Virus record (IMG/VR): IMGVR_UViG_3300009419_000014
Span: 1 to 64,000 of that record
Reading direction: 5' to 3' (one strand)
Source of the DNA: a virus
Length of the DNA stretch: 64,000 bases
The notes below the pieces were generated by a model. That model saw nothing but the letters and a program-made list of their open reading frames with translations, was not told the origin of the DNA and did no database searches. Below are positions 1 to 64,000 of the stretch, piece after piece. The position numbers and the translations under genes were made by a program. Within the stretch, counting starts at the first letter, position 1. Each line of letters starts with the position of its first letter.

Positions 1-389
1 CGAGATAATTGACAAATATCTTTCATGATACCTGTTTCTTCAATTAACTGTCTTGCATTAATAGGTTTCTTAAGAAATGCTGTAGCACCTACAGTAAATG
101 CCAATAAACCAGTATCTTTATCATCTGAACCAGAAATAAATACTAGTGGTACATCCTGAAGAGCTTTATCAGCCCTGATCTGAAGTGCTACTTCAAATCC
201 TGATGTTGGTGTCATATGTACATCAATAATTATCAACTGTGGCATGTATTGCTTAGCTAATGCCAAGGCTAAATCAGGATTTGTACAAATATGTGCTACA
301 TCCCCCTCATCTTCAAAAATACCTTTAAGGTATCTTGCTACAAACTCATCATCATCAATAATTAAAACGTTATACGGTTTACTGTTCAT
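1..389 (-). CDS. Response-regulator receiver-domain protein (3' end beyond window)
   Basis: Translating leftward from the ATG at 387-389 gives 129 residues with no stop before the window edge, so the C-terminus is cut off. The whole visible part is a CheY-like receiver domain. It has the acidic pocket Asp12-Asp13-Asp14, phospho-acceptor Asp56 after a hydrophobic strand (LIIID), switch Ser86 in ISGS, and Lys107/Lys108 followed by Pro109. All key residues are present, so it should accept phosphate from a histidine kinase or small phosphodonor. The start overlaps the end of the upstream 73-aa gene by 11 bases. It belongs to the late leftward operon, downstream of lysis genes. Such domains are rare in phages. 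Whether it is a stand-alone domain or carries an output domain cannot be seen here. The domain call is firm; the role is unknown. Confidence 0.9.
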   Translation of the reverse strand, partial: MNSKPYNVLIIDDDEFVARYLKGIFEDEGDVAHICTNPDLALALAKQYMPQLIIIDVHMTPTSGFEVALQIRADKALQDVPLVFISGSDDKDTGLLAFTVGATAFLKKPINARQLIEETGIMKDICQLS

Positions 390-600
390 TTTTGGTATTA
401 CCTGTTGGGTTTTCTTTGTTAAACAAAGCAAATCGTGATACAGCTAATTCCGATTGCATCTTATATAAGATTTGTTCCATTACTTTAATAGAATCTTTCA
501 TTTCCTTTCTTTCTGCTGCGTCACGAGCTTTATCTTGCCAAAACCAAGCTTGTAATGCACCCAGCAGAAATAATAAGATTGTATTCATATCTACTTGCAT
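379..600 (-). CDS. Small membrane-anchored coiled-coil protein
   Basis: The 73-residue product has a hydrophobic N-terminal helix (about residues 6-20, including LLFLLGALQAWFW) followed by a charged helical region rich in Lys, Glu, Ala and Met, typical of a coiled coil. The ATG at 600 follows an AAGGACAGG ribosome site. It sits directly upstream of, and overlaps, the receiver-domain gene, so the two are probably made from one late transcript. I do not recognise the family. One membrane segment plus a coiled coil would suit a membrane sensor or adaptor, or a lysis accessory, but nothing decides between these. Confidence 0.7.
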   Translation of the reverse strand: MQVDMNTILLFLLGALQAWFWQDKARDAAERKEMKDSIKVMEQILYKMQSELAVSRFALFNKENPTGNTKNEQ

Positions 601-674
601 GACCTGTCCTTATGTATTTTATGGGATTTTCAGTCTATGTAACTTTAACACAAGGCAGATCGCACGATAAGAAA

Positions 675-699
675 AAGTAGCCCGAAGGCTACTTATTTT
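675..699 (-). terminator. Rho-independent terminator after the DUF1353 gene
   Basis: An 8-bp perfect stem (AAGTAGCC with GGCTACTT) is closed, on the leftward strand, by a TTCG tetraloop and followed by a T run. It lies just past the stop codon of the gene at 703-1035. The two small genes to the left therefore need read-through or their own promoter. Confidence 0.85.
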
Positions 700-702
700 G
701 GC

Positions 703-1035
703 TCAGTAGTTGCCCCGTCCAAACAACCGAACAACCTGATAACAGATCTCCGCTCGGATAGCATGAACCCCATAGGCCAGAGCTGTTTGATAGAATGCTT
801 TATCCGCAAAGCTCTTAGTACGTACAGCGTTTTTATACAACCAGTCGTGTACGACAGCGGCTTCAAACAGAGAGCCTCCCGGAGAGGCTAGGAAGCGCAA
901 TCCTGAAGTAGTTACCCCATCACACACAAACCCTTTGGGGATCACCCCATAAGGCGTAATCCAATCTTCCAGTAACCGGTATTTACGTGGCCCAAGTCTT
1001 TCAGATCTGCACGGTGAATACGAACTTTGTTTCAT
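703..1035 (-). CDS. DUF1353-family phage protein
   Basis: The 110-residue protein matches the pattern of the DUF1353 family found in many tailed phages. It has a FVCDGVTTS segment (usual FVTDGAS...P), then FEAAVVHDWLY (usual AAVIHDYLY) and a helical end with FADKAFYQTAL. The family has no agreed function; in other phages members often sit near lysis or tail genes, as here. Start ATG at 1035 follows AAGGATGGG. The gene is separated from Rz by a terminator and ends at another, so it may form its own short unit in the late leftward region. Confidence 0.8.
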   Translation of the reverse strand: MKQSSYSPCRSERLGPRKYRLLEDWITPYGVIPKGFVCDGVTTSGLRFLASPGGSLFEAAVVHDWLYKNAVRTKSFADKAFYQTALAYGVHAIRAEICYQVVRLFGRGNY

Positions 1036-1052
1036 AACCCATCCTTATTAAA

Positions 1053-1083
1053 ATGAAAAAAGCTTAGTATGACTAAGCCTTTT
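1053..1083 (-). terminator. Rho-independent terminator after Rz
   Basis: Leftward, the sequence forms a stem GGCTTAGT/ACTAAGCT with a short loop (stem 1062-1078) and then a run of six T residues. It lies 20 bases past the Rz stop codon and closes the lysis cassette transcript. Confidence 0.8.
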
Positions 1084-1102
1084 CAATCTAACATGATGAT
1101 AT

Positions 1103-1612
1103 TTAAAAGGTAAACTGTTGCTGATAAATAGCATCGTATTTAGCTTCGCAGCTTAATCCTCGGTTTCTGGTGTCTGTAGCAACAATAGCCAAGTCTCTTG
1201 CTCTTTCGTTAGCGCGTCCAAACAATTCGGCATACAGTACAGCGGTAGTGGCTGTTGCCGCGAATTCTCTGTTAACTCCGGTATTCGTGGATATTTTGGA
1301 CATTCCTTTATATTTGGTAATTTCTGCGCGCAACTTATCAATAACAGACTCGTTAGTATCAATGGCACTTTGTAAAGCCAAAATCTTGTGTTGATCGCTG
1401 TTGTCAATCTTTGTAAATTCATTTTGTGTCTTACTCTCAATTAATCGATACTTTTCTTGTAAATCACTAATCATTTTAGCTTGAGTAGCGATAGTTTCAC
1501 TTTCTTTCTTTTCCCACTTATTATTAGCGTAGTCATAACCTAAATAACCTGAACCACTAATAAGTAGAACCAATAGAATAAACTTGATAGGTTCGATATA
1601 TTCTTTCAACAT
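1103..1612 (-). CDS. Inner-membrane spanin (Rz-like)
   Basis: The product (169 aa from ATG 1612; an in-frame ATG at 1633 is the alternative) has one N-terminal membrane helix (FILLVLLISGSGYLGYDYA) and then a long charged helical region, the layout of Rz inner-membrane spanins. AAAGGAA lies upstream of ATG 1612. A second gene coding for an outer-membrane lipoprotein is nested entirely inside it in another frame, which is the diagnostic arrangement of Rz/Rz1 pairs. With Rz1 it should span the periplasm and disrupt the outer membrane in the last step of lysis. Its 5' end overlaps the transglycosylase gene by more than 50 bases. Confidence 0.85.
   Translation of the reverse strand: MLKEYIEPIKFILLVLLISGSGYLGYDYANNKWEKKESETIATQAKMISDLQEKYRLIESKTQNEFTKIDNSDQHKILALQSAIDTNESVIDKLRAEITKYKGMSKISTNTGVNREFAATATTAVLYAELFGRANERARDLAIVATDTRNRGLSCEAKYDAIYQQQFTF
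1153..1422 (-). CDS. Outer-membrane spanin lipoprotein (Rz1-like), nested in Rz
   Basis: Read from ATG 1422 in a different frame inside Rz, this 89-residue product starts with a basic N-terminus, then a hydrophobic stretch (VPLILTSLLL) ending in the lipobox LISC with Cys31. After the Cys comes a Pro-rich segment (about five Pro in the next 25 residues). Lipobox, Pro content and nesting inside Rz are all classical for Rz1. An in-frame TTG lies at 1440. It would be lipidated and placed in the outer membrane, where it pairs with Rz. Confidence 0.85.
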   Translation of the reverse strand: MNLQRLTTAINTRFWLYKVPLILTSLLLISCAQKLPNIKECPKYPRIPELTENSRQQPLPLYCMPNCLDALTKEQETWLLLLQTPETED

Positions 1613-2144
1613 AGTTCTGTGTTTCCTTTGCATGTTTACCAGTTATTTTAGGTAATACATCTGCTACTGGTTTCCATTCAGGCGGATTACCAACTAAAGC
1701 TTGTGCTTTAATGATGTGTCCTGCTCCTGCGTTATAACTTGCTACAGCTAACTTATGTCTTTCAATATCAGGTCTTGGTGATTTGAATATACGACGCATT
1801 TTAGCCATATAGTACGCACCTGCCATTAAATTAGTCTGTGGGTCATAAGGGTTATTATTAATACCGGATTCTTTACTAATTTGCATAAATGTACCCGGCA
1901 TTACTTGAGATAACCCTTGCGCTCCTACAGGTGATTTTGCATTTGGGTTAAATGCACTTTCTGTATGTACTTGCGCTTTCCATAATAACCAATCAACTTC
2001 AGGCATATAAGTAGCCGCAGAAGCGGCTATCATCTTATCATACAGTGAATGTGCAACCGAGTACGTAGGCAGCACCAAGGAAATGCCCAGTAACAAGAAT
2101 TGCATATGCAACAGGATGATTTTCAACTTTATCGATTGCAGCAT
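1557..2144 (-). CDS. Secreted lytic transglycosylase endolysin (SLT domain)
   Basis: The ATG at 2144 follows AGGAATTG and gives 195 residues. The N-terminus is a signal sequence: a basic, hydrophobic stretch through LLLGISLVLPTYSVA with likely cleavage after SVA. The rest is a lysozyme-like SLT domain, with catalytic Glu62 in HTESAFNP, the GLSQVMPGT motif near residues 77-85 and SYNAG further on. It should cleave the glycan backbone of peptidoglycan in the periplasm. N4 itself uses a different, signal-anchor muramidase, so the endolysin appears to have been exchanged. It overlaps the holin gene by 107 bases and Rz by more than 50. Confidence 0.9.
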   Translation of the reverse strand: MLQSIKLKIILLHMQFLLLGISLVLPTYSVAHSLYDKMIAASAATYMPEVDWLLWKAQVHTESAFNPNAKSPVGAQGLSQVMPGTFMQISKESGINNNPYDPQTNLMAGAYYMAKMRRIFKSPRPDIERHKLAVASYNAGAGHIIKAQALVGNPPEWKPVADVLPKITGKHAKETQNYVERIYRTYQVYSIGSTY

Positions 2145-2277
2145 AAATATCAATTCCTAATAATTTTGCACCAACTAACATACAACATAACAGCATTAAT
2201 AAACCCATTGCTGCTGAAAACAGATCAGATAAAAGCATAATACCTTTATTCTGCAAAGCCATCATTAACATATCCAT
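2038..2277 (-). CDS. Putative holin (two membrane helices)
   Basis: The 79-residue product has two hydrophobic segments (about residues 16-42 and 54-77) joined by a short polar stretch (DIYAAIDKVENHP). This fits a class II-type holin that sets the time of lysis by opening the inner membrane. The call rests on size, topology and its place directly before, and overlapping, the endolysin and spanin genes. Because the endolysin has its own signal sequence, the protein could also act as a pinholin that only depolarises the membrane. Confidence 0.7.
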   Translation of the reverse strand: MDMLMMALQNKGIMLLSDLFSAAMGLLMLLCCMLVGAKLLGIDIYAAIDKVENHPVAYAILVTGHFLGAAYVLGCTFTV

Positions 2278-2513
2278 TAAACCACCTCTTCTGTATTTAA
2301 AAACATTTGTGCTTGTTCTTTTGAACTAAATTTGTAGTGATACACACTTTCATTAGGAACACCAAAAAATCCATGACTCGGTGAGTTAACTGTAATCAAA
2401 AACTCTTCAGCACTATCAATAGGCTGTAATGTATTTACATGCCACCCTTCTAACGCTAATGGTTCTTCTGGGTTTGTCATATCGTAGATTAAACCAATTT
2501 CACTAATATCCAT
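2277..2513 (-). CDS. Hypothetical late protein, 78 aa
   Basis: A small acidic soluble protein without membrane segments or motifs I recognise. It contains an FSSKEQAQMFLN helix near the end. The stop codon overlaps the holin start by one base and the start lies inside the preceding 102-aa gene, so it is translationally linked to its neighbours in the late operon between the tail appendage and lysis genes. Confidence 0.7.
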   Translation of the reverse strand: MDISEIGLIYDMTNPEEPLALEGWHVNTLQPIDSAEEFLITVNSPSHGFFGVPNESVYHYKFSSKEQAQMFLNTEEVV

Positions 2514-2797
2514 ACGCCACCTGTTGCAATGATTGGAAATAAAACATCAATAATACTATCTAAAGTCCAATGGTTTAATAAACCATAAGTCCCAGATACT
2601 TTAGTTGGGCCACCACCTTTGTATTCGTGTTGAGCCATTTCACGGAATACATACCCAGTACAAGCGGCAATACCGCCTGCTAATACCCCATGCTCAACAT
2701 TAAAGCCGTGAACATAATATAAGTATGCTGCGAAAATAAGTTGTAATCCAACTGATACAACTGCGTGTGCAATACCTGTTTTAACCATCGGTTTCAT
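2489..2797 (-). CDS. Putative small membrane protein, 102 aa (possible second holin)
   Basis: The protein has an N-terminal hydrophobic helix (AVVSVGLQLIFAAYLYYVHG), a Gly-Ala-rich segment that could also enter the membrane (VLAGGIAACTGYVF), and a C-terminal hydrophobic helix (VLFPIIATGGVWILVKLV). Two or three membrane spans upstream of the lysis genes make it a candidate holin, antiholin or envelope protein. It overlaps the tail protein gene by 4 bases and the next gene by 25. No family recognised. Confidence 0.65.
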   Translation of the reverse strand: MKPMVKTGIAHAVVSVGLQLIFAAYLYYVHGFNVEHGVLAGGIAACTGYVFREMAQHEYKGGGPTKVSGTYGLLNHWTLDSIIDVLFPIIATGGVWILVKLV

Positions 2798-4176
2798 AAT
2801 TTCACCTGCTGTAACTCTGCTGCTGTTAATGCCCGTGGAATCATAGCAATTAGTTCAATGGTTCCGTTAATACTTTCTGCACCCGCAAAAGCTGGACCGG
2901 AATTACCAATACCCAATTGCGTTAAATTAACTGGAGCTGCACCAGATACATCGTTTAAAACAATTACACCATCTTCAGTTGATAAAAACTGGTTTTCTTT
3001 CCAACTAAATGCAAAAACAGTTCTTTGTCCGTTAGCTTTTGGTGCAGTGTTAACTTGAGCAACGTTAGTTCCTGCTGAGATAACTAAGTGTTGACTGCCT
3101 GCATCTGCATTATTTCTACGAATAACAACTCGGTTATTTGCAGTTCCATCAGTTAATGCAAATGCTGCTTGGTTGGTTCCAATTACGCCAGCTGGACCTT
3201 GGCAAACACAAATAATAGTTCCTTCTGTGTTTGCTGCAACAGTTCTACTTATAGTATCAACAGTTCTGCTTTGTGCAGTCGTTGTAGTTGGGATAATACT
3301 TGATGGAAACACTCCTGCTTCAACTTGAGCACCCCATAAAAACAAACCACTGTTTACAACACCCGGATAAATAGAACCTGAAAATGCGTCATTTAACCGT
3401 ACAAAAGTTGGAGTTGATCCTGTCGCGTCAGCAGTTGCACAAACCCAAACACGAAACCAACCATTAGGCAGTTCTTGTATACCTACTGTTGCACCCGTGC
3501 CCCCAGCAGTGGCAGTTTTTGCAACCAAATCAACTGATACAAAACGTTCTGAAGTAAATGCACCAGTTCCACCAAAAGCAAGACGTAAACGATTCCGTTC
3601 GCTTGCTTTTACATGAACACTGAAACAATATCTCAAACCTACCGTATAACTGATATTTTGAAAAATATCATGAAATGTGTTTGTAGTTGTTGCTTCAAAA
3701 AACTTATCAGCTGTTAATGTGCCATCCGGTGCTGTAATTGTGTTTGATGTAACGTTGACATCTGCATCAGGCGACTGTGACCATGCTGCATTGGCAAAAT
3801 CACTATTATGTAGAAATAAGTTAGTTCTTGCTTCTTCTACTTCTAAACCAAGACATAAACCAGTCAACGGATCATATGTAATACGAGGTATATTTGCAGC
3901 AGCTGTTGCAATACCTGTTGGAGCATCATACGTTGCATTACTTGCACGAGCAGTTGTAATTGCATCAGTAAGAACCTTTGTGGTTAAACCGTATTGTTCA
4001 TACACTTTATGTTCATTGTTTGCAAAGTCTAGCCATAAAGTAGCCTTCTTTTTCAATGATTGCATGAATTGATTGTACTTTAAAACACCAGCATCGAAAC
4101 CAATGTTATCTCGAATGGTTTGTTTTGCAGCGTCATTTAATTTACTGGATATGCCAGTAGCAACAATATTCGTCAT
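2794..4176 (-). CDS. Tail appendage / receptor-binding protein with lectin-like C-terminus
   Basis: The 460-residue product begins with a helical segment (about 1-80), then a segment around GLCLGLEVEEARTNLFLHNS that is common in phage tail proteins, then beta-rich repeats ending in a concanavalin/laminin-G-like fold (about 300-460, with QSRTVDTISRT and PRALTAAELQQVKL). The last part resembles the end of the neighbouring 698-aa protein (IIPRALTDAEAILLTQ), so the two are related by duplication of this domain. In N4-like phages this position between lysis and terminase genes codes the tail appendages, so it probably binds the host surface. Confidence 0.8.
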   Translation of the reverse strand: MTNIVATGISSKLNDAAKQTIRDNIGFDAGVLKYNQFMQSLKKKATLWLDFANNEHKVYEQYGLTTKVLTDAITTARASNATYDAPTGIATAAANIPRITYDPLTGLCLGLEVEEARTNLFLHNSDFANAAWSQSPDADVNVTSNTITAPDGTLTADKFFEATTTNTFHDIFQNISYTVGLRYCFSVHVKASERNRLRLAFGGTGAFTSERFVSVDLVAKTATAGGTGATVGIQELPNGWFRVWVCATADATGSTPTFVRLNDAFSGSIYPGVVNSGLFLWGAQVEAGVFPSSIIPTTTTAQSRTVDTISRTVAANTEGTIICVCQGPAGVIGTNQAAFALTDGTANNRVVIRRNNADAGSQHLVISAGTNVAQVNTAPKANGQRTVFAFSWKENQFLSTEDGVIVLNDVSGAAPVNLTQLGIGNSGPAFAGAESINGTIELIAMIPRALTAAELQQVKL

Positions 4177-4185
4177 AATAATTCC

Positions 4186-6282
4186 TTACTGAGTCAACAG
4201 GATTGCTTCGGCATCAGTCAATGCTCTTGGGATGATAGTTACCCGCTTATAAGTCAGGTTTGTTGTATTTGCGTTGGTGGCAGTTGTTTCCCAAGGTGCG
4301 GAACCAATTTTAAAACGTGCCATGTTTTGCGCAGGCCCAGTTGCTGCTGAACTTGCTGCAACCTTTACCCCATTCCGAAACGAAGCGTAGTCACCAGCTT
4401 TACAGCGCAAGGCAATACAGTTACGTTGGTTCGTTACTACACCACTGTTCAAAGTAGCCACAACTGCATTGTTATTACGAATATTCCATGTTGTATCAGC
4501 CGCATAAACACAGTCATTAAAAGTGTTGCCAGCACCACCGACAACAGTAAAATCATTTGTTCCGTTATCCGCTATATCAAACAATAAAGTGAATTCAGGT
4601 AAATTTACCCAACTATCAACAATATTATCAGTTGTTCTTGATTGTGTAGCTCCAACAGGTGTCGGGGTGTATGCGGTTGGAACCAGATTAAGCTCCAATT
4701 GAGGCGTTTCGTGAATCACTGTACCCGTTGCGTTACCTGTGCAACCCAGCCCCACATAAACACCATAAGTCCCACCAACGGCACCAGTTGTAAAAGTTAT
4801 ACTGTAAACACCCGGCCCAGTAACGCTTGATCCGGCAAGTGTAGTTACTCCGGTAGGTGTATCGCCGCTTTCACCTAAAACGCGCAGTACATTGCCGTCA
4901 GCAATTGTACCAGCAGCAAAATAAACACTAAACACATACGTTTGCAACGGAGCCAAAGTTACTGCTCTGTAATAAGCTTCCCTTTGTAAATTGCCAGTGT
5001 GCTTAATTCTTGTTGCACCTGCATATCGGGAGCTGGCTTCAGTTGTTGTAATTCCACTGTTTGAGAATATTGCCCATCCAGTAGCAGCAGTTTCTCCATT
5101 TGCACCAACAAACTGTGAGTTCAATAGCAGGTTAGTATTTTGTGGAGTAACACGTAAACCAAGTCGATCACCATTTACAGGATTATAAGCAATTACTGGC
5201 TCATTAATATCATATGTCACTAAACCGTATGGATGTTCAGCAGTAGAAGCTGTTGAACGATTAAAAGTAAACAAATCATTTAAAGGTAACTGAGTTAAAT
5301 ACCTATCTTGGTATTTCTTGTAAATACCTGTAAAAAAATCATAATCTACAGTTGCACGACTAAGAATATTTGCAAGTATATCTTGATCAGCTTTAGTTCT
5401 TACACCCAATAGTGTATTTAACGCTGTTGCGTTAGCAGTTGCGCTCACACTACGACCAAATGCAGACAAGTCATAAGTAGCAAATGTATCTGCACTAGTT
5501 GAGTAAATACCTTTATCTGCTGCTGTAACTAACCCAGCAATAGCTGTTAATGTTGCATCTGCTGTCTGAAATGCAGTGGATGCTTGTGTTGCAGCACTAC
5601 CAAGACCTAAAGTACTTCTTGCAGCAGCAGCATCCAAATCATCAATTAATGATCGACCAAATGTAGTAATAGTTCCTGCTACTGCTACATCTGAATTAGT
5701 AAAATAAATATACCGATCAGCTGCTGTAGTAACCCCAGCCATCGCAGTTAATGTAGCATCTACCGGTTGAGCACCGATCTCAGCCAATGTCCATGTAACT
5801 GCCGCACTACCATCTACACTTTTACCTGTTGAACCAATAGTAAAAGTTCTTGCGCTGATCCAAGCAGATGACTTGTTATCGTTTCTACCAGTACCACCCA
5901 AACTAACCGGTAATATACCACTTGTTATTTTACCTGCATCCAAAGCAGGAATATCTGCTGCTACTAATGAGGTAAATGACCAAACACCCGCAGCTGTCTT
6001 TTTAAAGATACCAGTACCAGCAGAAGCAATACCATTACTGTAATCAGTCAAAGTAGCTGGAATATTACCTAAATCGCTATAGTTAATTACAATATTAGCA
6101 GTTAAGTCCTTACCATTAATAGTACGTGTTTTTGGTACGAAGTTCTGTTCTAAATTATCAAAATCTTCAGCTAACTCCAATAAAGCAGGTAAGTTATCTG
6201 CAACTGTCTTAACCACATCATAGGCTGTACCAATCTGGGAATCTACAGCACCATCATCTGGTATTGAAGGTTTCATGCCCAT
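4186..6282 (-). CDS. Tail fibre/appendage protein with repeat shaft and lectin-like tip
   Basis: The 698-residue protein has a helical head region (about 1-60), a shaft of imperfect repeats (about 140-300) built on LTAxAGxxTAADxxIYxT...xxFGRS..., and a C-terminal region (about 370-698) with GLRVTPQNTNLLLNS, TQSRTTDNIV and a lectin-like end shared with the 460-aa neighbour. Such shafts form trimeric fibres. Start 6282 follows GGAG with an 8-base gap; ATG 6276 (overlapping the previous stop as ATGA) is possible. It is likely a host-recognition appendage in the place of N4 gp65/gp66. Confidence 0.85.
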   Translation of the reverse strand: MGMKPSIPDDGAVDSQIGTAYDVVKTVADNLPALLELAEDFDNLEQNFVPKTRTINGKDLTANIVINYSDLGNIPATLTDYSNGIASAGTGIFKKTAAGVWSFTSLVAADIPALDAGKITSGILPVSLGGTGRNDNKSSAWISARTFTIGSTGKSVDGSAAVTWTLAEIGAQPVDATLTAMAGVTTAADRYIYFTNSDVAVAGTITTFGRSLIDDLDAAAARSTLGLGSAATQASTAFQTADATLTAIAGLVTAADKGIYSTSADTFATYDLSAFGRSVSATANATALNTLLGVRTKADQDILANILSRATVDYDFFTGIYKKYQDRYLTQLPLNDLFTFNRSTASTAEHPYGLVTYDINEPVIAYNPVNGDRLGLRVTPQNTNLLLNSQFVGANGETAATGWAIFSNSGITTTEASSRYAGATRIKHTGNLQREAYYRAVTLAPLQTYVFSVYFAAGTIADGNVLRVLGESGDTPTGVTTLAGSSVTGPGVYSITFTTGAVGGTYGVYVGLGCTGNATGTVIHETPQLELNLVPTAYTPTPVGATQSRTTDNIVDSWVNLPEFTLLFDIADNGTNDFTVVGGAGNTFNDCVYAADTTWNIRNNNAVVATLNSGVVTNQRNCIALRCKAGDYASFRNGVKVAASSAATGPAQNMARFKIGSAPWETTATNANTTNLTYKRVTIIPRALTDAEAILLTQ

Positions 6283-6980
6283 CCTTTACGCTCCAAATTT
6301 ATATTGTTTGTGTTATCTGAAGCTTTTACACCGTAATTCATTGCAGTAGCTACAGCTTCTTTGTACTTGCGCTCAAACACCATACTTTCGTTCTTAGCTT
6401 CTAAAGAATCTTTACCCATTACTACTTGTGCTGCTACAAACATAGTCAATGCTTGTAATAACGAGTTAGGTAAATATACTTCTTGTTCTAACAGGTTATC
6501 TCCTGTCTTACGAAGTTCTACAACACCAGCGCTATATATGATACATAAAGTGTTTTGTCCATTAGGTCTAGGCACCTGTATACTGGTAAGGCTAGGCGTA
6601 TACAAACTATCTGGATCATTATCATCATTTAAGGATAACTTATTACCTAATTCATCATAAACAGCTTCGATACGTAAAATATCCCCATTAAAAGGATTAT
6701 CTACACTGTCTTTGATATACTTATACGTTGCTGTTGAAGTTGTATTAGTAACAGCGTATTTAACGTCCAGCTCATAAACCTTAATATGATCTTCTTGCTT
6801 TAAGAAGGTTTCACGTTGTTTTAGGTCAAATAACTGGGATAACTCAATTAAACCAAGTTCAATTGCGCTAATTAGTGCGGGATAGTTGTAAGAAGTAACA
6901 CCCATTGAAGTGTTACCTCCTAAATTGATTTTACTTAAAACACCGTGTTCTAAGTGCTCGATTATTCGTCTTATTTTCAT
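6273..6980 (-). CDS. Virion protein, N4 gp67-like by position
   Basis: A 235-residue soluble protein starting at ATG 6980, which follows GAGG; an in-frame TTG lies 21 bases upstream. The visible segments fit a phage adaptor or neck-type structural protein: a helical start (RRIIEHLEHGVLSKINLGG), a middle beta region and a helical C-terminus (ALTMFVAAQVVMGKD...FERKYKEAVA). In N4 the gene between appendage and terminase genes is a 30-kDa virion protein (gp67), and size and place agree. I infer the role from position rather than from a recognised motif. Confidence 0.7.
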   Translation of the reverse strand: MKIRRIIEHLEHGVLSKINLGGNTSMGVTSYNYPALISAIELGLIELSQLFDLKQRETFLKQEDHIKVYELDVKYAVTNTTSTATYKYIKDSVDNPFNGDILRIEAVYDELGNKLSLNDDNDPDSLYTPSLTSIQVPRPNGQNTLCIIYSAGVVELRKTGDNLLEQEVYLPNSLLQALTMFVAAQVVMGKDSLEAKNESMVFERKYKEAVATAMNYGVKASDNTNNINLERKGWA

Positions 6981-7016
6981 GGGGCTAACCTCGTTGATCA
7001 ACCCCTTAAGTATACA

Positions 7017-8594
7017 CTAACCCAAATAGGAGCCAATACGATAAGACACTTCTTCCTCCTGAATTTCCCAAATATCGGTATCACCATTCTTGTTCATCTG
7101 TACCTCATCAGACGGCAACCATACTTGCATCAACCCTAACTGAGAAATGGTGTCAATAAAGTCATCATGAGCTGATTTAAATCCAGAAGGTGAAGCTAAT
7201 TCAAGTTCTGTCATTGCTTCTACCATTGTTGGATCATTTTTCATTTCAGCAGGAAAGAAAAATAATTTCTGTTTAAACCACGGCACAACTACGTTAAATC
7301 GTTCCATTTTATTCGTTGTTGGTTTAATACCCGGATTACTATTGTTATTTCCTGAAGCCAATGTAAAAAAGATATTCCGTGTTACCATTTCTTTTTGGAT
7401 CCAAGGAATAAAACCACCTTGTTGTCCTGATACTTCAACACCAACGCCCATAGGCTTATATTTTTGAGCCAATGAAAAAAGATCATCTAAGTTCTTGTCC
7501 ATAAGCTGTCTTTTAGCAATACCGTCTATCCAAAAGAATCTACCACTACTATTAACAGCCCAAACAGAAATAACACTTAAGTCTGCTGCTTCTTTCTCTG
7601 AAGTTGCAAAGTCAGTAGTTATATAATAGTTAAACACACCTTTGTTAGCCATAAGTGCTACTTTAGAGTACCACTGTATATCTGCATCTAATATTAATCT
7701 ATCTTCATCACTCATGATTCGTAGCATCAACTCTTGGTTAAATGTATCCACCTTACCTGACTTTACAGCTTTAGTGTACTGCTTTAACACGTAATCGTAA
7801 TCAAAGCGATCAGGCCAAGAACCTTTAAAGTCTTTTCTATCACATGGAAACTTCTCACACACAGGATATACGTTAACAGCCCACGCTCCTGACTCAACAG
7901 CCTTATATAAAGGGTCACGCATATTAAACGGCGTACCAGACCAGATAATCTTACGTTTAGTTGGGTGTAATGCATAGTCAACAGCTTTATATACAGTATC
8001 TTCAATACTAGATATTACTGTTGCACTTCGTGCATCCTCATCCGATACTAAGTCATCAAGTACTGCTAACTGTGGACGTTTACCCATTGATTTGGAACCC
8101 CGTACCCCAGTCTTAGCACCATACCCTTTAACTACAAATCTTTTACCCTCTGCATTAGTAAACTGCCACTCAATGTCAGTAAACTTAGCTTCTGGCACCA
8201 TCTGTTGCAAGAATTTAGAGTTTTCCCAACGAAACTCCAAGTTCTTACGCATATTCTTCACACCGTTATCAATACTGTCAGAAACATAAATAGCAAAGTC
8301 AACAGTACCAAAATTAGGTAGCTCTCCAAAGCAAGCCAGATAAAGGAACATATATTCACCGAATACAGTCGTTTTAGCAGCCCCACGGTGAATCATATTC
8401 AGAATAGCACTCTCACCTGTACCAATCTGATCCAACATTCTAAGATGTAGCACAGGTGTTTTGTTCTCTTCTCCAGCCCCACCATTAACTAACTTAATAA
8501 ACGTTACAAAGTGTAGTGCAAACTCAGTAGGTACATAATTAGGATCAATTGAGTAATCTGTAGCATTTAAGTAATCTATTACCTTCTTACTCAT
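7017..8594 (-). CDS. terL: Terminase large subunit
   Basis: The 525-residue protein has the DNA-packaging ATPase signature: Walker A-like HRGAAKTT at residues 69-76 and Walker B LAVLDD around 176-181 (acidic Asp180/Asp181), followed by DEDARS. The C-terminal half is the RNase H-like nuclease, with YITTDFATSEKEAADLS as first acidic motif and HDDFIDTISQLGL near the end. It cuts concatemers and pumps DNA into the prohead. The start overlaps the upstream gene stop by 4 bases (ATGA), linking translation of the two packaging genes. It corresponds to N4 gp68. Confidence 0.95.
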   Translation of the reverse strand: MSKKVIDYLNATDYSIDPNYVPTEFALHFVTFIKLVNGGAGEENKTPVLHLRMLDQIGTGESAILNMIHRGAAKTTVFGEYMFLYLACFGELPNFGTVDFAIYVSDSIDNGVKNMRKNLEFRWENSKFLQQMVPEAKFTDIEWQFTNAEGKRFVVKGYGAKTGVRGSKSMGKRPQLAVLDDLVSDEDARSATVISSIEDTVYKAVDYALHPTKRKIIWSGTPFNMRDPLYKAVESGAWAVNVYPVCEKFPCDRKDFKGSWPDRFDYDYVLKQYTKAVKSGKVDTFNQELMLRIMSDEDRLILDADIQWYSKVALMANKGVFNYYITTDFATSEKEAADLSVISVWAVNSSGRFFWIDGIAKRQLMDKNLDDLFSLAQKYKPMGVGVEVSGQQGGFIPWIQKEMVTRNIFFTLASGNNNSNPGIKPTTNKMERFNVVVPWFKQKLFFFPAEMKNDPTMVEAMTELELASPSGFKSAHDDFIDTISQLGLMQVWLPSDEVQMNKNGDTDIWEIQEEEVSYRIGSYLG

Positions 8595-9303
8595 TCTACT
8601 TCCTCACAAGATCCATTAATAATCTTTTCCTGTGCAATATCATGAGCAGTCTGAGAACCAGACATAATACTAGTACGTTGTGCTGCAACTAACTCTTGAA
8701 TAGTCTTATTCAACTCACTGATCACACCACCAGTATTATTGCCAATATCAATCTCCATCTTAACTGTTTCAGGTCTTTTAAGATGAGTTAATAAACTATT
8801 AGCTGCATCAGACTTAACTTTGTCACTAGCACTGTTAAGCATCAAGTCTACTTGAACATTAATAGCTTGTTGGAAATGATGAGCATTAAGAACATGAGTA
8901 GGAATTAAAGTTTGTTCCCAGATTCTATTTACTAACTCATTACTATTATAGTTAGCAACATAAGAACTTATCTGTTTAGGTGACTTATCCATATCAAGTA
9001 AACGTTGATACCGATCAGGAAACACTTTAGCGTAAGATTCTGTATTATTAAAACCAATAAGCTTAAAACTAACATAATGTACAGCATTAATGTAATCAGT
9101 AATCTTATACTTACCAGTACTTAATATTTTGACATAATTAAGCATATTATCTTTAAAGTGATCCATCATATCTGGATCATGAATAATATCATTGATATTA
9201 TCTAATACTTGTTGACTTACACCTTGAACTAAGTGTTTAGGTAAAGCATCACGTAGTTCATCAGCTGTCATTAACTCTATATGGGTAGATACACTAGTAT
9301 TCA
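8591..9303 (-). CDS. Terminase-partner protein (N4 gp69-like position)
   Basis: This 237-residue, mostly helical protein is the first gene of the leftward late operon and sits immediately before terL with a 4-base overlap. ATG 9303 follows AGGAG; an upstream in-frame TTG at 9310 is less likely. No motif is recognised. The central segment has several polar helices and the C-terminus a possible coiled coil (NKTIQELVAAQRT). By position it is the candidate small terminase subunit or another packaging factor. Confidence 0.7.
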
Positions 9304-9321
9304 TATACAACTCCTGTTTAT

Positions 9322-9337
9322 TTATAGGGAGGATAGA
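9322..9337 (+). repeat. 16-base direct repeat TATAGGGAGGATAGAT, copy 1
   Basis: Identical to the copy at 9495-9510 and in the same orientation, 173 bases apart. The TATAGGGAG core resembles the initiation end of T7-family promoters, so it may be read by the phage RNAP1/RNAP2 enzyme. A repeat marking a terminal-repeat boundary is the other possibility. Confidence 0.6.
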
Positions 9338-9362
9338 TGAACCTTAGTCTTAATGCAACATT

Positions 9363-9428
9363 AAGGTTTCACCTCTCCCGTCTTTTATGCTCCGCTATGC
9401 TTCGCATAAGACTTCGAGGTGAAACCTT
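9363..9428. repeat. Long inverted repeat (extended hairpin)
   Basis: A 13-base arm AAGGTTTCACCTC (9363-9375) is exactly complementary to GAGGTGAAACCTT (9416-9428). Inside, GTCTTTTATGC can pair with GCATAAGAC, and the tip is a TATGC-TTC-GCATA hairpin (9396-9408). On the + strand it ends in CCTTTTGATT. It may stop transcription leaking from either side, act at the genome end, or, through its tip, serve as a vRNAP promoter. Confidence 0.65.
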
Positions 9429-9494
9429 TTGATTATTAGGTATTAAGTATTACAAGATAGAGGGAATTAAAATTAATAATAGGTAAAGTGAACA

Positions 9495-9510
9495 TATAGG
9501 GAGGATAGAT
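9495..9510 (+). repeat. 16-base direct repeat TATAGGGAGGATAGAT, copy 2
   Basis: Exact second copy of the element at 9322-9337. It is preceded by GTAAAGTGAACA. As with copy 1, it is either a middle-promoter core or an end-associated repeat. Confidence 0.6.
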
Positions 9511-9801
9511 ATTTTTAATATTTTAAGTCGGGTTTTTATGAAAAATGTTATATTAGTACAAAGGTATTACTTACCATTCTAACAACCAAAAGCGGAATAT
9601 CCCCCCCGGTCAATTACTGGAATTGAGATTTCTCAACACCCACCCCACCTCATACCTATCCTATCCCTCACCATCCTCACTGTATCAAGCTGTGCTGCAT
9701 CATCTACCCTTCTCCCTTGTCATGGTACTGCTCTCACCTCACCATTGCTCTATGGCTCTCCTATGCTCTCATAGCTCTATGTACCCTATGGACATGGTAT
9801 A

Positions 9802-9812
9802 CGCCTTCGGCG
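9802..9812 (+). promoter_or_regulatory. Candidate vRNAP early promoter hairpin (loop TTC)
   Basis: CGCC-TTC-GGCG forms a 4-bp stem with a 3-base loop, 54 bases before the first early gene (9866). N4 vRNAP recognises template-strand hairpins with a 3-base purine loop; the complementary coding strand would look like this. The stem is shorter than the 5-7 bp known for N4. Confidence 0.5.
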
Positions 9813-9865
9813 GTGTGATGGATATACGACGGTATGTCTATAACTCAATCTAATTAGGAAATCCT

Positions 9866-10093
9866 ATGAATATCTTTAAAGCTGTTGGTACTGTAATCAA
9901 TGCTGTTGTGTCTGTAACTGTTCGTACTCTCAAATCAGTAGAGAACGTTGTAGAAGTTGTAGAGATGACAACTGAATCATTGGTTGTAGAAACTAAACTG
10001 GAACAAGAGGAAACTCTTGCTACAGGTAAAGCTCGTTTAGCTGCTTTACAGAAGAAATTAGCTAAGGAAGCTGAAGAAGCTGATAAAGAGTAA
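9866..10093 (+). CDS. Small early helical protein, 75 aa
   Basis: First rightward gene after the control region; ATG at 9866 follows AGGAAATCCT. The N-terminal third is hydrophobic and amphipathic (IFKAVGTVINAVVSVTV), the rest a highly charged coiled coil (LEQEETLATGKARLAALQKK, then LAKEAEEADKE). It might lie on a membrane or bind a host protein. No family recognised. A hairpin follows 5 bases after the stop. Confidence 0.7.
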   Translation: MNIFKAVGTVINAVVSVTVRTLKSVENVVEVVEMTTESLVVETKLEQEETLATGKARLAALQKKLAKEAEEADKE

Positions 10094-10098
10094 TTACC

Positions 10099-10130
10099 AA
10101 GGGTATTAGAGTAATCTAGTACCCTTTAAT
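10099..10130 (+). terminator. Hairpin terminator after first early gene
   Basis: AAGGGTA (10099-10105) pairs with TACCCTT (10120-10126), and the inner TAGA/TCTA extends the helix around a GTAA loop. It is followed only by TTAATAAT, so termination may be partial. Confidence 0.6.
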
Positions 10131-10150
10131 AATCACTCTAAGGAATAGTA

Positions 10151-10240
10151 ATGGAACCATTAATAGCTGCTATATCAGAGGTAATCTTTACAGTAGTAAT
10201 ACTAGCTGTAGGTTATTTATTAGTAGGTAAAGAGTCTTAA
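10151..10240 (+). CDS. 29-residue single-helix membrane peptide
   Basis: ATG at 10151 is preceded by AAGGAAT and opens a 29-codon frame. The product is one hydrophobic helix (about residues 4-25, EVIFTVVILAVGYLLVG) ending Lys-Glu-Ser. A strong terminator overlaps the stop codon, which supports a real short gene. Possible roles are interference with a host membrane protein or superinfection block, but there is no direct evidence. Confidence 0.6.
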   Translation: MEPLIAAISEVIFTVVILAVGYLLVGKES

Positions 10241-10256
10241 TTGACTCTTTATTTAT
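10229..10256 (+). terminator. Rho-independent terminator
   Basis: AAAGAGTC (10229-10236) and GACTCTTT (10243-10250) form a perfect 8-bp stem with loop TTAATT, followed by ATTTATTTAT. It overlaps the stop codon of the 29-codon gene. Confidence 0.8.
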
Positions 10257-10705
10257 TTATACACATAAGAGCAATACACACAATACACAAGAGAACTAAG
10301 ATAGATAGATAAGTAAGATTATACTTATTCTTATTTATATATATATAGTTATTTATATATCTATATTCCCTGTTCTCTTAAGAACGGAGTGTATATATAG
10401 ATATTAGTATTGTCAAGTAAATTTATTAATATTTATCTAGAGTTAATATCAACTAGTTAGTGAGTAATAGTGCATATACGTAAGAGATATGAGTATTTCC
10501 TAGTGAAAGTACTAATCTAACCTGCTTTTAGTTGATTAAGTGTTGTTTACCTCTAATCTAACCTGTATTTCATCATTTCTATCTCTATCTCTCTCATTTT
10601 CCCTTAATCAATTCCACACCTTATCTATCCCCTTAACCTACCCTTTATCCTCAATACACCGTTAACATATTGCTAATATCAACACATTCTAATGTTTGAG
10701 TATAT
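10257..10705. other. AT-rich non-coding stretch, possible genome end or origin region
   Basis: About 450 bases have no usable frame on either strand. There are TA-alternating runs (10335-10400), a 13-base direct repeat CTAATCTAACCTG at 10512-10524 and 10553-10565, and a pyrimidine-rich tract (10575-10660). Together with the 9304-9865 gap this is the most likely site of the terminal repeats; an AT-rich origin is the alternative. Confidence 0.45.
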
Positions 10706-10720
10706 TGCTCCTTCGGAGCA
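10706..10720 (+). promoter_or_regulatory. Candidate vRNAP early promoter hairpin (loop TTC)
   Basis: TGCTCC-TTC-GGAGCA is a perfect 6-bp stem with a 3-base loop, the size range of N4 early promoter hairpins. It lies 94 bases before the gene at 10814 and in the same orientation. Confidence 0.7.
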
Positions 10721-10755
10721 TTAATGGATTATTAATCAATAATTATCACCATGAC

Positions 10756-10766
10756 CGCCTACGGCG
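10756..10766 (+). promoter_or_regulatory. Candidate vRNAP early promoter hairpin (loop TAC)
   Basis: CGCC-TAC-GGCG, a 4-bp stem with a 3-base loop, sits 47 bases before the gene at 10814 and 36 bases after the preceding hairpin. The two may be tandem promoters. Confidence 0.55.
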
Positions 10767-10813
10767 TTCTAATGGTGAATGTAATTACTTAACTGTTCTT
10801 GGGAGAACATACA

Positions 10814-11065
10814 ATGAACAAAGGCGATAAAGTTAGAGTTATTCTTTTGAATGACGGTAATTATAGCAACTTAGGGAATGTTAAGTTCCCTACTGAACCC
10901 ATCGATGGTATTTACTTCGATGAAAGTGTAATAGATATACATGGTAGTGTATTGCGTTCATTACCTTTTAGTAATTGGTTTAATTCCCTTGACTCAGATT
11001 ATTTAGGTACTGGTTTTGGGTTTTACATTGGTAAAGAAGCAATTATCGTTAACTCTGAGGAATAA
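10814..11065 (+). CDS. Hypothetical early protein, 83 aa
   Basis: ATG 10814 is placed 8 bases after a GGGAG ribosome site, better than an in-frame codon upstream. The small protein opens with MNKGDKVRVILLNDG, an SH3-like beta start seen in many small phage proteins, and is otherwise soluble without known motifs. It heads the operon that contains the five tandem paralogues, 3 bases before the next start. Confidence 0.7.
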   Translation: MNKGDKVRVILLNDGNYSNLGNVKFPTEPIDGIYFDESVIDIHGSVLRSLPFSNWFNSLDSDYLGTGFGFYIGKEAIIVNSEE

Positions 11066-11068
11066 ATC

Positions 11069-11524
11069 ATGAAATTACCTACTATCACTTCATTCTTACC
11101 TAATTCAATTGGTGAATTAGATAAATGCATAAGTGCAGATGCTGTAGCAGCTATTCGTTATGCTTTAGACCAAACAAACTGTCAGTATATTGCTGGTGAA
11201 TTATATATTGCCAATGAAATGGGTAATAAATATGGTATTTGTGGTGTATTTGCTCATCACATAGATAAGTATCTTGAGTGTTTTGATGATCGAGTTGACT
11301 TACGTAAGAAGTATGTGTGTAACCGTATTCATCGTATATTCGATGAAATGGTTGCTACATGGCCTAACTGTTACACCAATCATTTTACTGGTGTTGAAGA
11401 CACCACATTTCCTGTAGGTGGCTCTACTGAGTACTTTGATGAACGCAATAACAATACATTATGGATTAACCCTAAGCGTATTGAGTTACTTAACTACTTA
11501 ATTGAGGTAGCTAACAATGAATAG
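11069..11524 (+). CDS. GIC/FPVGG-family small phage protein, paralogue A
   Basis: 151 residues. It shares with the next genes an order of short motifs: YGICGV (GIC motif), TWPNC, FPVGGSTEYF, then LWINPKRIELLNYLI and an acidic tail. This is the longest member, with an extra N-terminal part (about 1-50). I recall similar sequences annotated as hypothetical in many phages, but no function. It overlaps the next gene by 8 bases. An operon of five relatives in a row suggests either dosage or different host targets. Confidence 0.75.
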   Translation: MKLPTITSFLPNSIGELDKCISADAVAAIRYALDQTNCQYIAGELYIANEMGNKYGICGVFAHHIDKYLECFDDRVDLRKKYVCNRIHRIFDEMVATWPNCYTNHFTGVEDTTFPVGGSTEYFDERNNNTLWINPKRIELLNYLIEVANNE

Positions 11525-11828
11525 TGTCAATAAACGTATCTTATTGGATACATTACGTCATATTCGTGATGTTGGTGCTCCAATAAGAACTGATGGTATT
11601 TGTTACAATGTAAGTCGATTAACAAGACCTTTAATGAAAGTAAACTATCAACTACTTAAAGCTTTAGATTGTTTAATGCGTAAATGGCCTAACAAACACC
11701 CATCTGTATATTATCCTATAGGTGGTGTTGATGAATACAATTATGAATTAATAAACGATACGATATGGCGTAATCCACGCCGTATCGAGTTACTTAACTG
11801 GTTAATAACTCAACTGGAGAACGAATAA
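11517..11828 (+). CDS. GIC/FPVGG-family small phage protein, paralogue B
   Basis: 103 residues with the family pattern: DGICYNV, RKWPNK, YPIGGVDEYN and WRNPRRIELLNWLI, ending LENE. Most similar to paralogue C (same length, same LENE end), so B and C look like the most recent duplication. Overlaps A by 8 bases and touches C by 1. Confidence 0.75.
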   Translation: MNSVNKRILLDTLRHIRDVGAPIRTDGICYNVSRLTRPLMKVNYQLLKALDCLMRKWPNKHPSVYYPIGGVDEYNYELINDTIWRNPRRIELLNWLITQLENE

Positions 11829-12139
11829 TGTATAACATAGCTAAACGTAATTTGTTAACTGCTCTTATGAGCATTCGTGATAATGGTGCTGTTGTTCGTG
11901 ATGAGGGTATCTGCCACAACATTAAACTTTTATTACTAGGAGCTAACCGCAAATACCTCCTACATTCAATGGATTATTTACATCAGTTAATGATGGAATG
12001 GCCTAAGAAGTTTTCTTGGTTATTTCCTGTTGGTGGTATTATTGAATACGATAAAGATAATTTTAACAACACTATGTGGACTAATCCTAAACGTATTGAG
12101 TTGTTAAACTGGTTAATCATGAGGTTAGAAAATGAATAA
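11828..12139 (+). CDS. GIC/FPVGG-family small phage protein, paralogue C
   Basis: 103 residues: EGICHNI, MEWPKK, FPVGGIIEYD, WTNPKRIELLNWLI, LENE end. The N-terminal helix (KRNLLTALMSIRDNGA) aligns with that of B (KRILLDTLRHIRDVGA). Translation is coupled by a 1-base contact with B and an 8-base overlap with D. Confidence 0.75.
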   Translation: MYNIAKRNLLTALMSIRDNGAVVRDEGICHNIKLLLLGANRKYLLHSMDYLHQLMMEWPKKFSWLFPVGGIIEYDKDNFNNTMWTNPKRIELLNWLIMRLENE

Positions 12140-12509
12140 GGAAGTCTTACAGCTGTTATTGACTATTCTGCTTGAGCTTAAAGCAGATGTGTTGAAGTTA
12201 CATAAAAATGAACCAACAAAGTATAACTTACTTAATGCTGCCGGTATCTGTAGATTTATTAGTTATTACTTAGACGATAACAATCACATTAATCCTGAAA
12301 TTAACTATTTATTTAAATCTATTTGTGGAATTTGGCCTAACTGTCGTCTTGATCTTGAAGGTAACAAAGACACTATTAATTGTGTTGTACCGTATGAACG
12401 TTATTACGATGAGTTCATGAATAAGACTCAGTGGACTAACCTTCGTAGGTTAGAGCTGCTGGAGTTCTCAATTAAATACTTGGAGGATAAGTTAAATGAA
12501 CCTAATTAA
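12132..12509 (+). CDS. GIC/FPVGG-family small phage protein, paralogue D (divergent)
   Basis: 125 residues and the most divergent of the five. It keeps AGICRFI, IWPNC and WTNLRRLELLEF, but the FPVGG segment is changed to VVPYERYYDE. It overlaps its neighbours by 8 and 14 bases. Loss of the Gly-Gly element while the C-terminal RxELL helix stays suggests that the latter is the core of the fold. Confidence 0.7.
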   Translation: MNKEVLQLLLTILLELKADVLKLHKNEPTKYNLLNAAGICRFISYYLDDNNHINPEINYLFKSICGIWPNCRLDLEGNKDTINCVVPYERYYDEFMNKTQWTNLRRLELLEFSIKYLEDKLNEPN

Positions 12510-12924
12510 GAAGTTTGTACGTTGTGTAAAGTCTATCTATTGGACACGTAAGCTGGCTAAATCAGATAAAGGTCAGCTATGGTCTGACTTGGTGCGAATT
12601 AGACATAACATGATTGAGTATCGTTATACTGATAAACCAAAGTATAAAGGTGATTTCTATCCACAATTTGGTATATGTCTCAACTTAAGCACCTTAAGTA
12701 ATGGTAAGGTATTACGTAAGATATACGCTAATTGGCCCGATGTTCATCTAAATAGACATGGTAAGCCTGATCTGATGTTCCCTGTCGGTGGATACCCTGA
12801 GTACGATCAAGAGAAGAGTAACGGTAAGCTGTGGTATAACCAGAAGCGTTATATGCTGTTGCATTGGCTTATCGAAGAACTGAATAAACAATTAACCGAA
12901 GAATTGGAGAGCAAACTTGTCTAA
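12496..12924 (+). CDS. GIC/FPVGG-family small phage protein, paralogue E
   Basis: 142 residues: FGICLNL, NWPDV, FPVGGYPEYD, LWYNQKRYMLLHWLI. A basic N-terminal extension (about 1-25) is specific to this copy, and the C-terminal acidic helix is longer. It overlaps D by 14 bases and the next gene by 8. Confidence 0.75.
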   Translation: MNLIKKFVRCVKSIYWTRKLAKSDKGQLWSDLVRIRHNMIEYRYTDKPKYKGDFYPQFGICLNLSTLSNGKVLRKIYANWPDVHLNRHGKPDLMFPVGGYPEYDQEKSNGKLWYNQKRYMLLHWLIEELNKQLTEELESKLV

Positions 12925-13246
12925 ACCAAGCTTAGAAGACTTCAGTGGTCAACTGATTTATCGGTTGGGTATGTATGAGCATTTACTGATGACACAAGAT
13001 GTTATTGCCAATAACTTCGTTGAGCATATCAATGAATATAGTGGTAAAAACATGTTTGATACCGGTAATGATCTGCTGCACTTTGTGTCTCAGGAAATTA
13101 TGGGTATCTGTAAAGTAATGCTTCAGATGTACTCAAAAGAACAATTAGGTGATTTACACCAATTAATTCTTGACACACTGGCAGATATAAACAATAATTC
13201 ACTCAACAACGCAACAATCCATCAAACAGATGGTAAGGTACACTAA
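12917..13246 (+). CDS. Hypothetical early protein, 109 aa, TTG start
   Basis: The frame opens with TTG at 12917, 5-7 bases after GGAGAG; the next ATG lies 17 codons later. The protein is helical and mildly acidic, with no known motif. It overlaps paralogue E by 8 bases, so it belongs to the same operon but does not carry the GIC/FPVGG pattern. Confidence 0.65.
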   Translation: MSKPSLEDFSGQLIYRLGMYEHLLMTQDVIANNFVEHINEYSGKNMFDTGNDLLHFVSQEIMGICKVMLQMYSKEQLGDLHQLILDTLADINNNSLNNATIHQTDGKVH

Positions 13247-13247
13247 A

Positions 13248-13349
13248 ATGGATATCGATGACGTATATGAAACTACTGATGCAGAAGACTTCTCTGAACA
13301 GTATGATTTCTCATATCCTACCTATAGCGTAGGTGTCACACTTGATTAA
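13248..13349 (+). CDS. Acidic 33-residue peptide
   Basis: ATG 13248 follows TAAGG, just after the previous stop, and opens 33 codons rich in Asp and Glu (MDIDDVYETTDAEDF...). A terminator follows 12 bases after the stop, so the frame is the last in its operon. Its acidity would suit a DNA mimic or an inhibitor of a basic host protein, but this is only a guess. Confidence 0.55.
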   Translation: MDIDDVYETTDAEDFSEQYDFSYPTYSVGVTLD

Positions 13350-13360
13350 GTAGCATTACA

Positions 13361-13390
13361 CTAGCCGAGGTTATCTCGGTTGGTGTTTTT
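13361..13390 (+). terminator. Rho-independent terminator closing the paralogue operon
   Basis: CTAGCCGAG and CTCGGTTGG pair over 9 bp (two wobble pairs) around GTTAT, followed by TGTTTTT. It is immediately followed by a promoter-type hairpin. Confidence 0.75.
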
Positions 13391-13391
13391 G

Positions 13392-13402
13392 CGCCTTCGG
13401 CG
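13392..13402 (+). promoter_or_regulatory. Candidate vRNAP early promoter hairpin (loop TTC)
   Basis: CGCC-TTC-GGCG right after the terminator and 44 bases before ATG 13446. Terminator followed at once by promoter hairpin marks a unit boundary. Confidence 0.6.
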
Positions 13403-13445
13403 TATGTATGGCAATTGTGCCGTATATACTCTTGGAGAGTTAATC

Positions 13446-13751
13446 ATGTCTTTAGTCAAAGCCCCAAAAACCGCTTCAAAAACAACTCCTGCTACAACTC
13501 AGCCAAAAGCTGATGGTTGGTGTAATCTGAGCATCACCGATGCTGTTGGTAACGATCACCGCTTTAAGAAAGGTGTTGCGCTGTTCGATGAAGAACAAAT
13601 TCACCGTTCTATGCTGAATAAGCTTCGTGCTGCACAAGAAGCAGCGGCAGCAGCCGGTGAAGAGATCCCAACCACAATGACATTCGTTCTGAACGCAACA
13701 GTGTCACTGGCTAAGCCAGAAGAGGAAACATCAAAAGATATTCCTCTGTAA
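13446..13751 (+). CDS. Hypothetical early protein, 101 aa
   Basis: ATG 13446 follows TTGGAGAG. The N-terminal 22 residues are rich in Lys, Thr, Ala and Pro and probably disordered; the rest contains WCNLSITDAVGNDHRFKKG and an Ala-rich helix (residues 60-75), ending acidic. It stands alone between a promoter hairpin and a terminator, which suggests strong early expression. No family recognised. Confidence 0.75.
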   Translation: MSLVKAPKTASKTTPATTQPKADGWCNLSITDAVGNDHRFKKGVALFDEEQIHRSMLNKLRAAQEAAAAAGEEIPTTMTFVLNATVSLAKPEEETSKDIPL

Positions 13752-13759
13752 TCACAATT

Positions 13760-13787
13760 GGCTACCTTCGGGTAGCCTTTGTTTTTT
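13760..13787 (+). terminator. Rho-independent terminator
   Basis: GGCTACC (13760-13766), loop TTCG, GGTAGCC (13771-13777), then TTTGTTTTTT: a textbook terminator 9 bases after the stop of the 101-aa gene. Confidence 0.9.
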
Positions 13788-13834
13788 CCTGTTCATTTAC
13801 TCCGTAGACAGTTCCTTTTCATCGTAAACCCTGT

Positions 13835-13849
13835 TACTCCTTCGGAGTA
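13835..13849 (+). promoter_or_regulatory. Candidate vRNAP early promoter hairpin (loop TTC)
   Basis: TACTCC-TTC-GGAGTA, a perfect 6-bp stem with 3-base loop, 32 bases before the RNAP1 start. It would place the middle polymerase under control of the injected vRNAP, as in N4. Confidence 0.7.
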
Positions 13850-13880
13850 TGTAGGGTTTAACACCGTGGGAGAACGTATA

Positions 13881-14780
13881 GTGAACCTTTTACGCTTAAA
13901 ACAGATGACTTATGAAGATAAGTTCAGTCGCAAGAACATTCGTGCTTGGATAAAAGCAGAGCTTAGTGAGACTCCTGAAATCATGGATGTCATTACAAGC
14001 GCTCAGGAAGCTGTAAGACAGTGGATGAACGTAACCCGACTCATGGCATACCCTAGCAAACAAGAACGCATTGGAAGGCTTCTGGAGAGCAATCCTGATG
14101 ACCTTGTGTTTGATATCATGCTGGAGGTATGTGCCCAAGGGTTTGGATCGTATCAGGCTATTGCCGGTAAACTATCGAACCAATTAAATAATATGGATAC
14201 TTTCGATGCTGTGAAGACAGTTGCAGAAGTTATGGCAGTTATGTGTGAAGATGATTGCTTTGATGTTGTTGTTGCAGCTGAAAGCGATACTGGTGTAATG
14301 ATGGTACAAAGTCACTGGGAATTGCCTGAATCTGTATTACAGAAGATTGCAGATACCCAGTATTTACCACCAATGGTATGTAAACCATTTAAAGTCAGTG
14401 AGAATTACACTTATCACACTATGACTGAAATGGGTTCATTAATATTGGGTAATAGTGTAAATCATCACAATAAACCATTAGCTTATGATGCAATTAACAT
14501 TGCTTCTGCTATTCCGTTATCGTTAGATGAATATATCTTAGGTTTTAGTGAACAACCAAATAAAGAGTTAGATACGCAAGATAAAGTAAATGCATTTAAT
14601 AGAATGCAGATTGCTTCATCTAAAGTGTATCAATTCTTATTAGATAATGACAATAGATTCTATTTACGTTGGGAATATGACAAACGTGGTAGAAAATACA
14701 GTCAAGGTTATCATGTCAACATTCAATCAACTGACTATAAGAAAGCTTTAATTAGCTTTGCTGATAAGGAACTGTTATGA
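13881..14780 (+). CDS. Phage RNA polymerase II subunit 1 (RNAP1, N4 gp15-like)
   Basis: GTG 13881 is chosen because GGGAG lies 8 bases upstream and the promoter hairpin lies just before; a longer frame from 13779 would begin inside the terminator. The 299-residue protein is the N-terminal part of a T7-type RNA polymerase. Near its end it has the D-x-x-G-R motif (DKRGRKYS, residues 267-274), which in T7 RNAP immediately precedes the palm domain. The palm itself is in RNAP2, so the enzyme is a two-chain heterodimer as in N4. It should transcribe the middle genes. It overlaps the next gene by 4 bases. Confidence 0.85.
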   Translation: MNLLRLKQMTYEDKFSRKNIRAWIKAELSETPEIMDVITSAQEAVRQWMNVTRLMAYPSKQERIGRLLESNPDDLVFDIMLEVCAQGFGSYQAIAGKLSNQLNNMDTFDAVKTVAEVMAVMCEDDCFDVVVAAESDTGVMMVQSHWELPESVLQKIADTQYLPPMVCKPFKVSENYTYHTMTEMGSLILGNSVNHHNKPLAYDAINIASAIPLSLDEYILGFSEQPNKELDTQDKVNAFNRMQIASSKVYQFLLDNDNRFYLRWEYDKRGRKYSQGYHVNIQSTDYKKALISFADKELL

Positions 14781-14977
14781 AACGTTTACATAAAAAACAA
14801 TTAGGTAGTAGATGTTCATGGTGTAATGATAAAGCAGTATATCGTGAAGATTGCTTTAATCATAAAAAATATGCATGTGAGTCTCATAAACAGTTATTAG
14901 CTAAACATGAACATAAGCAAAACATCAGTGAAGAACACTTAACTGAAGCTGATTATCAAACATGGAGTAAATTATGA
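14777..14977 (+). CDS. Small zinc-finger-like protein between RNAP subunits
   Basis: 66 residues, basic. The pattern CSWC...DCFNHKKYACESH gives four Cys and two or more His in zinc-binding spacing, like a small zinc ribbon. It lies between RNAP1 and RNAP2 and overlaps both neighbours by 4 bases, so it is made in step with the polymerase. A role in template or polymerase binding is possible but not shown. Confidence 0.7.
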   Translation: MKRLHKKQLGSRCSWCNDKAVYREDCFNHKKYACESHKQLLAKHEHKQNISEEHLTEADYQTWSKL

Positions 14978-15156
14978 AGTTTGAAGATTTATCTATACCA
15001 AATCAGAATAAAGTAATGGCTAAAGCAAAGGTAGATTATCCTTCTGCGTTTAAAAGACAACCAAGGCAAACACCTAATCAGAAACAATATCAGTTATGGT
15101 TACGTAAGACTGCATTACAATCAACCATTGATGAAATGAAAGAAGAGCTGGTTTAA
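14974..15156 (+). CDS. Small basic protein, 60 aa, between RNAP subunits
   Basis: A Lys-, Gln- and Arg-rich helical protein (MKFEDLSIPNQNKVMAKAKV start) with no recognised family. Its last codons form the left arm of a terminator hairpin at 15143-15170. It overlaps the zinc-finger gene by 4 bases. Confidence 0.65.
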   Translation: MKFEDLSIPNQNKVMAKAKVDYPSAFKRQPRQTPNQKQYQLWLRKTALQSTIDEMKEELV

Positions 15157-15170
15157 CCGGCTCTTTGTTT
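15143..15170 (+). terminator. Hairpin terminator between RNAP1 unit and RNAP2
   Basis: AAGAGC-TGG pairs with CCGGCTCTT around TTTAA and is followed by TGTTTATT. It lies 17 bases before the RNAP2 start, so part of the transcripts may stop before RNAP2 and alter the subunit ratio. Confidence 0.7.
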
Positions 15171-15186
15171 ATTAAGGAACCAATAA

Positions 15187-16425
15187 ATGAAACAATTCTC
15201 TTCAGAAGATTACATTAAGATTGCTATTGCTAATACTTATGGTCTTGATCGTTTAGATTGGAATAAACGAATAGTATGGGTTAACAATGTAATTCATACT
15301 TTTAAACAAGGACAACCAAATAATGTAAATGGTACTATCAGTGCTATTTATGAGTTAGAGTCAACAAATGCAGTTAATGCAAAAGAACCAATGATGTTTC
15401 GTAAGGCTTGTCAGGCTTTACGTGATTTCTATGATAATAACCCATCTGGTTACTTTATGATGCTTGATGCTACTGCTTCAGGCTTACAAATACTTGCTTG
15501 TCTCATTGGTTGTCATGACACTGCACGTAACACTAATTTACTTGGTGGTTCTCGTGTAGATGTATATGAAATGGTTGCTAAAGGTATGTCTGAGTACCTT
15601 GGTGATACTGTTAGTCGTGAAGACGTTAAAAAGCCCGTTATGGTCAATTTTTATGGTTCTAAAGCACAACCAAAAGCATTATTCGGTGAGGATACTCCTG
15701 AATTAAATGCTTTCTATGACATTCTGGACAAAGAATTAGGGGGTGCTGTAGAGGCTATGAATGACATTCAGAGCTGTTGGAACCCTAATGTACTGGTTCA
15801 TGAATGGACGCTGCCAGATGGCCATACAGCTTACGTACCGGTGCTTGAAGCGGTAGATAAGAAGATTGAGATCGATGAGCTGGAACACTGCTCATTCACT
15901 CACAGAGCCTATATCAATAAGGAAAGTACATACGGTATTAGCTTGGCTGCTAACGTTGTGCATAGCATCGATGGATTCATTGTACGTGAGATGACCCGGA
16001 GATGTGCTGTAGATGGTATGGAGTCAATTCATCGTTTACGTTGTTACCTTTCTATTAAAGGTATTGAACCAAATGAATTCATGCTTCCACCCATGTTTAT
16101 TAGTCATGTTGACTTGGTAAACTGGACACCGGAGGTTATTGATGGCTTAGATCACCAGTACCTTGTATACATCATGGCTCGCTGTGAACAGTTGTTAAAC
16201 CGTCCTGCGTTTGAACTGATCACCATTCATGATTGCTTTGGTGCTCGTCCAAAACATATGAATACTGCTCGTTCCACTTATATACGTATTCTGTCTGAAA
16301 TCGCTGCTAGTGATATGTTATCTCATATTCTCAGTGAAATTACTGGTCAAGAAATAACCGTAGTAAAAAGAAGTGATGATTTAGCTTTGGAGATATTGAC
16401 AAAAGCAGAATATCCATTGTCATAG
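15187..16425 (+). CDS. Phage RNA polymerase II subunit 2 (RNAP2, N4 gp16-like)
   Basis: 412 residues carrying the palm and fingers of a T7-type RNA polymerase. Motif A is LDATASGLQ with catalytic Asp94. Motif B is R144-x3-K148-x7-Y156-G, and motif C is IHDCFG with His348 and Asp349. All catalytic residues are intact. It begins where T7 RNAP continues after the DxxGR motif, so it needs RNAP1 for a complete enzyme. Two small genes separate it from RNAP1, whereas in N4 the two subunits are adjacent as far as I know. ATG 15187 follows AAGGAA. Base composition rises in GC around 15720-16010. Confidence 0.93.
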   Translation: MKQFSSEDYIKIAIANTYGLDRLDWNKRIVWVNNVIHTFKQGQPNNVNGTISAIYELESTNAVNAKEPMMFRKACQALRDFYDNNPSGYFMMLDATASGLQILACLIGCHDTARNTNLLGGSRVDVYEMVAKGMSEYLGDTVSREDVKKPVMVNFYGSKAQPKALFGEDTPELNAFYDILDKELGGAVEAMNDIQSCWNPNVLVHEWTLPDGHTAYVPVLEAVDKKIEIDELEHCSFTHRAYINKESTYGISLAANVVHSIDGFIVREMTRRCAVDGMESIHRLRCYLSIKGIEPNEFMLPPMFISHVDLVNWTPEVIDGLDHQYLVYIMARCEQLLNRPAFELITIHDCFGARPKHMNTARSTYIRILSEIAASDMLSHILSEITGQEITVVKRSDDLALEILTKAEYPLS

Positions 16426-16452
16426 GTAATTGTTAATAATTTGCTGATTATG

Positions 16453-16467
16453 GGTGCCTACGGCACC
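16453..16467 (+). promoter_or_regulatory. Candidate vRNAP promoter hairpin (loop TAC)
   Basis: GGTGCC-TAC-GGCACC, a perfect 6-bp stem with a 3-base loop, between RNAP2 and the next gene. It has the same form as the hairpins upstream of the early units. Confidence 0.7.
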
Positions 16468-16497
16468 TGTAATTGGCATTATTTTTTATACTAGGAC

Positions 16498-16511
16498 ACT
16501 TCTATAGAAGT
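16498..16511. repeat. 14-base perfect palindrome
   Basis: ACTTCTATAGAAGT is its own complement. It lies in the gap before the gene at 16634 and could be an operator for a dimeric repressor; there is no second copy nearby to support this. Confidence 0.35.
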
Positions 16512-16633
16512 TCTCCCCTTAATCTCAAAGAAGTCAAAAAGTGAATTTTTGGCTTAATGTAGTCTTAACTCTAAAGCAAGATAGCGTCTGTGTTTTAGGA
16601 ACAAGTACCTTAAACCAAGGATTTAAATTTAAT

Positions 16634-16990
16634 ATGACTATTTTATGTGAATACACGGCAGATAAAAAACTAATCTTACATACTTTAATTAAAATTAAAG
16701 AACATTACTCAAAAAACTATAAAACAAAGGGTAATGGTATCTGTAGTTATTTTGGTGAAGCTTCAGCTAAGTATATTAAAAGTAAGTTTGAATTTTGGCC
16801 TAAATTCTCAGGTGTTATTAATTTCCCAGTACCATCAACTAAAACTAACACACCTGCATCCAGTGCATTTTATAACTTCCATAAATGGAATATTAAAACC
16901 CAATATGGTCGTGATCGTAGAGAGTTATTAGACTTTCTAATTGAACAAGTTAAAAAGGATATTGATAATGAGCAAAAACACAATCTCTGA
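16634..16990 (+). CDS. GIC/FPVGG-family small phage protein, paralogue F
   Basis: From ATG 16634 (AAGGA 12 bases upstream; a GTG at 16541 is less likely) the 118-residue protein has NGICSYF, FWPKFSG, NFPVPS and YGRDRRELLDFLI, the same order of motifs as the five tandem genes at 11069-12924. It is closer to the form common in other phages (WPxxSG...PVP...YGxxRxELL). This is a sixth, dispersed copy with its own promoter hairpin. Confidence 0.75.
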   Translation: MTILCEYTADKKLILHTLIKIKEHYSKNYKTKGNGICSYFGEASAKYIKSKFEFWPKFSGVINFPVPSTKTNTPASSAFYNFHKWNIKTQYGRDRRELLDFLIEQVKKDIDNEQKHNL

Positions 16991-17186
16991 TACACTAATA
17001 GACCTTGTTGTTAAATCTGAATATTCTGGTTTAACCGGTAAAACAAGATTTCGTACTAACTTCTTTGGTAAGTTAATACTTCAGGTTGAGTATTCATATG
17101 TTGATTATCATTCAGATTCATCAACTACTCGTGTTAACTGGCGTGATGCTAAAGTAGAAGATTTAACGTTACTTGAACCAAAGTAA
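16968..17186 (+). CDS. Hypothetical protein, 72 aa
   Basis: ATG 16968 follows AAAAGGA and overlaps the end of paralogue F. Small soluble beta-type protein (TGKTRFRTNFFGKLILQVEY), unknown family. Confidence 0.65.
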   Translation: MSKNTISDTLIDLVVKSEYSGLTGKTRFRTNFFGKLILQVEYSYVDYHSDSSTTRVNWRDAKVEDLTLLEPK

Positions 17187-17199
17187 ATAAGGATTACCT

Positions 17200-17691
17200 A
17201 TGGCTAAACAAGATTTACGTAGAAGAACAAAGCACGTTGAATACTTGATGCGTAACTTAGCTATTGGGTTTGTGTTAGGACAGAATGATGGTAAATGTGT
17301 AATTATTAATTTCCGTACCCTCAAGATAGTCCCGGTAACACAAAAACTGTATAAAGATCTAAGAGAGTTACCGTTCCATTACTTAATGCACTATGGTGTA
17401 TTTGGTATGAAAAATAAGGACTCTAGCCGTGGTTACATGGATTTAAAAGTTGAATACATTGGTACTCGTTGTTTACAGAGTGATCTTGCTGCTAAGTTCA
17501 ATGAACGTCATCAAGAAATGTTGAAAACGTTTAATAAAGAGCGGTTTATCACCGCAGGATGGTTCACAACTATAGTAGATGTGGATTTAACAGAAGAGCA
17601 TATTGCTCGTGTATTTGAAGCTTTAGGAGCTTGGAATGTCCCTGATCAACACAATGAAGAATGCAACACAAGTAACGATCCAACAAGTTAA
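17200..17691 (+). CDS. Hypothetical protein, 163 aa
   Basis: ATG 17200 follows AAGGATTACCT. The protein is basic in its first 25 residues (KQDLRRRTKHVEYL) and acidic at the end. I do not recognise a family. The C-terminal part overlaps the dUTPase start by 56 bases, so the two may be coupled. Confidence 0.7.
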   Translation: MAKQDLRRRTKHVEYLMRNLAIGFVLGQNDGKCVIINFRTLKIVPVTQKLYKDLRELPFHYLMHYGVFGMKNKDSSRGYMDLKVEYIGTRCLQSDLAAKFNERHQEMLKTFNKERFITAGWFTTIVDVDLTEEHIARVFEALGAWNVPDQHNEECNTSNDPTS

Positions 17692-18331
17692 AGAACTGTT
17701 GGTATTACAAGATCAATTCAACACACAAGTTAATCCTGATTGGAAAACAGCAGGACAAGACTGGGAAACAGCAGTACTATGTGAATCTGCTGAAATGATG
17801 GAATCTTATGGTTATAAATGGTGGAAGAAACAAACACCAGATATGAATAATGTTCGTTTAGAACTTATTGATATTTACCATTTTCTTACTTCTTTTGTAA
17901 TTGAAAAAGACAAAGAATTAGATTTAGACAAGTTAGCTCAAAGCATTGTTAAAGCAATGAGTTATGCTGGTGAAACAGAAGAAAAACCTAAATTTGCCGC
18001 AGCAAATTACAGTATGCTTTATTATATGGTAACTGAGCAACCTACACCTATGTTTATGTGTTTTGCTAGCTTGTGTGAGCAAGCTGAACTGTCATGGGAA
18101 GATCTGTACAAAGGTTATATTGCAAAGAATGCATTAAATGCTTTCCGTGCAAATAACGGCTATAAGCAAGGTACTTATCAAAAGATCTGGGAATCTGATG
18201 CTGAAGGTGATAAAGAAGATAACTACTTCTTAATGAACTTCATTGATAACTTGGATATGGCTAATACATCTAATGTATATGGATTAGTGTATGATTACCT
18301 TACAAGTGCCTACTCCACTGTGCAAAAATAA
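17636..18331 (+). CDS. dUTP diphosphatase, dimeric (dUTPase_2 type)
   Basis: 231 residues; ATG 17636 follows AGGAG with an 8-base gap. The N-terminal half has the all-alpha dUTPase pattern: WETAVLCESAEMMES (Glu50, Glu53) and, after a helix turn, RLELIDIYHF (Glu76, Asp79), which together bind Mg and the phosphates. It should hydrolyse dUTP to dUMP, keeping uracil out of phage DNA and supplying substrate to the ThyX-like protein encoded at 40369. It shares 56 bases with the upstream gene. Confidence 0.85.
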   Translation: MSLINTMKNATQVTIQQVKELLVLQDQFNTQVNPDWKTAGQDWETAVLCESAEMMESYGYKWWKKQTPDMNNVRLELIDIYHFLTSFVIEKDKELDLDKLAQSIVKAMSYAGETEEKPKFAAANYSMLYYMVTEQPTPMFMCFASLCEQAELSWEDLYKGYIAKNALNAFRANNGYKQGTYQKIWESDAEGDKEDNYFLMNFIDNLDMANTSNVYGLVYDYLTSAYSTVQK

Positions 18332-18632
18332 TTACTTGTTGCTCCCTGTTAATACAGGGAGAAAAACGTATACTGTTACAGGCAATAACCTAAATTCACA
18401 TACTAGAATACCAATATACTATTTAGGTGATATTGATTCTGATATGTTATTGGTTCCTGTATATGAACATGCGGGTTTAGTAATATGTGTAGATATTAAC
18501 AACAGAATTAGAAAACTTGTTGAAAACATAACTTATTTTCAGCATACAGTTTTATTGTTTTCAACTAATGATTTAATTGCTTTATCCACACATCCTGTTG
18601 CACAGGATGAAATATTAGTATTTCAGGAGTAA
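18291..18632 (+). CDS. Hypothetical protein, 113 aa
   Basis: The first ATG overlaps the dUTPase end by 41 bases and no better start is visible. The product is beta-rich with no recognised motif. A 7-bp hairpin CTCCCTG/CAGGGAG lies early in the frame at about 18342-18361 and could limit translation. The next gene's ribosome site AGGAG falls at its last codons. Confidence 0.55.
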   Translation: MITLQVPTPLCKNNYLLLPVNTGRKTYTVTGNNLNSHTRIPIYYLGDIDSDMLLVPVYEHAGLVICVDINNRIRKLVENITYFQHTVLLFSTNDLIALSTHPVAQDEILVFQE

Positions 18633-18636
18633 ATTA

Positions 18637-19311
18637 ATGAAACCTTTTGAAAAAAGTACAATGTACACTATTAATGTAGATGATGTAGATTATTTACATG
18701 AATTAGGTTATGTGGTTATACCACAACCTGAAGTAACTTATAAGTTATCTTCAGAATCTGAACACGACTATGCTTTGTATTTAGTTGGTAACGACAAATG
18801 GAAACACAGTAGTAATATTACTAATAAGTTATTACTAAGTATTGTTGAAGCATTGAATTTACGTGAAGTTACTGAACCAAAAGTAAAAGAATATCCTTTT
18901 GTTGTTGGTACTGAATCACCTAAAAAAGAAGACACTAGTCTTTACCTTACTGGTTCAGGTATGAAAACACATTTTAATATTGATCCAAGAATCGAACCAG
19001 TACCAGAACAATCTGGTTTTGCTTGTGATTACTACCGTGTTGGTGTTACTCATCCTATAACTGAGACACAAGTTCCATATATTGCAGAGTGTGGTGATAT
19101 TATGGAATCTTTAAATATGACATATGCTGAAGCCAATGCTTTTAAAGCTATTTGGCGTACAGCTGCTGCTCGTACTCTTGGTTTAGAGAAATCTGGTAAC
19201 ACTTCATTACGTGATGCAGAAAAGATTAAGTTTTTTGGTCATCGACACTACTTACGTGAATCAGTTAATGCAAATAACACTGATGATCGTATTGTACGTA
19301 AAAACAAATAA
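18637..19311 (+). CDS. Phage conserved-domain protein, 224 aa
   Basis: The C-terminal half carries a pattern I recall from many phages: DYYRVGVTHP, PYIAECGDIMESLNMTYAEA, FKAIWRTAAARTLG, GNTSLRDAEKIKFFGHR. It is helical with conserved Asp, Glu, Trp and Arg, and often annotated hypothetical; the function is unknown to me. The N-terminal 100 residues are specific to this protein. Start ATG 18637 follows AGGAG. A promoter-type hairpin overlaps its stop. Confidence 0.7.
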   Translation: MKPFEKSTMYTINVDDVDYLHELGYVVIPQPEVTYKLSSESEHDYALYLVGNDKWKHSSNITNKLLLSIVEALNLREVTEPKVKEYPFVVGTESPKKEDTSLYLTGSGMKTHFNIDPRIEPVPEQSGFACDYYRVGVTHPITETQVPYIAECGDIMESLNMTYAEANAFKAIWRTAAARTLGLEKSGNTSLRDAEKIKFFGHRHYLRESVNANNTDDRIVRKNK

Positions 19312-19325
19312 GCACCTCCGGCGCT
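19311..19325 (+). promoter_or_regulatory. Imperfect promoter-type hairpin (loop TCC)
   Basis: AGCACC-TCC-GGCGCT pairs except for one A-C mismatch. It lies 18 bases before ATG 19343. The loop TCC is the coding-strand complement of the GGA loop of N4 early promoters, but the mismatch lowers confidence. Confidence 0.45.
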
Positions 19326-19342
19326 TGTAATTGGAGAATAAA

Positions 19343-19681
19343 ATGACACAAATCTTGAATAAGATTGTCTTTTGTAAAGGCTTCATGGCTAATATTAATT
19401 TAGTTGACTCTGGTGCTACAACACCATTAGTAAGACAACTATTAATACAAGCTACAGGCATTGTAAAAGATGATTTTGAAGTAGTTAATGCAACTACTCA
19501 TAGTTTAGATGGTAAACCAATTACTTTAAGTATGTTGGTTCCTGTAGCAAATGTACCTTCGTTTATTGAAGACTTTACTGAAGCAACAGCTAAAGAAATC
19601 ACAACAAAGTACTGTGTATTAACCTTAGATCAAATCAATCAGTTAATTGATTTAGATTTACCATACGTAGGAGTGGAATGA
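19343..19681 (+). CDS. Hypothetical protein, 112 aa
   Basis: ATG 19343 lies 5 bases after GGAGA. Small mixed alpha/beta protein with no motif I can name. The stop TGA overlaps the next start (ATGATG), so translation is coupled. Confidence 0.65.
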   Translation: MTQILNKIVFCKGFMANINLVDSGATTPLVRQLLIQATGIVKDDFEVVNATTHSLDGKPITLSMLVPVANVPSFIEDFTEATAKEITTKYCVLTLDQINQLIDLDLPYVGVE

Positions 19682-20205
19682 TGTTTGAATATATGATGAT
19701 TGCTTTATTGTCAGTATTGACAATTAGTTTAGCTTTACTAATTGAAAAAGAAAAACGTACTAAGCTTGATTTAATTATCGAGTTAGAAAACAGTAAAGAG
19801 ACTACTAACTCTCTTTATAAAGAGTACAACGACAGAGTTAAATCTCTTAATCAAATGATCAGAGATAACAGTGATATACATCAATCAACGTTAAATCGTC
19901 TTGAAGATTCACGTAATGAAGTAAACCATTACAAAAATATGGCTGATGCTAATCAAAAAGCAAATGACATTCTTCAAACCAGAATTAACGTGTATATTGA
20001 AGATAATACACAGTTAGTAACTAAAGTTAATACTTTATCTGAACAACTGTTATTTGCTACTGGTGCCAAAGAAGCTGATAAGCCTCAGACAGATCCTGTG
20101 GCTGACTCAAAATCACAAGGCACTGTAACAGTGTCTGATGGCCGTGTAACCGTTGCTCGTAAGCCACGCAGGCCAAGAGCACGGGGCAATAAACAATCGC
20201 TGTAA
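19678..20205 (+). CDS. Membrane-anchored coiled-coil protein, 175 aa
   Basis: One N-terminal membrane helix (MIALLSVLTISLALLI) is followed by a long coiled coil (about 25-125) and a basic tail (KPRRPRARGNKQ). Type II membrane topology with a periplasmic or cytoplasmic rod resembles Rz-like or envelope-tether proteins, but it is in the early operon, not the lysis cassette. The basic tail may bind nucleic acid. A structured RNA and terminator follow. Confidence 0.7.
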   Translation: MMFEYMMIALLSVLTISLALLIEKEKRTKLDLIIELENSKETTNSLYKEYNDRVKSLNQMIRDNSDIHQSTLNRLEDSRNEVNHYKNMADANQKANDILQTRINVYIEDNTQLVTKVNTLSEQLLFATGAKEADKPQTDPVADSKSQGTVTVSDGRVTVARKPRRPRARGNKQSL

Positions 20206-20214
20206 ATCAATTCT

Positions 20215-20277
20215 GGACAGCTTATAGCCCTACATATATAGTGCAGGGGTCAGGGAACTGACGCTGTTGATGTGTCC
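20215..20277 (+). ncRNA. Compact structured RNA element, possible three-way junction
   Basis: Between a stop codon and a terminator the 63 bases fold into an outer helix (ACAGC 20217-20221 with GCTGT 20263-20267, or GGACA with TGTCC 20273-20277), a hairpin CCCT...AGGG (20228-20248) and a perfect GTCAG-GGAA-CTGAC hairpin (20249-20262) with a GNRA-type loop. Not a hammerhead: the CUGAUGA and GAAA cores are absent. Could protect the mRNA 3' end or bind a ligand or protein. Confidence 0.5.
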
Positions 20278-20284
20278 TTGTTTT

Positions 20285-20310
20285 GACCGGTAGAAATACC
20301 GGTCTTTTTT
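20285..20310 (+). terminator. Strong rho-independent terminator
   Basis: GACCGGTA-GAAA-TACCGGTC (8-bp perfect stem with a GNRA loop) followed by six T. It ends the early operon 80 bases after the last stop codon. Confidence 0.92.
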
Positions 20311-20312
20311 AA

Positions 20313-20326
20313 CACTATAGGGGGTG
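20313..20326 (+). promoter_or_regulatory. Candidate T7-type promoter core CACTATAGGG
   Basis: Directly after the terminator, CACTATAGGGGGTG contains ten bases identical to the initiation end of the T7 promoter consensus. The phage encodes a T7-type polymerase (RNAP1/RNAP2). The TATAGGG core also occurs in the 16-base repeats at 9322 and 9495. The upstream recognition part of the T7 promoter is not present. It would start transcription of the non-coding unit that follows. Confidence 0.5.
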
Positions 20327-21113
20327 TAATGTGTGAAGAATATTGGGATTAACTTGTGTTGGTGGCGGTGGCAGTAATGTCAGCTACAATGAAGGTTGTT
20401 TAGACTAATTTTATTAAAACCCAGGAATATTAGCAAATGAAACAACATCGACTGATTTAGCCTACTACTGGCATCGTAAGTAGTAAGTCCATTATGAAAT
20501 TAACTGTTTTGGTGTACATACAGCTTGTTAAAAAACTCAACCTTGGTTACTGGTTTAAATAACCCAGAAATACTTATACTAGGTTTTTAGGTATTTCTGT
20601 CTGGTGTTTACATCTTAAATCATTGTGTACTTGTTCTCATGCCTAGAGATAAGTGGTGATGTAAACATCAGACAGAAGTATCAAGGTGCTTCATGTGTAA
20701 CATCGCCATGCGCGATAAAGATGGTGTCCCAGCAGATGATGGTAATCCACGCCTTGTAACGGGAAGCTGAAGCCTTTGCTGACAGTAAAGGACGTTGATA
20801 AGCGGTAATAATGTCTGCAACTGATGGTTGTCAACCTCTAAGACGATTGAATCAGTACGGTTAATAATGCTACTTCATTATTAACGCTGGATAACGTAAC
20901 CAGCAACTTTAGTTTATTGGTTTGGTGTTTTAGATGCGTGGACGGGAAGCGTTCGATTCGCCTGAGCCTTGGTGGCCTGTAAGCGAGTTTAAAGCATCAA
21001 ACCAATGAGCTGAATGCGCAGGTCATGCTGTTAAGCAAACCCGAAGCCTTTCCGGTTTGGTGCTATCGCAGAGATAGCCAGCTCATTGCCTATTATGGAA
21101 CCTTTATGGTTCC
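20320..21113 (+). ncRNA. Large structured non-coding RNA, about 0.8 kb
   Basis: No frame longer than about 25 codons is convincing, yet the sequence is full of long complementary arms. CAGAAATAC pairs with GTATTTCTG (20565-20573/20591-20599). A 16-bp helix joins 20599-20614 to 20658-20673 with one G-U. GTTAATAAT pairs with ATTATTAAC (20860-20868/20877-20885). A 16-bp helix joins 20916-20931 to 20991-21006 with two G-U. A perfect 10-bp helix joins 21003-21012 to 21079-21088 and encloses two further hairpins. The unit is bounded by a terminator on each side and starts at a T7-type promoter core. Size and ornate folding recall the GOLLD and ROOL classes of phage RNAs; whether it belongs to either cannot be told by eye. 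No tRNA found in it. Confidence 0.65.
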
Positions 21114-21125
21114 TTTTTGTTTTTA
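21097..21125 (+). terminator. Rho-independent terminator closing the non-coding unit
   Basis: GGAACC (21097-21102), loop TTTAT, GGTTCC (21108-21113), then TTTTTGTTTTT. Its stem is only 6 bp, but the T tract is long. Confidence 0.88.
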
Positions 21126-21137
21126 AGGAATCCATAA

Positions 21138-21854
21138 ATGACAACACAAGAATTAATTGAATTAGCTGTACATGAACATAAGGGTTTATGGTCTAATGTA
21201 ACCATACACACCTCAGAGAAAGAAGTTTTATTAATTTGTACTAAATCTGTAGAAGATTACCAAATAAATGATTTTGTCTTTGGTAGTACTGCTTATGACA
21301 AAGAATACTTTAGTTTAGTCTGTGATCGTAACATCTTTGAATTTACTGCTAAAGAATTAGGTTATATCGACGGTTATCGTTGGGGTATTCGCTATAATTA
21401 CAATGGTACAAAACCAAATATTAAACCAAAAATTAAAATTGAATGGTGGGATGGTTTTACATCTGCTGAATGTTGGTTTCATCAACTTAATTGGGAAGGT
21501 GTTACTTCTTTTAAAATTATTGATCCGAAGTATCAACCTAGAGATGTTAGTTATCTCGGTAATCCGAATCAACATTCTAAAAAAAGTATAAAAACAAACT
21601 TAAAAAAATTACTTGATCTTGTTTCTAACTTAACAGAAGAAGAGTTTGATTTTATTTTAAGTGAAAACAATATTCACTTAGAAAAAGTTATTAGTGATTA
21701 CTTAAAAACAAAAGAAGAAGAGAAACAAAAATCTTTGTTAGTTAATAAAGCCTGTATTGTTATTCATGAATGGCAAATTAATGATAATAGTAATATTGCT
21801 AATTTAGCCAAAATGCTTTATAAAGCAGGTCTTCTACAATTACCAAAGGAATAG
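21138..21854 (+). CDS. Hypothetical protein, 238 aa
   Basis: First gene after the non-coding unit; ATG 21138 follows AAGGAA. The N-terminal 150 residues are beta-rich with many Trp and Tyr (IEWWDGFTSAECWFHQLNW), then a Lys-rich linker and a helical, Glu- and Lys-rich C-terminus (about 165-235). No family recognised. It is followed 2 bases later by the next gene. Confidence 0.7.
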   Translation: MTTQELIELAVHEHKGLWSNVTIHTSEKEVLLICTKSVEDYQINDFVFGSTAYDKEYFSLVCDRNIFEFTAKELGYIDGYRWGIRYNYNGTKPNIKPKIKIEWWDGFTSAECWFHQLNWEGVTSFKIIDPKYQPRDVSYLGNPNQHSKKSIKTNLKKLLDLVSNLTEEEFDFILSENNIHLEKVISDYLKTKEEEKQKSLLVNKACIVIHEWQINDNSNIANLAKMLYKAGLLQLPKE

Positions 21855-21856
21855 TT

Positions 21857-22066
21857 ATGCAATTAGGTGATAAAGTAAAAGTACCTCATGGTGAGGGTTA
21901 TATCACTGGTTTTGAATACATGGGTAATAGAACTACATACATTGATAGTGCATATGATCCATTAACTTGTTTACGTGTACAAGTAAAATTAACTTTATCT
22001 AATTGGATCTTTAAAAATGAAAAGTTTTACTACTGTACACCTAATGAAATTGAACCAATAAATTAA
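21857..22066 (+). CDS. Hypothetical protein, 69 aa, SH3-like
   Basis: Opens with MQLGDKVKVPHGEGYITGFE, a KOW/SH3-like beta pattern typical of small domains that bind nucleic acid or protein. The rest is beta-rich and ends in YYCTPNEIEPIN. Two bases after the previous stop, hence the same operon. Confidence 0.65.
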   Translation: MQLGDKVKVPHGEGYITGFEYMGNRTTYIDSAYDPLTCLRVQVKLTLSNWIFKNEKFYYCTPNEIEPIN

Positions 22067-22258
22067 GTACCAGTTCAACGCCCTAGCTGACATCTTACTG
22101 TCGTAAACAGAGTTATCTATAGTTAAGGGGTAGGCTATAGCGTGGGTGCTACACGTAAGGAGGGTCGGGGCCACAACGACGAGGCATAGCGCAAAATACT
22201 AATTGGTATTACTAGTTAGATATTTAGTTGGCACTAATTCAACATTAAGGAATTTGTT
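22067..22258 (+). other. Gene-free stretch with RNA-like folds
   Basis: About 190 bases between tightly packed genes, with unusual GC (GGAGGGTCGGGGCC). Short helices can form: GACA/TGTC at about 22089-22102, two copies of the self-complementary CTATAG, CGTG/CACG, and GCTAT/ATAGC. No frame is convincing. Such a gap in an operon with otherwise overlapping genes suggests a functional RNA or leader, but the helices are short. Confidence 0.4.
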
Positions 22259-22582
22259 ATGGAACCTATTGCAATTGCATTAGTTGTATCTGTATTGTTT
22301 AATTTATATTGTTTTAAAGAAATTAAAGCTCTTAACTATGAATTAAATCATGTTAAAGAACAAAACCGTATATACACAATTAATGAAGATATCAATAGGC
22401 TTTTTAAACAAGCTAAACCAAAATCATTAGGTTTTGTTTATGCTTACGAATACCCTAATCAAAAATATATGGTATCAAATTTCCCACAAACTAAAAAAGT
22501 CATTAATAAACATAAAAGTACTTTTGGTAATGACGGTTTTATTGGTATTGCTGAAGTAATCTTAGTTAAACCAGAGAAATAA
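22259..22582 (+). CDS. Small membrane-anchored protein, 107 aa
   Basis: ATG 22259 follows AAGGAATTTGTT. N-terminal membrane helix (AIALVVSVLFNLYCF), then a short coiled coil and a soluble domain (about 45-107). Unknown family; resembles other early membrane-attached proteins of this phage in layout. Confidence 0.65.
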   Translation: MEPIAIALVVSVLFNLYCFKEIKALNYELNHVKEQNRIYTINEDINRLFKQAKPKSLGFVYAYEYPNQKYMVSNFPQTKKVINKHKSTFGNDGFIGIAEVILVKPEK

Positions 22583-22594
22583 ATAAGAGGACTT

Positions 22595-23101
22595 ATGAAA
22601 ATAGATTGGAAAACAGTATGTCAGTCTTTTGGTTATAAGTCCTTAAAAGCTACATATGAAAAAGACTTACAAAAGTTACAACGTTACAAAGGTGATAAAA
22701 ACACTTACTACGTTGAAAGAGAAAAGAAACAAGCAAAAACCAAATTTCAATGGGTAATTGCTCGTGCTACTCACTATGCTTACCATAAGAATACCACACT
22801 TGATGTTATTCTTAATGAATGGGAAGAAAAAAGATCTTACAGTTGGCAAAACTTTTATAAAGAAAGTAATCAACCTAAATTAACTAAATCTGAGTATGTT
22901 AAACGAAGAAGAACATTAAATTGGTTTAAGCTTGAACTTAAGACAGCAAATAGTCCTCGTATTAAGATGTATGCTAAAAGAAGAATATTTGATTATATTT
23001 TAGAAGAACAACAAAAAAACTCTAAACGTAAAGGTAAACTTCAACGTTGGACTAAAAGTAAAAAGTGGTTACGTGATTATGAAGCAGGTAAAATAAAATG
23101 A
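22595..23101 (+). CDS. Very basic helical protein, 168 aa
   Basis: Rich in Lys, Arg, Trp and Tyr throughout (VKRRRTLNWFKLEL, KRKGKLQRWTKSKKWLR). The charge suggests DNA or RNA binding; no fold is recognised. It could act on host nucleoid or on the structured RNAs nearby, which is speculation. Overlaps the next gene by 4 bases. Confidence 0.65.
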   Translation: MKIDWKTVCQSFGYKSLKATYEKDLQKLQRYKGDKNTYYVEREKKQAKTKFQWVIARATHYAYHKNTTLDVILNEWEEKRSYSWQNFYKESNQPKLTKSEYVKRRRTLNWFKLELKTANSPRIKMYAKRRIFDYILEEQQKNSKRKGKLQRWTKSKKWLRDYEAGKIK

Positions 23102-23400
23102 GTAAATATGCCGTAGGTACAATACTTTGTACTAATAATAGTCAAGCACACACTAATGCTATTATTATTAATGAAACAGGTAATGGTCATTTTATTGTAC
23201 TTAGTGACTTTGGTAATATCATGACAGTACCTGTTGAAATGATCCAAAGTTATTACGATGTATCTAATAACTATTTAGAATACAAAGCACTTGATTATCC
23301 ATTTCCAACTGTTGAAGAACGTATTAAAGAGCAAATTGTTTTGCTTAATACAGCTTTAGTTGCTGTAAAACAGTTGAATCAATTAACTGATATAAAATGA
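23098..23400 (+). CDS. Hypothetical protein, 100 aa
   Basis: Beta-rich start (KYAVGTILCTNNSQAHTNAI) with a helical end. No family known to me. Coupled to the upstream basic protein by a 4-base ATGA overlap. Confidence 0.65.
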   Translation: MSKYAVGTILCTNNSQAHTNAIIINETGNGHFIVLSDFGNIMTVPVEMIQSYYDVSNNYLEYKALDYPFPTVEERIKEQIVLLNTALVAVKQLNQLTDIK

Positions 23401-23632
23401 ATCCATAAGGCGACTGGCTGAAGGGAAAACGCTATTGTAAGACTGTGTTGTGACAGTTAAGCTCTCGTAGCAAGTACCAGATTAGAATCGGAAGTTAAGT
23501 TAAACACAAATAACACCTAACTATGGTTCTTTGGTTTTGACCCTATAAATCGCTATACACTATGACCTTTAGGGCTAACGGAGTCTCCGGCAGTTGTCAC
23601 GGTCGTGTATAGCACCCATCTAAGGAATTAAT
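23401..23632 (+). other. Gene-free stretch with RNA-like folds
   Basis: About 230 bases without a frame. The first part folds as GCTA...TAGC enclosing ACTGT/ACAGT (about 23431-23470). The last part is the stem-bounded element at 23552-23613. The gap interrupts a tightly packed operon. Confidence 0.45.
23552..23613 (+). ncRNA. Candidate structured RNA with 9-bp closing stem
   Basis: GCTATACAC (23552-23560) pairs perfectly with GTGTATAGC (23605-23613). Inside, GACC/GGTC can continue the helix and CGGA/TCCG forms a small hairpin. The 62-base length is near that of a tRNA, but there is no T-loop or anticodon arm. Confidence 0.5.
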
Positions 23633-23836
23633 ATGACAAGTGATGTATTTAAACCAGAACCAGAAATGATAGTTACTAAACGTGAATCAGGTTATGCTCA
23701 TGAGAAAATATGGGGTAACTGCTCTGTTGGTACTACAGTTCAAGATGTAATTGATAAATATTACGATCCTTACTTTGGTGGAAGAGATGCCAGAGTTAAC
23801 GGCACCTCTTTTTACTGTGTAGTTCATACAGATTAA
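23633..23836 (+). CDS. Hypothetical protein, 67 aa
   Basis: ATG 23633 follows AAGGAATTA. Small soluble protein (MTSDVFKPEPEMIVTKRESG start). Last rightward gene before a leftward island. Its TAA stop shares the TTAA with the stop of the convergent gene at 23833-24000. Confidence 0.65.
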   Translation: MTSDVFKPEPEMIVTKRESGYAHEKIWGNCSVGTTVQDVIDKYYDPYFGGRDARVNGTSFYCVVHTD

Positions 23837-24000
23837 CGTAAAACTTCTGGAACTACTTCTGTGTGTGTTTCAATCATTACTTCAAGCATTTTAACTCCAT
23901 GTTTTTGAAATTCGTACATCCAGTACTTCAATGCCATTAGTTCCGTAACACATTCTGGAACAATAACCATTGTACCATCTGATTTGAAATCAACTAGCAT
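23833..24000 (-). CDS. Small leftward protein, 55 aa
   Basis: ATG at 23998-24000, directly after the stop of the 238-aa gene, opens 55 codons leftward to TAA at 23833-23835. The product begins MLVDFKSDGTMVIVPE and contains a helix with Met-Ala-Leu-Lys-Tyr-Trp, ending PEVLR. It looks like a genuine folded domain rather than noise. It is the second gene of a two-gene leftward island. Confidence 0.7.
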   Translation of the reverse strand: MLVDFKSDGTMVIVPECVTELMALKYWMYEFQKHGVKMLEVMIETHTEVVPEVLR

Positions 24001-24001
24001 A

Positions 24002-24718
24002 TTATGCCCTTACATTAGTAGGATTAGCTGCTTGATCAGTACGTACACCGGTTGAGCCAACAATAACATTACTGTTAGTTGCTTGAGCTACTTGACCAAA
24101 CAATGCTTGTAATTGCCATTGTAAAGCTTGTAGTTGTTGTTGCTGTTGAGCTTGTTGTTGATTCATACCAATAGTAATTGTATTAGTATTGGTAATTTCA
24201 CGGTTAATTGCACGCTGTTCAGCACTACCAAGCTGTGCAACAGTTAATTGTTGTTCAAGATCACTAATGCGATTATTGGTAATTAATTGTCTTGTACGTT
24301 CACCATCACTAAATACTGCTTGTTGAATAGCAGTAGATTGACGATCAACATTAGTATCTACAGCAGTAATTTCACGAGAAAGCCCGGCAGCTAATTGCAT
24401 TTGAGCAATTGCCAAAGCCTGTGTTTGATTACTTAAATACTGGGTATCTTGGGTTGCTTGGCTAGACAAAGAAGCCTGTGCGCCAGCTAAAGCAAGCTGA
24501 ACCTGTGCTTCTGACAGCGGGATCGCAGCTTTAATATCGCCAAGCGTTTGTTGGTTGATAGTTTCATTTGTAACGCAGCCTTCACCGTTTTGATTGCCAA
24601 ATAAACCTACTCGACCGAGCAATAAACCAAGTAACAAACCACCACCCATACCACCACCAAAGCCGTCAGAACCGCCTGCAAACCCACGGGTGATTACGTC
24701 TTCATTAAATGTAGCCAT
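24002..24718 (-). CDS. Gly-rich and coiled-coil protein, likely virion-associated
   Basis: 238 residues. The N-terminus (about 15-45) is a Gly/Leu-rich hydrophobic segment (GGGMGGGLLLGLLLGRVGLFG) like a glycine-zipper membrane segment. The middle is Ala/Gln-rich and helical, and a coiled coil with a poly-Gln tract (MNQQQAQQQQQLQALQWQLQ) spans about 175-200. It runs against the early genes, so it is probably a late gene; the composition resembles ejected or membrane-penetrating virion proteins. Family not recognised. Confidence 0.7.
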   Translation of the reverse strand: MATFNEDVITRGFAGGSDGFGGGMGGGLLLGLLLGRVGLFGNQNGEGCVTNETINQQTLGDIKAAIPLSEAQVQLALAGAQASLSSQATQDTQYLSNQTQALAIAQMQLAAGLSREITAVDTNVDRQSTAIQQAVFSDGERTRQLITNNRISDLEQQLTVAQLGSAEQRAINREITNTNTITIGMNQQQAQQQQQLQALQWQLQALFGQVAQATNSNVIVGSTGVRTDQAANPTNVRA

Positions 24719-24800
24719 TTTCTTTTCTCCGGTTAGAGCGCCACTAAAGCGCCAATAACCTATAATTTATTTGGATCAATTGAGCCAAGGTAAAAAGGAA

Positions 24801-24980
24801 ATGTCACAGAAACACGTTACACACAATGGTAAGTGTATTTATTGTGGTTCAACGCTTACACAATGTCCTATATGTCAAGAATGGTTTTTATCCCGTAACA
24901 AGAATCATATTTACTGTAGAAGTAGATGTAGAACTAGAAAATTAAGACAGTTACGACTTAAAGAGTTACTAACAGAATAA
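24801..24980 (+). CDS. Small double zinc-ribbon protein, 59 aa
   Basis: ATG 24801 follows AAAAGGAA; an upstream in-frame TTG at 24771 is unlikely. The Cys pattern CIYCGSTLTQCPIC then YCRSRCRTRK gives three C-x2/3-C pairs for one or two zinc ions, and the C-terminus is Arg/Lys-rich. It resembles small nucleic-acid-binding zinc proteins. Confidence 0.7.
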   Translation: MSQKHVTHNGKCIYCGSTLTQCPICQEWFLSRNKNHIYCRSRCRTRKLRQLRLKELLTE

Positions 24981-25127
24981 ATAAAAGTCTCCTAGACATA
25001 ATTTTTCAATTAATGTTCTCCCAAACAATGTTTAGGGGGCTTCTATTTATATTGTTAAAGAGTTAGACAGTACACATGAGCCAATAAGAAAAATAAGTAC
25101 TTAAGTAGCTGCAAGCTAGAGTTTAAC

Positions 25128-25151
25128 TTGGTTAGTGGTATCCACAACCAA
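25128..25151 (+). ncRNA. 10-bp hairpin with single-A bulge
   Basis: TTGGTT-A-GTGG, loop TAT, CCACAACCAA: ten base pairs, one bulged A and a 3-base loop. It could be a protein-binding RNA hairpin or part of a larger structured RNA with the next element. Confidence 0.45.
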
Positions 25152-25163
25152 CAATTCTTTTTC

Positions 25164-25226
25164 GGTGGAGTGATGTTTACATAACAGAAGTGGTTCCTAC
25201 TGTTGTGTAGAGGGCTTCACTCCACC
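25164..25226 (+). ncRNA. Candidate structured RNA with 10-bp closing stem
   Basis: GGTGGAGTGA (25164-25173) pairs perfectly with TCACTCCACC (25217-25226). Inside, ACATAACAG pairs with CTGTTGTGT (8 of 9 plus one wobble) and AGTGG/CTACT closes the tip. The 63 bases end in CCACCA, which resembles a tRNA end, but T-loop and anticodon arm are missing, so I do not call a tRNA. Confidence 0.5.
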
Positions 25227-25248
25227 AATTCAATTTTAAGGACATAAC

Positions 25249-25674
25249 ATGCGTAAAGAATCTTATATTTATAAACGTGTTTCACAACACCCCAGTAATC
25301 TACTGTATGTGTTACATAATTGTCGTCATTGTAATTACAACGATGCAATTTACGTACCTACTGTAACACAACCTTATTTTGGGCCACAGTTAGGTAAATA
25401 TGTGCATACTTGTACAAAGTGTGGTACTAAAGGTGTACTTGTTAAGTGGCAACTTAAGTCAAGATGGCTAACTCTTAATAAATACCCACATAAAGCTAAT
25501 GATCCTGTAGATGTACGCAAAACGTTTGATTCATACGTTGAAACTGTAAAAACTTTACTTGGTATTGATGAAAACACCAATTCAAATTTTTATTATATTA
25601 AAGATGATTACGTTGACAGTCTTGCTTATACAGCTGGTGGTAGAGCATCAGGTAAAACAATAAGAGGCATCTAA
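25249..25674 (+). CDS. Zinc-ribbon protein, 141 aa
   Basis: ATG 25249 follows AAGGAC. Two Cys pairs with zinc-ribbon spacing (HNCRHCNY near residue 27 and HTCTKCGTKG near residue 63) frame a beta segment, followed by a helical, charged C-terminus. Likely a nucleic-acid or protein adaptor. It contacts the next start by 1 base (TAATG). Confidence 0.65.
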   Translation: MRKESYIYKRVSQHPSNLLYVLHNCRHCNYNDAIYVPTVTQPYFGPQLGKYVHTCTKCGTKGVLVKWQLKSRWLTLNKYPHKANDPVDVRKTFDSYVETVKTLLGIDENTNSNFYYIKDDYVDSLAYTAGGRASGKTIRGI

Positions 25675-25871
25675 TGACAAATAAAGATTTTTTACATTGG
25701 ATTGCTGGTCGTTTAGTTAATGTTTACAACGAACATCCTAATACTGACTTTGTATTAAAGTTAAAAGAAGTTGCTGATGCTCAAATTAGCAATGCTACTT
25801 TAGCTAAACGTATTGCGGAGTTAGAAAGTGAAAACAGTCAACTCAGACTCCAACAACAATCCCAAGCCTAA
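25674..25871 (+). CDS. Small coiled-coil protein, 65 aa
   Basis: N-terminal helix (DFLHWIAGRLVNVYNEHP) and a C-terminal leucine-zipper-like coiled coil (LAKRIAELESENSQLRLQQQ). Similar short proteins are common in phage early regions. It overlaps the next gene by 44 bases. Confidence 0.65.
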   Translation: MTNKDFLHWIAGRLVNVYNEHPNTDFVLKLKEVADAQISNATLAKRIAELESENSQLRLQQQSQA

Positions 25872-26172
25872 TACAGACAATATTGTCATACATACTTGTG
25901 GTATTTGTGGAAAAGTACACTCTTTTTCTATATTAGTAAAAACAAAAAGAGTACGTTTTTTATATAGTAATGATGAACCTCGGATTAATCTAATAGCTAT
26001 TGATTGTACTTATTGTGGATGTACATCATATGAAAAAGATCATCAAGCATTATGTGTAATGCGCTATTACTTTAATTTAGTTAATCCTGAATACGCTAAA
26101 TCCTTAACTGCATCTAACGTAGTTCGTGCTTCTAAAGAGTATTTTGATTTTATTAAAACATTGGAGCAATAA
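25828..26172 (+). CDS. Zinc-finger-like protein, 114 aa, GTG start
   Basis: GTG 25828 lies 8 bases after GGAG inside the previous gene. Two Cys pairs (HTCGICGKVHSF and DCTYCGCTSYEKDH) suggest one zinc site in the first 75 residues, followed by a helical end. Function unknown. Confidence 0.6.
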   Translation: MKTVNSDSNNNPKPNTDNIVIHTCGICGKVHSFSILVKTKRVRFLYSNDEPRINLIAIDCTYCGCTSYEKDHQALCVMRYYFNLVNPEYAKSLTASNVVRASKEYFDFIKTLEQ

Positions 26173-26173
26173 A

Positions 26174-26479
26174 ATGACTAAACCAACGTATGAAGAACTG
26201 GCCGCGCAGGTTGAGGTGTTAAAAAACATGCCTATTCACGGCTACAAGCTCGACTTGCAAATACGCGGAGTTGATGAACTTAACATTCCAGCGTTTCTTT
26301 TAAATTTCGAAAAAGAACTGCCAACACCAGCCGCCTGTCTTGCGCAGGTGCGCGTTGAGGCTGGGCGGGCTGGTTACGTGGCGGCGTGTCTGTCGTGGAT
26401 GGGACTAAAGAGCGAAGAAGGCATGGTATTTTCCGACGCTGACAGATATGCCGAGCGCATCCGGCAAGGCGGTGCGTGA
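26174..26479 (+). CDS. GC-rich prophage-type protein, 101 aa
   Basis: ATG 26174, 1 base after the preceding stop. The protein starts MTKPTYEELAAQVEVLKN and ends FSDADRYAERIRQGGA, both patterns I know from small hypothetical proteins of enterobacterial prophages. The DNA is visibly richer in G and C (for instance GCTGGGCGGGCTGG) than any neighbour, which points to recent transfer. Overlaps the next gene by 4 bases, so it was joined cleanly into the operon. Confidence 0.75.
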   Translation: MTKPTYEELAAQVEVLKNMPIHGYKLDLQIRGVDELNIPAFLLNFEKELPTPAACLAQVRVEAGRAGYVAACLSWMGLKSEEGMVFSDADRYAERIRQGGA

Positions 26480-26727
26480 TGGACACTAAAGCATTAGTTC
26501 GTAAAATGCAGGCTAAAATTGATTTACTTACCAAAGTCAATGAACACCACAGCCAACGCGAAGAATGGTACTTAGAAATGATTCGCCAATTTGTACGCGA
26601 AATGGATGAATTAGGTCTGTCAACACATTCAAAAACCTGCAAAGAAATTGAATGTATCTATTCAAGCAACCCGGAATGCTCCGTTCAGGATTATTTAGAA
26701 GCCAAACAGCAAGGCGGTGCAGAATGA
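26476..26727 (+). CDS. Small helical protein, 83 aa
   Basis: N-terminal coiled coil (KALVRKMQAKIDLLTKVNEH) and a C-terminal segment with three Cys (TCKEIECIYSSNPEC). It ends GGAE, similar to the GGA end of the upstream gene, and may have come with it. Overlaps both neighbours by 4 bases. Confidence 0.65.
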   Translation: MMDTKALVRKMQAKIDLLTKVNEHHSQREEWYLEMIRQFVREMDELGLSTHSKTCKEIECIYSSNPECSVQDYLEAKQQGGAE

Positions 26728-26846
26728 AATTCAAAGTAGCTACTTTTGGAATGTTAAATATTATTTATTGGTTTTACATTAATGAACCTTGGTTAGCATT
26801 TGCTTGTATGTGTATTGTTGTATGGGTTTTATCGGGAGATGATTAA
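26724..26846 (+). CDS. Small membrane protein, 40 aa
   Basis: ATG 26724 overlaps the previous stop as ATGA and gives 40 residues with two short hydrophobic stretches around a turn at NEPW (FGMLNIIYWFYI and LAFACMCIVVWVL). A longer frame from 26652 is an unlikely extension. Stop and next start share one base. Confidence 0.6.
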   Translation: MKFKVATFGMLNIIYWFYINEPWLAFACMCIVVWVLSGDD

Positions 26847-27541
26847 TGCTTAATTCTTCAAGAACAGTACCTGAAATCTGTTATCTTATCGATGTTACAT
26901 TGACTAGCTTAGTTAATTTAAAAAAAGAAGTTGCTAGTAATAATGAAGCTTTATATCACCACTTAGACAAAATCAGTTCTTCTGATATTTTAAAAAATTT
27001 AAAAGAAGTTGGTGACTTGCTTGGCGATCCAACTTTAGAAACTAAATATTCTTATTTCTTAAAAAGAGCTGAAGAAAGAATTGATTCATTTGATGACAGT
27101 ACATCTAAATACGGGGAGCTTTTAACACTCAGTGAAGAATTAACTAAGTTAATTGAAGAACTTAATCAAGATATGGGATTACAAAAATCCATGCAAACTC
27201 CCGTATCAGCACTAGTAGATAAAATATGTTCATTTATTGAATTGTTTTATTGTTATTGGACTGATGATCTGTTTAAACATTTTCAACAGTTTGAAAGTTT
27301 CTTCTGTAATATGTCTTTACACAAATCAGTAAATTGCTACGGAAATTACACTTATACAGATCCAACAGTACAAATAGCCTATTTATCATTTATACATGCT
27401 CGTTTAAACATACAAGAAAGTTATTTATCTGGATTTATGGCTAGACCTTATCTTAGTACATTTCCTTATAATATGCCTGTACCTTGGGATCAGCGATTGT
27501 ATGATATTTACGGTATAATTAAACCTAGTTGGTGCATATGA
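26846..27541 (+). CDS. Helical protein, 231 aa
   Basis: Mostly alpha-helical and acidic, with coiled-coil character in the first 130 residues (LTLSEELTKLIEELNQD), then aromatic-rich segments (CSFIELFYCYWTDDLF). No known family. Start shares one base with the upstream stop; the end overlaps the next start by 4 bases. Confidence 0.65.
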   Translation: MLNSSRTVPEICYLIDVTLTSLVNLKKEVASNNEALYHHLDKISSSDILKNLKEVGDLLGDPTLETKYSYFLKRAEERIDSFDDSTSKYGELLTLSEELTKLIEELNQDMGLQKSMQTPVSALVDKICSFIELFYCYWTDDLFKHFQQFESFFCNMSLHKSVNCYGNYTYTDPTVQIAYLSFIHARLNIQESYLSGFMARPYLSTFPYNMPVPWDQRLYDIYGIIKPSWCI

Positions 27542-28146
27542 TTAAATCACTTGTAACATGTGACTGTTGTAAAGAACATATACCTAAAAACGATGTATCT
27601 GTTATTGTTGAAACATATCAAACCAATACAGTCAAAGTAATGTGCCCTAACTGCGTAGAAACAGTAAACAAGTACATGACTCGTTTACGTATTGATTCTG
27701 ATACAGATAACAATAAACGTATACGTAAATTCATTGAACACTTATCTCGAAAGAACATAGTAACCCATATACCAAATAAACAAGATCCTGTAGAAGACAT
27801 GACTTTAAAAATATTTTTAACTGTTGTGTTTTATACATTGTTTTCTTTAATCGCTATTACAGGATTAACAGGAACACTTCTTTTAACATCTGGTATTATA
27901 CCGGCATTAAGTATTTTAACTATGCTCACTGCATGGGGATTAATAACTTATAAGGTTTTTAGCGGTATTAAAACCAAACTAACTACCTTTGTATTAGATA
28001 CTGAAAGAACTTATGATGATTTCTTAAGAGAAGATCTCTATAACAGAGATATGAATATCTGGAATGAACAAATTAAATCAGGTTCAATTAAACTTAATAC
28101 AAATGGATCAACAACAATAACTTCTAACTTACCTTGGGGTGATTAA
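27538..28146 (+). CDS. Zinc-ribbon membrane protein, 202 aa
   Basis: ATG 27538 (ATGA overlap) gives an N-terminal zinc ribbon (CDCCKEHIP near residue 8 and CPNCVETVN near residue 37), a basic linker, then two membrane helices (about 90-135: FLTVVFYTLFSLIAITGLTG and a second through LLTSGIIPALSILTML), and a soluble C-terminus. A membrane-bound nucleic-acid- or protein-binding adaptor fits. Unknown family. Confidence 0.65.
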   Translation: MIKSLVTCDCCKEHIPKNDVSVIVETYQTNTVKVMCPNCVETVNKYMTRLRIDSDTDNNKRIRKFIEHLSRKNIVTHIPNKQDPVEDMTLKIFLTVVFYTLFSLIAITGLTGTLLLTSGIIPALSILTMLTAWGLITYKVFSGIKTKLTTFVLDTERTYDDFLREDLYNRDMNIWNEQIKSGSIKLNTNGSTTITSNLPWGD

Positions 28147-28364
28147 TGAAATATGTATATTTAGCTTTACTAATTGCTATATCAACCATTGCTATGTTTG
28201 GTGTAGTTTTACCCTACTTAATTTCTGAAAAAGATACCATTATGGTACTTTCAGGATTTGTATTAATGATTGCTTACTGTCTGTGTTTAATTCACATTGC
28301 AGTAAAAGTAATGTTTCCAAAAATAATTGATCCATCAACAGAAGAGAAAAACCATGAAGAATAA
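28146..28364 (+). CDS. Small membrane protein, 72 aa
   Basis: Two membrane helices (ALLIAISTIAMFGVVLPYLI and MVLSGFVLMIAYCLCLIHIA) with a short acidic tail. It lies between another membrane protein and the SPFH lipoprotein and overlaps the latter, so the three may form one envelope complex. Confidence 0.65.
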   Translation: MKYVYLALLIAISTIAMFGVVLPYLISEKDTIMVLSGFVLMIAYCLCLIHIAVKVMFPKIIDPSTEEKNHEE

Positions 28365-29232
28365 ATTGTTACGTGCTGTACTTCTAGGTGTAATTGCTTT
28401 AGCTGCTACTGCTTGTAGTCGTGTAGAATCAGGCCATGTAGGTATTAAAGTTAACTTACTTGGTTCAGAAAAAGGTGTATCTACACAAGAATTAACTCCG
28501 GGACGTTACTGGATCGGTGTTAATGAAGAACTGTATGTATTTCCTACTTTTACTCAAAACTGTCAATGGACAGCTACACCAGTTGAAGGTAAAGGCTGTG
28601 CAGATAGTTCTACAGACGAAGCTATCCGCTTTCAAACATCTGAAGGCATGAAAGTATGGGCTGATGTCGGTATTGCTTTTGCAGTTGATCCAACTAAAGT
28701 AAGTGACATCTTTCAGAAATTTCGTAAAGGTATTGTAGAAATTAGTGACAGCTATGTACGTCGTATCGTACAAGATGCATTTATTGCAGCTGCTGCTAAA
28801 TACAAAGTAGAATACATCTATGGTGAAGGTAAAGTACAGTTACTTAAAGATGTAAATGACATTGTTACAGCTAAACTTAAACCAGCTGGTATTAATGTAG
28901 AACAAGTATTTTTACTTGGTGATATCGGTGTACCACAACAAGTTACTGAAGCAATCAATGCTAAAATTACCGCTACACAAAAAACACTACAACGTGAAAA
29001 TGAAGTAGCACAAGTTAAAGCTGAAGCTGATAAAGCTCGTGAACAAGCAAAAGGCGAAGCAGACGCTAAATTAACTTTAGCAAGTGCCGAAGCCGAAGCA
29101 ATTGCCTTAAAAGGTAAAGCTATTCGTGAAAACCCATCAGTTGTTCAATTAAATGCTATTGATAAGTGGGATGGTAAGTTACCAGTTTACACCGGTAATT
29201 CCGGCCCATTGCCTTTTATTGAAGTGAAATAA
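28354..29232 (+). CDS. SPFH/prohibitin-domain lipoprotein
   Basis: ATG 28354 gives 292 residues. It begins with a lipoprotein signal (KNKLLRAVLLGVIALAATACS, lipobox Ala-Thr-Ala-Cys with Cys21). The rest is an SPFH/Band 7 domain (about 25-200, with VESGHVGIKVNLLG, TSEGMKVWADVGIAFAVDP and RRIVQDAFIAAAAKY) followed by the charged coiled coil typical of prohibitins (QRENEVAQVKAEADKAREQA) and a GKAIRENP end. Such proteins form large membrane rings. A phage copy may protect phage membrane sites or act on host FtsH/HflKC-like complexes; this is inference. Last gene before a convergent terminator. Confidence 0.88.
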   Translation: MKNKLLRAVLLGVIALAATACSRVESGHVGIKVNLLGSEKGVSTQELTPGRYWIGVNEELYVFPTFTQNCQWTATPVEGKGCADSSTDEAIRFQTSEGMKVWADVGIAFAVDPTKVSDIFQKFRKGIVEISDSYVRRIVQDAFIAAAAKYKVEYIYGEGKVQLLKDVNDIVTAKLKPAGINVEQVFLLGDIGVPQQVTEAINAKITATQKTLQRENEVAQVKAEADKAREQAKGEADAKLTLASAEAEAIALKGKAIRENPSVVQLNAIDKWDGKLPVYTGNSGPLPFIEVK

Positions 29233-29234
29233 AG

Positions 29235-29254
29235 TAAGCCCCGTAAGGGGCTTA
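29235..29254. terminator. Bidirectional terminator between convergent genes
   Basis: TAAGCCCC-GTAA-GGGGCTTA is an 8-bp perfect stem between the SPFH gene and the leftward island. T runs on both sides are weak. Confidence 0.65.
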
Positions 29255-29578
29255 TGGATACTTGGATACAATCAGTTGTATTGACATCCCGTCTGTACGC
29301 CCAGTGCTTGCTGTGGCTACGCTAAAGCGTATCTCATCAAGTCCGGGCGTTATACCTGCTACAGTGACAGTAGCACACTTGTTAGCTTGCCCTGCCTCGT
29401 TTGCTGCTTTTCCTGAACCAACAATAGTTACTAAATTATTTGTTGATGTTGCTACAACTGTTCCTAATTCATCTTCTCCAAGCCAATCAGTTAAATCAAT
29501 AGAATATAGATCAACTTTACCTTGCTTAATGGGTTTATCCCATTGATAAGGACGAATAACAGCTGTATTACAACTCAT
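29252..29578 (-). CDS. Small beta-rich virion-type protein, 108 aa
   Basis: The C-terminal two thirds (about 35-105) look like an immunoglobulin-like or BIG-type beta domain (NNLVTIVGSGKAANEAG, TVTVAGITPGLDEIRFS). Last gene of a four-gene leftward island. N4 carries an Ig-like capsid decoration protein (gp17), and a head-decoration role is possible here by analogy. Confidence 0.6.
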   Translation of the reverse strand: MSCNTAVIRPYQWDKPIKQGKVDLYSIDLTDWLGEDELGTVVATSTNNLVTIVGSGKAANEAGQANKCATVTVAGITPGLDEIRFSVATASTGRTDGMSIQLIVSKYP

Positions 29579-29925
29579 AATCCACCACTAGGGAATGCAA
29601 TAGTAATACTAGTTACTTTTGACACACCACCAACAACATAAGCAGGATCACCAAACGTTACTTCACCGGGGCCATATTCATTTACTGAACCACCTTTAGT
29701 AACACGTACTTTAGTTGCAGTGCCGTTTGCATCAATTACATCATCTGCAACAGTAGTCAAAGTAGTACTACCATTAACTGATGCCGGAAATGATGGAATA
29801 TTACTATGTGTTGCCAATACAGCGTTAGCTGCTGTAAGTACTTCTAATGTGTTAGTACCACCGCCTACTTGTGCTGCAATTGCATCATTAACAGCATTAC
29901 GCATTGCTAAGTTATAACCGGGCAT
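29575..29925 (-). CDS. Small structural-type protein, 116 aa
   Basis: Begins with a helix common in phage head and tail accessory proteins (NLAMRNAVNDAIAAQVGGG), then Thr/Val/Gly-rich beta segments. 4-base overlap with the gene downstream, 14-base overlap with the repeat-protein gene upstream. Likely part of the virion decoration group. Confidence 0.6.
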   Translation of the reverse strand: MPGYNLAMRNAVNDAIAAQVGGGTNTLEVLTAANAVLATHSNIPSFPASVNGSTTLTTVADDVIDANGTATKVRVTKGGSVNEYGPGEVTFGDPAYVVGGVSKVTSITIAFPSGGL

Positions 29926-31459
29926 TTTCTACTCTCCATTTAACATTACGACTTTTGTCTTTAATTTTAATCTCTCTGGAACCAGATGAGATAACCAAAT
30001 GTGCTCCCTTACCACCACGGTAAGGCATATTCACAAAATCACCTAATACAACTATACCAATATACTTTGGATATGTTGAATTAATAGTTAATGTTTTATC
30101 TGGTATTTCTTGTCCACATACAACATTAGCTGTATATCTTGGATAAGTACTATTTATAGATATAACATTATTTCTAACAACGTTAGCAACTACACTTGCT
30201 GTATAACTACTATAAGTAGTAGATACAATAACTGTTTTAACAGGTTTGTTATTTGTACCAACTACATTTACTATATAACTAGGATATATTCCTGTTACTA
30301 TTACTGTTTTAATTGGTTTAGTGTTTGTACTATTAACTGAACCAGTGTAATTAGGGTATGTTGCTAATATACTAGCTGTATGCCCACTAGCCTGTTTTGT
30401 GGCTACAACACTAACACTAAAAACAGGATACTGACTACTAATACTTATTGTTTTAATTGGTTTTGTGTTACTACAAGTAGCATTTGCTGTATACGTAGCG
30501 TATGTAGCACTTATCTGACTTGTTTTAACAGGTTTAGTATTTGTTCCTACAACACTACCTACATAAATAGGGTAATTAGAATTAATACTCACATTATAAG
30601 CAGGTACACCACCTGTAGCATTTACAGATACTGTATAAGCTGGGTATTGTGTATTAATACTAATTGTCTTAACTGGTTTTGTATTGGTACTGTTTACTGC
30701 TGCAATATAACTTGCATACTGTGCAGCAATAGATAGTGAATTGGTTGGTCTTGTGCTATCTGCTGCAACTGTAGCTGTATATGATCCATATGTTGCACTT
30801 ACAACAGCAGTAAACTCAGGTGTACTACCATAAAATACCCATTCAGCACCAGCAGTAAAGTTAACCAATGTACCTTGGTTATTACCACTAACTGTAGGCC
30901 AAACAGTACCAGAACCATTTGCTAAATCTGATTCCCATCGCTGACCATTGGTAGTATCAAATTCGGTAGCGTCAAACCACTCCAACTCCATTGGAGTAAC
31001 ACCACCAGTACCGCTGATACTACCTCGACCAAAACGGTTAAGACTAAGTGTAAAGTTACTTGTAGTAGCCCATGATTTATTTAACTGTATTGTAGCGCCA
31101 TCTCTGTAAAAACTAATAGATGTGCCAGCAACACGTACAATTCGATATGTATGAAACTCCCCATCAGCTATTAAAAATCCAACAGGAGAGTCTGCTGCTG
31201 AGATATGTGTACCTGCACTAACTAAAGCTAATACACCAGATCCAGACGCAGAACGTATAACAAAACCTGCATTTTGTGATGCAGAGCCGGAACCAAGAAT
31301 ATACCAGTTACCAGACGCAGGCAGAGCATCTAACTTCATACGAAATTCGATAGCCCAATTTGAAGTACCAACACCTATTCCCGGAACTAGCGCAGTACCT
31401 AGTGTAACAACATCATTACCAGCGTTACCTTCGGGATTGAACTTTAGCGCCCAAGTCAT
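29912..31459 (-). CDS. Lectin-like protein with eleven 24-residue beta repeats
   Basis: 515 residues. The first 210 resemble a concanavalin/laminin-G domain (WAIEFRMKLDALPASGNWYI, GEFHTYRIVRVAGTSISFYRDG). From about 215 to 480 follow eleven tandem units of 24 residues (one of 23), each starting Tyr-x-x-Tyr/Phe and many containing TNTKPxKTxxI. Such repeats form a beta stalk or solenoid. A short basic C-terminus follows. The composition points to an exposed virion fibre or capsid-bound carbohydrate-binding protein. It is transcribed against the early genes and so is probably late. Confidence 0.75.
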   Translation of the reverse strand: MTWALKFNPEGNAGNDVVTLGTALVPGIGVGTSNWAIEFRMKLDALPASGNWYILGSGSASQNAGFVIRSASGSGVLALVSAGTHISAADSPVGFLIADGEFHTYRIVRVAGTSISFYRDGATIQLNKSWATTSNFTLSLNRFGRGSISGTGGVTPMELEWFDATEFDTTNGQRWESDLANGSGTVWPTVSGNNQGTLVNFTAGAEWVFYGSTPEFTAVVSATYGSYTATVAADSTRPTNSLSIAAQYASYIAAVNSTNTKPVKTISINTQYPAYTVSVNATGGVPAYNVSINSNYPIYVGSVVGTNTKPVKTSQISATYATYTANATCSNTKPIKTISISSQYPVFSVSVVATKQASGHTASILATYPNYTGSVNSTNTKPIKTVIVTGIYPSYIVNVVGTNNKPVKTVIVSTTYSSYTASVVANVVRNNVISINSTYPRYTANVVCGQEIPDKTLTINSTYPKYIGIVVLGDFVNMPYRGGKGAHLVISSGSREIKIKDKSRNVKWRVENARL

Positions 31460-31460
31460 A

Positions 31461-32117
31461 TTAGATACCTTCTATGGTCACATCTAAATCGTATTCTCCA
31501 CGCCACCGGATGAAACGTGAGCTACCATAAGGAATACTACCTAAGTATACCCCAGACTTGTAAAGCCCGTGTACACTACCAGCAGGAACCCAATTAACAC
31601 CATCTCTAGACATTTCAAAAATTAAGTAGGTGCTTTCAACACTTTGTTGATTTAATTTAATTTCAATTTGACGACTTGAGCCAATATTAATTGGTGTTGG
31701 GTTTACCCAATCTAAACTAAAATAATCAATACAATCTTGTCTTGTTACTTTTAATACATTTTTCTTATATGTAGCAAGATTAACTAGTTTATCAGCAGAA
31801 CTTTGTAAAATAATACCTGCTTGTACTGCAAGCTGAAATGTTCCCCAGATATTAGGTAAACTAAAATTGATCTTAAAATCTGGACTGTAAATATGTTCAG
31901 GACTTAATGCTACTTTTACTGCGCTATAAAGTTGTTTAGTCTCTTCTGTAGCAACATAACTATCTACTTCCAGTCTTAAACCTTCTGCAAGAATAGTAGT
32001 CATCTCTTGAACATGTTCTGCTGTAATTGAACCAATAGTATCAACTGTTGGTTGATTATTAACTATGAAAGTGTAGCTTTGACCACGTTGAGATTCTAAA
32101 TATTCTACTTTAGTCAT
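31461..32117 (-). CDS. Hypothetical virion-type protein, 218 aa
   Basis: First gene of the leftward island. The N-terminal part is helical (TIGSITAEHVQEMTTILAEG), and the C-terminal part beta-rich (IEIKLNQQSVESTYLIFEMS; GVNWVPAGSVHGLYKSGVYL), like the discoidin-type or sandwich domains of phage tail and decoration proteins. The start faces the rightward operon at 32205. Confidence 0.6.
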   Translation of the reverse strand: MTKVEYLESQRGQSYTFIVNNQPTVDTIGSITAEHVQEMTTILAEGLRLEVDSYVATEETKQLYSAVKVALSPEHIYSPDFKINFSLPNIWGTFQLAVQAGIILQSSADKLVNLATYKKNVLKVTRQDCIDYFSLDWVNPTPINIGSSRQIEIKLNQQSVESTYLIFEMSRDGVNWVPAGSVHGLYKSGVYLGSIPYGSSRFIRWRGEYDLDVTIEGI

Positions 32118-32145
32118 ATCAATGCTCCAAATAATAATTAGTTAG

Positions 32146-32160
32146 GATGGCTCCGCCATC
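32146..32160 (+). promoter_or_regulatory. Candidate vRNAP promoter hairpin (loop TCC)
   Basis: GATGGC-TCC-GCCATC, a perfect 6-bp stem with 3-base loop. On the template strand it reads GC-GGA-GC at its core, the loop and closing pairs of N4 early promoters. It lies 45 bases before the rightward replication operon and is the best match of the set. Confidence 0.75.
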
Positions 32161-32204
32161 TGCAATTGATAAAAGTGTACCACTGAATAAAGGAAAAATC
32201 CCAA

Positions 32205-32513
32205 ATGCCAGTAAAAATTATTGACATTCCTACAAAAACACAAGAACTCAAAGTTACGCTAGTAGATTGGGGATTGGTCAACACATACTTAATTCCTAAC
32301 ATGGGTATGTACAGAATCTATATATCTACAGAATGTGCAGGTAAAGTACCTTTTGGTAATTTAAGAGCAATAGCATACTACTGCACAACATCAAGTACGT
32401 ATTACATTGACTCTATTGGTTTAATGACCAAAGATTTAGATGTATTCATGAAGTGCTACACTAAATTAAACAAAGCAATTACAGAAATACAGGAACTAAT
32501 CGATGCCTATTAA
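32205..32513 (+). CDS. Hypothetical protein, 102 aa
   Basis: First gene of the replication operon; ATG 32205 follows AAAGGAAAAA. Starts MPVKIIDIPTKTQELKVTLV and ends in a helix (IQELIDAY). Unknown family. Overlaps the next gene by 11 bases. Confidence 0.65.
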   Translation: MPVKIIDIPTKTQELKVTLVDWGLVNTYLIPNMGMYRIYISTECAGKVPFGNLRAIAYYCTTSSTYYIDSIGLMTKDLDVFMKCYTKLNKAITEIQELIDAY

Positions 32514-32718
32514 AACAACAGATTTATCTACTTTAGTTAAAGAAATCAATGCTTGTAAAAATAGAGATGCTATTTACTCTGTTTTACATCGAGTTGGTTT
32601 TGATACTTCACAAAAGTTAGCAAAACTTAAAAAAGACTTTCGTGGTAAAAATATGGCTGCACTTAATTTATTATTAGCAGCTGAAGATAAAATTAAAGTG
32701 TTTGAGCGCAATCCGTAA
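32503..32718 (+). CDS. Small basic protein, 71 aa
   Basis: Lys-rich helical protein (KLAKLKKDFRGKNMAALNLL). Its start MPIKTTDLSTLVKEI is like that of the upstream gene (MPVKIIDIPTKTQEL), which may show distant relationship. No function known. Confidence 0.65.
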   Translation: MPIKTTDLSTLVKEINACKNRDAIYSVLHRVGFDTSQKLAKLKKDFRGKNMAALNLLLAAEDKIKVFERNP

Positions 32719-32727
32719 GGTAACTGT

Positions 32728-33207
32728 ATGAACAGAATGCCAGAAGTGTCAAAAGAAACCCTACTTAAGCAATTACTTGAAAAAGATGCTAAAGATCTAG
32801 CTGTTTTGTATGGTGTTTCCCTACAACAATTCTACTATTGCTGTAGAAAACACAAAATTATATTATCTAAAAAAACAAAACAAAATAAAAAAGTAAGTCA
32901 GCCTTTTAAACTTACTGTTAAGCTGGAACTTGCATTTACTATATTAAAACAAGGTAATCCTTTTGATGTTGCTGCTAAAACAGCAGGTATATCTGTACCT
33001 TACTTACAAAGAATGTTTTATTTGTATAATCAACAAGTAAATAATATTCAAAGAGAAGAAGCTAGTTTTAAATTAGTTTCTAACGTCTTAAAAACTATGT
33101 CTACAAAAAACATGTCTCAACGGGAAGCGTGTGCATTACATGGGATGTCTCATTCCACATTTCAATACAACTATTCTAAAGGTAAAAAGAAAGGAGTATT
33201 TAAATGA
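32728..33207 (+). CDS. Putative helix-turn-helix DNA-binding protein, 159 aa
   Basis: Basic and helical. Three segments have a helix-turn-helix look: DLAVLYGVSLQQFYYCCRKH (about 19-38), DVAAKTAGISVPYLQRMFYL (about 78-97) and ACALHGMSHSTFQYNYSKG (about 134-152). Repeated homeodomain-like units of this kind are found in transposase-type and phage regulators. It could regulate the replication operon. Overlaps the next gene by 4 bases. Confidence 0.6.
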   Translation: MNRMPEVSKETLLKQLLEKDAKDLAVLYGVSLQQFYYCCRKHKIILSKKTKQNKKVSQPFKLTVKLELAFTILKQGNPFDVAAKTAGISVPYLQRMFYLYNQQVNNIQREEASFKLVSNVLKTMSTKNMSQREACALHGMSHSTFQYNYSKGKKKGVFK

Positions 33208-33416
33208 ACCAAACCATGATTGACAACATGACTATTGATGAGTTAGCTCAATATGTCAAAACTGGATTCAGTAGAGATAAGTTTTTCTTATACGCTGCAA
33301 GAAAGTTAGGTGAGCGTTATTTCGTAAACAAAAGTAAAGAGCTTTTAGAGTTAGAATCAGAACTCAAAGCTATTTATGAAAAACATCCTGAATTAATTCC
33401 ACACAACCCATTTTAA
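33204..33416 (+). CDS. Small helical protein, 70 aa
   Basis: Helical, mixed charge (DELAQYVKTGFSRDKFFLYA then ELLELESELKAIYEKHP). Unknown. Sits between the HTH gene and the ATPase gene. Confidence 0.6.
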   Translation: MNQTMIDNMTIDELAQYVKTGFSRDKFFLYAARKLGERYFVNKSKELLELESELKAIYEKHPELIPHNPF

Positions 33417-33443
33417 ACAAAACAATACATCTTGGAGAGATTT

Positions 33444-34553
33444 ATGATTGAACTTCCTCTTGGTGCTTTAAAAGAAGCGCTAGAAATTGCTTTTTATTCA
33501 AAAACAGTACCTATTGTCCGTTCATCACCGGGCATTGGCAAAACTTCTATTGCTCGTCAATTAGCAGCAGATCTTAACTTAAAAGTTATTGATATTCGTT
33601 TGGCTCAATGCGATCCAACAGATTTAAATGGCTTCCCTCAAATTACTAATGGTAAAGCCTCATATGTACCAATGGATACGTTTCCATTAGAAGGTGATGA
33701 GTTACCAATCAAAGAAGCTGAAGTTACTAAAGTAGTAGCAGGTAAAACACAAGTTGTTAAACCAGCTGTACGTTATAATGGTTGGATGATCATTTATGAT
33801 GAGATTACATCTGCTTCTAAAGCGGTTCAAGCCGCCGCTTACAAGATCTTGTTAGAGAAAGAAGTAGGTCAACGTAAACTACATCGTAATGTATTTCAGA
33901 TTGGTTTAGGTAACAAAGAAACAGATAACGCTATCGTACAGCGTATGTCTACAGCACTACAATCACGTATGCAGCATTTTACTGTTACTACTGATCATAC
34001 TGCTTGGGTTAATCATGCAGCTAATTCTGGTTTTGATTATCGTGTAATTGCCTTTATTCAATCCCGTCCAGAACTGTTAAACAAATTTAATCCAAATCAT
34101 AATGACCATACTTTCCCTTGTGAACGTACTTGGGAATTTGTAAGTCAAACCGTTAAAGGTATTGAAAAGTACCAAACTAAAAAGAATAAAGCTGTATCTA
34201 TTGGACACGAACATCAATACTTAATTGCTGGTTGTGTTAGTGAAGGCCCAGCATTAGAGTTTATTTCATTCTGTCAAATCTATGGTCAATTAGTACCATT
34301 AACATCAATTATTGCGTCACCAATGACAGTACCTGTACCACATGAACCATCAGCGGTATTTGCTATGGCTTCGTTGATTGGTGAAAAGATTGATGATACT
34401 AACGTTGATCCATTAATGAAATATCTCTCTCGTCTGCCTCTTGAAAATCAAATCATTGCAGTACGTATGTTCTATAAATCTAAACCATCACTTACAGCAA
34501 ATCCTGCTGTATCTAGTTGGATTACACGAAACGTTAATAACTTACGAGACTAA
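33444..34553 (+). CDS. MoxR-type AAA+ ATPase (N4 gp24-like)
   Basis: ATG 33444 follows TTGGAGAGA and gives 369 residues. Walker A is SSPGIGKTS (Gly32-Lys33-Thr34) and Walker B is MIIYDE (Asp119, Glu120); the NALE/LGNKETDN segment and sensor arginines follow. MoxR ATPases work with a VWA-domain partner, and that gene follows 2 bases downstream. N4 and relatives carry the same pair (gp24/gp25) with unknown target. A chaperone or remodelling role during infection is likely. Confidence 0.85.
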   Translation: MIELPLGALKEALEIAFYSKTVPIVRSSPGIGKTSIARQLAADLNLKVIDIRLAQCDPTDLNGFPQITNGKASYVPMDTFPLEGDELPIKEAEVTKVVAGKTQVVKPAVRYNGWMIIYDEITSASKAVQAAAYKILLEKEVGQRKLHRNVFQIGLGNKETDNAIVQRMSTALQSRMQHFTVTTDHTAWVNHAANSGFDYRVIAFIQSRPELLNKFNPNHNDHTFPCERTWEFVSQTVKGIEKYQTKKNKAVSIGHEHQYLIAGCVSEGPALEFISFCQIYGQLVPLTSIIASPMTVPVPHEPSAVFAMASLIGEKIDDTNVDPLMKYLSRLPLENQIIAVRMFYKSKPSLTANPAVSSWITRNVNNLRD

Positions 34554-34555
34554 TT

Positions 34556-35752
34556 ATGGAAATTTCTGATGAAGTCCGACTAGCTCATGATAAAGCTAAG
34601 TATGGTTTAATTAAAGACAATGGAAGTATTTTCATTGCTACTATGCTATTTTCTTTAAAACTGCACTGGACTGATGAAATTCCAACATTAGCTACAGATG
34701 GGATTAATTTATTTATTAATCCCAGTTTTTATATGAGCTTAACCCCTAAAGCAAGAGTTAGTGCATTAGCACATGAAGCTTGGCATGTAGCATTTAAAGA
34801 TATGCTACGTGTAGGAAACAAAATCCCAGATATTTGGAATGAAGCATGTGATCACTACAATAACCACATGCTTAAAAAATATGTGAGTAAGACAACTAAC
34901 ACTTGTCCATATGAAATACCAGATACTTGGTGTTGTGATCCTAAATATGCTAATTGGGAAAAAGAAGCTATTTATGCTGATTTATTCCAACAACATATCC
35001 AGAAACCAAACCCATCAGCAGGTAATGCAGCTGGGCCGGGTACTGGATTAGGATCAGGACAGCCTGATTTTAGCAAGCCCAAAGACCCTGAAGGCAAGCC
35101 ACTTCCAGATGCTACCGTTGATGCCACTATCAACTCAAACCTCGTCAAAGCGGCTACAGCAGCGCGTATGACAGGGCATGGTGCTCATATACCAGACTCT
35201 TTAAAACATGAGCTGGAAGCCATTACAAACCCTCCTTTGTGCTGGGAAACAATCTTCCAAAACATTCTGTCAAGCTACGCTAAAGAAGACTATTCCTATA
35301 GTCGCTTCAATAGACGCTTTTTACCAGACTTTATGTTGCCATCACTCTATTCAGAGTCATATGGTGAAGTAATCTTTGGTTTTGATACTTCTGGCTCAAT
35401 GACTGATGAACAATGTGCATCTTTTATTGGACATATCCAATATGTGCAGGATTACATCAAACCAGAAAAAATTACCATTATGTCCTTTGATACTAAAGTA
35501 CGAATGACCAAAACCTTTGAACAAGGTGATGATGTTCGTTCATTAGAGTTTGAAGGTCTTGGTGGTACATGTTTAGAAGATTTGTTTGAAAGAACAAGAA
35601 AACTTAATCCAAGATTGTTAGTAGTGTATTCAGATCTTGATTGTCGTGCTATTGCTCAACCAACACCATTTGAAACAGTGTGGTTATGTGCCGATAACAA
35701 GTATGCCAAAGTAAACTTTGGTACTCTGATTCATATTGACACAAGGAGTTAA
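34556..35752 (+). CDS. VWA-domain metallopeptidase-like protein (N4 gp25-like)
   Basis: 398 residues. The N-terminal domain has a zinc-peptidase motif HEAWH (residues 73-77). A Gly/Pro-rich linker (about 150-190) leads to a C-terminal VWA domain with the metal-binding MIDAS motif DTSGS (277-281). This architecture (DUF2201-like) is the regular partner of MoxR ATPases. The linker region is richer in G and C than the rest. Its stop overlaps the non-standard start region of the next small frame. Confidence 0.85.
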   Translation: MEISDEVRLAHDKAKYGLIKDNGSIFIATMLFSLKLHWTDEIPTLATDGINLFINPSFYMSLTPKARVSALAHEAWHVAFKDMLRVGNKIPDIWNEACDHYNNHMLKKYVSKTTNTCPYEIPDTWCCDPKYANWEKEAIYADLFQQHIQKPNPSAGNAAGPGTGLGSGQPDFSKPKDPEGKPLPDATVDATINSNLVKAATAARMTGHGAHIPDSLKHELEAITNPPLCWETIFQNILSSYAKEDYSYSRFNRRFLPDFMLPSLYSESYGEVIFGFDTSGSMTDEQCASFIGHIQYVQDYIKPEKITIMSFDTKVRMTKTFEQGDDVRSLEFEGLGGTCLEDLFERTRKLNPRLLVVYSDLDCRAIAQPTPFETVWLCADNKYAKVNFGTLIHIDTRS

Positions 35753-35754
35753 TT

Positions 35755-35928
35755 ATTTACCCATGTGAACAACAAGAGACAGTTAACAGCAATGTTTCTG
35801 TCTCTAGCTGTAAACAGTGCCCTCATCTACAGTTTAACAAAAACAAAGAACCAGTTTGTAGTGTACCCCAAGATACGCAATATGATGCTTGTCACTTATT
35901 AATTCAAATCTTTCAGTTTTATCCATAG
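35755..35928 (+). CDS. Cys-rich small protein, 57 aa, possible ATT start
   Basis: After AGGAG (35744-35748) an open frame runs to TAG 35926-35928 without any ATG, GTG or TTG near its beginning; ATT 35755 is 6 bases after the ribosome site and ATT 35752 is 3. The product has five Cys (YPCEQ..., SSCKQCPHL, PVCSV, DACHL), which argues for a real zinc or disulfide protein and against noise. The frame fills the gap between the VWA and helicase genes. Confidence 0.5.
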   Translation: MYPCEQQETVNSNVSVSSCKQCPHLQFNKNKEPVCSVPQDTQYDACHLLIQIFQFYP

Positions 35929-35935
35929 GTTTTAT

Positions 35936-37216
35936 ATGAACTACACACCTTCACAACAACAAGCTCTTGATCTGTTTTATCAATTTCTTTCTGACCCAAC
36001 AGAACCAAACTTTGTTTTGAGCGGTGGTTCAGGTAAAGGTAAAACATTTATTGCAGCTGAAATGCTCAATTTAATTAAACATCATGATGAATTCATGATG
36101 ACTATTAACGATAGCCACTCTCCTTACACCGTATTCGTAACTGCTACTACTAACCAAGCAGCAGAACGGTTATCGTACTCAACACACATACCCGTAACAA
36201 CAATTCATTCATTACTGTCATTAACGGTAAAAGACAACTATCACACAGGTAAAACAGAATTACGTCAATCAAACAAAGCATTCAATAAAATTTACAACTC
36301 AATTGTATTTATTGACGAAGCTTCAATGATTAATCAAGAACTTGAAGATTTTATTCAATCGTCTATTGATATGAACACATGTAAAATTGTTCGTATTGGT
36401 GATCCAGATCAAATTCTTGCAGTAGATTCTAATGAACCAACAGGTTTACTTATCTCAACTAAGTACTCCATTACCCTTGTTGAATACTGCCGTGCAGCAG
36501 CAGATAACCCAATCACTATGTTGGGTGAACAATTCAGACAAATGATTTACACAGGTGAAGCACCTATCATTAAACCAGCTGACACTATTGTATTGCTTGA
36601 TGGTAAACAAACTAAATCAACTATTGATAATTTATTTCATTCAGTGGATCAAAACTTCTTAGATGCTAAAGTTATTACTTTTACTAATAAGAAATGTGTT
36701 GAATATGGTAGTTACATTCGTAAGAAATTCTACGATAGTGATTTGTTTCAACCAAAAGAAATCTTAGTAACTAACGGCCCAATTTTAGCTAAAGATGGTC
36801 AAAAAGTATTGTTTGGTAATAATAATTACGTAAGAGTTATTAACTGTTCAGAAACTGCTGATGAAATTCAAGGTGTACAATACCCAATTTATCGTGTAAC
36901 ATTAAAGTCTTTATTTAATAATGATAACACAGAAGTAATTACTTACTGTTTTAAATATCCAGAACAATTACGTACAATTCTTGGTAAGTTATATCGTGAT
37001 CGTCAGTATTCTGATTATTTTACTATTAAAAATCGTTATGCTGATTTACGTCAAACAAATTCAATGACAGGACATAAAGCTCAAGGAAGTACATTTAAAA
37101 ATGTATTAATTGATATGGCTGACTTCCGTACCTGCTCAGATAAGACTATGTTTGCACGTATGGCATATACTGTTTGTACAAGACCTACAGATACTTTATA
37201 TATACGTGGAGCTTAA
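35936..37216 (+). CDS. SF1 DNA helicase (RecD/Dda-like)
   Basis: 426 residues. Walker A is SGGSGKGKT (Gly30-Thr37), motif II VFIDEAS (Asp127, Glu128), and an ATTNQAAERL motif Ia lies between. Near the end are TGHKAQGSTFKNVLID (motif V) and an arginine-containing motif VI segment. It should unwind DNA ahead of the phage polymerase. N4 has a helicase at the same place. Start ATG 35936 lies 8 bases after the small Cys-rich frame. Confidence 0.9.
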   Translation: MNYTPSQQQALDLFYQFLSDPTEPNFVLSGGSGKGKTFIAAEMLNLIKHHDEFMMTINDSHSPYTVFVTATTNQAAERLSYSTHIPVTTIHSLLSLTVKDNYHTGKTELRQSNKAFNKIYNSIVFIDEASMINQELEDFIQSSIDMNTCKIVRIGDPDQILAVDSNEPTGLLISTKYSITLVEYCRAAADNPITMLGEQFRQMIYTGEAPIIKPADTIVLLDGKQTKSTIDNLFHSVDQNFLDAKVITFTNKKCVEYGSYIRKKFYDSDLFQPKEILVTNGPILAKDGQKVLFGNNNYVRVINCSETADEIQGVQYPIYRVTLKSLFNNDNTEVITYCFKYPEQLRTILGKLYRDRQYSDYFTIKNRYADLRQTNSMTGHKAQGSTFKNVLIDMADFRTCSDKTMFARMAYTVCTRPTDTLYIRGA

Positions 37217-37217
37217 A

Positions 37218-37748
37218 ATGGCACTACCATTTGATCAAAAAAGTAAACTTAGTCTGTTTTCAATAGTAAATGGTTATTTGTTGAAGCCTCAGATCCAACA
37301 AATTAATCTTTTACTATACCCGCTACTTAATGATCAGAAAGAATTGTGTTTAATCCCTGAAAATACACCTATTCGGTTTATTTACCGAGGGAAAGAATAC
37401 AGATCACTAGAAGATATTGAGTCTACTGCGTGGGCTAAAGCACATCCATTACACAAATCTCTACATAGTCGTATGCCTGCGTTTTTAGCTTTATTTGAGC
37501 CATATGAATTAGCTTCAGCTCGTATTAAGTCTATCATTGTAAATGCTTGTGCTTTTGCAAATACAGTAGCAGACTTAAAACAGTTAATTCCAGCAGAAGC
37601 TTTAACGCAAGTATCTTTTGCAAGTGAGTTATTAACTAAGCCTCAGACACTACTACCAGAAGAGATTGAAGCTTTTAAAACCAAACATTCTCAGTATTTG
37701 TTTGCTATACATGAAGCTTTGTTTAAACACGTACTATTGGACTTTTAA
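37218..37748 (+). CDS. Hypothetical replication-operon protein, 176 aa
   Basis: ATG 37218 lies 1 base after the helicase stop; a longer frame from 37110 would overlap the helicase by 100 bases and is rejected. Mainly helical, with Leu/Gln-rich segments, no recognised motif. Its place between helicase and polymerase suggests a replication accessory. Confidence 0.65.
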   Translation: MALPFDQKSKLSLFSIVNGYLLKPQIQQINLLLYPLLNDQKELCLIPENTPIRFIYRGKEYRSLEDIESTAWAKAHPLHKSLHSRMPAFLALFEPYELASARIKSIIVNACAFANTVADLKQLIPAEALTQVSFASELLTKPQTLLPEEIEAFKTKHSQYLFAIHEALFKHVLLDF

Positions 37749-37753
37749 TCATC

Positions 37754-40372
37754 ATGCATCACATTTTATTTGATACGAATCCTTCAAAGCAATATAAGGC
37801 AGCGTTTCTGATGAAACGTGAAGCATTACAAGTAAATCCAATGCAGTCAGCATATATTGATCCACTCTCCAAGGTGTTAGAAAAAGCTGATTGCATTGGT
37901 GTCTCTCTTGCGTACAACAGTGCTGGTAAAGCACCAATTACGTTAATCCGCGAATACTTAAATGAGTTGGTTCCTAAACTGGCTAGATTAGGTATTGAAA
38001 TATTATACGTTGCTGATTCAGCTTACTTTAAAGAGTTAGCTGGACTAAAAAATGTTAAACATGAGTATGGCTATGTACATAACTGTTCCGTACCGTCTTA
38101 TGAACATATCAAGGTTGTATTCGGTGTGTCATATCAAGCACTGTACTACAATCCATTACTTCAAGAAAAACTAGATTACTCTTTACAAGCAATCATAGGT
38201 CATTACCAAAATACACCTATTTTTCATGACATCATCAAAGTAGCTTATTATCCTACTTCAGATGAACAAATCATCGCTAAACTTAAAGAGTTACTTAAAT
38301 CTGCTAAAGTATTAGCAATAGACATAGAAGCTTACTCATTACGCTTTTATGAATCAGGTATTGCAACTATTACATTCTGTTGGGATAAACACGAAGGCAT
38401 GGCCTTTACTGTTGACCTAGCTGACTACGATAGTCCAATTGACGGTAAATATCACAGATTAATTCCTAATTTAAAAAGAAGAAACATTCTTAAACAATTC
38501 TTCTTAAAATACCGGGGTATTCCTGTTTATCACAACTCTTGTTACGATATTAAAGTACTTGTCTTCTGGTTATTCATGGAAGGTAAATTCAATGCATATG
38601 AGGAAATGATTCATGGTATTGAAACACTTACACGTAACATGCAAGATACTAAACTTATTTATTATCTCTGCACCAATAATACAGTTAAAAACGAGTTATC
38701 TCTTAAAGCTGCTGCATTTGAGTTTGCTGGTAACTACGGTATTGATGTAACAGATATTTCTGTACATCCATCTGAAAAAATACTCAATTACAACTTAATC
38801 GATGGTTTATCCACTTTCTACTTGTATGATAAGTGGTATCCCATACTTCAGGAAGAACAACAAGCTAGACCTTACTACAGTGTGTTCTTACCATCTGTCC
38901 GTGTAATTATACAGATGGAATTGGTAGGAATGCCTTTAGATATTGAAAAGGTACGGGAAGTAAACAATGAACTTAACACAATTAGAAATAACATTCTTAT
39001 TGATATTTTTAATCTCAATTCTGTGCTTTCCTTTCAAGAAATGCTCAGATATGAAGAATACGTTTCATGTAATGAAGCGTGGAAGAAAAAATCAGAACCG
39101 CTTAGTTATTTTGATTATGTTACTTTTAATCCCAATTCTAGCACTCAGTTACAACGTCTTATATACACACAGCTCGGCTATGCTGTTATCGACAAGACAG
39201 ATGGTGGACAACCAGCAACAGGTAACGATACCCTCAAGAAACTGATCCATTTAGCTAAGTCTCCTAACGATAAGCTGTTATTTGAAAAACTAATAGCATT
39301 GGCTGATGTATCAATCATTCTTGATAACTTCTTGAATGCTTTCTTAACTAAGAGTATTCAACATGAAGATGGTTGGTGGTGGATACACGGTAACTTTAAT
39401 TTAGGTGGTACTGTATCAGGTCGTTTGAGTAGTTCTGAACCAAATTTACAGAATATTCCTTCTACTGGTTCAATCTATGCCAAGTTAATTAAGTCTTGCT
39501 TCAAAGCTCCACCGGGATGGATATTTTCTGGTGCTGACTTTGCTTCACTGGAAGATCGTATATCAGCACTGACAACTAAAGATCCAAATAAACTAAAAGT
39601 ATATACTGATGGTTATGATGGTCACTGTTTACGTGCTTATTATTATTACTCAGAAAAAATGCCAGATATTGATCCTAACTCTGTTGATTCAATTAATAGC
39701 ATTGCTGATCATCCAGAATACAAGAAGTATCGTCAAGACAGTAAAGAACCTACTTTTCTGCTTACTTATGGTGGTACTTGTTTTGGTTTAATGAACAACT
39801 GTGGATTACCTAAAGAATTAGCTAAATCTATTGAAGCTAACTACCATATCATGTACGAAGTATCTGATAAGTGGGTTCAAGATAAGTTACAACAAGCTTC
39901 TATTGATGGTTATGTAACAGTAGCTTTTGGTATGAAGGTGCGTACACCCCTCATTGCTCAATGCATCTGGGGTTCGTCTACTATGCCATACGAAGCTAAG
40001 GCCGAAGGTAGAACCGCTGGTAACGCGCTTGGGCAGAGCTATGGCTTGCTCAATAACAGGGCTGCTGTATCATACCAGACCGAGTATTGGCATTCACCAT
40101 ACCGCACTCAGATACTCCCATCATGTCATATACACGACGCTCAGTACTTCCTGTTGCGTAGTAATATAGATGTGGTGCAATACCATAATGATCGCTTACC
40201 GCATCATATGGCTTGGCAAGGCTTACCTGAGATTGAACATGATGAAGTCAAGATAGGTGGTGATGTTGAGTTGTTCTACCCGTCATGGGAGCACAAATTA
40301 GCATTACCTCCACATGCAGACCATCAAACCTTAAAAACACTTATGTCAGAACATGGGAAAAAGTTTAAATGA
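37754..40372 (+). CDS. DNA polymerase, family A (N4 gp39-like)
   Basis: 872 residues. The N-terminal proofreading domain shows exo I AIDIEAY (Asp190, Glu192), exo II HNSCYD and an exo III-type YNLIDGLSTFYLYD. The polymerase domain has motif A GADFASLEDR with Asp595, motif B R660-x3-K664-x7-Y672-G, and motif C IHDAQ with Asp795. All catalytic residues are intact, so both activities should work. Tyr672 at the end of motif B is the residue linked to ddNTP acceptance in the family. Overlaps the ThyX gene by 4 bases. Confidence 0.97.
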   Translation: MHHILFDTNPSKQYKAAFLMKREALQVNPMQSAYIDPLSKVLEKADCIGVSLAYNSAGKAPITLIREYLNELVPKLARLGIEILYVADSAYFKELAGLKNVKHEYGYVHNCSVPSYEHIKVVFGVSYQALYYNPLLQEKLDYSLQAIIGHYQNTPIFHDIIKVAYYPTSDEQIIAKLKELLKSAKVLAIDIEAYSLRFYESGIATITFCWDKHEGMAFTVDLADYDSPIDGKYHRLIPNLKRRNILKQFFLKYRGIPVYHNSCYDIKVLVFWLFMEGKFNAYEEMIHGIETLTRNMQDTKLIYYLCTNNTVKNELSLKAAAFEFAGNYGIDVTDISVHPSEKILNYNLIDGLSTFYLYDKWYPILQEEQQARPYYSVFLPSVRVIIQMELVGMPLDIEKVREVNNELNTIRNNILIDIFNLNSVLSFQEMLRYEEYVSCNEAWKKKSEPLSYFDYVTFNPNSSTQLQRLIYTQLGYAVIDKTDGGQPATGNDTLKKLIHLAKSPNDKLLFEKLIALADVSIILDNFLNAFLTKSIQHEDGWWWIHGNFNLGGTVSGRLSSSEPNLQNIPSTGSIYAKLIKSCFKAPPGWIFSGADFASLEDRISALTTKDPNKLKVYTDGYDGHCLRAYYYYSEKMPDIDPNSVDSINSIADHPEYKKYRQDSKEPTFLLTYGGTCFGLMNNCGLPKELAKSIEANYHIMYEVSDKWVQDKLQQASIDGYVTVAFGMKVRTPLIAQCIWGSSTMPYEAKAEGRTAGNALGQSYGLLNNRAAVSYQTEYWHSPYRTQILPSCHIHDAQYFLLRSNIDVVQYHNDRLPHHMAWQGLPEIEHDEVKIGGDVELFYPSWEHKLALPPHADHQTLKTLMSEHGKKFK

Positions 40373-41298
40373 TTAAAGTTGAATTTATCCAAGGTTCTAT
40401 TGCTAATGATGTAAAGATTTGCACGTTAGTACTAGAATACCCACGCAGTATTCACGCACAGCTACTTACTCATCGAGTATTTAGTAAAAACTCTTCAAGT
40501 TCACGAGCTGTACCAATTAAAGCAGCTATTCAACAAATTGAAGATAACCCAGCTGTATTTATGTGGACAAGTAATCAACCCGGTATGTCAGGTGATTTAA
40601 TTACTGATGTTGATGAATTAGAAGAAATTAACTTTGTTAAATCTGCAATGTGGAAAGCTGTTAAACAAGGTGTGTTACAATTAGGTTTACCATCTAAAGA
40701 TGGTGGCTTAAATGTACATAAACAACATGCTGCACGTTATTTAGAACCATTTCAAAACATTCGTGTTGTACTTACATCAACTGAGTGGGAAAACTGGGAT
40801 TGGTTACGTGTAGACGTAGCTGCTCAACCTGAAATTGAACAGTTAGCTAAGTTAATGTTGGAAGCTCGAACCAACAATAAATACTTACAGTTGGCTGAAG
40901 GTGAGTGGCACGTACCATTCATCAAACGTGAAGTTGATCCTGATACAGCTGAAATTATCTACCGCCATCCTGAAACAGATGCAGTACTTACAGTTAAAGA
41001 AGCAATTGAACTTAGTATGTCGATTTGTGCTCAAACTTCTTTCCGTAAAGAAGATTACTCAGATGAAAAGACAGAAACAGTAATTGATAAGTTGTTTACT
41101 GGTAAAAAAGTACATGCTTCTCCATCAGAACATCAAGCTACACCTATTCCTAAATTTATCGGTTCTTTCACAGAAACAAGTAATTGGCCGGAAGGTGTAA
41201 CACATATGGATCGCAATTGTGATTTATGGTCTGGTAACTTCTGTGGTTGGATTCAGAATCGTCAATTGATTCCTAATCACGATAAAGCTAAATTTTAA
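40369..41298 (+). CDS. ThyX-like FAD-dependent thymidylate synthase
   Basis: 309 residues. The ThyX signature RHRxxSxNxxSxR appears as THRVFSKNSSSSR (residues 34-46). A flavin-binding segment HKQHAARYLEPF (about 117-128) and VAAQPEIEQLAKLM (about 150-164), like the conserved AQxEIRxxA helix, follow. The first Arg of the signature is Thr34, so it belongs to a divergent phage branch. It would convert dUMP to dTMP with folate and NADPH and complements the phage dUTPase. Directly coupled to DNA polymerase. Confidence 0.8.
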   Translation: MIKVEFIQGSIANDVKICTLVLEYPRSIHAQLLTHRVFSKNSSSSRAVPIKAAIQQIEDNPAVFMWTSNQPGMSGDLITDVDELEEINFVKSAMWKAVKQGVLQLGLPSKDGGLNVHKQHAARYLEPFQNIRVVLTSTEWENWDWLRVDVAAQPEIEQLAKLMLEARTNNKYLQLAEGEWHVPFIKREVDPDTAEIIYRHPETDAVLTVKEAIELSMSICAQTSFRKEDYSDEKTETVIDKLFTGKKVHASPSEHQATPIPKFIGSFTETSNWPEGVTHMDRNCDLWSGNFCGWIQNRQLIPNHDKAKF

Positions 41299-41307
41299 GG
41301 AATACTT

Positions 41308-41580
41308 ATGGAAAACCAACATCGTTATATTAAAGGTTATCGTGAACTGACTCAAGTTGAAATTGATTTAATGAACCGAATCAAAGAAAAACAACGTGAA
41401 ATGTTAGCTTTACATGAAGAAGTAATTTTGTATTTACAAAACCAAGGTGTTAACGCCACACCAGAAACAACTGAACATCTTTTACGTACAACACCTCTTC
41501 GTTGGGCAGCTATTGCTAAAACAGATATTCAGACAGGTACAATGGCATTAGTAAGAGCTGTAGCTCAACCCTCTGATTAA
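41308..41580 (+). CDS. Hypothetical protein, 90 aa
   Basis: Helical; the layout is common in small phage proteins: YRELTQVEIDLMNRIKEKQR, then HEEVILYLQ and RWAAIAKTDIQTGTMALVRA. I recall similar short proteins in many phages next to nucleotide-metabolism genes, without function. ATG follows AAGGAATACTT. A terminator comes 7 bases after the stop. Confidence 0.7.
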   Translation: MENQHRYIKGYRELTQVEIDLMNRIKEKQREMLALHEEVILYLQNQGVNATPETTEHLLRTTPLRWAAIAKTDIQTGTMALVRAVAQPSD

Positions 41581-41587
41581 ATTTAAT

Positions 41588-41612
41588 AAGCCCAGTTAAT
41601 CTGGGCTTTTTT
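41588..41612 (+). terminator. Rho-independent terminator
   Basis: AAGCCCAG-TTAAT-CTGGGCTT followed by TTTT: 8-bp stem, short loop and U tract, 7 bases after the gene at 41308-41580. Confidence 0.9.
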
Positions 41613-41627
41613 AACAGGTAAACAAAT

Positions 41628-42119
41628 ATGAATATCACTCAACGTAGGTATACACTTAAACGTTTAGAAGATTTACATAAACAAAAAACTTTAGCTATTC
41701 TGGCTGAAAATGATTTATTGGTTGAAGCTCATAACCGGCATTACTCAATTACATACGAAGAAGCAATTGCAATCATTTCAACTAATCCCGAGTTAATTAA
41801 ATTAAATAAAAGCAATTACAATAAACAAATTGGATTAAATGTTTATTTTGATGGAACTACTGCACGTATTTTACTAAATAAACCCACTTTTATGTTAGAT
41901 GTTGTACGTGATCGTAATTATTTAACTTCTGAACAAGAAGAACTTGATACACATACAGTAGCTAAAACTTGTTTTGGTACTCGTGTTGTTTTAAAAGAAA
42001 TCTCTGAACGTATTACAAAATTAAATGCTCGTATTACTTATGCTAAAGATCAAGTAATGCTGGGTGATGTACAAAAAGCATTAGATGCATTAGAAGAAAT
42101 CAATTCTCTTGTATTTTAA
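41628..42119 (+). CDS. Hypothetical protein, 163 aa
   Basis: N-terminal and C-terminal coiled coils (RRYTLKRLEDLHKQKTLAIL and RITKLNARITYAKDQVML) flank a central domain of about 80 residues. It stands alone between two terminators. No family recognised. Confidence 0.7.
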   Translation: MNITQRRYTLKRLEDLHKQKTLAILAENDLLVEAHNRHYSITYEEAIAIISTNPELIKLNKSNYNKQIGLNVYFDGTTARILLNKPTFMLDVVRDRNYLTSEQEELDTHTVAKTCFGTRVVLKEISERITKLNARITYAKDQVMLGDVQKALDALEEINSLVF

Positions 42120-42126
42120 TAAACAA

Positions 42127-42187
42127 CAATCCCCTTACCGCTCTCGCTGCGCTGCTCGCTTGCGGAGCTTCAGGGGATTGTTTTATT
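42127..42187 (+). terminator. Long-stem terminator with structured loop
   Basis: CAATCCCCT (42127-42135) pairs with AGGGGATTG (42172-42180), followed by TTTTATT. The 36-base loop is GC-rich and can fold further (GCTGCGCTGC region), unlike the simple loops of the other terminators here. Confidence 0.7.
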
Positions 42188-42195
42188 GGTGATTT

Positions 42196-42681
42196 ATGGA
42201 CGCAAGATTAGTATTAAACGGCGCTGCTTTAGAAAGATTGTTTCCACCGGGAACAGAAGCATTTTTAGAAATTAAGCAATATGCTATTAATCAAATTGTA
42301 GATCGTATGGCTCCTACAGCTGATTTAGAAGCATATGTACATGAACAATTTATTAAAAAACAATTTATTGATGTTTTAAAAAATCAAACTTCCGGTAGTG
42401 CTTACACCACATGCGGTTTATCTGATAAAGCTAGAGAAAACATTAAAGATTATGTTACACAACTTATTAATCAACAAATTAGAAGTACTGCTAAAGAACT
42501 ATTTGCTGAAATGGAAGAAGAAGCTTTAAATCAATTTAAAGCAGAAATTAACATTCGTTTAGAAAACTTCTTTAGTGATCAAACAACTGCTATCATTAAG
42601 CATTGTCGTAAATTCATTACTGAAAAAATGCAAAAAATTATTCAAACTGCAATAGAAGAAACAAATACCCCTGATTTGTAA
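42196..42681 (+). CDS. Hypothetical helical protein, 161 aa
   Basis: Almost wholly helical and acidic (ELFAEMEEEALNQFKAEINI; KCRKF-type ending TEKMQKIIQTAIEET). May form coiled-coil oligomers. Unknown function. ATG 42196 has a weak ribosome site (TTGGTGATTT). Confidence 0.65.
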   Translation: MDARLVLNGAALERLFPPGTEAFLEIKQYAINQIVDRMAPTADLEAYVHEQFIKKQFIDVLKNQTSGSAYTTCGLSDKARENIKDYVTQLINQQIRSTAKELFAEMEEEALNQFKAEINIRLENFFSDQTTAIIKHCRKFITEKMQKIIQTAIEETNTPDL

Positions 42682-42694
42682 TCGCCTACGGCGA
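42682..42694 (+). promoter_or_regulatory. Candidate vRNAP-type hairpin (loop TAC)
   Basis: TCGCC-TAC-GGCGA, 5-bp perfect stem with 3-base loop, right at the stop codon of the previous gene and 26 bases before ATG 42720. Same form as the early promoter hairpins, although it lies in the replication region. Confidence 0.55.
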
Positions 42695-42719
42695 ACAGTG
42701 TGACTTTAAGGAGAAACCT

Positions 42720-43712
42720 ATGTCAAACAATACTATTTATACTAACCAAACAGGAATACATACCGTATTAGCTGTATGGTTAGCACATCGTGATTACTCT
42801 GCACCTGTTGGCCCAAAAACAATTAGTGTTACTACTTTATTAAAACCAGTACGACAGATTATTTTATCCAGTCGTGTTGTTAAAACCGAAGTACCAACTG
42901 ATGTTGCTTCATTAGCTAAATCACAAATTGGTCATGCATTACACCTTGCACTTGAAAATGCATGGAAATCATCAACATTACCTACAACACTCAAGTCATT
43001 AGGTTATCCTGATCGTGTTATTGCTAAAGTAAAGATTAATCCTGATCCAAGTGATGAAGATTGCATTCCTCTTTACTTTGAGCAACGCAAAGAACGTCAG
43101 GTTAATGGCTGGACTGTAACAGGTCAATATGACATCTTGTTTGATGGTGAAGTACAAGACCTTAAGTCAACATCTGTATATACGTATATTAAAGCACGTA
43201 AGACAGATGATTACGCATTACAAGGTAGTATGTATCGTTGGATTGATGCTGGACAACCTATTCCTACATTCACTAAAGATACAATGTTAATTCACTTTGT
43301 CTTTACTGATTTTAGTGCAGCTCAATCGTTTCAACCTGATTATCCACCATCACAACTGTATTCTCAAAAAATACCATTATTATCTTTAAATCACACACAA
43401 AGCTTCATTACTACCAAGTTAGATTTATTAGAAGAACTTTGGGAAGCTCCAGAAGAAGCATTACCTGAATGTACTGAAGAACTTTGGCGTAGTGAACCGG
43501 TATTCAAGTATTACAAAAACCCGGAAAAGAAAACACGCTCTACCAAGAATTTTGACAACTACCAAGACGCCTATGCGAAGCTTGCTGAGGACGGACATGT
43601 AGGGGTAGTAGATGAGGTCAAGGGTAAGGTCAAAGCCTGTCTATACTGCTCTGCGTTCTCAGAATGCAAGCAAAAAGACCGCCTCATATTCGATGGATCA
43701 CTAGAGGTATAA
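42720..43712 (+). CDS. PD-(D/E)XK nuclease-like protein (N4 gp42-like)
   Basis: 330 residues. The central part has a restriction-like nuclease look: HALHLALENAW, then GQYDILFDGEVQDLKS (Asp followed by the D-L-K that fits (D/E)xK) and ALQGSMYRWIDAG, the Qxxx(Y) helix of RecB/Cas4-type nucleases. The C-terminus has Cys residues (CLYCSAFSECKQ), which may bind iron-sulfur as in Cas4-like enzymes. It lies before the primase as in N4. A role in DNA processing during replication or recombination is likely. Confidence 0.7.
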   Translation: MSNNTIYTNQTGIHTVLAVWLAHRDYSAPVGPKTISVTTLLKPVRQIILSSRVVKTEVPTDVASLAKSQIGHALHLALENAWKSSTLPTTLKSLGYPDRVIAKVKINPDPSDEDCIPLYFEQRKERQVNGWTVTGQYDILFDGEVQDLKSTSVYTYIKARKTDDYALQGSMYRWIDAGQPIPTFTKDTMLIHFVFTDFSAAQSFQPDYPPSQLYSQKIPLLSLNHTQSFITTKLDLLEELWEAPEEALPECTEELWRSEPVFKYYKNPEKKTRSTKNFDNYQDAYAKLAEDGHVGVVDEVKGKVKACLYCSAFSECKQKDRLIFDGSLEV

Positions 43713-43764
43713 ACCTTAAAAAACCCTTGGCCTAAGTACCCTTATAGTGATTAAATATCACCCC

Positions 43765-43788
43765 TTGGCTCATAGGTTTTTGAGCCAA
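43765..43788. other. Hairpin before the primase gene
   Basis: TTGGCTCA (43765-43772) pairs with TGAGCCAA (43781-43788) around TAGGTTTT. No T run follows on the + strand, so it is not a clear terminator; a translation control or mRNA processing site is possible. Confidence 0.5.
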
Positions 43789-43832
43789 GTACAAAACATA
43801 TCAACACTCAGAGTACTAAGAGTAATCCCAAT

Positions 43833-45998
43833 ATGAAAGATTTAAGTACGGTTGCACATCACCCAGTAAGTGAACAACTAGCGCAAATCTTATGTCAAAA
43901 GACTCAAAATAGTAATCCATTGTTCTTCAGAATACTGGTTGGCTATTACTGGTCTAAAATTGCATCATTTATGCGCTGTGATATTGCTACTAAAGACAGA
44001 GGTAAAATTCCTGTCAATATGTACGCAATTAACCTTGCCACATCAGGTTATGGTAAAGGTTTAAGTACTAACGTAATGGAAGAACAAGTTATCTCTCTAT
44101 TTCGTGAAAGATTCTTAGAAGAAACTTTACCGTTAATCTGTGAAACCAGTTTACGTAATTTAGCTGCAAAGCGAGCCAATAAGAAAGGATTATCTGATCC
44201 TGATACAGAAATCATCAAAGTAGAGAAAGAATACGAGAACGCTGGTACTATGGTATTCAGTTTTGACAGTGGTACACCTGCTGCTATCAAACAGATGCGT
44301 CATAAGCTATTAATGGCTACAGCTGGTTCAGTTAATCTTGAAATTGATGAAATCGGTTCTAACTTACTTGGTAACGTAGATGTATTAAATACATTTCTTG
44401 AATTGTACGATGTAGGTCGTATTAAACAAAAACTTACCAAAAATACTGCTGAGAACACTCGTGCAGAAGAAATTGATGGTCGTACACCAACTAACATGAT
44501 GTTATATGGTACTCCATCTAAATTATTCGATGGCGGTAAAGTAGAAGCTGAATTAGTTACAATGTTAGATACTGGCTTTGGTCGTCGCTGTTTCTTTGGT
44601 TATACTCGTGATAACAAAAAGACAGGTAAGAAAACTGCTCAAGAAATCTTAGCTATGATGACTGACCCCGGTAATGATCAGTTCCTAACTGACTTATCTG
44701 TACAGTTACTTGATTTAGCTGACATCATGAACTTTAACAAAACATTATTGGTAGACCAGAATGTTACCTTAGCTTATATCGAATATAAGTTAAGATGTGA
44801 AGAGTTAGCAGAAACCTTACCTGAACATGATGAAATCCGTAAAGCAGAAATCAATCACCGTTATTTTAAAGCACTTAAGCTTGCTGGTGCATATGCGTTT
44901 ATTGATGGTGCTCCAGAGATTACAGAAGACCACTTGTATGCAGCTATTAAGCTTGCAGAAGAGTCAGGTAAAGCATTTGAACAAATGATGTCTCGTGATC
45001 GTCCTTATGTTAAGTTAGCTCGTTATATTGCTTCATGTGAGCAAGATTTAACTCAAGCTGATTTAGTAGATGACTTACCATACTATCGCGGCTCCGCTGC
45101 GCAGAAACAGGAATTAATGAGTCTTGCTACTGCATATGGTTACAAAAATAACATCATTATCAAACGTAGTTACTTAGATGGTATTGAGTTTATTCGTGGG
45201 GAATCTCTAAAAGAAACCACCATTGATAAAGTCACATTGTCTTATAGTAATGACTTTGCTAAAGACTATAAACCAGTTACTGTTCGTTTCGATCAATTAC
45301 AGAAGTTTGTACTGAAACCTGATTTGCATTTTACAAATCATGCATTTATTGATGAACATCGTCAAGAAAACAATGCAATCCAAGGTTTTAACTTACTGAT
45401 TCTTGATGTTGATAAAGGCTTTGCCATTAAGACATTCCAAGAGTTATTTAAGGAATACACCTACTTACTTTACACAACTAAACGACATAACGAAAACAAC
45501 AACGGTATTGACCGCTATCGTATCATTTTCCCAATGAGCCATGTACTTAAGCTTACAGATGTTGAGTACAAAGAGTTTATGTCAAACGTATTCCAATGGT
45601 TGCCATTTGAATCGGATGAACAGACTGCTCAACGTGCAAGAAAGTGGATGACTAATGCTAACGGTATTGTTTATCACAACGATGGTAAAATGTTTGATGT
45701 ATTGCCGTTTATTCCTAAAACAGCTAAGAACGATGAACGTCGTAACAAGTTAGAAGGTCAAACAAACTTTACTAACTTAGAACGTTGGTTTATCAATAAC
45801 ACTGGTGAAGGTAATCGTAGTAACCAATTAATCAAGTATGGTTACATGTTAGTTGAAGCAGGTTTATCTCAACAGAAAGTTGAGAACGGTATTCTGTCAT
45901 TAAATGAAAAAATCCAAGATAAACTTGATGTAACTGAGATAGCTCGTACTATTTTTGTTTCTGTACGTAAAGCATTAGCTAAACGTGATAACCCATAG
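43833..45998 (+). CDS. DNA primase (N4 gp43-like)
   Basis: 721 residues. The N-terminal half has a P-loop-like motif ATSGYGKGLS (residues 70-79) and resembles the DUF3987-type domain of phage primase-helicases. The C-terminal half has an archaeo-eukaryotic primase pattern: NLLILDVDKG with Asp525 and Asp527 as metal ligands, then LLYTTKRHNE and DRYRIIFP. In N4 the gene at this place makes the primase. It should prime lagging-strand synthesis for the phage polymerase. The ATG has no strong ribosome site. Confidence 0.85.
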   Translation: MKDLSTVAHHPVSEQLAQILCQKTQNSNPLFFRILVGYYWSKIASFMRCDIATKDRGKIPVNMYAINLATSGYGKGLSTNVMEEQVISLFRERFLEETLPLICETSLRNLAAKRANKKGLSDPDTEIIKVEKEYENAGTMVFSFDSGTPAAIKQMRHKLLMATAGSVNLEIDEIGSNLLGNVDVLNTFLELYDVGRIKQKLTKNTAENTRAEEIDGRTPTNMMLYGTPSKLFDGGKVEAELVTMLDTGFGRRCFFGYTRDNKKTGKKTAQEILAMMTDPGNDQFLTDLSVQLLDLADIMNFNKTLLVDQNVTLAYIEYKLRCEELAETLPEHDEIRKAEINHRYFKALKLAGAYAFIDGAPEITEDHLYAAIKLAEESGKAFEQMMSRDRPYVKLARYIASCEQDLTQADLVDDLPYYRGSAAQKQELMSLATAYGYKNNIIIKRSYLDGIEFIRGESLKETTIDKVTLSYSNDFAKDYKPVTVRFDQLQKFVLKPDLHFTNHAFIDEHRQENNAIQGFNLLILDVDKGFAIKTFQELFKEYTYLLYTTKRHNENNNGIDRYRIIFPMSHVLKLTDVEYKEFMSNVFQWLPFESDEQTAQRARKWMTNANGIVYHNDGKMFDVLPFIPKTAKNDERRNKLEGQTNFTNLERWFINNTGEGNRSNQLIKYGYMLVEAGLSQQKVENGILSLNEKIQDKLDVTEIARTIFVSVRKALAKRDNP

Positions 45999-46006
45999 GA
46001 TAATCC

Positions 46007-46744
46007 ATGAACTATAAAATTGTATTGATTGCAGGTAAGTCTGCTACCGGTAAATCAATGTCGTTACGTAACTTACGTGATCCGCAAGGTGTATGGTACT
46101 TTAACTGTGAAAACAATAAAGCATTACCATTTAAACCTTTATTTCGTTGTATTACTATTACTGATCCAATGCAAGTACTTACTGGTTTTGATAAAGCAGA
46201 AACTAAACCAGAAGTACATACCATTATTATTGATACTTTGACATTCCTTATGGGTATGTATGAATCTCAATATGTACTTAACAGTAATAACACACAAAAA
46301 GCTTGGGGTGATTACGCACAATTCTTCATCAGTAACTTGATGCAAGATAAAGTAGCTAAATCAACTAAGAAAGTAATCTTCTTAGCCCACACAGTAGATG
46401 TTATGAATGAGCTTGAGCAAATCTTAGAGACTTATGTAAAACTCAAAGGCTCTATCATGAACAACGGTGTTGAAGCTTCATTTACTACTGTATTAGGTAC
46501 TAAAAAAGTACCTTTACGTAACTTAGTGGGTTATGAGAATGATAATCTCAAAATCACTGAAGATGAAGAAATTGATGGCTTTAAGTATGTTTACCAAACA
46601 CGTTTAACCAAAAACAGTGTAGGTGAACGTATTCGCTCTCCTTTAGCTATGTGGGATCGTAAAGAAACCTACATTGATAACGATTTACAAATTGTACTGG
46701 ATCGTTTAGATTCATACTACGCAGATACTTCTGCTGCACAATAA
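46007..46744 (+). CDS. P-loop ATPase (N4 gp44-like)
   Basis: 245 residues with Walker A GKSATGKS (residues 10-17), a Walker B-type strand VHTIIIDTLTFLMG (about 70-83) and KVIFLAHTVD further on. This is the RecA/Sak4-type fold of phage ATPases that help recombination or replication. It lies between primase and ssDNA-binding protein, as in N4. Probably loads or remodels recombination proteins on single-stranded DNA. Confidence 0.8.
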   Translation: MNYKIVLIAGKSATGKSMSLRNLRDPQGVWYFNCENNKALPFKPLFRCITITDPMQVLTGFDKAETKPEVHTIIIDTLTFLMGMYESQYVLNSNNTQKAWGDYAQFFISNLMQDKVAKSTKKVIFLAHTVDVMNELEQILETYVKLKGSIMNNGVEASFTTVLGTKKVPLRNLVGYENDNLKITEDEEIDGFKYVYQTRLTKNSVGERIRSPLAMWDRKETYIDNDLQIVLDRLDSYYADTSAAQ

Positions 46745-46770
46745 TTTTGAACCAATAAGAGAATATTACC

Positions 46771-47517
46771 ATGAGTTTATTAAATACCATTCAATCAGAT
46801 GCATCAGTTAAAACAGAAGACAAAGATGTCTTAGGTGGTCGTTCTTTATTCCCTACTAACATCTATGTTGGTAAATTAGAAGCAGTATGGTTATCTGCAT
46901 CTGCTTCTGGTGCCATTGCTGTAAACATTAGTGCAAATATCGAAGGTAAAAACATTCGTCAAACTTCTTACATTACTAATGCTAAGAAAGAAGACTTTTA
47001 CATTGACAAAAAAACATCAGAAAAGAAAGCAATGCCTTCTGTCATGATGTTTAACGCTTTAGTTAAATTAGTAACTAGTAAAAACAGTTATCGCGAATTA
47101 ACTACAGAAAAACGTACTTTATCTCTGTGGGATTCTACCCAACAGAAAGAAGTACCAACTGCTGTAGATTGTTTTGTTGAACTGCACAATGCTGAAGTTG
47201 GTATTGCTGTAGAACAACAAATTGTAGATAAGTCTGAGAAAGGTAACGGTGGTAAGTATTTCCCTACCGGTGAAACCCGTGAACAGAACGAAATCACAAA
47301 GTTCTTTGATGCTGCTACCAAAAAGACAGTAACTGAGATGTTAGGTAACTCAGAAGCTTCTTTTGCTGGTAAATGGTTAGAAAAGAACAAAGACAAGGTA
47401 ATTGACAAAGAATCGAAGGAATCTAAGGAACTTCGTAAGAACGGTAAAGCCACTAAAGCAGTCTTACCTGCTGCTGGTGGTGCTACTGAACCTGCTGAAG
47501 ACCTGTTTGGTGATTAA
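46771..47517 (+). CDS. Single-stranded DNA-binding protein (N4 gp45-like)
   Basis: 248 residues. Beta-rich N-terminal two thirds (VGKLEAVWLSASASGAIAVN, GKNIRQTSYITNAKK), Lys-rich helix, and an acidic C-terminal tail (TEPAEDLFGD) as in many SSBs. In N4 the SSB also activates host RNA polymerase at late promoters through its C-terminal part, so this protein probably has both roles. Start ATG 46771 follows AAGAGAATATTACC. A terminator follows at 47536. Confidence 0.85.
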   Translation: MSLLNTIQSDASVKTEDKDVLGGRSLFPTNIYVGKLEAVWLSASASGAIAVNISANIEGKNIRQTSYITNAKKEDFYIDKKTSEKKAMPSVMMFNALVKLVTSKNSYRELTTEKRTLSLWDSTQQKEVPTAVDCFVELHNAEVGIAVEQQIVDKSEKGNGGKYFPTGETREQNEITKFFDAATKKTVTEMLGNSEASFAGKWLEKNKDKVIDKESKESKELRKNGKATKAVLPAAGGATEPAEDLFGD

Positions 47518-47535
47518 TCGATCCTAGTCAATCCT

Positions 47536-47560
47536 AGCCCCTTTATTGGGGCTTTTTTAT
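47536..47560 (+). terminator. Rho-independent terminator after SSB
   Basis: AGCCCC-TTTATT-GGGGCT followed by TTTTTATTTAT. It separates the SSB gene from the resolvase gene. Confidence 0.9.
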
Positions 47561-47572
47561 TTATGGTGACGT

Positions 47573-48130
47573 ATGGCCCGTACACTAAAGATCTTAGGTA
47601 TTGACCCAAGCATGAATAACTTTGGTTATGCCGCTGCCACATTCGATTTAGACACGCAGGAACTGGTATATACGTCGATAGCGTTAAACAGTCCTGCCAA
47701 ACCCTCAAAGAAAAAAACAGTGCGTCAAAACAGCATAGATTTAGATTTGGCTCGTGATCACTTCAAAGCCTTAACTAAATTTGTAGACAGATTTGACATT
47801 GTTTGTGTAGAGATTCCTGTAGGTAGTCAAACAGCTCGTGCAATGGCTTCTTATGGAATTTGTATTGGTCTTCTTGCTTCTATTGGTAAACCACTTATTC
47901 AGGTTACACCGATAGAGGTAAAGCTTGCAGCTACCGATAACAAGAAAGCTACCAAGCGAGAAATGATTAATTGGGCTTTTTCTCAAAATTCTCAATTAAA
48001 ATGGTTGACTCGTACATCCAACGGCGATAATATACTTATCGACAACAACGAACACATGGCAGATGCAATGGCAGCAATCAAAGCTGGTATATCTACCGAT
48101 GAGTTCAAAACAATACTCTTAAGTAAATAA
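47573..48130 (+). CDS. RuvC-like Holliday junction resolvase
   Basis: 185 residues with an RNase H-like resolvase fold: first strand ILGIDPSMNNFGYA with Asp11, VCVEIPVGSQTARAMASYG with Glu80, and EHMADAMAAIKAG with Asp164. These are the acidic residues of RuvC-type enzymes. It should cut branched DNA before packaging or during recombination. Follows the SSB terminator by 13 bases, so it may depend on read-through or a weak promoter. Confidence 0.88.
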   Translation: MARTLKILGIDPSMNNFGYAAATFDLDTQELVYTSIALNSPAKPSKKKTVRQNSIDLDLARDHFKALTKFVDRFDIVCVEIPVGSQTARAMASYGICIGLLASIGKPLIQVTPIEVKLAATDNKKATKREMINWAFSQNSQLKWLTRTSNGDNILIDNNEHMADAMAAIKAGISTDEFKTILLSK

Positions 48131-48141
48131 AGGAAAACATC

Positions 48142-48411
48142 ATGCGTATTACTCTGAAACAAACTGAAATTCAAGCTGCTCTGGTTGGTTATGTTGCTGG
48201 TCTGGGTGTTGGTGGTGATGCAGTTCAAACTGCTCAAGTCGTATTCACCAAAGGTCGTAAAGGTAATGGCCTGACTGCTGAAATCGTTATCGGTGAAGCT
48301 CTGGAAGCCGATGAAGTTGAATCAGAAGCAACTGACTCAGCTGAAGCTACTGAAGCTGCTGTAGAAGCTCCTGCTGCTGCTAAAGTAGAACCAGAAGACG
48401 CATTTGCTTAA
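48142..48411 (+). CDS. Acidic protein, 89 aa
   Basis: A folded N-terminal half (ITLKQTEIQAALVGYVAGLG) and a strongly acidic, Ala/Glu-rich tail from about residue 50. The tail resembles SSB-type acidic ends. Unknown function; terminator 18 bases after the stop. Confidence 0.7.
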   Translation: MRITLKQTEIQAALVGYVAGLGVGGDAVQTAQVVFTKGRKGNGLTAEIVIGEALEADEVESEATDSAEATEAAVEAPAAAKVEPEDAFA

Positions 48412-48428
48412 TAAGCAAATAAACGAAG

Positions 48429-48452
48429 AAGCCGCTTAATTGCGGCTTTTTT
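48429..48452 (+). terminator. Rho-independent terminator
   Basis: AAGCCGC-TTAATT-GCGGCTT then TTTTG. Seven-base-pair stem, good U tract. Confidence 0.88.
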
Positions 48453-48480
48453 GTATCTTTAATTTGTTGGAGTACAAGTA

Positions 48481-48828
48481 ATGCCTGAAGAAACTAAACA
48501 AGTTGACACAGTAAACAAAACTGAACCAACTACAGTAGTTACTGTTGATCCTGCTCTTGAAGGTGCAGAAGAAACTGTAACTATGCAAGTTACTCAATCT
48601 GATGATGTTGGTGATCAAGAATCACCAGTTGTTCTTGAAGATTGGCAACAACGTATGTTAGATGAAATGTCTGAACTAGAAGAGCGTATTATTAAAGCAA
48701 ACGCTTATGTAGTTAACTTAGACCGAGATTCTATTGATCATCGTCAATTACAAAACCAAATCCAGGCTATGCGTGAGTATCGCCAAGCATTAGGTTTACG
48801 TATTGCTCGGTTAGTACCACAACAATGA
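48481..48828 (+). CDS. Acidic and coiled-coil protein, 115 aa
   Basis: The first 50 residues are acidic and probably disordered; the rest is a coiled coil (LDEMSELEERIIKANAYVVN, QAMREYRQALGLRIARL). No family named. It overlaps the following membrane-protein gene by 4 bases. Confidence 0.7.
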   Translation: MPEETKQVDTVNKTEPTTVVTVDPALEGAEETVTMQVTQSDDVGDQESPVVLEDWQQRMLDEMSELEERIIKANAYVVNLDRDSIDHRQLQNQIQAMREYRQALGLRIARLVPQQ

Positions 48829-49025
48829 TTAAAACTATCAGGAAGATAATTCTTGGTATTTTTGGTGGAGTGGCTATCGTTTTACTGATAGCCGCTATAC
48901 TTGCTGCTATATGGGTTGCTGCTTACATTGGTGTAGCAATAACTATCTTCTTAATAGGTTACTTCCTTGTAACCCAGTACATCGAATACAAATCAGATGT
49001 TGTTAAAAAGGTGAATCCCAAATAA
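48825..49025 (+). CDS. Small membrane protein, 66 aa
   Basis: Basic N-terminus, then a long hydrophobic stretch that can form two membrane helices (FGGVAIVLLIAAILAAIWVA and IGVAITIFLIGYFLV), and a polar end. Last rightward gene. Its 3' end overlaps the end of the convergent vRNAP gene by 33 bases, with no terminator between. Confidence 0.7.
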   Translation: MIKTIRKIILGIFGGVAIVLLIAAILAAIWVAAYIGVAITIFLIGYFLVTQYIEYKSDVVKKVNPK

Positions 49026-52000
49026 AGTGTCTACATGATCCAATGGATCAGCAAACTTAGCTTCAATCGTATTTGGCATCACAACTGCACCATCAAATAT
49101 ATCAGCAATGTTTATTCCTAAGATTTGTTGCACTAAGAACAATGACAACACGTTACCAGTTCTTTCTGTTAACTGTCTTAGGATAACTTTCTGAATACGT
49201 ATAAAGAACTTACTAAACATAACTAAACCCATGTCATTCAGATACTGAATACTCTTATGTGTTGGTAAGTCATAGTTAACAAATGTTTCTACAATATTAT
49301 TGATAGAATCTTCCTCACTCATTTTTTGTTTGGTTAAGTTGTGTTGATGCAACGTAAACCGAGCAACAAAGTCACTAATCTGTGTAGCATTACGCATTGC
49401 TTTATAAAGTTGCGTATCATGTGTTACAAACAGAATCTTACTCATGTCTTTGATAACATCAGGTATTTTAGATGTAAGTGGATAAGTTACCTTTTCCAAT
49501 TTACTCTGATAACTGAATGTATCCTCATCCATGTCCACATCTTCAACAATCGTCTGATAAATACCTTCTTGAACCAATGAATAAACTGGGTTTGTGCTAA
49601 TACTGTTTTCCAGTAAAGCAATCTCACGTTTCATCTTGGCAGCTTCAGTAACAGACAGATTATTTTTGTTTTCCAATTCCAACTTCAAACTATCCAACTT
49701 GTTTTTATCTTTCTGGTATTTATTAGCACCTTTCCATGCAATAGAGTGGTACTTAAGAATATCACTGAAAGAAACACCTTCAGTCATCAGTACTGCAAAG
49801 TTAGAGATAACGTTACCAACTAAAGTAGCACCTGTCTTAACAACAATAGTATCTTTAGCCATACGTACAATTTCTTGCCATACTTCTTCACCTTGATGTA
49901 CTAAAGGTTTCTGTAACAACTCAAGTACATGTCTTGCTGCGTAGTTAAGCATCTTGTTCTGTACTTTACTTTGTTCCTGTAGCTTCTCAGCCCACTCACC
50001 CACAGTAAACTTACGGAAACCAAAGATTAAACGTAAGTCTTTCTTCTTAACATATAATCCCTTAGTACCAAATAACTTAGTAGCTTCAATACGCATTTCT
50101 TCTGGAAGAGTAAACCATAACTCTTTCATTGCTGGATCAGTACTGTTAATACCAACTAACACAAACTCTTTAGGTGACTTAACAAACTCTGCATCAAACT
50201 CTTGCTTTAAAGTCTCAACTACAACACTGTTAATTGTTTTAGTATTAGCTTTATCTTTAATTTGTGCAGTCATACCAGATAAAATGTCATCAAAAGAATT
50301 GTGTCTTTTTAACAACTTTTCTTTATTAGCATCTGACATTTCATACCGGTAATTTACTACATCACCATCTAAGTTAAATACAGGTGTTAACAATACAGTC
50401 TTAGTATTACCTGATGCAGTCATACCTACGTTACTTGCAATTTCCATATCTTTATTAATTGCTTGGATATTTAAATAAGCATCCAAACCAATATTAGTAC
50501 TCATAGTATCTTTGTTAACAAAACCATCCAGTATATCTGTACCCATGCTTTGTTTAGAAGTCAGGGATACAATACCAGCAGAGTTAGTTGCTAACTTAGC
50601 AGCAGTGTTACGGTATATCTCCATTTTTGATCCATTAGGATCACGCACATCACCATAGATATATTGTTGAGTTGGTTTGTATCCTGCTTTAACTAACTCT
50701 GCAATTTTAACAAAATCAGTTACGTCAACTACTTGTACTGCAATATTAGGATCAGTAATTTCTTTGACATACCCTTTACGCATCAATGCTGGATTACCAT
50801 CAAAGTTTTCATTACGTGAATCTACTTTGTAGTTACGGTGATGTTCCATAGTAAAACTCAAACCATTGTTGTTTAGTGTTTTACCAGAAGCTACTTCTTT
50901 ATCAAAAATAGATACCACGTTAGCTTTAACTTTAGAATCAACTAAGTTCAGAGCCATTAAAGTAACTAATTCATCAACATCTTTTTCTAATTGGTTGTTG
51001 TCTACCTTATTATCTTGCATACGTTTCTTGATAATTGGATTACCAAAGCCGTTAGCAATTTGATAAGCATTCAATCCTTGATTACCACGAATCTCAGTTC
51101 CAGTGATCATCTTATTAGATAAACCAGTACTTTGGTCTAATACCCAACGACCAACACCTTGAGTATACGTTTTCTTAATTAAAGCTTGTTTATCTTCAAT
51201 TACTTTAGTTAACTTGGATTCATCTTTTAATAAATCATAGATTTCATCATAAGTGTAACCATATTCCAGTAACGCAGTTAAATCAGTTTTTAATACTGCT
51301 TTAGTAATAGCAGCTTTCTCTTCTTTATTTAAAGTGTAGCTGTACTGCTCATTAAGAGTATTCTTAACAGTAGTTGCTACATGCTTACGTAATTGGTCAA
51401 TATGTTTATTAGATAAACGTAATAACTTATGCCAGTGTTTATTTTTAGATGTAACACCTGCAATTTCCTGAGCTAACGACAAAGCAAAGTTATCTTGGGT
51501 CATATTTAAACGACTACGTGTTTGACGTAACGCTTTAGCCCAAGTACCTGCTTTACTGTTACCAGCAACAGCAATTGCCTTAGTAGTCACACGAACAACA
51601 GTATTCTTGCTGTTTTTGAATCGTGAGCTATTAGCAGCTGCAACAATCGGTGCTACTACCCATGCTTTAAGCTTAGCGGTTGAGGCTGTGCTGAACGCTA
51701 ACACCGCATCTATACCTTGCATCACTTTGCTTTGATGTTTCACCTGAACGCCAGCCAGAGCCGATACAAGCGTTGCCAACTGAGCATCTACTTTCTTCCC
51801 GGCAATGTTCAACACCCGGTCAGTCAGCTTATCCATAGCAAACTGAATCATGTCCAGTAATGCATTAACTATGCTGTCAAATTTCTGGATTAACCATGTA
51901 TTTGATTTAGTTTTACTGTGTTCTGGTCTTAATTTAGTTTTAAGAGCCATAAGTACATTTGGTTTATTTAATGCTTTCATAAAGGCAGCATTAGTAGTAC

Positions 52001-55000
52001 CAAAGGCAACAAACTCTTCTAACGCACTATTTGTCTTAGTAGTAGTAACAATTCCTGTAGCGGGATCAGTAATCTTACGTACACGTACCGTTGTGTTATT
52101 AAAGATATAATTTAATCTATCTGTAGCATCATCAATCTGTTCTTGTGTTGGATTACTGATAGTATTACCAGCTTGATCCAAAGATAAAAAATCTTTATAA
52201 GTAATGTCACCACTATCCACTAAATCTTTTACTGCGTTGAACATAGCAGTAATACGTTTTACTTCTACAGCACCTGATGATAAAGCATGTCCAATAATGT
52301 TATGGATCATTTCATGTACATAAACTTCTTGTGCAGATAAACCGTACTCAAAATCACCAACACTTGTAGCAATTTCAATTTGGCGTTTACCATTAACATC
52401 CTGCATGAATCTACCACGAGTAGCTTCATCTACAGTACCTAACACAACTAACGTAGGTTGTAATACTTTATTAATCATTTCTGATAAAACAGAACGTAAG
52501 TGTTCTTTATGTTCTGTATTGTCTTCTACACTACCTAATGTTTCCAGTTGATTAAAAATATCCATTGAGTTATCAACAGTTGCGTTATAAGTCTGTGCTT
52601 GTGAAAAGTCTTCAGTTCCTTTAGTTACATCCTGAGAACCTAACAAATCTTTCATTTCCTTAAACACATCTTGTACAACTTCTTCAACAACTACTTCATC
52701 AGTATCAATAACACTATTACCAGTTAAATAAGCACCATTAGGTTTATCATATTGAGATATGGTACTAACTTTTAAAGATGAACGTAACTTATTAGACATT
52801 TCAATATTTAATTCAATCTGATCTTTTACTTCAGTTGGATTAAGTGTTTGATCATATCTATCTGTCATTCTGTTTAATTTATCTTCAATACCATATGCTT
52901 GTGCTGCTTTAATTGCATTATCTAACATTAACTCTACAGAAGTCTCAATGTTATAATTACCCATAACCATTTGGTTATAAGCTTTGTTTATTGCTGTGGT
53001 ATTATTATCAGCATCTGCAATAGTTGAGCCAATAGCATCATGTACGTTCAAGCCAACTACTTCAGACAATGCACCAAACATAGTATGAGCATCCAACATC
53101 TGAACAGCAGTAGGAATACCACTAGCACCCGGTTCTTCTAAAGCAATAGCACTAGCGTTGACAGTACGTTGCTTATTACCGTTACTACCAATTTTACCTG
53201 CGTACTCTTGTACTACAGCAAATGCTTTAGCTTTTGCATCAGTTTTATAACCTTTGCGCTTCTTCTCTTTAAATAACAGAATACCTTCACTGTTATCTTT
53301 AGAAGTAGGAGTAGCAAGTACAGGCCAGTATGGTTTGAGTTGATTAATTAATTCATCACGTTGATCTTTAGATAAACTACTAACACCCAGCTCAGCTAAC
53401 TTATTTTTCTCTTCAATGTCATAAATTTCTTTAAACACACGGAAAGCATAAGTAATAGCTTGGTTTGCTGTTTGACGATTATCAAGCAATCTACCATACA
53501 CAGAATACATAGCATTATCTAATGTAGGGCCATACACCATAGCAATAACATGCTTTAAGCCTTCTTCAGCAGTTACTTTAATTTGCTTACCTTCCATTGT
53601 AGTAATTGTGTATTTATCTTTAATATTTGACAGTTGCCATTCTAATGGACTATCCATATCAAAGTTAGCATTAAACAATACGTTTAAAGCTTTAACGATA
53701 CGTTCTTTGTTATTAGTTCCTTTATTAACATCATTTTCTAATTGATCGTACATTCTTTCAATAATACCATCAGATACTTTATCTAAAATAGAATCTAAGC
53801 CGGCATTATAAATAGATGTCATTGTAGGAGACTTAGCCATATCACGACCAAGCTTTTCAACTTCACCTAATGTATTAGTCAAATCACCTACTAAAGATGT
53901 AATTGCATTTACACCTTCTAAAGCTTTCTCATTTGAACCAAAGAAATTAATTAAATAACCTAATTTCTTAGCTGTACCTTTCTCAGTTTTAAACTTAGCA
54001 AACAAAGTAGTGTACTCAATATCAGATTTACTGATATAGCCTTTTAACTCATTTACGGCAGCACCCCATCGACTAGCAAGTACTTGGTATGAATCCATGT
54101 TACCTTGTTGTGCTTGGTATTCTAAATATGAGCCATATTCATTATTTTCATACACACCTGTACGTTGCATTGCTTGTTTAAACTGTTCTTTAGTTCTTGC
54201 ACCAGCAAACTGCCATAAACTAATTGCTACACCGTTAGCGACACCATCTGATTCAAATAACAGATCTGTTTCAAACACTTTGTTGTTTACTGATTTAGCA
54301 TAAGCAATCAAACCATGATAAGCATGATAATTAGTACCAAGCTTCTTCACAGCATTAACTAATACCTGTTCACTCATATTACCAGCAACAAGCATATCAA
54401 CAGCTGCTTTAACTTCTGGGATAGTTAACTTAGCATTTAAAGCATCATCATTCTGAATGTTTTCCCATTTCAGTTTAATATCGAATGCTTCCATTAATGC
54501 CATACGGAAAGTCTTAATATGAGCATCATTAGTTAAATCAACAGTCTTATTACCATTCTTCAAACCAATTAAACGACGAATCATTTTATTAGTCTGTGGA
54601 TTAATAGTACTGCTCTTATAACCCATACGTAAGTTCTTCCATACCTCTACAGGTAAGTAGAAATCTTTACCATCAGCATTCTTAACAAAGTCATCAAACT
54701 TTTTAATAACACGAGTGATACTCTTGTTATTTGCTGCCATAGTTTCACGTTTACTCACATGAGCATGAGCAATCTCTTCTTCAGTAGCAAAGCCTGCAAT
54801 AGCTTGTTTAGCTTCAACAGATAACTTGTTATATGATTCAAAAGTATCAGCTAATTGCCAAGGTTCTTGACTCATCTTATTAATAGCTTGGTTCTGTTTT
54901 ACTGATTGAGATTGACGACTACGTTTAACTTTCTTACCTTGTTCTTTAGGTTGAACAAGTAAAGGTTCTTTATCTAATGGCTCAATGTCAAAGATGTTAT

Positions 55001-58000
55001 TAATAACTGGTTTAAAACCTTCAATCATATTATCAGGATCATCTTTCTCAGCACGTAACAAATCTTTTGACTTAACAACAGATTCAATCAAATCTTCATA
55101 CTCAAATGACTTACCTGTAGCTTCATCAGTAGCTGTCCACATTTGTGTTACTGGGCGGATATAATGTACTTGTAAATAACCACTTAACTTTTCAGGTAAG
55201 AATTTATCTATAGTAGCTTCATCAAAACCCATTTCTAAATAAGCATCACGACCATAGCTTGTTAATTTCATTAAGCCAGCATCTTCAAGCATAGATACAA
55301 TAAACGTACCTAATGAAGCACTCATTGTTGCTTCTTCTGCTTCAGAGATATTGGTTTTATATTTTAAACCAATAGAACTAACTAACTGATCACCCATTGA
55401 TTCAGCTACTACATTTAAAGTAATACCTACATAACGCATAGCATTACGTATTTGTGGTGATACTTCTTCTTCATCTTCCATGTTTAAGATATTACGAATA
55501 GCATCATCGTCGTTATCTATTAAGTCAGAAGCAGATTCGGTCATATAGTTATAAGCTACACCTGCCATAGCAGTAACCATAGCATCATCTAACTTACCTT
55601 CAGCATTAGTGAAATAACCCATAAAGTTATTATTAACAACCATTGCTTTTTCTGTATAAGGAGCTTTAAATAACTTCTCTACACTTGCTTTAAATTTTTT
55701 ATGGAAATCTACAAAATTATCTAATACTTCTTGGCTTGAGTTACTTTGTACACCAAACTCATCTGAACGTTCTTGAATAGCTTCAATTAAATTACCTGTA
55801 GTATTAAACAAAGTATTTTTATCTACTGTATTAAAGAAACGAGCAATACCATTATCATAAATCTTATTAGTGATTATTGATTTGTTAGCTTTGAAAGCAA
55901 ATACTTTTTTAACTGCATTAGCTCCAGCTACATAATCAGAATCTGTTTCTATCATATCAACAGTACGATTTAATGCATCCTTGGCACCACGAGCATAATT
56001 ACCTACACGTTTACGCGCTTCAGCAATACCTTTGGTTTTTAATGCAGTAAATACATCATTACCAAATTTAACTAATGAATCACGTAATTTTGTTTTATTA
56101 CCATAATTACCAGTAGCTTTAATAGCTTCATTAACTGGTTGTACTACATCTTTGTTAACCAGATCACGTATTTCATTTTTACGTTCTTCTGCTTTCTTAA
56201 GTGCTTCTTCTTTCTGTTCTAACTTCTTCTGTAAACGTTTTTTCTTTTTATTGACTTCTCTTTGTCTATCTTCACGTTCTTTCATACTAATATGAATAGG
56301 CGGTGTAGTTGGTTTTTCTGGTTTAGTTTCATTACTAAAACTATCTGCGTACTCTTCAGCCTCAGATAATTCTTTCTTTACTGGTTCTGTTGTTTCGTCA
56401 GCTTTCGCCTCCGTTGCTGTCGCAGCTTCGCTGCTGGCAACTGGCTTAGCTTCCTCAACAGGAGCAGGCACCGGAGTAGCTACAGAAGCTTCTTTTGGTT
56501 CACCCATAGGAATGCCCGGCTGTGGCTTAGCAACCGCTACAGGCTCTTTTACAGCTTCAGGGATCACAGTAGCTTTAGGTGCTTTAAGCGCCTGTACTGG
56601 CTTACCAGACTGGTGGCCCAATACCGCTGCCATCACCTTATGAGCTTTGTTTAATGCCTTAGCTTCGCTTACAACGAGGCTGACCATACCTGATTTATCT
56701 GAACCACGATGAATAGAATCGGTTGGTTTCAAATTGTATTTAGTTTGGTAGTTCTTAGTGGCTTCTTGGTATCTTTGTGAATTACCTTCACTATTATGAA
56801 GTTTCATCAATGCTGTCATGTCAGCTGCTTTACCAGCTTGCAATGTAGCAAGGTTAGCTAACATATCTGCTGCTTTAGTTGCAGCTTCTACATTACCTGT
56901 GCCAATAGCTGCTTCAAAGCGTCTACGATAATCATTTAAACCTAAAAAGCCTTTACCACCTTTAATTACATCCTGATTAACTTGTTGTGTTGCTTTACGT
57001 GGAATAGCTTCCACTTCTTCAATAGCTTTATTAGCTTCTATTTGAGCATCAACAATACTACGAGTACTTTCAGAAACTACTGGAGCCAATTGAATTAATT
57101 GATCTTGTGTAAATGAATTAGGTGAAGAGCCTAAAGCACGAACAATAGTTCCTTCTTTCTCATCATCAATATTTTCTAAATCACCAATAATAGGATCAAT
57201 CTGATCTTTAACTATTTTATTTTTAACTAACTCAGTTGTCTGAGATAACTCTTGTTGTTCAGTAGATAATTTATCTTTATCTTCTGCTTCTAATGAAGCA
57301 TAGTAATTTCCAGCAAATTCAGCAATCTTAGCTTGCTGTTCTACTGGTACTTTACCTATAACATCATCACTAAGTAACATATTGATTTTTTCTTCCATAC
57401 TAAAATTAGTATTAGAAGTTAATTTATCAAAGTTACCTGTTGTAGCTGCTTCCATTACTTCAGTATTAATTTGTTGAGCATTAGCTAACTTAGTAGCTTG
57501 GTCTTGTACTTTGGCTAAACCCTTATCAACTTTATCAGCTAATACAGAACCAGCATTAGCAGTACCACTTAGAGCAGCGGTACTTACTACAGCACCAGCT
57601 AATCCAGTAGCAACAGCTGAACCTAAGTTCTCTGTTAATGTCTGGTTCTTATCTACATAAGTCTTTTCAGTTAAGTTAGCTACTGTATTACTAGATGCTG
57701 ACTGTAATGATTCTTCTAATGCTTCTTTGCCAATTGCAGTTAAAGTATCTGAACCAACAAATAAATCTTTCTCTAGTTTAGCAGCACCAGTAACTTTACT
57801 TGCTACACCAGCTAATACAGCAGTTAATCCTAAGTTAGATTGAAATACAGAATCAGCAATCATTTGTTTTGCTTTATCTGTACCATACTTATCTTCTAAC
57901 TCTCTGAACTTAGGAGAAGTTTCACGTAATGCACTTGGATCAGTTTCCAGTACTTTTTCTTTCTCAGAATAAGCTTGTGAGAAACCTTCCAGTCCAGCAG

Positions 58001-58913
58001 TACCAATCACTGCACCGGCTTCACCTAACTTATCTAATTTGCCTGAAGCAATCAGTTCAGCAATATCTTCAGGCTTAGCATTCTTAATTGCAGCTTTTGT
58101 TAAACCTTTTGACACAGCAGCAGGTACTGTAAAAGCTAAAGCGGATGAAAGAGCAACATCAGCTAAAGCAGATGGGTTATCAACTAATGCTACTAAGTTC
58201 TCACTCAATTCTGAACCAACAGAACTAGCTGTATCCCACCAAGTAGCTTTATCACCTAAAGCAGCTGTAGCAGTCTCATTTGCTCTCTTAACAGCAGCAA
58301 CACGATCTTGAATATTTTTTTGTTGAGCTTGTACTTTGGTAGACATTTGTTTGTCTAAATCTTCTGCTTTAGGAATAGCAGTGTCTTTACCAAGCACAGC
58401 ACCCATAGCTCGGTTTAATTTATTACCAAAGTTATCTGTAGCACCAGAACCAGCTAAATCAGCAAAGCCTAAAGCCGCTTCACCAATTAAAGAAGCATTC
58501 TTAGCTAAACTTAGTCCAGTATCTGAAGCAATCTCACTAACACTACGATCACGTTTACGTTCATAGTTTTGATTAATTTCAGCTTGTTTTCTTTCATTAG
58601 TAGCACGTTGATTACGTAAGTATTCAACATCAATATCTATTAATGATGTTCCTTCAGGAAAAGACTTTGCAAAATCAACATAAGAAACTAAATCCGTATT
58701 AACTGGTACAGTAGGATCAGTTTCTTGTTTTAATTTAATTTGTTTATTAGTGGAGGCGTTACTAACACTGATTTGTTTGTTAGTAGTGTTTTGAAGTTGT
58801 TGTTGTTTGGTTTGAGAACCAATAACAACTTTTGATTCACGGGTAGGAGTATTACCTTCTGTCAATAACAGTTGGCGCAACTCTTCTCCGGTTTGAGGAG
58901 TGTTGTTTTCCAT
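48993..58913 (-). CDS. Virion-encapsulated RNA polymerase (N4 gp50-like)
   Basis: 3,306 residues, close to the 3,500 of N4 vRNAP, which is packaged and injected with the DNA. The central part holds a T7-type polymerase. Motif A is LLFESDGVANG with Asp1556, motif B has NFFGS with Phe1657/Phe1658, and motif C is NVHDAIGS with His1958 and Asp1959. These positions agree with the N4 core (about residues 998-2103). In N4 the motif B residue is Tyr; here it is Phe. After the polymerase a zinc-peptidase-like HEMIH begins at His2200. The N-terminal 1,000 residues include Ala-rich helices and a Lys/Glu coiled coil (about 870-910). It reads early promoters before host functions are needed. Confidence 0.95.
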   Translation of the reverse strand: MENNTPQTGEELRQLLLTEGNTPTRESKVVIGSQTKQQQLQNTTNKQISVSNASTNKQIKLKQETDPTVPVNTDLVSYVDFAKSFPEGTSLIDIDVEYLRNQRATNERKQAEINQNYERKRDRSVSEIASDTGLSLAKNASLIGEAALGFADLAGSGATDNFGNKLNRAMGAVLGKDTAIPKAEDLDKQMSTKVQAQQKNIQDRVAAVKRANETATAALGDKATWWDTASSVGSELSENLVALVDNPSALADVALSSALAFTVPAAVSKGLTKAAIKNAKPEDIAELIASGKLDKLGEAGAVIGTAGLEGFSQAYSEKEKVLETDPSALRETSPKFRELEDKYGTDKAKQMIADSVFQSNLGLTAVLAGVASKVTGAAKLEKDLFVGSDTLTAIGKEALEESLQSASSNTVANLTEKTYVDKNQTLTENLGSAVATGLAGAVVSTAALSGTANAGSVLADKVDKGLAKVQDQATKLANAQQINTEVMEAATTGNFDKLTSNTNFSMEEKINMLLSDDVIGKVPVEQQAKIAEFAGNYYASLEAEDKDKLSTEQQELSQTTELVKNKIVKDQIDPIIGDLENIDDEKEGTIVRALGSSPNSFTQDQLIQLAPVVSESTRSIVDAQIEANKAIEEVEAIPRKATQQVNQDVIKGGKGFLGLNDYRRRFEAAIGTGNVEAATKAADMLANLATLQAGKAADMTALMKLHNSEGNSQRYQEATKNYQTKYNLKPTDSIHRGSDKSGMVSLVVSEAKALNKAHKVMAAVLGHQSGKPVQALKAPKATVIPEAVKEPVAVAKPQPGIPMGEPKEASVATPVPAPVEEAKPVASSEAATATEAKADETTEPVKKELSEAEEYADSFSNETKPEKPTTPPIHISMKEREDRQREVNKKKKRLQKKLEQKEEALKKAEERKNEIRDLVNKDVVQPVNEAIKATGNYGNKTKLRDSLVKFGNDVFTALKTKGIAEARKRVGNYARGAKDALNRTVDMIETDSDYVAGANAVKKVFAFKANKSIITNKIYDNGIARFFNTVDKNTLFNTTGNLIEAIQERSDEFGVQSNSSQEVLDNFVDFHKKFKASVEKLFKAPYTEKAMVVNNNFMGYFTNAEGKLDDAMVTAMAGVAYNYMTESASDLIDNDDDAIRNILNMEDEEEVSPQIRNAMRYVGITLNVVAESMGDQLVSSIGLKYKTNISEAEEATMSASLGTFIVSMLEDAGLMKLTSYGRDAYLEMGFDEATIDKFLPEKLSGYLQVHYIRPVTQMWTATDEATGKSFEYEDLIESVVKSKDLLRAEKDDPDNMIEGFKPVINNIFDIEPLDKEPLLVQPKEQGKKVKRSRQSQSVKQNQAINKMSQEPWQLADTFESYNKLSVEAKQAIAGFATEEEIAHAHVSKRETMAANNKSITRVIKKFDDFVKNADGKDFYLPVEVWKNLRMGYKSSTINPQTNKMIRRLIGLKNGNKTVDLTNDAHIKTFRMALMEAFDIKLKWENIQNDDALNAKLTIPEVKAAVDMLVAGNMSEQVLVNAVKKLGTNYHAYHGLIAYAKSVNNKVFETDLLFESDGVANGVAISLWQFAGARTKEQFKQAMQRTGVYENNEYGSYLEYQAQQGNMDSYQVLASRWGAAVNELKGYISKSDIEYTTLFAKFKTEKGTAKKLGYLINFFGSNEKALEGVNAITSLVGDLTNTLGEVEKLGRDMAKSPTMTSIYNAGLDSILDKVSDGIIERMYDQLENDVNKGTNNKERIVKALNVLFNANFDMDSPLEWQLSNIKDKYTITTMEGKQIKVTAEEGLKHVIAMVYGPTLDNAMYSVYGRLLDNRQTANQAITYAFRVFKEIYDIEEKNKLAELGVSSLSKDQRDELINQLKPYWPVLATPTSKDNSEGILLFKEKKRKGYKTDAKAKAFAVVQEYAGKIGSNGNKQRTVNASAIALEEPGASGIPTAVQMLDAHTMFGALSEVVGLNVHDAIGSTIADADNNTTAINKAYNQMVMGNYNIETSVELMLDNAIKAAQAYGIEDKLNRMTDRYDQTLNPTEVKDQIELNIEMSNKLRSSLKVSTISQYDKPNGAYLTGNSVIDTDEVVVEEVVQDVFKEMKDLLGSQDVTKGTEDFSQAQTYNATVDNSMDIFNQLETLGSVEDNTEHKEHLRSVLSEMINKVLQPTLVVLGTVDEATRGRFMQDVNGKRQIEIATSVGDFEYGLSAQEVYVHEMIHNIIGHALSSGAVEVKRITAMFNAVKDLVDSGDITYKDFLSLDQAGNTISNPTQEQIDDATDRLNYIFNNTTVRVRKITDPATGIVTTTKTNSALEEFVAFGTTNAAFMKALNKPNVLMALKTKLRPEHSKTKSNTWLIQKFDSIVNALLDMIQFAMDKLTDRVLNIAGKKVDAQLATLVSALAGVQVKHQSKVMQGIDAVLAFSTASTAKLKAWVVAPIVAAANSSRFKNSKNTVVRVTTKAIAVAGNSKAGTWAKALRQTRSRLNMTQDNFALSLAQEIAGVTSKNKHWHKLLRLSNKHIDQLRKHVATTVKNTLNEQYSYTLNKEEKAAITKAVLKTDLTALLEYGYTYDEIYDLLKDESKLTKVIEDKQALIKKTYTQGVGRWVLDQSTGLSNKMITGTEIRGNQGLNAYQIANGFGNPIIKKRMQDNKVDNNQLEKDVDELVTLMALNLVDSKVKANVVSIFDKEVASGKTLNNNGLSFTMEHHRNYKVDSRNENFDGNPALMRKGYVKEITDPNIAVQVVDVTDFVKIAELVKAGYKPTQQYIYGDVRDPNGSKMEIYRNTAAKLATNSAGIVSLTSKQSMGTDILDGFVNKDTMSTNIGLDAYLNIQAINKDMEIASNVGMTASGNTKTVLLTPVFNLDGDVVNYRYEMSDANKEKLLKRHNSFDDILSGMTAQIKDKANTKTINSVVVETLKQEFDAEFVKSPKEFVLVGINSTDPAMKELWFTLPEEMRIEATKLFGTKGLYVKKKDLRLIFGFRKFTVGEWAEKLQEQSKVQNKMLNYAARHVLELLQKPLVHQGEEVWQEIVRMAKDTIVVKTGATLVGNVISNFAVLMTEGVSFSDILKYHSIAWKGANKYQKDKNKLDSLKLELENKNNLSVTEAAKMKREIALLENSISTNPVYSLVQEGIYQTIVEDVDMDEDTFSYQSKLEKVTYPLTSKIPDVIKDMSKILFVTHDTQLYKAMRNATQISDFVARFTLHQHNLTKQKMSEEDSINNIVETFVNYDLPTHKSIQYLNDMGLVMFSKFFIRIQKVILRQLTERTGNVLSLFLVQQILGINIADIFDGAVVMPNTIEAKFADPLDHVDTLFGIHLFNNI

Positions 58914-58968
58914 TGTTTCACCTGCGATGTTACCCAGCTGGGCAGATAAATCCAGTATAAAACAACAA

Positions 58969-59000
58969 TAAAAAAAGCACCACTAAAACCATAGTGGTGC
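58969..59000 (-). terminator. Rho-independent terminator upstream of vRNAP
   Basis: Leftward: GCACCACT-ATGGTTTT-AGTGGTGC (58977-59000) followed by TTTTTTATTG. It lies between the gene at 59080 and the vRNAP start, so transcripts from the right end here unless they read through. Confidence 0.88.
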
Positions 59001-59045
59001 CTGAAATTGGGAGATCCTATGTCGAGCAATACTGCCGTCGCAGTA
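58970..59045 (-). ncRNA. Candidate small RNA, about 75 nt, between promoter and terminator
   Basis: The predicted start of the promoter at 59051-59079 falls at about 59044. The RNA would begin with hairpin TACTGC-GACG-GCAGTA (59045-59030), continue through a 30-base single-stranded part containing GGATCTCCCAATTTC, and end in the terminator hairpin at 58977-59000. Hairpin, open middle and terminator is the layout of bacterial small RNAs. It could equally be an attenuated leader of the vRNAP mRNA. Confidence 0.5.
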
Positions 59046-59050
59046 ATTAC

Positions 59051-59079
59051 AAATTAGCTTTGTTTTTATGAAGTGTCAA
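59051..59079 (-). promoter_or_regulatory. Candidate host sigma70 promoter
   Basis: Leftward, consensus TTGACA (59079-59074), a 17-base spacer and TAATTT (59056-59051). The -35 box is perfect and the spacing ideal. N4 late genes are read by host RNA polymerase, so a sigma70-type site upstream of vRNAP is expected. Confidence 0.6.
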
Positions 59080-60645
59080 TTATTTTTTCTTACTTGTACC
59101 ATAACCATGTTTTTCAGCAAGAGATAAATAATCTAATTTTTTCGGTAAAGATGCCTCTAATTTAGAAATGTCATCAATTGTTTGCATTAATTCATTTTCC
59201 CAATTAATAAACTCTTTTCCTTTTCTTGCTTCATCATATCCTTTTTGTCCACCATTAAAATCAAGTGTTCCTAAGTTTTGTTGAGCAACATCTATTTTGT
59301 TGTTTAGTTCAGCAAGTCTTAATTTTTTTGCAGCTATTTGTGAAGCTACGTTATTCATATCTCTTTCTTCAGTTAGTATATCTTTTTCCAGTGTTTTGTA
59401 CTGCTTAGTGTTATCTTTGTATGTTTGAAGCTTTTCACTAAATTTTTTGATGTTATTAATACTTTGATCCAAAGCTGATTCATCTAACTTACCTTCGCTA
59501 TTTTTTTGTAAATTAGATAATGCTGCATCCATTGCAATAGGATCAACTTCATCCATATCAACACCACGTTCTTTAAGTTTATTTCTTACATAATCATCAA
59601 CACTATCAGCTTCTTTTTCAGTAATTTCAAATCCCCAATCAGCACCTTGAATGCCTAGTTCACGGACTTTATTTGCTAAAACTGCTGTAGAAGTACCTAA
59701 CGTATTAATTAACTTTTGTCTTTCCCCACCTATAGAACTTCTGTAGGCCATTACTGAAGGATCTTCTTGAGGATGTTCTTCTTTAATCCTTTGTAATAAC
59801 ATTTTAGCTTCTTCACTTTTCTTAGTGTTTGCTAAAACACGATTATTATTATCTAAATCTATTTCTAATTGTTTATCTTTAGGTAAAGCGTTAAACGCTT
59901 CTGATTGTGTAATAGCAGTTGTAAATGCTTGTAAACCTTCAGGTGTCCGTATACGAGCAGCTGCATCAGCAGTATTCATTTTACCTGTGCTAATATCTTT
60001 AACTAAATTAAAAGCATCTACTTCAGCTTGTCTGTCACTACTAGCTTGATCAAATGTTTTTTGTGCTCTTGTTTCCTGATTTTGCTGTAAATTACGATTA
60101 AATTGTTGTTCATCAAAATCTTGACGAGCTTTACCAAGAAATGATGCATCACGTAACTTAGGTGTATAGAATGCTTCTATTTCAGCCATCTTAGCTTTAT
60201 CACCAGATGCAACAGCTGCTGCCATAGCTTCTTTGGCTTCACCGACAATAGGTGCTTCTTCAGCTAATAACTTAGACTCATTAAATTTAATATCATTTAA
60301 TTGGTTCTGTTGAATAACACCACGTTGATTAATACCTGCTTGTGCAACAGCTCCTGCATCAATGTCTTCACCCCACTTACCTTTAAGAGATTCAAACGTT
60401 AAAGCAGGTGCAGCTGCATCTAACTGCCCTAAATCACGCATAGCAGCAATTTCAGTCAAAGCACGAGCAGTATTATCTGCTTTGAGCTTTGCTTTCTGTT
60501 GCTGATATTGTTTAGTTTGATCACCTGCAAACTGAGTAAACAGGTCTGTACCTTGCTTCAGGCGATCACCGGCAGCATCCATTGCAGCCGCAGCACCTGA
60601 GAAGTTTGGGCCAGCCATTTGCCGCCATGTGATAACCTCAGCCAT
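59080..60645 (-). CDS. Internal virion coiled-coil protein (N4 gp51-like position)
   Basis: 521 residues, mostly alpha-helical. The start (MAEVITWRQMAGPNFSGAAA) resembles N-termini of phage internal virion proteins, followed by long coiled coils (about 40-200, and 400-500 with ILTEERDMNNVASQIAAKKL). Lys/Gln-rich, no enzyme motif. It lies next to vRNAP and is probably packaged and injected with it. Start touches the stop of the upstream gene. Confidence 0.75.
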   Translation of the reverse strand: MAEVITWRQMAGPNFSGAAAAMDAAGDRLKQGTDLFTQFAGDQTKQYQQQKAKLKADNTARALTEIAAMRDLGQLDAAAPALTFESLKGKWGEDIDAGAVAQAGINQRGVIQQNQLNDIKFNESKLLAEEAPIVGEAKEAMAAAVASGDKAKMAEIEAFYTPKLRDASFLGKARQDFDEQQFNRNLQQNQETRAQKTFDQASSDRQAEVDAFNLVKDISTGKMNTADAAARIRTPEGLQAFTTAITQSEAFNALPKDKQLEIDLDNNNRVLANTKKSEEAKMLLQRIKEEHPQEDPSVMAYRSSIGGERQKLINTLGTSTAVLANKVRELGIQGADWGFEITEKEADSVDDYVRNKLKERGVDMDEVDPIAMDAALSNLQKNSEGKLDESALDQSINNIKKFSEKLQTYKDNTKQYKTLEKDILTEERDMNNVASQIAAKKLRLAELNNKIDVAQQNLGTLDFNGGQKGYDEARKGKEFINWENELMQTIDDISKLEASLPKKLDYLSLAEKHGYGTSKKK

Positions 60646-61049
60646 TATCCACCTGCCTTGCCTGAAACAGCGTATTTGCTCATGAACTCACTGACAGGTA
60701 CTGTGCTAGTACCTTCCTTTAAGCGTCGATTCTGGCGTGTCTCAAGACGTTCATTCACTGACTTAGCTTGGTTAGCCAGATCAGTAGCGGCATATTCAGA
60801 CTGTTGCCGGAACATATCCTTTGCCAGCTTCATCTGCTTGAGGCCCAGAAAGCTCTGTAACGCACCAGCACCGATTTGAGCAGCAGGCATAGCCCAACCA
60901 CCTTGCCCAAACATAGATTCTCGGCTAAGCAGATCTGTGGACAGTCCAGGCGATCCCTGCGCACCTACAGAAGATGCACCACCAATACCCCCAAACTTAT
61001 TTAGGTCCCAACCTAAAATAGAACTAATATTTGTACCATCATAAGCCAT
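60645..61049 (-). CDS. Small internal virion protein (N4 gp52-like position; gp14-like features)
   Basis: 134 residues. The pattern GALQSFLGLKQMKLAKDMFR then SEYAATDLANQAKSVNERLE is much like the N-terminal region of internal virion protein B (T7 gp14-type) of podoviruses. The first 50 residues are Gly/Ser-rich. The protein may line the ejection channel in the cell envelope. One-base contact with the next gene. Confidence 0.7.
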   Translation of the reverse strand: MAYDGTNISSILGWDLNKFGGIGGASSVGAQGSPGLSTDLLSRESMFGQGGWAMPAAQIGAGALQSFLGLKQMKLAKDMFRQQSEYAATDLANQAKSVNERLETRQNRRLKEGTSTVPVSEFMSKYAVSGKAGG

Positions 61050-61052
61050 TTT

Positions 61053-63128
61053 TTAATTACTCCATCCAGTTGCTAAACTTGATTTTAGCGCGTTTTCATA
61101 GAAATAGAAAATCTGATCATACACCTGTACTCCCGGATTTTTGTTATAAACAGTTCGTTCAAAAAACTCAGATGCTGTTTCATTAGGATTAAAGTAACCA
61201 CCACCTTTACGTATATCAAAGTAGTTAATATCCGCTGAACCTAGCATGTCATATGCTTCTTTAATTTCTTCTTTCTTTTCTTTAATTGATTTAGTTAAAT
61301 CAGTTAAATCAGAAACAATCTTGTTGTATTCATCTAAAAACAACTCATTACTTGCTTGTATTGTAGCAGTAGATAAGTTTAAAAAATCAGTTGCTAGGTT
61401 AGCACCAAACATCTTTAGTTGTGGATTAACAAAACTGTATATTGCTAAAGCTACTGCAAATATTGCAGCTAACTCACCACCAACCATATTTACAAATAAC
61501 CTAGCTCCCTCTAAGTAAATCATGTTAACTATAATCGATGTAGCTACAGATACAGCAGTAGTCCATGATAATCCGGTAGATAAGATGCTACCCCAATCAC
61601 CAAAGTATATAGCTATTACTATTGCTGCAATAGTTATCAGTGTTTTAAAGAATCCTCTTTGATACCACTTAATGTAAGTAATCTGTACAGCATACACAAT
61701 TATGTGTAGACAATCTTGTACTAGCTGATCTTTCATTAAAAAAGGAATCTTTTTAACAATATCTTTTTGTAATGGTATATAAAATCCAGTCTTTCTATCA
61801 TCATCAGATAAATCAGCTAAAGTTGTGCTATATAACTCACCTTCATAAACATCTACTATATGTTCTAAACCATGTACTGTTATTGTTTCTATTTGAGTGC
61901 TTGTAACTTGTTTAACTATTGTAAGTGCACTTTCTTCAAAATCAAAATCATTTAATATAAATCTAGGAGCAGTAGTTATATTAATAGTAATTGAACCAAC
62001 AGAATTACTACTACTTGTGCTGGTAGTTTTATCTATGTAGTTCCATAACAAACGTATATTGAAATCAGCTTCTTTAATTGTCAAAGCTTCTTGTGGTGTA
62101 TCTCTACTGCCTTTGTTTACATACCAGTCATTAAATACAGTTTTAGTTACTTGTTGTTTGCTATGTAAGTCTTTAAACAATTCCCACAAATAATTCCTTG
62201 TAGCTTCAGATGGGTTATGTAAGTTGGCAAAAAACCCAACAAAACACTCATCTATATTTTCAGGATTATTACCATCCTCAGTACTCATAATAGCACTAGT
62301 TAAGTTATCTAATGTCAAACCCAACAACTCAAGCATTTTGCTTACATCTGTTTTGAGTTGATTATTTAAAGTACTTACATTTACTTTGTTTTGTCTAATT
62401 GGAACCAATGGATAAAATGGACTTGTGTAACCATCACGTAAAACAGTATCTAACTCTGGATATGCATTAGAGTTAATGTCGTAATACCAATAGCGTATTG
62501 CTTCAGGCAATATGTCTTTTACTAGTTTGTATTTAACAGATAAGTACGTATTTTCTTCATTAACTGTAAATGGTAATGTATATGTTGTACTTTCCAAAGG
62601 CGGAATAGGATCTGTAGGAAGTAAAGGAGCCTTTTGTATATCAACAGCCACAGTAATGGTATTTACAGTATTAATAGTAATTGTTTTTACAGTTACTTTA
62701 GTGTTTAAAGGATATACAATTGGAGGTTTACTTAATTGTAATGAAGTTGGATCATAACCATAAATATCTTGTAATGTACGATATGCAAATGTAGTACGAT
62801 CAGCAAAACCTACCTTAACTTCAACTACTGTTACACTTTGTGCAAATATACGTCCAAGTACCGCACCAAGATCAATTAAGTCAATATTACAATAGTTTTT
62901 AAAACCTTCAGGTAAACCGTTAACGTATTTATTTTTACCATAGCGGTAATAGTTCTGTGCTTTACTATAGAAGTTATTTCTGGCTTCTTTCTGTAATACT
63001 TGATTAAAATCACTTTTACCGAACACAGATGATAACACTACTTGTTGATATGGGTTTGTTACCTTATCAATTACTTTTACTGCACTTACACCTACAGTTA
63101 CTTTTTTCTTTTTAGAGAATATACCCAT
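61053..63128 (-). CDS. Large virion protein with membrane segments (N4 gp53/gp54-like position)
   Basis: 691 residues. The first 470 are mixed alpha/beta (Val/Thr-rich beta segments about 120-200). From about 490 to 570 there are three or four hydrophobic helices (FFKTLITIAAIVIAIYFGDW; SWTTAVSVATSIIVNMIYLE; AAIFAVALAIYSFV), then a coiled coil (LTKSIKEKKEEIKEAYDML). Membrane segments in a virion protein next to vRNAP suggest an ejection-channel component. Family not recognised. Confidence 0.75.
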   Translation of the reverse strand: MGIFSKKKKVTVGVSAVKVIDKVTNPYQQVVLSSVFGKSDFNQVLQKEARNNFYSKAQNYYRYGKNKYVNGLPEGFKNYCNIDLIDLGAVLGRIFAQSVTVVEVKVGFADRTTFAYRTLQDIYGYDPTSLQLSKPPIVYPLNTKVTVKTITINTVNTITVAVDIQKAPLLPTDPIPPLESTTYTLPFTVNEENTYLSVKYKLVKDILPEAIRYWYYDINSNAYPELDTVLRDGYTSPFYPLVPIRQNKVNVSTLNNQLKTDVSKMLELLGLTLDNLTSAIMSTEDGNNPENIDECFVGFFANLHNPSEATRNYLWELFKDLHSKQQVTKTVFNDWYVNKGSRDTPQEALTIKEADFNIRLLWNYIDKTTSTSSSNSVGSITINITTAPRFILNDFDFEESALTIVKQVTSTQIETITVHGLEHIVDVYEGELYSTTLADLSDDDRKTGFYIPLQKDIVKKIPFLMKDQLVQDCLHIIVYAVQITYIKWYQRGFFKTLITIAAIVIAIYFGDWGSILSTGLSWTTAVSVATSIIVNMIYLEGARLFVNMVGGELAAIFAVALAIYSFVNPQLKMFGANLATDFLNLSTATIQASNELFLDEYNKIVSDLTDLTKSIKEKKEEIKEAYDMLGSADINYFDIRKGGGYFNPNETASEFFERTVYNKNPGVQVYDQIFYFYENALKSSLATGWSN

Positions 63129-63136
63129 AATGTAAT

Positions 63137-63157
63137 AAGGGAGCCTTTAGCTCCCTT
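63137..63157 (-). terminator. Hairpin terminator between virion genes
   Basis: AAGGGAGC (63137-63144) pairs with GCTCCCTT (63150-63157) around a 5-base loop. On the leftward strand TATTACATT follows, which is a weak U tract. It may only reduce expression downstream. Confidence 0.6.
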
Positions 63158-63175
63158 CTCCGTAATTATGTTTGT

Positions 63176-64000
63176 TTACTGCCATTGTGGTGGAATTGGT
63201 GTAGCATCTGGATCAGTTGTTCGAGCCACAGACCAAACATCTGCTTTAATCTTTTCACGTTTAATGGATGCATCTTCTGCAAACCCTAAGCGCTGTGCTT
63301 CATACAATTCAACTTGTTTACCAATTAAACCACCAACAGTACCTGTAGTTTGTGCATTTTCTGTAGTTACTTTAGCTGTCAGTAATGCAATTTCAGAAGT
63401 AATCTTATCTCTGTTCTTTTGAGACAAGTTAACTTGTTCTTCTACAAGTAAAGCGTTTTTACTTATTAATGTAACTTCCTGTGTTAATTTCTGACCATCA
63501 ATAACTAAATTAGCTTTCTGTTGTACAGCTAAATCTTTTTGCGCTGTAATTAACAGTAACTCTTGAGCCATGTTTAATACTTTCTGGTTTTCTGTAGCTA
63601 CTTGTTTATCCAACAATGCTTGTTGTTTAGCGACAGTGGTTTTTTCCAGATTCATTAAATCAATTTTAGCATCCAGCTCTAATTTGTTTTTTTCCAAAAT
63701 ATCTTTGTTTAAAACTAGAATATCTTTCTCTAATTTTAATTTTTCAAGAACAACTGCTTGTTGTTGTTTTTCTAAATCTAAAATCTGTAATTTGTAATTT
63801 AACTCATCACGAGTAAACAAAAACTGCATAGATTGGTTTAAGGTAGCAGTTAAGCTACCTAATACCACTTCTGCATACTCACTACCTTTCAATTTACCGG
63901 TAGTAAACTCTCCTGTTACTTCCTTTTTTACTTTGTCATAAAGAATGTCAAATACACCTGTTCCTGCACCATGATCAGGATTAGTTGTAATATCGGTAAT
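63176..64000 (-). CDS. Coiled-coil virion protein (N4 gp55-like position), 5' end beyond window
   Basis: The frame stays open to the window edge: before the TTG at 63892 there are 36 more in-frame codons (including DHGAGTGVFDILYDKVKKEV and GEFTTGKLKGSEY), so the true start lies beyond 64000. The visible 274 residues have a short folded start and then a very long coiled coil (about residues 55-220 of the visible part: LQILDLEKQQQAVVLEKLKL, and on), ending TDPDATPIPPQWQ. It lies where N4 has gp55, next to the capsid gene. It is probably a head assembly or internal protein. Confidence 0.75.
   Translation of the reverse strand: MTDITTNPDHGAGTGVFDILYDKVKKEVTGEFTTGKLKGSEYAEVVLGSLTATLNQSMQFLFTRDELNYKLQILDLEKQQQAVVLEKLKLEKDILVLNKDILEKNKLELDAKIDLMNLEKTTVAKQQALLDKQVATENQKVLNMAQELLLITAQKDLAVQQKANLVIDGQKLTQEVTLISKNALLVEEQVNLSQKNRDKITSEIALLTAKVTTENAQTTGTVGGLIGKQVELYEAQRLGFAEDASIKREKIKADVWSVARTTDPDATPIPPQWQ

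Follow-up and report, generated by a model that had tools for sequence, protein, structure and literature searches.

About 800 bases at positions 20313-21125 of the viral DNA stretch analysed here (64,000 nucleotides; hereafter the window) lie between two genes and seem to hold no protein gene of their own. What, then, does this DNA encode? A preliminary description had proposed an ornate non-coding RNA bounded by two terminators, either of a new class or a divergent member of the large phage RNAs GOLLD or ROOL. We compared the locus with other phages and examined its folding, its coding content and its relatives.

The locus and its boundaries

The window derives from a virus record of 73,253 bases. 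N4-type phages provide the best match to its DNA polymerase (46-47% identity), and it contains an ORF of 3,306 aa at 48993-58913, comparable in length to the virion RNA polymerase of N4. The unit sits in a small-gene region, between two genes that have no known function or close relatives, with a dUTPase-like gene upstream. Its outline is as follows.

20214..20242, plus strand: best promoter-like site before the unit, sigma-70-like TGGACA-17-TATAGT; weak, and upstream of the first terminator
20285..20310, plus strand: rho-independent terminator just upstream of the unit (stem 20285-20304 plus T tail)
20313..21125, plus strand: full extent of the large non-coding RNA (ORF-free; fold z -5.4; homologous core on the same strand)
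20313..20322, plus strand: CACTATAGGG, where transcription may start; occurs exactly only once in the window
21097..21121, plus strand: rho-independent terminator of the unit (stem 21097-21113 plus T tail)

The claim that these bases hold no believable protein gene is borne out by ORF, Pfam and PHROG checks alike. No ORF of at least 60 aa was present on the plus strand of 20206-21137. The stop-to-stop pieces examined from the gap gave 0 Pfam family matches, and their sole PHROG match had an E of 0.1. A decayed protein gene with incidental structure could account for some protein-like fragments, few in number and spread over different frames, but stops occur in all frames, and we rejected this explanation given the lack of a Pfam or significant PHROG match among the stop-to-stop pieces.

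Both bounding terminators are present, but the first is probably not part of the unit and instead closes the transcript before it. The 5' start of the RNA is a provisional placement, and its 3' end would lie at the second terminator. Sigma-70-like sites numbered 10, against 16.9 expected in shuffles. The stretch 20249-20310, which follows the promoter-like site at 20214-20242 and ends in a terminator, may be a separate small RNA or a read-through leader. The CACTATAGGG string noted at the start of the unit is real, but it stands alone; we discarded it as a repeated phage promoter, since matches with one mismatch are no commoner than chance.

Folding of the unit

As would be expected of the RNA that had been proposed, the unit folds far better than shuffled sequence. 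The folding energy of the whole unit was -258.9 kcal/mol (z -5.4; 20 shuffles), and the segment 20592-21012 reached z -8.8 (100 shuffles). The reverse strand of the unit gave z -3.8. When 110 segments of 400 nt were sampled from the 64 kb, the background averaged z -1.6 and the best value fell within the unit (20801, z -5.7). Outside the conserved core, which is treated below, the following elements were predicted.

20394..20564, plus strand: 5' domain with a 14-bp closing stem, 20394-20407/20551-20564 (pair probability 0.89)
20590..20682, plus strand: 25-bp stem upstream of the core, 20590-20614/20658-20682 (pair probability 0.98)
20860..20904, plus strand: 10-bp hairpin, then TAACGCTGGATAACGTAAC (20882-20900), which matches siphophage TAACACTGGATATTACGTTAC
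20908..21014, plus strand: hairpin with a 31-bp stem (pair probability 0.98), containing T-arm-like GCGTTCGATTCGC and no tRNA
21034..21088, plus strand: 3' hairpins 21034-21045/21050-21061 and 21062-21067/21073-21078 (from pair probabilities)

Five long helices had been described in the unit, and this fold retains or enlarges three of them. The 16 bp reported at 20599-20673 form the inner part of the 25-bp stem (mean pair probability 0.98), the helix at 20860-20885 has 10 bp rather than 9 (0.96), and the 16 bp at 20916-21006 are a portion of the 31-bp stem 20908-20939/20983-21014 (0.98). The other two exist but have stronger competitors. The 9-bp helix at 20565-20599 is partly excluded by the better 25-bp stem, as both need 20591-20599, and the 10-bp helix at 21003-21088 is in part incompatible with the lowest pairs of the better 31-bp stem. 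The 3' hairpins are enclosed by this alternative 10-bp pairing to 21079-21088.

The GCGTTCGATTCGC at the tip of the 31-bp hairpin (20951-20967) has the look of a tRNA T-arm; it is perhaps the trace of a lost tRNA and could be due to chance. For the 5' domain (20394..20564), and for the first 400 nt of the unit altogether, no clear homologue was found.

A conserved core in Vibrio phages

The preliminary description had looked to related Schitoviridae for homologues. No counterpart of the gap was found in named Schitoviridae. In tblastn searches against INPHARED, one flanking protein had no match, and the other was matched over no more than 29% of its length, by two Alishewanella phages. Viral contigs searched by flanking protein and DNA polymerase yielded no useful relatives. 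The homologues of the RNA were found in other phage groups. By blastn, window positions 20718-20774 matched an ORF-poor non-coding gap of about 42 Vibrio siphophages, and a more sensitive local search extended the match to 20811 (20718-20811). These siphophages have genomes of 59-62 kb, in which the RNA is flanked by the major capsid side and by the neck genes and runs antisense to both. Around the RNA, most of the siphophage copies that we inspected show a TTGACA-17-TAGATT promoter together with a GC-rich terminator, GCCCGCTTCGTGCGGGC. The IMG/VR contigs L106 and L108 are further carriers of the siphophage-type RNA.

We built a covariance model (R1) from 14 relatives, with the window left out. 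R1 found the window core on the plus strand with 38 bits and a rough E-value of 2.1e-7, covering model positions 1-149. This was its single match in the whole 64 kb, and a scan of 420,909 bases of other loci gave nothing at E <= 1. The core is composed as follows.

20716..20858, plus strand: conserved core (R1, 38 bits, E 2.1e-7)
20740..20753, plus strand: core motif TGGTAATCCACGCC, with P2 (TGG/CCA) and the first strand of P3 (R1 alignment)
20773..20791, plus strand: helix P5, variable in sequence, CCTTTGCT/AGTAAAGG in the window (pair probabilities, relatives)
20789..20811, plus strand: core motif AGGACGTTGA-N5-GGTAATAA (motif scans, R1 alignment)
20820..20856, plus strand: helix P6, outer ACTGAT/ATCAGT and inner GGTTGTC/GACGATT, with a GA bulge on the 3' side (pair probability 0.94-0.95)

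Window and siphophages such as 1.012.O (MG592397) also have a common order of parts: the core, a GTTA..TAAC hairpin and then TAACRCTGGATA..ACGTNAC. The local alignment score of the CTGGATA..ACGTNAC motif after the hairpin in the window was reached by 1 of 500 shuffles; the motif is absent from view in some clades. The alignment of the siphophage 3' tail with the 3' end of the window was not significant. At the place of the 25-bp stem, siphophages have a clamp helix, GTCAGTTAA/TTAACTGAC, around a tRNA-like or another module, and at the place of the 31-bp hairpin, just past the motif, they have one or more downstream tRNAs or other modules. Judged by position, the two long hairpins of the window would stand in for these siphophage inserts.

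Some loci have additional features. In two siphophages (L039, 1579-2016; L136, 1154-1591) the RNA region encloses a gene for a protein with a DNA-binding domain of the T5-Orf172 type; in L039 this gene takes the place of the core, and it is possibly a homing-type insertion. Several tiny hypothetical proteins that public records annotate antisense through the RNA in L029, L032, L135 and L141 are probably spurious.

Several candidates were rejected as homologues. L119 looked alike but sits in a gene, and four loci from a genome-contig scan had neither blastn similarity to the RNA nor an R1 match. Degenerate motif scans of viral contigs returned mostly chance matches in coding-like sequence, and among plasmids the matches were short and confined to the query's tRNA-like part.

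Covariation in the core

The covariation analysis used an alignment of 24 matches (20 distinct), window included, fitted to the model. Standard pairs occupied 96.2% of the pair cells. Both sides had changed in 10 of 38 pairs, which none of 500 shuffles reached, and sliding the partners by 1-3 columns left just 1-4 such pairs. The both-side changes stem from few lineages, because most siphophage sequences are close relatives. Over the family as a whole, 5 of the 6 outer P6 pairs differ at both positions: the helix reads GTATAG/CTATAC in siphophages versus ACTGAT/ATCAGT in the window. P5 reads CGC/GCG, AAGA/TCTT, CGAG/CTCG or AGGGT/ACCCT in relatives. Thus, in the family alignment, P5 and P6 are kept despite sequence change; the window versions have 8 bp in P5 and 6+7 bp in P6, with pair probabilities of 0.88-0.95. 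The proposed CCC/GGG extension of P1 and the outer part of P4 were without support, and P3/P5 of L140 were misplaced by the aligner.

Covariation, which the preliminary description had named as the evidence that would support an RNA, is therefore present, in relatives outside the Schitoviridae. A conserved protein frame across the gap was also looked for and none was found; the core has 1-base indels between relatives. Such frame-breaking indels alongside kept helices, as well as the covariation itself, speak against a decayed gene, an explanation that we now find hardly credible.

Modules shared with distant relatives and the link to ICP1

More distant cores occur in temperate phages of V. 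anguillarum (VPBES, H8; L140) and in the IMG/VR metagenome contig L063, which was returned by two separate motif scans. They read TAATCCRCGCC ... GACGTTGA, the TAATCCRCGCC of the core motif being kept, and have a tRNA-Arg on the same strand. R1 scores them weakly (L140, 12 bits; L063, 8 bits). In pairwise shuffled-alignment tests, z was 12.9 for L001 and the window, 10.5 for L001 and L063, 8.8 for L106 and L140, and 5.9 for L063 and the window, with 0 of 1000 shuffles reaching the score in each case. The gaps of 1.012.O and of H8/VPBES are thus like the window in their homologous core, and they differ from it in having tRNAs in most cases, other flanking genes and no similarity to the 5' domain. 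No description of the tRNA-bearing gap of the Vibrio siphophages or V. anguillarum phages was found in the open literature, the search covering few subscription papers.

L063 has a further module in common with the large Vibrio phages 11895-B1, IBT_VpB-34 and CoeS_P1 (E 1e-11 for L063 and 11895-B1). Other modules connect two of these phages to the long RNA of phage ICP1, which 11895-B1 matches over 182 nt (71%, E 7e-23) and CoeS_P1 over 86 nt (86%, E 1e-18). A module shared directly by the window and the ICP1 RNA was not found, and ICP1 searched with R1 gave no match above noise (10 bits); the chain therefore runs from the window through L063 and 11895-B1 to ICP1. The ICP1 long ncRNA has about 800 nt, is the most abundant ICP1 transcript by RNA-seq and has no known function (Barth 2020, PMC7567579). 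Its expression is robust over the whole course of infection, and related phages have conserved it (Boyd 2021, PMC9040626).

Other shared pieces were seen among these phages. IBT_VpB-34 has two related RNA regions (L184, L188) near the record ends, which share modules with ICP1, 11895-B1 and CoeS_P1; the second has an ICP1-like piece. A module of 110-160 nt, about 71-89% identical, is common to temperate phages of V. anguillarum, phage 13VV501A of V. vulnificus and some siphophages (L140, 2501-2661; L040, about 1935-2096; L034, about 1380-1505; L029). Its place within the RNA differs from phage to phage, so modules are mobile. Upstream of the tRNA-Arg in L140, about 2665-2790, is a sequence that resembles a tRNA interrupted by a long insertion and that the Rfam tRNA model does not call; a weak YrlA (Y RNA-like) score overlaps it.

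The long inverted repeats of the unit might instead act as DNA hairpins in an origin of replication or a site for packaging. This idea gains some weight from N4-type phages, whose virion RNA polymerase makes use of DNA hairpins. On the other hand, the helices show wobble-compatible changes, relatives have a promoter and terminator around the RNA and tRNAs on the same strand, and the linked ICP1 locus has RNA-seq evidence (PMC7567579). A DNA-level feature is accordingly very improbable.

tRNAs and alternative functions

Most relatives have tRNAs inside or beside the RNA and on its strand. Those within siphophage RNAs are Tyr, Ser, Val, Gly, Gln, Trp and Met, and Arg completes the types over all relatives. 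No tRNA was found in the window or the whole 73-kb record, and in some relatives none was called by ARAGORN. These observations indicate that tRNAs are a common but not a defining feature of the class.

Could the RNA be a tRNA carrier or precursor, its helices placing tRNAs for processing and shielding them? The window copy would then have lost its tRNAs and be a remnant or a cargo-less scaffold. The position of the tRNAs, inside the RNA and on its own strand in most relatives and sometimes clamped by a long helix, fits this function. However, the core is conserved in the tRNA-less window, a covarying core is not needed for such a role, and the module-linked ICP1 reportedly lacks tRNAs altogether (PMC7567579). 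We therefore consider it unlikely.

A regulatory RNA, which would be long and act in trans, as an antisense RNA or by sponging up RNAs or proteins of the host, with structure mainly for stability, would suit the antisense orientation to the head/neck operon in siphophages, and abundant ncRNAs of Vibrio phages and satellites are known (PMC7567579). Nevertheless, the location varies by phage group (structural operon, repressor region, near lysis genes, small-gene region), so there is no common cis target, and the large covarying core exceeds what base-pairing regulation needs. This function appears rather unlikely.

A proposed mosaic class of phage RNAs and its relation to GOLLD and ROOL

With homologues, covarying helices and no conserved protein frame, the proposal of a large structured non-coding RNA, possibly of a new class, holds up well. 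That the unit is a real structured RNA homologous to Vibrio phage RNAs is, in our judgement, nearly certain. Our preferred reading is broader. The plus strand would encode a single large non-coding RNA with extensive structure, belonging to a class of mosaic Vibrio-phage RNAs that has not yet been filed. Members of the class would keep a short 3' motif and a core of ~145 nt made up of helices P1-P6, and the rest would consist of exchangeable modules and insert slots, filled by tRNAs in most relatives and probably by long hairpins instead in this N4-like phage. The RNA would work like GOLLD and ROOL, as an abundant infection-time transcript folding into a stable, perhaps multimeric scaffold that displays or holds cargo and may benefit the phage; its size, complexity, tRNA slots and phage origin, like those of GOLLD and ROOL, suggest such a scaffold or particle role by analogy. 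Taken as a whole, this reading of a new mosaic class with a GOLLD/ROOL-like infection-time scaffold stands slightly below an even chance. It is possible, though doubtful, that the RNA is a new machine distinct from GOLLD and ROOL, a multimeric RNA-only particle carrying tRNAs or other cargo, whose exchangeable modules and slots have spread among Vibrio siphophages and temperate, ICP1-like and N4-like phages.

GOLLD and ROOL are elaborate large phage RNAs without a known job, and a further class, independent by the tests made, is added to them here. Phages that have names and can be cultured carry this class, and through it the unexplained long RNA of ICP1 becomes connected with a wider mosaic family. 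As modules and tRNA slots are swapped between relatives, they offer natural experiments on which parts are essential.

The Rfam scan of the window found no family at threshold, and in the relatives scanned tRNA alone reached it. GOLLD is a 14-mer RNA nanocage. Both GOLLD and ROOL form RNA-only cages, and GOLLD has a variable region, sometimes with an internal tRNA (PMC12286853). The latter, together with equal size, style and tRNA association, would be consistent with the earlier suggestion of a divergent GOLLD or ROOL that the Rfam models miss. Targeted searches speak against it: RF02032 and RF03087 matched 0 of nine records at E <= 1 and had no match listed in the window gap at E <= 10, a negative that is not absolute because both models were without a positive control here. 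We regard this relationship as improbable.

Among known systems, the ICP1 long ncRNA (gp139-gp140 gap) resembles the window RNA as an ORF-less phage RNA of about 800 nt whose modules recur in 11895-B1, CoeS_P1 and IBT_VpB-34, which in turn share another module with the core-bearing L063; it differs in having no directly shared module and no R1 core and in lying near lysis genes. ROOL (RF03087) is similar to the window class in size, complexity, phage origin and closeness to tRNA islands, the difference being that the window class has no Rfam match. The likeness to GOLLD (RF02032) extends to size, complexity, phage origin, tRNAs near or inside the RNA and the presence of a conserved and a variable part, whereas the window class, again without an Rfam match, is set apart by a central conserved core and by modules exchanged between phages.
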